Assembly (NCBI GenBank): GCA_005801425.1
Contig: SYDY01000018.1
Coordinates: 1 to 6,740, forward strand
DNA: 6,740 nucleotides
Reading direction: 5' to 3'
Source: Bdellovibrionales bacterium
GTDB taxonomy: Bacteria; Myxococcota; XYA12-FULL-58-9; SYDY01
The first letter of the stretch is position 1. The number at the start of each line of letters is the position of its first letter. Below, in pieces: positions 1-6,740 of the stretch. A program made the translations under genes and the position numbers. The notes below the pieces were generated by a model, which saw only the letters and a list, made by a program, of their open reading frames with translations, did no database searches and was not told where the DNA came from.

Positions 1-2487
1 CCGATGGGCGTGCATACCGGCGATTCGATTACAGTGGCACCCGCACAAACATTGACCGATCGTGAATACCAACGCATGCGTGATGCGGCCATGGCGATTT
101 TGCGCCGTGTGAAAGTGGAAACGGGCGGGTCCAACGTCCAATTTGCCGTCGATCCAAGCAATGGCCGTATGGTGATTGTTGAAATGAATCCACGTGTGTC
201 GCGCTCAAGCGCGCTTGCCTCCAAGGCCACAGGATTTCCGATAGCCAAGATTGCTGCCAAATTGGCGGTGGGTTACACACTAGATGAGATCCCCAACGAC
301 ATCACCAAGATGACGCCGGCGTGCTTTGAGCCTTCCATTGATTATGTGGTCACAAAAATTCCAAAATTTGCGTTTGAAAAATTTCCAGGCGCGGACACGA
401 CTCTTGGCACACAGATGAAGTCTGTGGGCGAAGTGATGGCCATTGGTCGAACGTTTAAAGAATCGTTTTTAAAGGCATTGCGATCTCTTGAAGCACGTGA
501 GCCTGAACGCCCTGATCATTTGCCCGATGAAACGGTATTGCGCGCGCTGTCGCGCCCTTCTGCGGATCGTATTCGTATGGTTTTGCAGGCGCTTGAACGC
601 GGATTTTCGGTGTTGGAAATCTCGGAGCGTACTGGCATCGATCCATGGTTCTTGGATCAGTTTCAACAGATTGCCGATTTACAACGTCAATTGCGTGGAC
701 GAACGCTTGAAAGTATCTCTGCAGAAGAGATGCGTCATGCGAAAGAATACGGCTTCTCTGACCGTCGCTTGGCCCACAGCACAGGCAGCCATGTCGAAGC
801 GGTGCGTTTGCATCGAGAGGCATTGGGGGTTACGCCGGTCTACAAACGCGTGGATACATGCGCGGCTGAATTTGAGTCATTTACACCTTATTTGTATTCG
901 ACCTATGAATCGGAAGATGAAGCCGATGTGTCGTCACGTCGCAAGGTCATGATTTTGGGCTCAGGACCCAATCGTATCGGTCAAGGCATTGAATTTGATT
1001 ATTGCTGCTGCCATGCGGCCTTTGCGCTTGCAGACATGGATGTTGAAAGCATCATGGTCAATTGCAATCCCGAAACGGTATCGACCGATTACGACACAAG
1101 CGATCGCTTGTACTTTGAACCGCTGACCCGTGAAGATGTCTATGAAATTTATAAGCGCGAAAAACCGGATGGCATTATTGTCCAGTTTGGTGGCCAGACT
1201 CCGCTGAATCTCACAGGTCCACTCAATGAAATGGGCGTGAAAATTTTAGGGACGTCACCAGACTCGGTGGATCTCGCTGAAGATCGTGAACGGTTCAATC
1301 AATTGCTTGACCAGTTGGGGATCAAATATCCACAACATGGATTTGCAACAGATGTTGAAGAAGCGCGCGTTTGCGCCGATGCAATTGGTTATCCTGTTCT
1401 TGTACGTCCATCCTATGTGCTGGGTGGTCGTGCCATGGCGATTGTGAATGCGCCTGAAGATTTAGAGCAATACGTGACAGCGGCATTGCATGCGAGTTCA
1501 GAGCGACCCACGATTTTGATCGACAAGTATTTGGAAGATGCATTTGAGTTTGATGCGGATGCGTTGTCCGATGGTGAAAACTGCATCATCGTCGGTATTT
1601 TGCAGCACATCGAGCAAGCAGGCGTTCATAGCGGTGACTCCGCATGTGTTTTGCCTCCGCACAATATTGCACCTAAACATGTAGAAACCATCCGCACGCA
1701 AACACGCGCGCTTGCTCGCGCCCTAGGGGTGGTTGGTCTCATGAACGTGCAATACGCTGTGCATGAAGACGAAGTGTATGTGCTTGAAGTCAATCCACGT
1801 GCGTCGCGTACGGTGCCGTTTATTGCGAAAGCCACGGGTGTTCCGATTGTTAAAATCGCAACGCAATTGATGCTTGGCAAAAAACTTCCGGATCTTGGGT
1901 TCCATGATGATCTTGAAGTCAATGCATGTTTTGTTAAAGCGCCGGTGTTTCCGTTTGTTAAATTTCCAGGCACGGATCCACTTCTTTCGCCTGAAATGAA
2001 GTCGACGGGCGAAGTGATGGGCATGGCCGATTCGATCGGCGAAGCCTATTACAAAGCGCGTCTTGCTGCAGGCATGCGTTTGCCCGATTCAGGCACTGCA
2101 TTTATTACGGTGAACAAACGCGATCATCAAACGGTTGTGCCTATCGCCAAGCGATTGATTGAATTGGGATTTGCCGTGGCTGCAACACGCGGTACGGCGA
2201 AGGCGCTGCGCGATGCGGGCGTGGCTGTGCGCGAAGTGAAAAAACATAGTGAGGGACGGCCCAACTGTGTGGATGATATTCGCAATGATATTTTTCAATT
2301 GATTGTGAATACACCGATGGGTGAATCGGCACGGCGCGATGGGACTTTGATTCGCCAAGCGGCTGTGTCCCATGGGATCCCATTTTTTACAACGCTTGCA
2401 GGTGCGGTTGCGGGTGTCGAAGCTATTGCGGTCTTGCAGCAGCAGGGGGTTTCGGTGAAGTGTTTGCAAGATCTGCATGGGGTGTAG
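1..2487 (+). CDS. carB: Carbamoyl-phosphate synthase large subunit, 5'-truncated by window edge
   Basis: The encoded enzyme makes carbamoyl phosphate from bicarbonate, ATP and ammonia delivered by the small subunit CarA, feeding pyrimidine and arginine synthesis in the cytoplasm. The visible 828 codons align by eye with E. coli CarB from about residue 239 onward, so roughly 239 N-terminal residues lie outside the window. Counting from the Met at base 4, the first ATP-grasp unit keeps its metal ligands Q46, E60 and N62 (E. coli Q285, E299, N301). A helical oligomerisation region follows, with the conserved RVDTCAAEF near its end. The second synthetase half begins near residue 314 ([15 protein letters not shown]), and its ligands are Q583, E595 and N597. 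The last ~130 residues, from about 699, form the MGS-like allosteric domain (ATRGTA, SEGRP, IVNTP). The internal duplication typical of CarB is evident from the repeated EMNPRVSR and EVNPRASR. No frameshift or lost key residue was seen. carA is not in the window. Confidence 0.98.
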
Positions 2488-2500
2488 AACGGACCCCCAC

Positions 2501-2517
2501 CGCTCGCATGGCGAGCG
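2501..2517. repeat. Perfect inverted repeat (hairpin 1) in carB-yajQ gap
   Basis: Seven-base perfect arms CGCTCGC and GCGAGCG flank the 3-base loop ATG. The dyad starts 14 bases after the carB stop codon. The arms are GC-rich, so the RNA hairpin would be stable, but no T-tract follows. It is immediately adjacent to a second hairpin. Possible roles are mRNA 3'-end protection, a processing site between two co-transcribed genes, or one half of a dispersed palindromic repeat. Confidence 0.8.
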
Positions 2518-2543
2518 ACTCCCCCTCGCAAGCGAAGGGGAGT
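2518..2543. repeat. Inverted repeat (hairpin 2) in carB-yajQ gap
   Basis: The outer arms ACTCCCC (2518-2524) and GGGGAGT (2537-2543) pair fully. After a single C/A mismatch the inner arms TCGC (2526-2529) and GCGA (2532-2535) continue the stem around a tight AA turn. It directly abuts hairpin 1 and ends 10 bases before the yajQ ribosome binding site. No T-run follows, so it does not look like a standard intrinsic terminator. Its C-rich/G-rich shape resembles the short palindromic units dispersed between genes in many bacteria (inference). Confidence 0.8.
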
Positions 2544-2553
2544 ATGAATGGTA

Positions 2554-2559
2554 GAGGAG
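2554..2559 (+). promoter_or_regulatory. Ribosome binding site of yajQ
   Basis: GAGGAG lies 7 bases upstream of the ATG at 2567. It is the only clear Shine-Dalgarno sequence before a gene start in this window. It fixes the yajQ start and fits translation from a longer transcript, for example read-through from carB. Confidence 0.8.
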
Positions 2560-2566
2560 TATAGAT

Positions 2567-3067
2567 ATGGCCGAAAATTTTACATTTGATGTGTCGTCAT
2601 CGTGTGATTTGCAAGAGGTGGATAACGCCGTCAATCAAGCGAACAAAGAACTGAGCGTTCGTTATGATTTTCGCAACATCACATTTTCCATTGAATGGAA
2701 ACGTGACGAAGACAAAATTCTATTGGCATGTCCGGATCGCACGAAACTCGCAGCCATCATGGAAGTACTTCGCACAAAAATGGCCAAACGTGGTGTGCCG
2801 CTGAAGAATTTGAAAGAAGGTGATGTCGTTGATGCCGGTGGCGGGACGGTTCGTCAGCAACTGGATTTGCAACAAGGGATCCCTGGGGACATTGCGAAAA
2901 AAATTGTGAAGTTTTTGAAAGATCAAAAACTTAAAAAAGTTCAGGCTTCGATCCAAAGCGATCAGGTTCGCGTGGCATCACCCTCAAAAGATTCGTTGCA
3001 AGAAGTAATGACATTACTTCGGCATGAAGATTTTGGAATAGAACTTAATTTCTCTAACTACCGGTAA
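2567..3067 (+). CDS. yajQ: YajQ-family nucleotide-binding protein (UPF0234)
   Basis: A small cytoplasmic protein of 166 residues, close to the E. coli YajQ length of about 163. Recognisable family blocks are TFDVSSSCDLQEVDNA near the N-terminus, ELSVRYDFRN at 28-37, LRTKMAKRGV at 68-77, the long helix QGIPGDIAKKIVKFLKDQKLK at 103-123 (here broken as QGIPGDIAKKIV and KFLKDQKLK), VQASIQSDQVRV at 125-136, and the C-terminal NFSNYR. The family folds as two RNA-binding-like domains. Members in Xanthomonas and Pseudomonas have been reported to bind cyclic-di-GMP and control transcription, and E. coli YajQ binds nucleotides. The precise role here is unknown. The start is supported by GAGGAG 7 bases upstream. 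It lies 79 bases after carB, with two hairpins between, so it may be co-transcribed with carB. The next gene encodes a cyclic-di-GMP phosphodiesterase. Confidence 0.95.
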   Translation: MAENFTFDVSSSCDLQEVDNAVNQANKELSVRYDFRNITFSIEWKRDEDKILLACPDRTKLAAIMEVLRTKMAKRGVPLKNLKEGDVVDAGGGTVRQQLDLQQGIPGDIAKKIVKFLKDQKLKKVQASIQSDQVRVASPSKDSLQEVMTLLRHEDFGIELNFSNYR

Positions 3068-3133
3068 TCACTCGATATTTATCTCTACTTTGACCGATAG
3101 ATACATATTCCGACTTCGTGCAATCCCTTGGGT

Positions 3134-3139
3134 TACACT
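3134..3139 (+). promoter_or_regulatory. Candidate -10 element of the EAL gene, leaderless arrangement
   Basis: TACACT (4 of 6 matches to TATAAT) ends 6 bases before the ATG at 3146. Initiation about 7 bases downstream of a -10 element would fall on the start codon itself. No Shine-Dalgarno-like purine run is present upstream of this ATG, which supports a leaderless transcript. No convincing -35 box was found at 16-18 bases spacing. Confidence 0.45.
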
Positions 3140-3145
3140 TGACGT

Positions 3146-3928
3146 ATGAATGACTTTTTTCATCGTTTTGGGCAGCCCGGAGGTTTGTTTCGGGGAAAGG
3201 CCCCAGAAGATCTCTCATCGTGGGCTATTTTTAAGTTGATTGAGTCTGTGCAAGTGAGGTTGGTGTATCAGCCGGTGGTCGATCTCGAAAATGGCACAGT
3301 GTACGCCTTTGAGGCTTTGGCGCGCAGTAATTCGTCACATTATGATTCGCCTGTCGACATGTTTCATGCGGCCTCTAAGGCGGGTTTATCGGGGCGTTTG
3401 GGGCATATGCTGCGTAGGATGGCCGTGGAAGAATGCCCCAATCAGCGTTTGTTCCTCAACGTGAATCCCAATGAATTTGATCACGATTATCTCATGCGGG
3501 GGGATGATCCTGTCTTTTCCCATTTGGCAGAGGTTTTTTTGGAAATTACCGAAACGGTGCCTTTGAGTCATTTTCAGATGTGCCACAGCATTTTGGAAGA
3601 AGTGCGTGGTCGGGGTGTCTCGCTTGCGATCGATGACTTGGGCGCTGGTTTTTCAAATTTGAAATACATCGCTGATTTGGAACCGGAGATTGTAAAATTT
3701 GATCGAAGCTTGATCTCCAATGCTGATCGCTCAGAGCGCCAGCGTCGTTTGATGGGGGCTTTGGTGCATTTGTGCAATGACATGGGTGCACGTGTGGTGG
3801 CCGAAGGCATTGAAACCGAAGGCGAGCTTAAAGCGGTGATCGATTCGGGAGCGCATTATGGTCAAGGTTATTACTTGGCGCGTCCAGCCTATCCACCGCC
3901 TTTGGTGAATTGGCCTGAAGCAAGATAA
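3146..3928 (+). CDS. Stand-alone EAL-domain protein, probable cyclic-di-GMP phosphodiesterase
   Basis: Predicted to hydrolyse cyclic-di-GMP to linear pGpG, lowering the second messenger that promotes sessile growth. The 260 residues hold one EAL domain (about 30-250) and no GGDEF, PAS, REC or membrane segment, so the protein is cytoplasmic and lacks an obvious sensor. All signature positions of active EAL enzymes are visible: FEALAR (E56), FLNVNPN (N107), LEITET (E133, E136), AIDDLGAGFS (D163, D164), VKFDRS (K184), VAEGIET (E220) and GQGYY (Q240). Loop 6 reads DDLGAGFS instead of the common DDFGTGYS, a mild change. The first ~30 residues are unassigned. The gene lies 78 bases after yajQ and appears to have its own -10 element just ahead of the ATG. 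No ribosome binding site is seen. Catalytic activity is inferred from residue conservation only. Confidence 0.93.
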   Translation: MNDFFHRFGQPGGLFRGKAPEDLSSWAIFKLIESVQVRLVYQPVVDLENGTVYAFEALARSNSSHYDSPVDMFHAASKAGLSGRLGHMLRRMAVEECPNQRLFLNVNPNEFDHDYLMRGDDPVFSHLAEVFLEITETVPLSHFQMCHSILEEVRGRGVSLAIDDLGAGFSNLKYIADLEPEIVKFDRSLISNADRSERQRRLMGALVHLCNDMGARVVAEGIETEGELKAVIDSGAHYGQGYYLARPAYPPPLVNWPEAR

Positions 3929-3943
3929 CCAGCATTGCCTGCT

Positions 3944-3949
3944 TACACT
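3944..3949 (+). promoter_or_regulatory. Candidate upstream -10 element before the amidohydrolase gene
   Basis: TACACT within TTACACTT ends 8 bases before the ATG at 3958. The same octamer occurs before the EAL gene at 3133-3140, also just ahead of the start codon. No good -35 box is seen. If used, it would give a leaderless mRNA beginning at or near 3958. It competes with the better promoter at 3953-3982. Confidence 0.3.
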
Positions 3950-3952
3950 TCG

Positions 3953-3982
3953 TTGCCATGTTGCATGCCATCGTCGTACAAT
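3953..3982 (+). promoter_or_regulatory. Candidate sigma70-type promoter of the amidohydrolase gene
   Basis: The -35 box TTGCCA (3953-3958, 5 of 6 to TTGACA) and the -10 box TACAAT (3977-3982, 5 of 6 to TATAAT) are separated by 18 bases. The -10 ends 8 bases before the ATG at 3991, so transcription would begin at or next to that codon. This argues for translation from 3991 and against the in-frame ATG at 3958, which would lie inside the promoter. Confidence 0.5.
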
Positions 3983-3990
3983 CGTTCATC

Positions 3991-5364
3991 ATGCTGTTAT
4001 CCGCGGATCGTATTATCTACGAAGGTTTTGCATACCCTGACGCAGGCATTGAGATTTCGGACGATGGTCGGATCGTGGCGGTAGCGCCGCTTTCTGCCCT
4101 GGGGACGCCCGATGAGGTGCTGCATGGCAAAGTCATTTTGCCTGGTATGATCAACGCCCATTCTCAGGCATTCCAGCGCATACTTCGTGGACGCACGCAG
4201 TTTGCAAGTCCCAATCAGAAAGACGATTTTTTTCTTTGGCGTGACAGCATGTATCACGTGGCCGGATTGATGGAGCCCGAGTCGTTGTACACCGTAGCGC
4301 GACAGGCATTTTTAGAAATGCTGTTGTCGGGTGTGACCACGGTGGGTGAATTTCATTATATTCATTATCAGCCGGATGGTGAGCCCTACGAAGACTCCAA
4401 CGCCATGGGCTTGGCTTTGATTGAAGCGGCACGCGATGTGGGAATACGTATTTCGCTGTTGCAGGTGGTGTATCTGCACGGTGGTTTTGGCATGGCACTT
4501 AATCCTTGGCAGCGCCGTTTTGCGGATCCGTCGATTGAAGTGGCCAACGATCGTTTTGAGGCATTGGTGCGCAAGTTGCTTGAGTATCGTGATGTGCGAT
4601 TGGCATGGGGCATAGGAGCCCATTCGATGCGGGCGGTCGATTACGATGAAATCATGTCGCTTAAACTTCGTTTGGCGCACATGCCATTTCATCTTCAGGC
4701 GTCCGCCTTTGACGATGAAGTGGACGATTGTTTAGATCGTCATGGCGAACGGCCCGTCGAGCTTTTAGCTCGACGTGAATTGTTTGATGCATGCACAACA
4801 TTGGTTCATGCAACCCAACTGACGGATGCCGAATGCGATTCGATTGCAAAACTCGGTGCCGTGGTGTGCATGTGCCCAAGTGCCGAGGCGGATATGGGGC
4901 ACGGGATTGGTCGTGCGGCCGATTTACTGAAACGTGGGGTATCGGTGGCTTTGGGAACCGACAATCAATTGGGGTCATCGATTTTGGCCGAAGCGCGTAT
5001 GGTGGAATTACATGAGCGTTTGCGATCGCATGAACGCAACCGTTGTGTGGCGGACACCAATACCTCGGTGGCAGCCCATACGCTCAATATGGCGACGCTG
5101 CATGGCGCGCGGTCGCTTGGAATCGAAGCCGGGATATTGCGATCACGCAAATGGGCAGATCTGGCGGTGTACGATTTGACCGATCCACGTCTTGCAGGAC
5201 TCGATGGTTGGTCGCTTTTGCCGGGCCTCATGTTTGGTGATTTGCCTCGTGTGACCGACGTGATGGTGGGTGGAAAATTTGTGGTGCGTGATGGCAAACA
5301 CGAAGGCGCCCAAGGGATCACCGAGAAGTATACGACCTTGGTGCAGTCTATGTATCCTGCGTGA
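3991..5364 (+). CDS. HutF-like amidohydrolase with altered metal-binding site
   Basis: A 457-residue member of the amidohydrolase superfamily, closest by recall to formimidoylglutamate deiminase (HutF), which converts N-formimidoyl-glutamate to N-formylglutamate in histidine breakdown. HutF-like blocks are FLWRDSMYHV (81-90), GEFHYIHY (119-126), GIGAHSMRAV (207-216), DDEVDDC (241-247), LVHAT (271-275) and SAEADMGHGI (297-306). Relative to Pseudomonas HutF, the substrate residues Q62, Y123, H211 and R214 are kept, as are H57, H273 and D324. The second His of the HxH motif is Gln (HSQ, Q59), the strand-5 metal His is Gln (HLQ, Q236) and the expected Glu three residues later is Ala (A239). The fold and reading frame are intact, but deiminase activity is doubtful. 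An in-frame ATG at 3958 would add 11 residues. I prefer 3991 because it matches the family N-terminus and sits just after a good -10 box. No other hut gene is nearby. Confidence 0.88.
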   Translation: MLLSADRIIYEGFAYPDAGIEISDDGRIVAVAPLSALGTPDEVLHGKVILPGMINAHSQAFQRILRGRTQFASPNQKDDFFLWRDSMYHVAGLMEPESLYTVARQAFLEMLLSGVTTVGEFHYIHYQPDGEPYEDSNAMGLALIEAARDVGIRISLLQVVYLHGGFGMALNPWQRRFADPSIEVANDRFEALVRKLLEYRDVRLAWGIGAHSMRAVDYDEIMSLKLRLAHMPFHLQASAFDDEVDDCLDRHGERPVELLARRELFDACTTLVHATQLTDAECDSIAKLGAVVCMCPSAEADMGHGIGRAADLLKRGVSVALGTDNQLGSSILAEARMVELHERLRSHERNRCVADTNTSVAAHTLNMATLHGARSLGIEAGILRSRKWADLAVYDLTDPRLAGLDGWSLLPGLMFGDLPRVTDVMVGGKFVVRDGKHEGAQGITEKYTTLVQSMYPA

Positions 5365-5389
5365 TGGGGTGGTGTTTTTTGTATGTCCA

Positions 5390-5418
5390 TTGAAAATTAC
5401 ACCATTTTCGTGTAAGAT
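5390..5418 (+). promoter_or_regulatory. Promoter of the DUF4143 ATPase gene
   Basis: The -35 box TTGAAA (5390-5395, 5 of 6) and the -10 box TAAGAT (5413-5418, 4 of 6) are separated by the optimal 17 bases. The -10 ends 6 bases before the ATG at 5425, so transcription would start at the start codon. No Shine-Dalgarno sequence is present, consistent with a leaderless mRNA. The promoter is overlaid by two inverted repeats. Confidence 0.6.
5392..5415. promoter_or_regulatory. Two interlocking inverted repeats across the ATPase promoter, possible operator
   Basis: GAAAAT (5392-5397) pairs with ATTTTC (5404-5409) around 6 bases. TTACAC (5397-5402) pairs with GTGTAA (5410-5415) around 7 bases. The arms alternate and overlap, filling the whole -35 to -10 spacer and touching both boxes. 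Because transcription probably begins downstream near 5425, these would act as DNA sites, for example for a dimeric repressor. The arms are short and AT-rich, so chance is possible. Confidence 0.35.
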
Positions 5419-5424
5419 CTTGGT

Positions 5425-6603
5425 ATGATTGAGAGAAATCTTGGCGCGTATTTGCTGCAACGTGTGAAAGAAGCGCCTGTTCTCACGGTTTTAGGTCCGC
5501 GTCAGTCTGGCAAAACCACACTTTTACGTCATTTATTTCCTCAAAAACCCTATGTTTCTTTGGAAGATCCAGAGCATCGCGAGGAGGCTGAAACAGATCC
5601 TCGCGCTTTTTTAGGCCGATTTCCAAGTGGTGGAATTTTGGATGAGATCCAACGTGTGCCCACGTTGCTTTCCTACATTCAGGGCATTGTGGATGCACAT
5701 AAGCAGGCGGGTGAGTTTATTTTAACGGGTTCGCAGCAATTGGGATTGCTTGCGTCGGTGTCACAATCGCTTGCGGGGCGCACGGCGCTGGCCACATTGT
5801 TGCCATGCAGCTTGGATGAACTCAGTCGTTTTTCAGATGCTCCATCGACATCGTTGGATCATGTGATGCTGACGGGAGGCTATCCGCGTATTTTTGATCG
5901 GCATGTGCCGCCGCACGGTTGGTTAAGTGATTACATCGAAACGTATATTGAACGTGATGTACGGCAGATCCAGAATATTGGCGATTTGCGTGCATTTCGT
6001 CGATTTGTGCAGTTGTGTGCGGGGCGTACGGCGCAGGTTCTCAATATGTCGAATCTTGCAGCCGATGCAGGGATCAGCCACAACACAGCCAAAGCGTGGC
6101 TCAGTGCGCTTGAGGCGAGCTTTATCATCTTTTTGTTGCCCGCATTTCATCGCAATTTAAACAAACGTCTTGTGAAGGCGCCTAAGCTGCATTTTGTTGA
6201 TACCGGCATTGTATGTTCTTTGTTGGGCATTGAATCGACGACAGTGCTCAATCGCCATCCGTTGCGCGGTGCAATTTTTGAAACCTGGGTGGTATCGGAA
6301 ATTTACAAGCAGCGTTTGCATGGTGGCAAAAAACCGAACATGTATCACATGCGCGACACGCGGGGCCGCGAAGTGGATTTGTTGATCGAAGATGCAACGA
6401 CACTTACGGCCGTAGAAATGAAATCAGGACAAACCATCGCCCAAGATTTTTTTGCGCAGCTCACTTACCTTGGTGAACTTGCGGCGTCTGATCCACTGAT
6501 TGCATCGTATGTGCCACGCCTAATCTATGGCGGAAATGATTACGTGATGCGTTCGTCTGGTGAAGTGTTGGGTTGGGCGAAAATACATGATTGCGTGTGG
6601 TGA
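5425..6603 (+). CDS. AAA-type ATPase with DUF4143 and nuclease-like C-terminus
   Basis: A 392-residue protein of the widespread ATP-binding family typed by an N-terminal AAA_14-like ATPase and a C-terminal DUF4143 region. The Walker A motif is GPRQSGKTT (24-32), Walker B is GGILDEIQ (69-76, D73 and E74), and ILTGSQQ (99-105) fits sensor 1. ERDVRQI (176-182) and the segment around LAADAGISHNTAKAWLSAL (211-229) look like the DUF4143 helix-turn-helix-like part, followed by HFVDTGI (256-262). The C-terminus has REVDLLIE (315-322) and VEMKSG (330-335), a D...ExK pattern (D318, E331, K333) like PD-(D/E)xK folds. No substrate or pathway is established for the family. It is often found in accessory regions. 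The gene is 60 bases from the amidohydrolase but has its own promoter, so it is probably transcribed separately. No truncation is visible. Confidence 0.93.
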   Translation: MIERNLGAYLLQRVKEAPVLTVLGPRQSGKTTLLRHLFPQKPYVSLEDPEHREEAETDPRAFLGRFPSGGILDEIQRVPTLLSYIQGIVDAHKQAGEFILTGSQQLGLLASVSQSLAGRTALATLLPCSLDELSRFSDAPSTSLDHVMLTGGYPRIFDRHVPPHGWLSDYIETYIERDVRQIQNIGDLRAFRRFVQLCAGRTAQVLNMSNLAADAGISHNTAKAWLSALEASFIIFLLPAFHRNLNKRLVKAPKLHFVDTGIVCSLLGIESTTVLNRHPLRGAIFETWVVSEIYKQRLHGGKKPNMYHMRDTRGREVDLLIEDATTLTAVEMKSGQTIAQDFFAQLTYLGELAASDPLIASYVPRLIYGGNDYVMRSSGEVLGWAKIHDCVW

Positions 6604-6622
6604 TTGATCTTTGATACCGGCC

Positions 6623-6740
6623 GTGGGCACCCGCCTGACCTTTATTGCTTTTGCGGGTTTGCTCCTTTCGGTTGCGCTGGGCGGCCTCGCATCGTTGCAG
6701 CCGCGGCGCGCAGCGCGAATGCTTGTACTGGCGGTGCTGC
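6623..6740 (+). CDS. Start of a probable membrane or secreted protein, 3'-truncated by window end
   Basis: An open frame from a GTG at 6623 runs off the window with no stop (39 full codons). TTG at 6611 is an alternative start in the same frame, and the frame is closed upstream by a stop at 6605-6607. The peptide begins MGTRLTFIAFAGLLLS and continues with small hydrophobic residues to about residue 24. A basic patch (PRRAAR, near 27-32) follows, and then a second hydrophobic stretch begins (MLVLAVL). This suits a first transmembrane helix followed by a short basic loop and a second helix, or an uncleaved signal anchor. The gap to the ATPase stop is only 19 bases. No ribosome binding site is seen, and only a weak -10-like GATACC is present. 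Base composition is more GC-rich than upstream. Family not recognisable. Confidence 0.55.
   Translation, partial: MGTRLTFIAFAGLLLSVALGGLASLQPRRAARMLVLAVL

Follow-up and report, generated by a model that had tools for sequence, protein, structure and literature searches.

In the five-step route of histidine degradation HutF acts together with a formylglutamate hydrolase, and in the four-step route an enzyme named HutE hydrolyses formimidoylglutamate straight to glutamate and formamide (PMC12772324). In NCBIfam the arginase-family formimidoylglutamase bears the name HutG. HutF of P. aeruginosa (3MDU/4RDV) belongs to the amidohydrolase superfamily, and pseudoenzymes with this fold are already known. 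Pseudomonas aspartate transcarbamoylase contains an inactive dihydroorotase subunit (pDHO), which is retained because its partner ATCase needs it; in multifunctional CAD-type proteins, the related pDHO domain is without zinc ligands and substrate-binding residues (PMC7053772). The CRMP/DPYSL (dihydropyrimidinase-like) proteins are a non-catalytic re-use of the fold (PMC10153444). The protein described here, an old enzyme that probably lost its chemistry and kept its shape, resembles the Pseudomonas pDHO as an amidohydrolase fold without activity of its own, the inactivity being judged in our case from sequence. Whereas pDHO is a member of the dihydroorotase group with an identified partner, this protein descends from HutF, and unlike the CAD-type domain it keeps its pocket residues. 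The CRMP/DPYSL proteins are eukaryotic, derive from dihydropyrimidinase, and form a large, well-studied family. No HutF-derived pseudoenzyme was found in the literature searched, from which most subscription journals are absent.

The window, 6740 bases long, is one complete contig (C6) among the 121 of a 3.38 Mb genome assembly. Its hutF gene (Table 1) has a second in-frame ATG upstream, at 3958, and the nearest homologue starts at the residue encoded at 3991. The full-length protein passes the cut-offs of two NCBIfam equivalogs, TIGR02022 (418.1 bits vs 413.05) and the formimidoylglutamate deiminase model NF006681 (425.9 bits vs 362), and its best solved relative is P. aeruginosa HutF 3MDU (36% identity, full-length homology). 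In a tree, it groups with the HutFs of G001 and G002, two genomes from its own order (clade support 100/97). By family assignment and tree placement, the gene is a HutF (formimidoylglutamate deiminase) orthologue, inherited vertically. The G001 and G002 orthologues have intact active sites, and so the loss of the site falls on the branch of the genome studied here.

Table 1. Genes of the window and active-site features of its HutF orthologue (family numbering as in 3MDU)
Feature	Position	Strand	Remark
carB, 3' part	1-2487	+	contig C6
yajQ/DUF520 gene	2567-3067	+	contig C6
EAL-domain gene	3146-3928	+	single domain; EAL, DDLGAG and EGIE motifs, apparently complete catalytic set
HutF orthologue, degraded zinc site	3991..5364	+	intact open frame; 457 aa from ATG 3991
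Strand-1 motif H-S-Q (cat-tct-cag, H57-S-Q59)	4159..4167	+	H56 kept, H58Q at 4165-4167
Strand-5 motif H-L-Q (cat-ctt-cag, H234-L-Q236)	4690..4698	+	H232Q at 4696-4698
A239-F240 (gcc ttt)	4705..4710	+	replaces invariant E235 and near-invariant Q236
Strand-6 motif H-A-T-Q	4807..4818	+	H269 kept, H272Q
A-E-A-D-M-G-H	4882..4902	+	T294A, L298M, D300H; family motif T-E-(A/R)-(N/D)-L-G-D
D324	4960..4962	+	family D320; Asp ligand retained
AAA_14/DUF4143 ATPase gene	5425-6603	+	directly downstream of the HutF gene

An earlier note on this DNA had read HxQ motifs on strands 1 and 5 and matched them to the zinc ligands of Pseudomonas HutF. Both motifs lie exactly where it placed them, within a single open frame, and an alignment with 3MDU sets Q59 on H58, Q236 on H232, H57 on H56, and D324 on D320, as the note had it. 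Residues are numbered below as in 3MDU, and conservation was taken from an alignment with 43 HutF-family proteins, which plasmid-borne proteobacterial HutFs extended to 57 other sequences (56 HutFs and a doubtful outlier, L140). The zinc ligands H56, H58, H232, and D320 read H, Q, Q, and D in this protein. Those four ligands are the same in 57/57 of the others, as are E235, H269, and D300. Both Gln positions being His throughout that set, neither chance nor misalignment explains the motifs. The changes go beyond the two already noticed, with E235A, Q236F, H272Q, and D300H also present. H56, H206, H269, and D320 are shared with the P. aeruginosa enzyme, as are the conserved pocket residues Q61, R82, Y121, and R209, whose assignment as substrate contacts we assume; H58, H232, E235, Q236, H272, and D300 are replaced here, in a genome that also has a HutG. 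The alignment was inspected for another His that could serve the metal site, a finding that would have told against the note, and none was found to replace the lost ligands. The sole new His at a conserved site, as placed by the alignment, is H304, which stands where the family has D300. As an enzyme, the aligned protein departs from HutF in both of the defining features tested, the zinc ligand set and Glu235. Because two of the four ligands are missing together with E235, which we take to be the catalytic Glu and general acid/base, ordinary zinc-dependent deimination by this protein is very unlikely.

At 73 positions the 43 HutFs are at least 97% conserved, and here the protein keeps 62 residues and loses 11 (H58Q, W79F, A204G, H232Q, E235A, Q236F, H272Q, T294A, L298M, D300H, and G382R). 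By leave-one-out counting in the same set, every other sequence loses at most six and retains its ligands, E235, and H269. Three of six core residues lost, against 62/73 near-invariant residues kept, is the pattern of a pseudoenzyme in an otherwise conserved fold.

The same genome encodes a HutG (G000:C64) that scores 327 bits against the TIGR01227 cut-off of 229 and retains the arginase-family metal-binding motifs (GGGHE, NFDAHFD, and IDLDVL). HutH (642 bits vs 539), HutU (910 vs 375), and HutI (363 vs 298) also exceed their cut-offs, and hutF sits outside any hut operon. Since HutG hydrolyses formimidoylglutamate directly, HutF activity would be dispensable in this genome. The order's seven other genomes showed no HutG at an E value of 1e-40 or better, and those arginase-family proteins that were classed in G001 and G002 proved to be arginases. 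Among 195 genomes of the phylum, eight, including this one, have a HutG above the cut-off. The HutF motif occurs in 0/7 of the other HutG genomes vs 105/187 of those without HutG (Fisher p 0.004, a value that ignores kinship and overstates the evidence, as several of the seven are related). The sole genome with both HutG and the HutF motif is the present one, and its HutF is broken.

Other candidates in the pathway were set aside. FTCD was rejected as a bypass, its gene being absent from this genome, and an apparent TGA within hutH is a slightly early C-terminal stop that leaves HutH intact. A PF05013 protein (C90) was rejected as a HutG-type deformylase: NCBIfam does not recognise it as one, and its gene adjoins a carboxylate-amine-ligase-like gene. 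This pairing of a PF05013 (N-formylglutamate amidohydrolase-like) gene with a carboxylate-amine-ligase-like gene recurs in several genomes of the order (L090; L089, L091, and L088). HutI (G000:C110:337-1542; L003/L077) is 36-39% identical to the HutIs of G001 and G002, which are 57% identical to each other, and hutI does not adjoin hutU here, unlike in those two genomes. These comparisons suggest that HutI, too, was replaced; it is not the order's usual orthologue, so the histidine pathway has been remodelled in ways only partly traced.

The simplest alternative to a retained function is an early pseudogene, decaying since HutG made it redundant, with a frame open by chance and a functionless product. 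We consider this unlikely but worth serious weighing, as the HutG bypass makes HutF unnecessary, some losses lie off the active site (W79F and G382R), and about 40 neutral missense changes would leave a chance of about 0.15 of meeting no stop codon. Simple decay is harder to square with 457 intact codons, with the large majority of near-invariant residues kept, or with a protein that still passes its family cut-offs. Moreover, the HutF branch is about 1.2-1.4 times as long as those of its sisters, and the same genome's HutU and HutH give about 1.1-1.6 times; the excess is therefore genome-wide rather than specific to HutF, which favours a retained, fold-constrained pseudoenzyme. All three lost active-site His residues changed to Gln only, an outcome with a likelihood of at most 0.25 for each under random missense change. 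Losses cluster only marginally on the six core residues (3/6 vs 8/67 elsewhere; p 0.04, or 0.05-0.09 with more sequences). Inactivation could be recent, the relatives compared being of order level, with none closer. A retained non-catalytic function is favoured over decay by about three to one.

An active hydrolase with altered chemistry is improbable. Such an enzyme would hold a metal on H56, D320, and other residues (Gln or H304), or act on a formimidoylglutamate-like compound without a metal; H56, H206, H269, and D320 are indeed kept, and D300 has become His, but the presumed general acid/base is now Ala, two ligands are gone, and the 195 genomes hold no HxQ relative pointing to an established variant enzyme. 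Far-fetched, in our judgement, is an artefact, whether from misassembly, a foreign contig or errors of sequencing, even with a contig this short in an assembly of so many pieces. The genome's sole carB is divided between contig C112 (model positions 1-242) and the window (238-1051), the two contig ends overlap exactly by 17 bases within carB, and there is no second copy, all of which places the window in this genome. The earlier note had thought a sequencing error unlikely, and that judgement holds up: seven independent codon changes fall at conserved sites in a frame that stays open, in a protein that groups firmly with those of its order-mates.

The reading we prefer, with a probability of about 0.68, is that a vertically inherited hutF is now a pseudoenzyme, bypassed by HutG, whose fold is retained for a non-catalytic job. 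HutG would convert formimidoylglutamate into glutamate and formamide by a single hydrolytic step; catalysis by HutF would then no longer have been needed, the HutF site would subsequently have lost the metal, and the TIM-barrel protein would have stayed under selection for another task. That task would most likely be the binding of formimidoylglutamate or a related dicarboxylate, or a part as structural or regulatory partner. Pocket residues kept while the metal and E235 are lost would be compatible with a ligand-binding protein; a scaffold role would require the fold alone. The note had proposed a non-catalytic protein as one outcome, possibly repurposed for binding. Its degraded, non-catalytic metal site is well supported and gains further basis from the loss of E235 and H272 and from the HutG bypass, whereas repurposing for binding goes no further than being compatible with the conserved polar pocket residues and the non-accelerated branch.

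YajQ, which we take to be the c-di-GMP-binding protein it is reported to be, and the EAL protein are encoded near HutF, and these neighbours raise the idea of signalling. A metal-free HutF fold might sense formimidoylglutamate, and hence histidine catabolism, possibly acting on the co-directional neighbour of EAL c-di-GMP phosphodiesterase type; we regard this as a long shot. The YajQ-EAL-HutF order was not found in G001, G002, or G003, and being unconserved there it was rejected as a functional unit. The distance from carB to hutF, with hutF downstream, is less than 4 kb in G002 as in this genome, which is not so in six other loci examined, and no conserved gene neighbour hinting at a HutF partner was found in the relatives checked.

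Collecting HxQ homologues, as the note had advised, yielded none among the HutF motifs seen in the 195 genomes of the phylum. A scan with the pattern H-S-(H/Q)-A-F-Q-R matched in 106 of them; because variant motifs (HSHSFQR in G001, for one) escape it, a rare relative may have gone unseen. All other matches read HSH or HTH, bar one HSQAFQR (G087:C63), which lies within rpoB rather than in an amidohydrolase, in a genome whose own HutF is normal; among these matches an HSQ HutF occurs only here. For HxQ HutFs, wider genome contigs gave only remote or partial matches, viral contigs none, and phages only remote amidohydrolases. A plasmid set held 531 HutF-like records, and the 12 diverse full-length ones that were read are 12/12 HxH.

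The locus would provide a case in which a non-homologous enzyme, HutG, replaces a step while the displaced HutF keeps its fold without the metal, and it makes one route to a pseudoenzyme, redundancy first and loss of catalysis second, testable in a bacterium. With both curated cut-offs passed, automatic annotation will label the gene formimidoylglutamate deiminase and thereby assign the organism a five-step histidine pathway, which it probably does not run.

Two further observations concern hut genes elsewhere. Klebsiella plasmids (L130 and L134) encode HutF with HutC and HutD, and L134 also an N-formylglutamate deformylase; through these plasmids, hosts described as users of the four-step pathway gain a five-step route that is mobile. 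In the present genome, a second HutH-like lyase of the MIO family (G000:C43:10754-12286; L081) scores below the HutH cut-off, and its neighbours are acyltransferase-, thioesterase-, and outer-membrane-carrier-like genes, a run that resembles a cluster of the aryl-polyene type.
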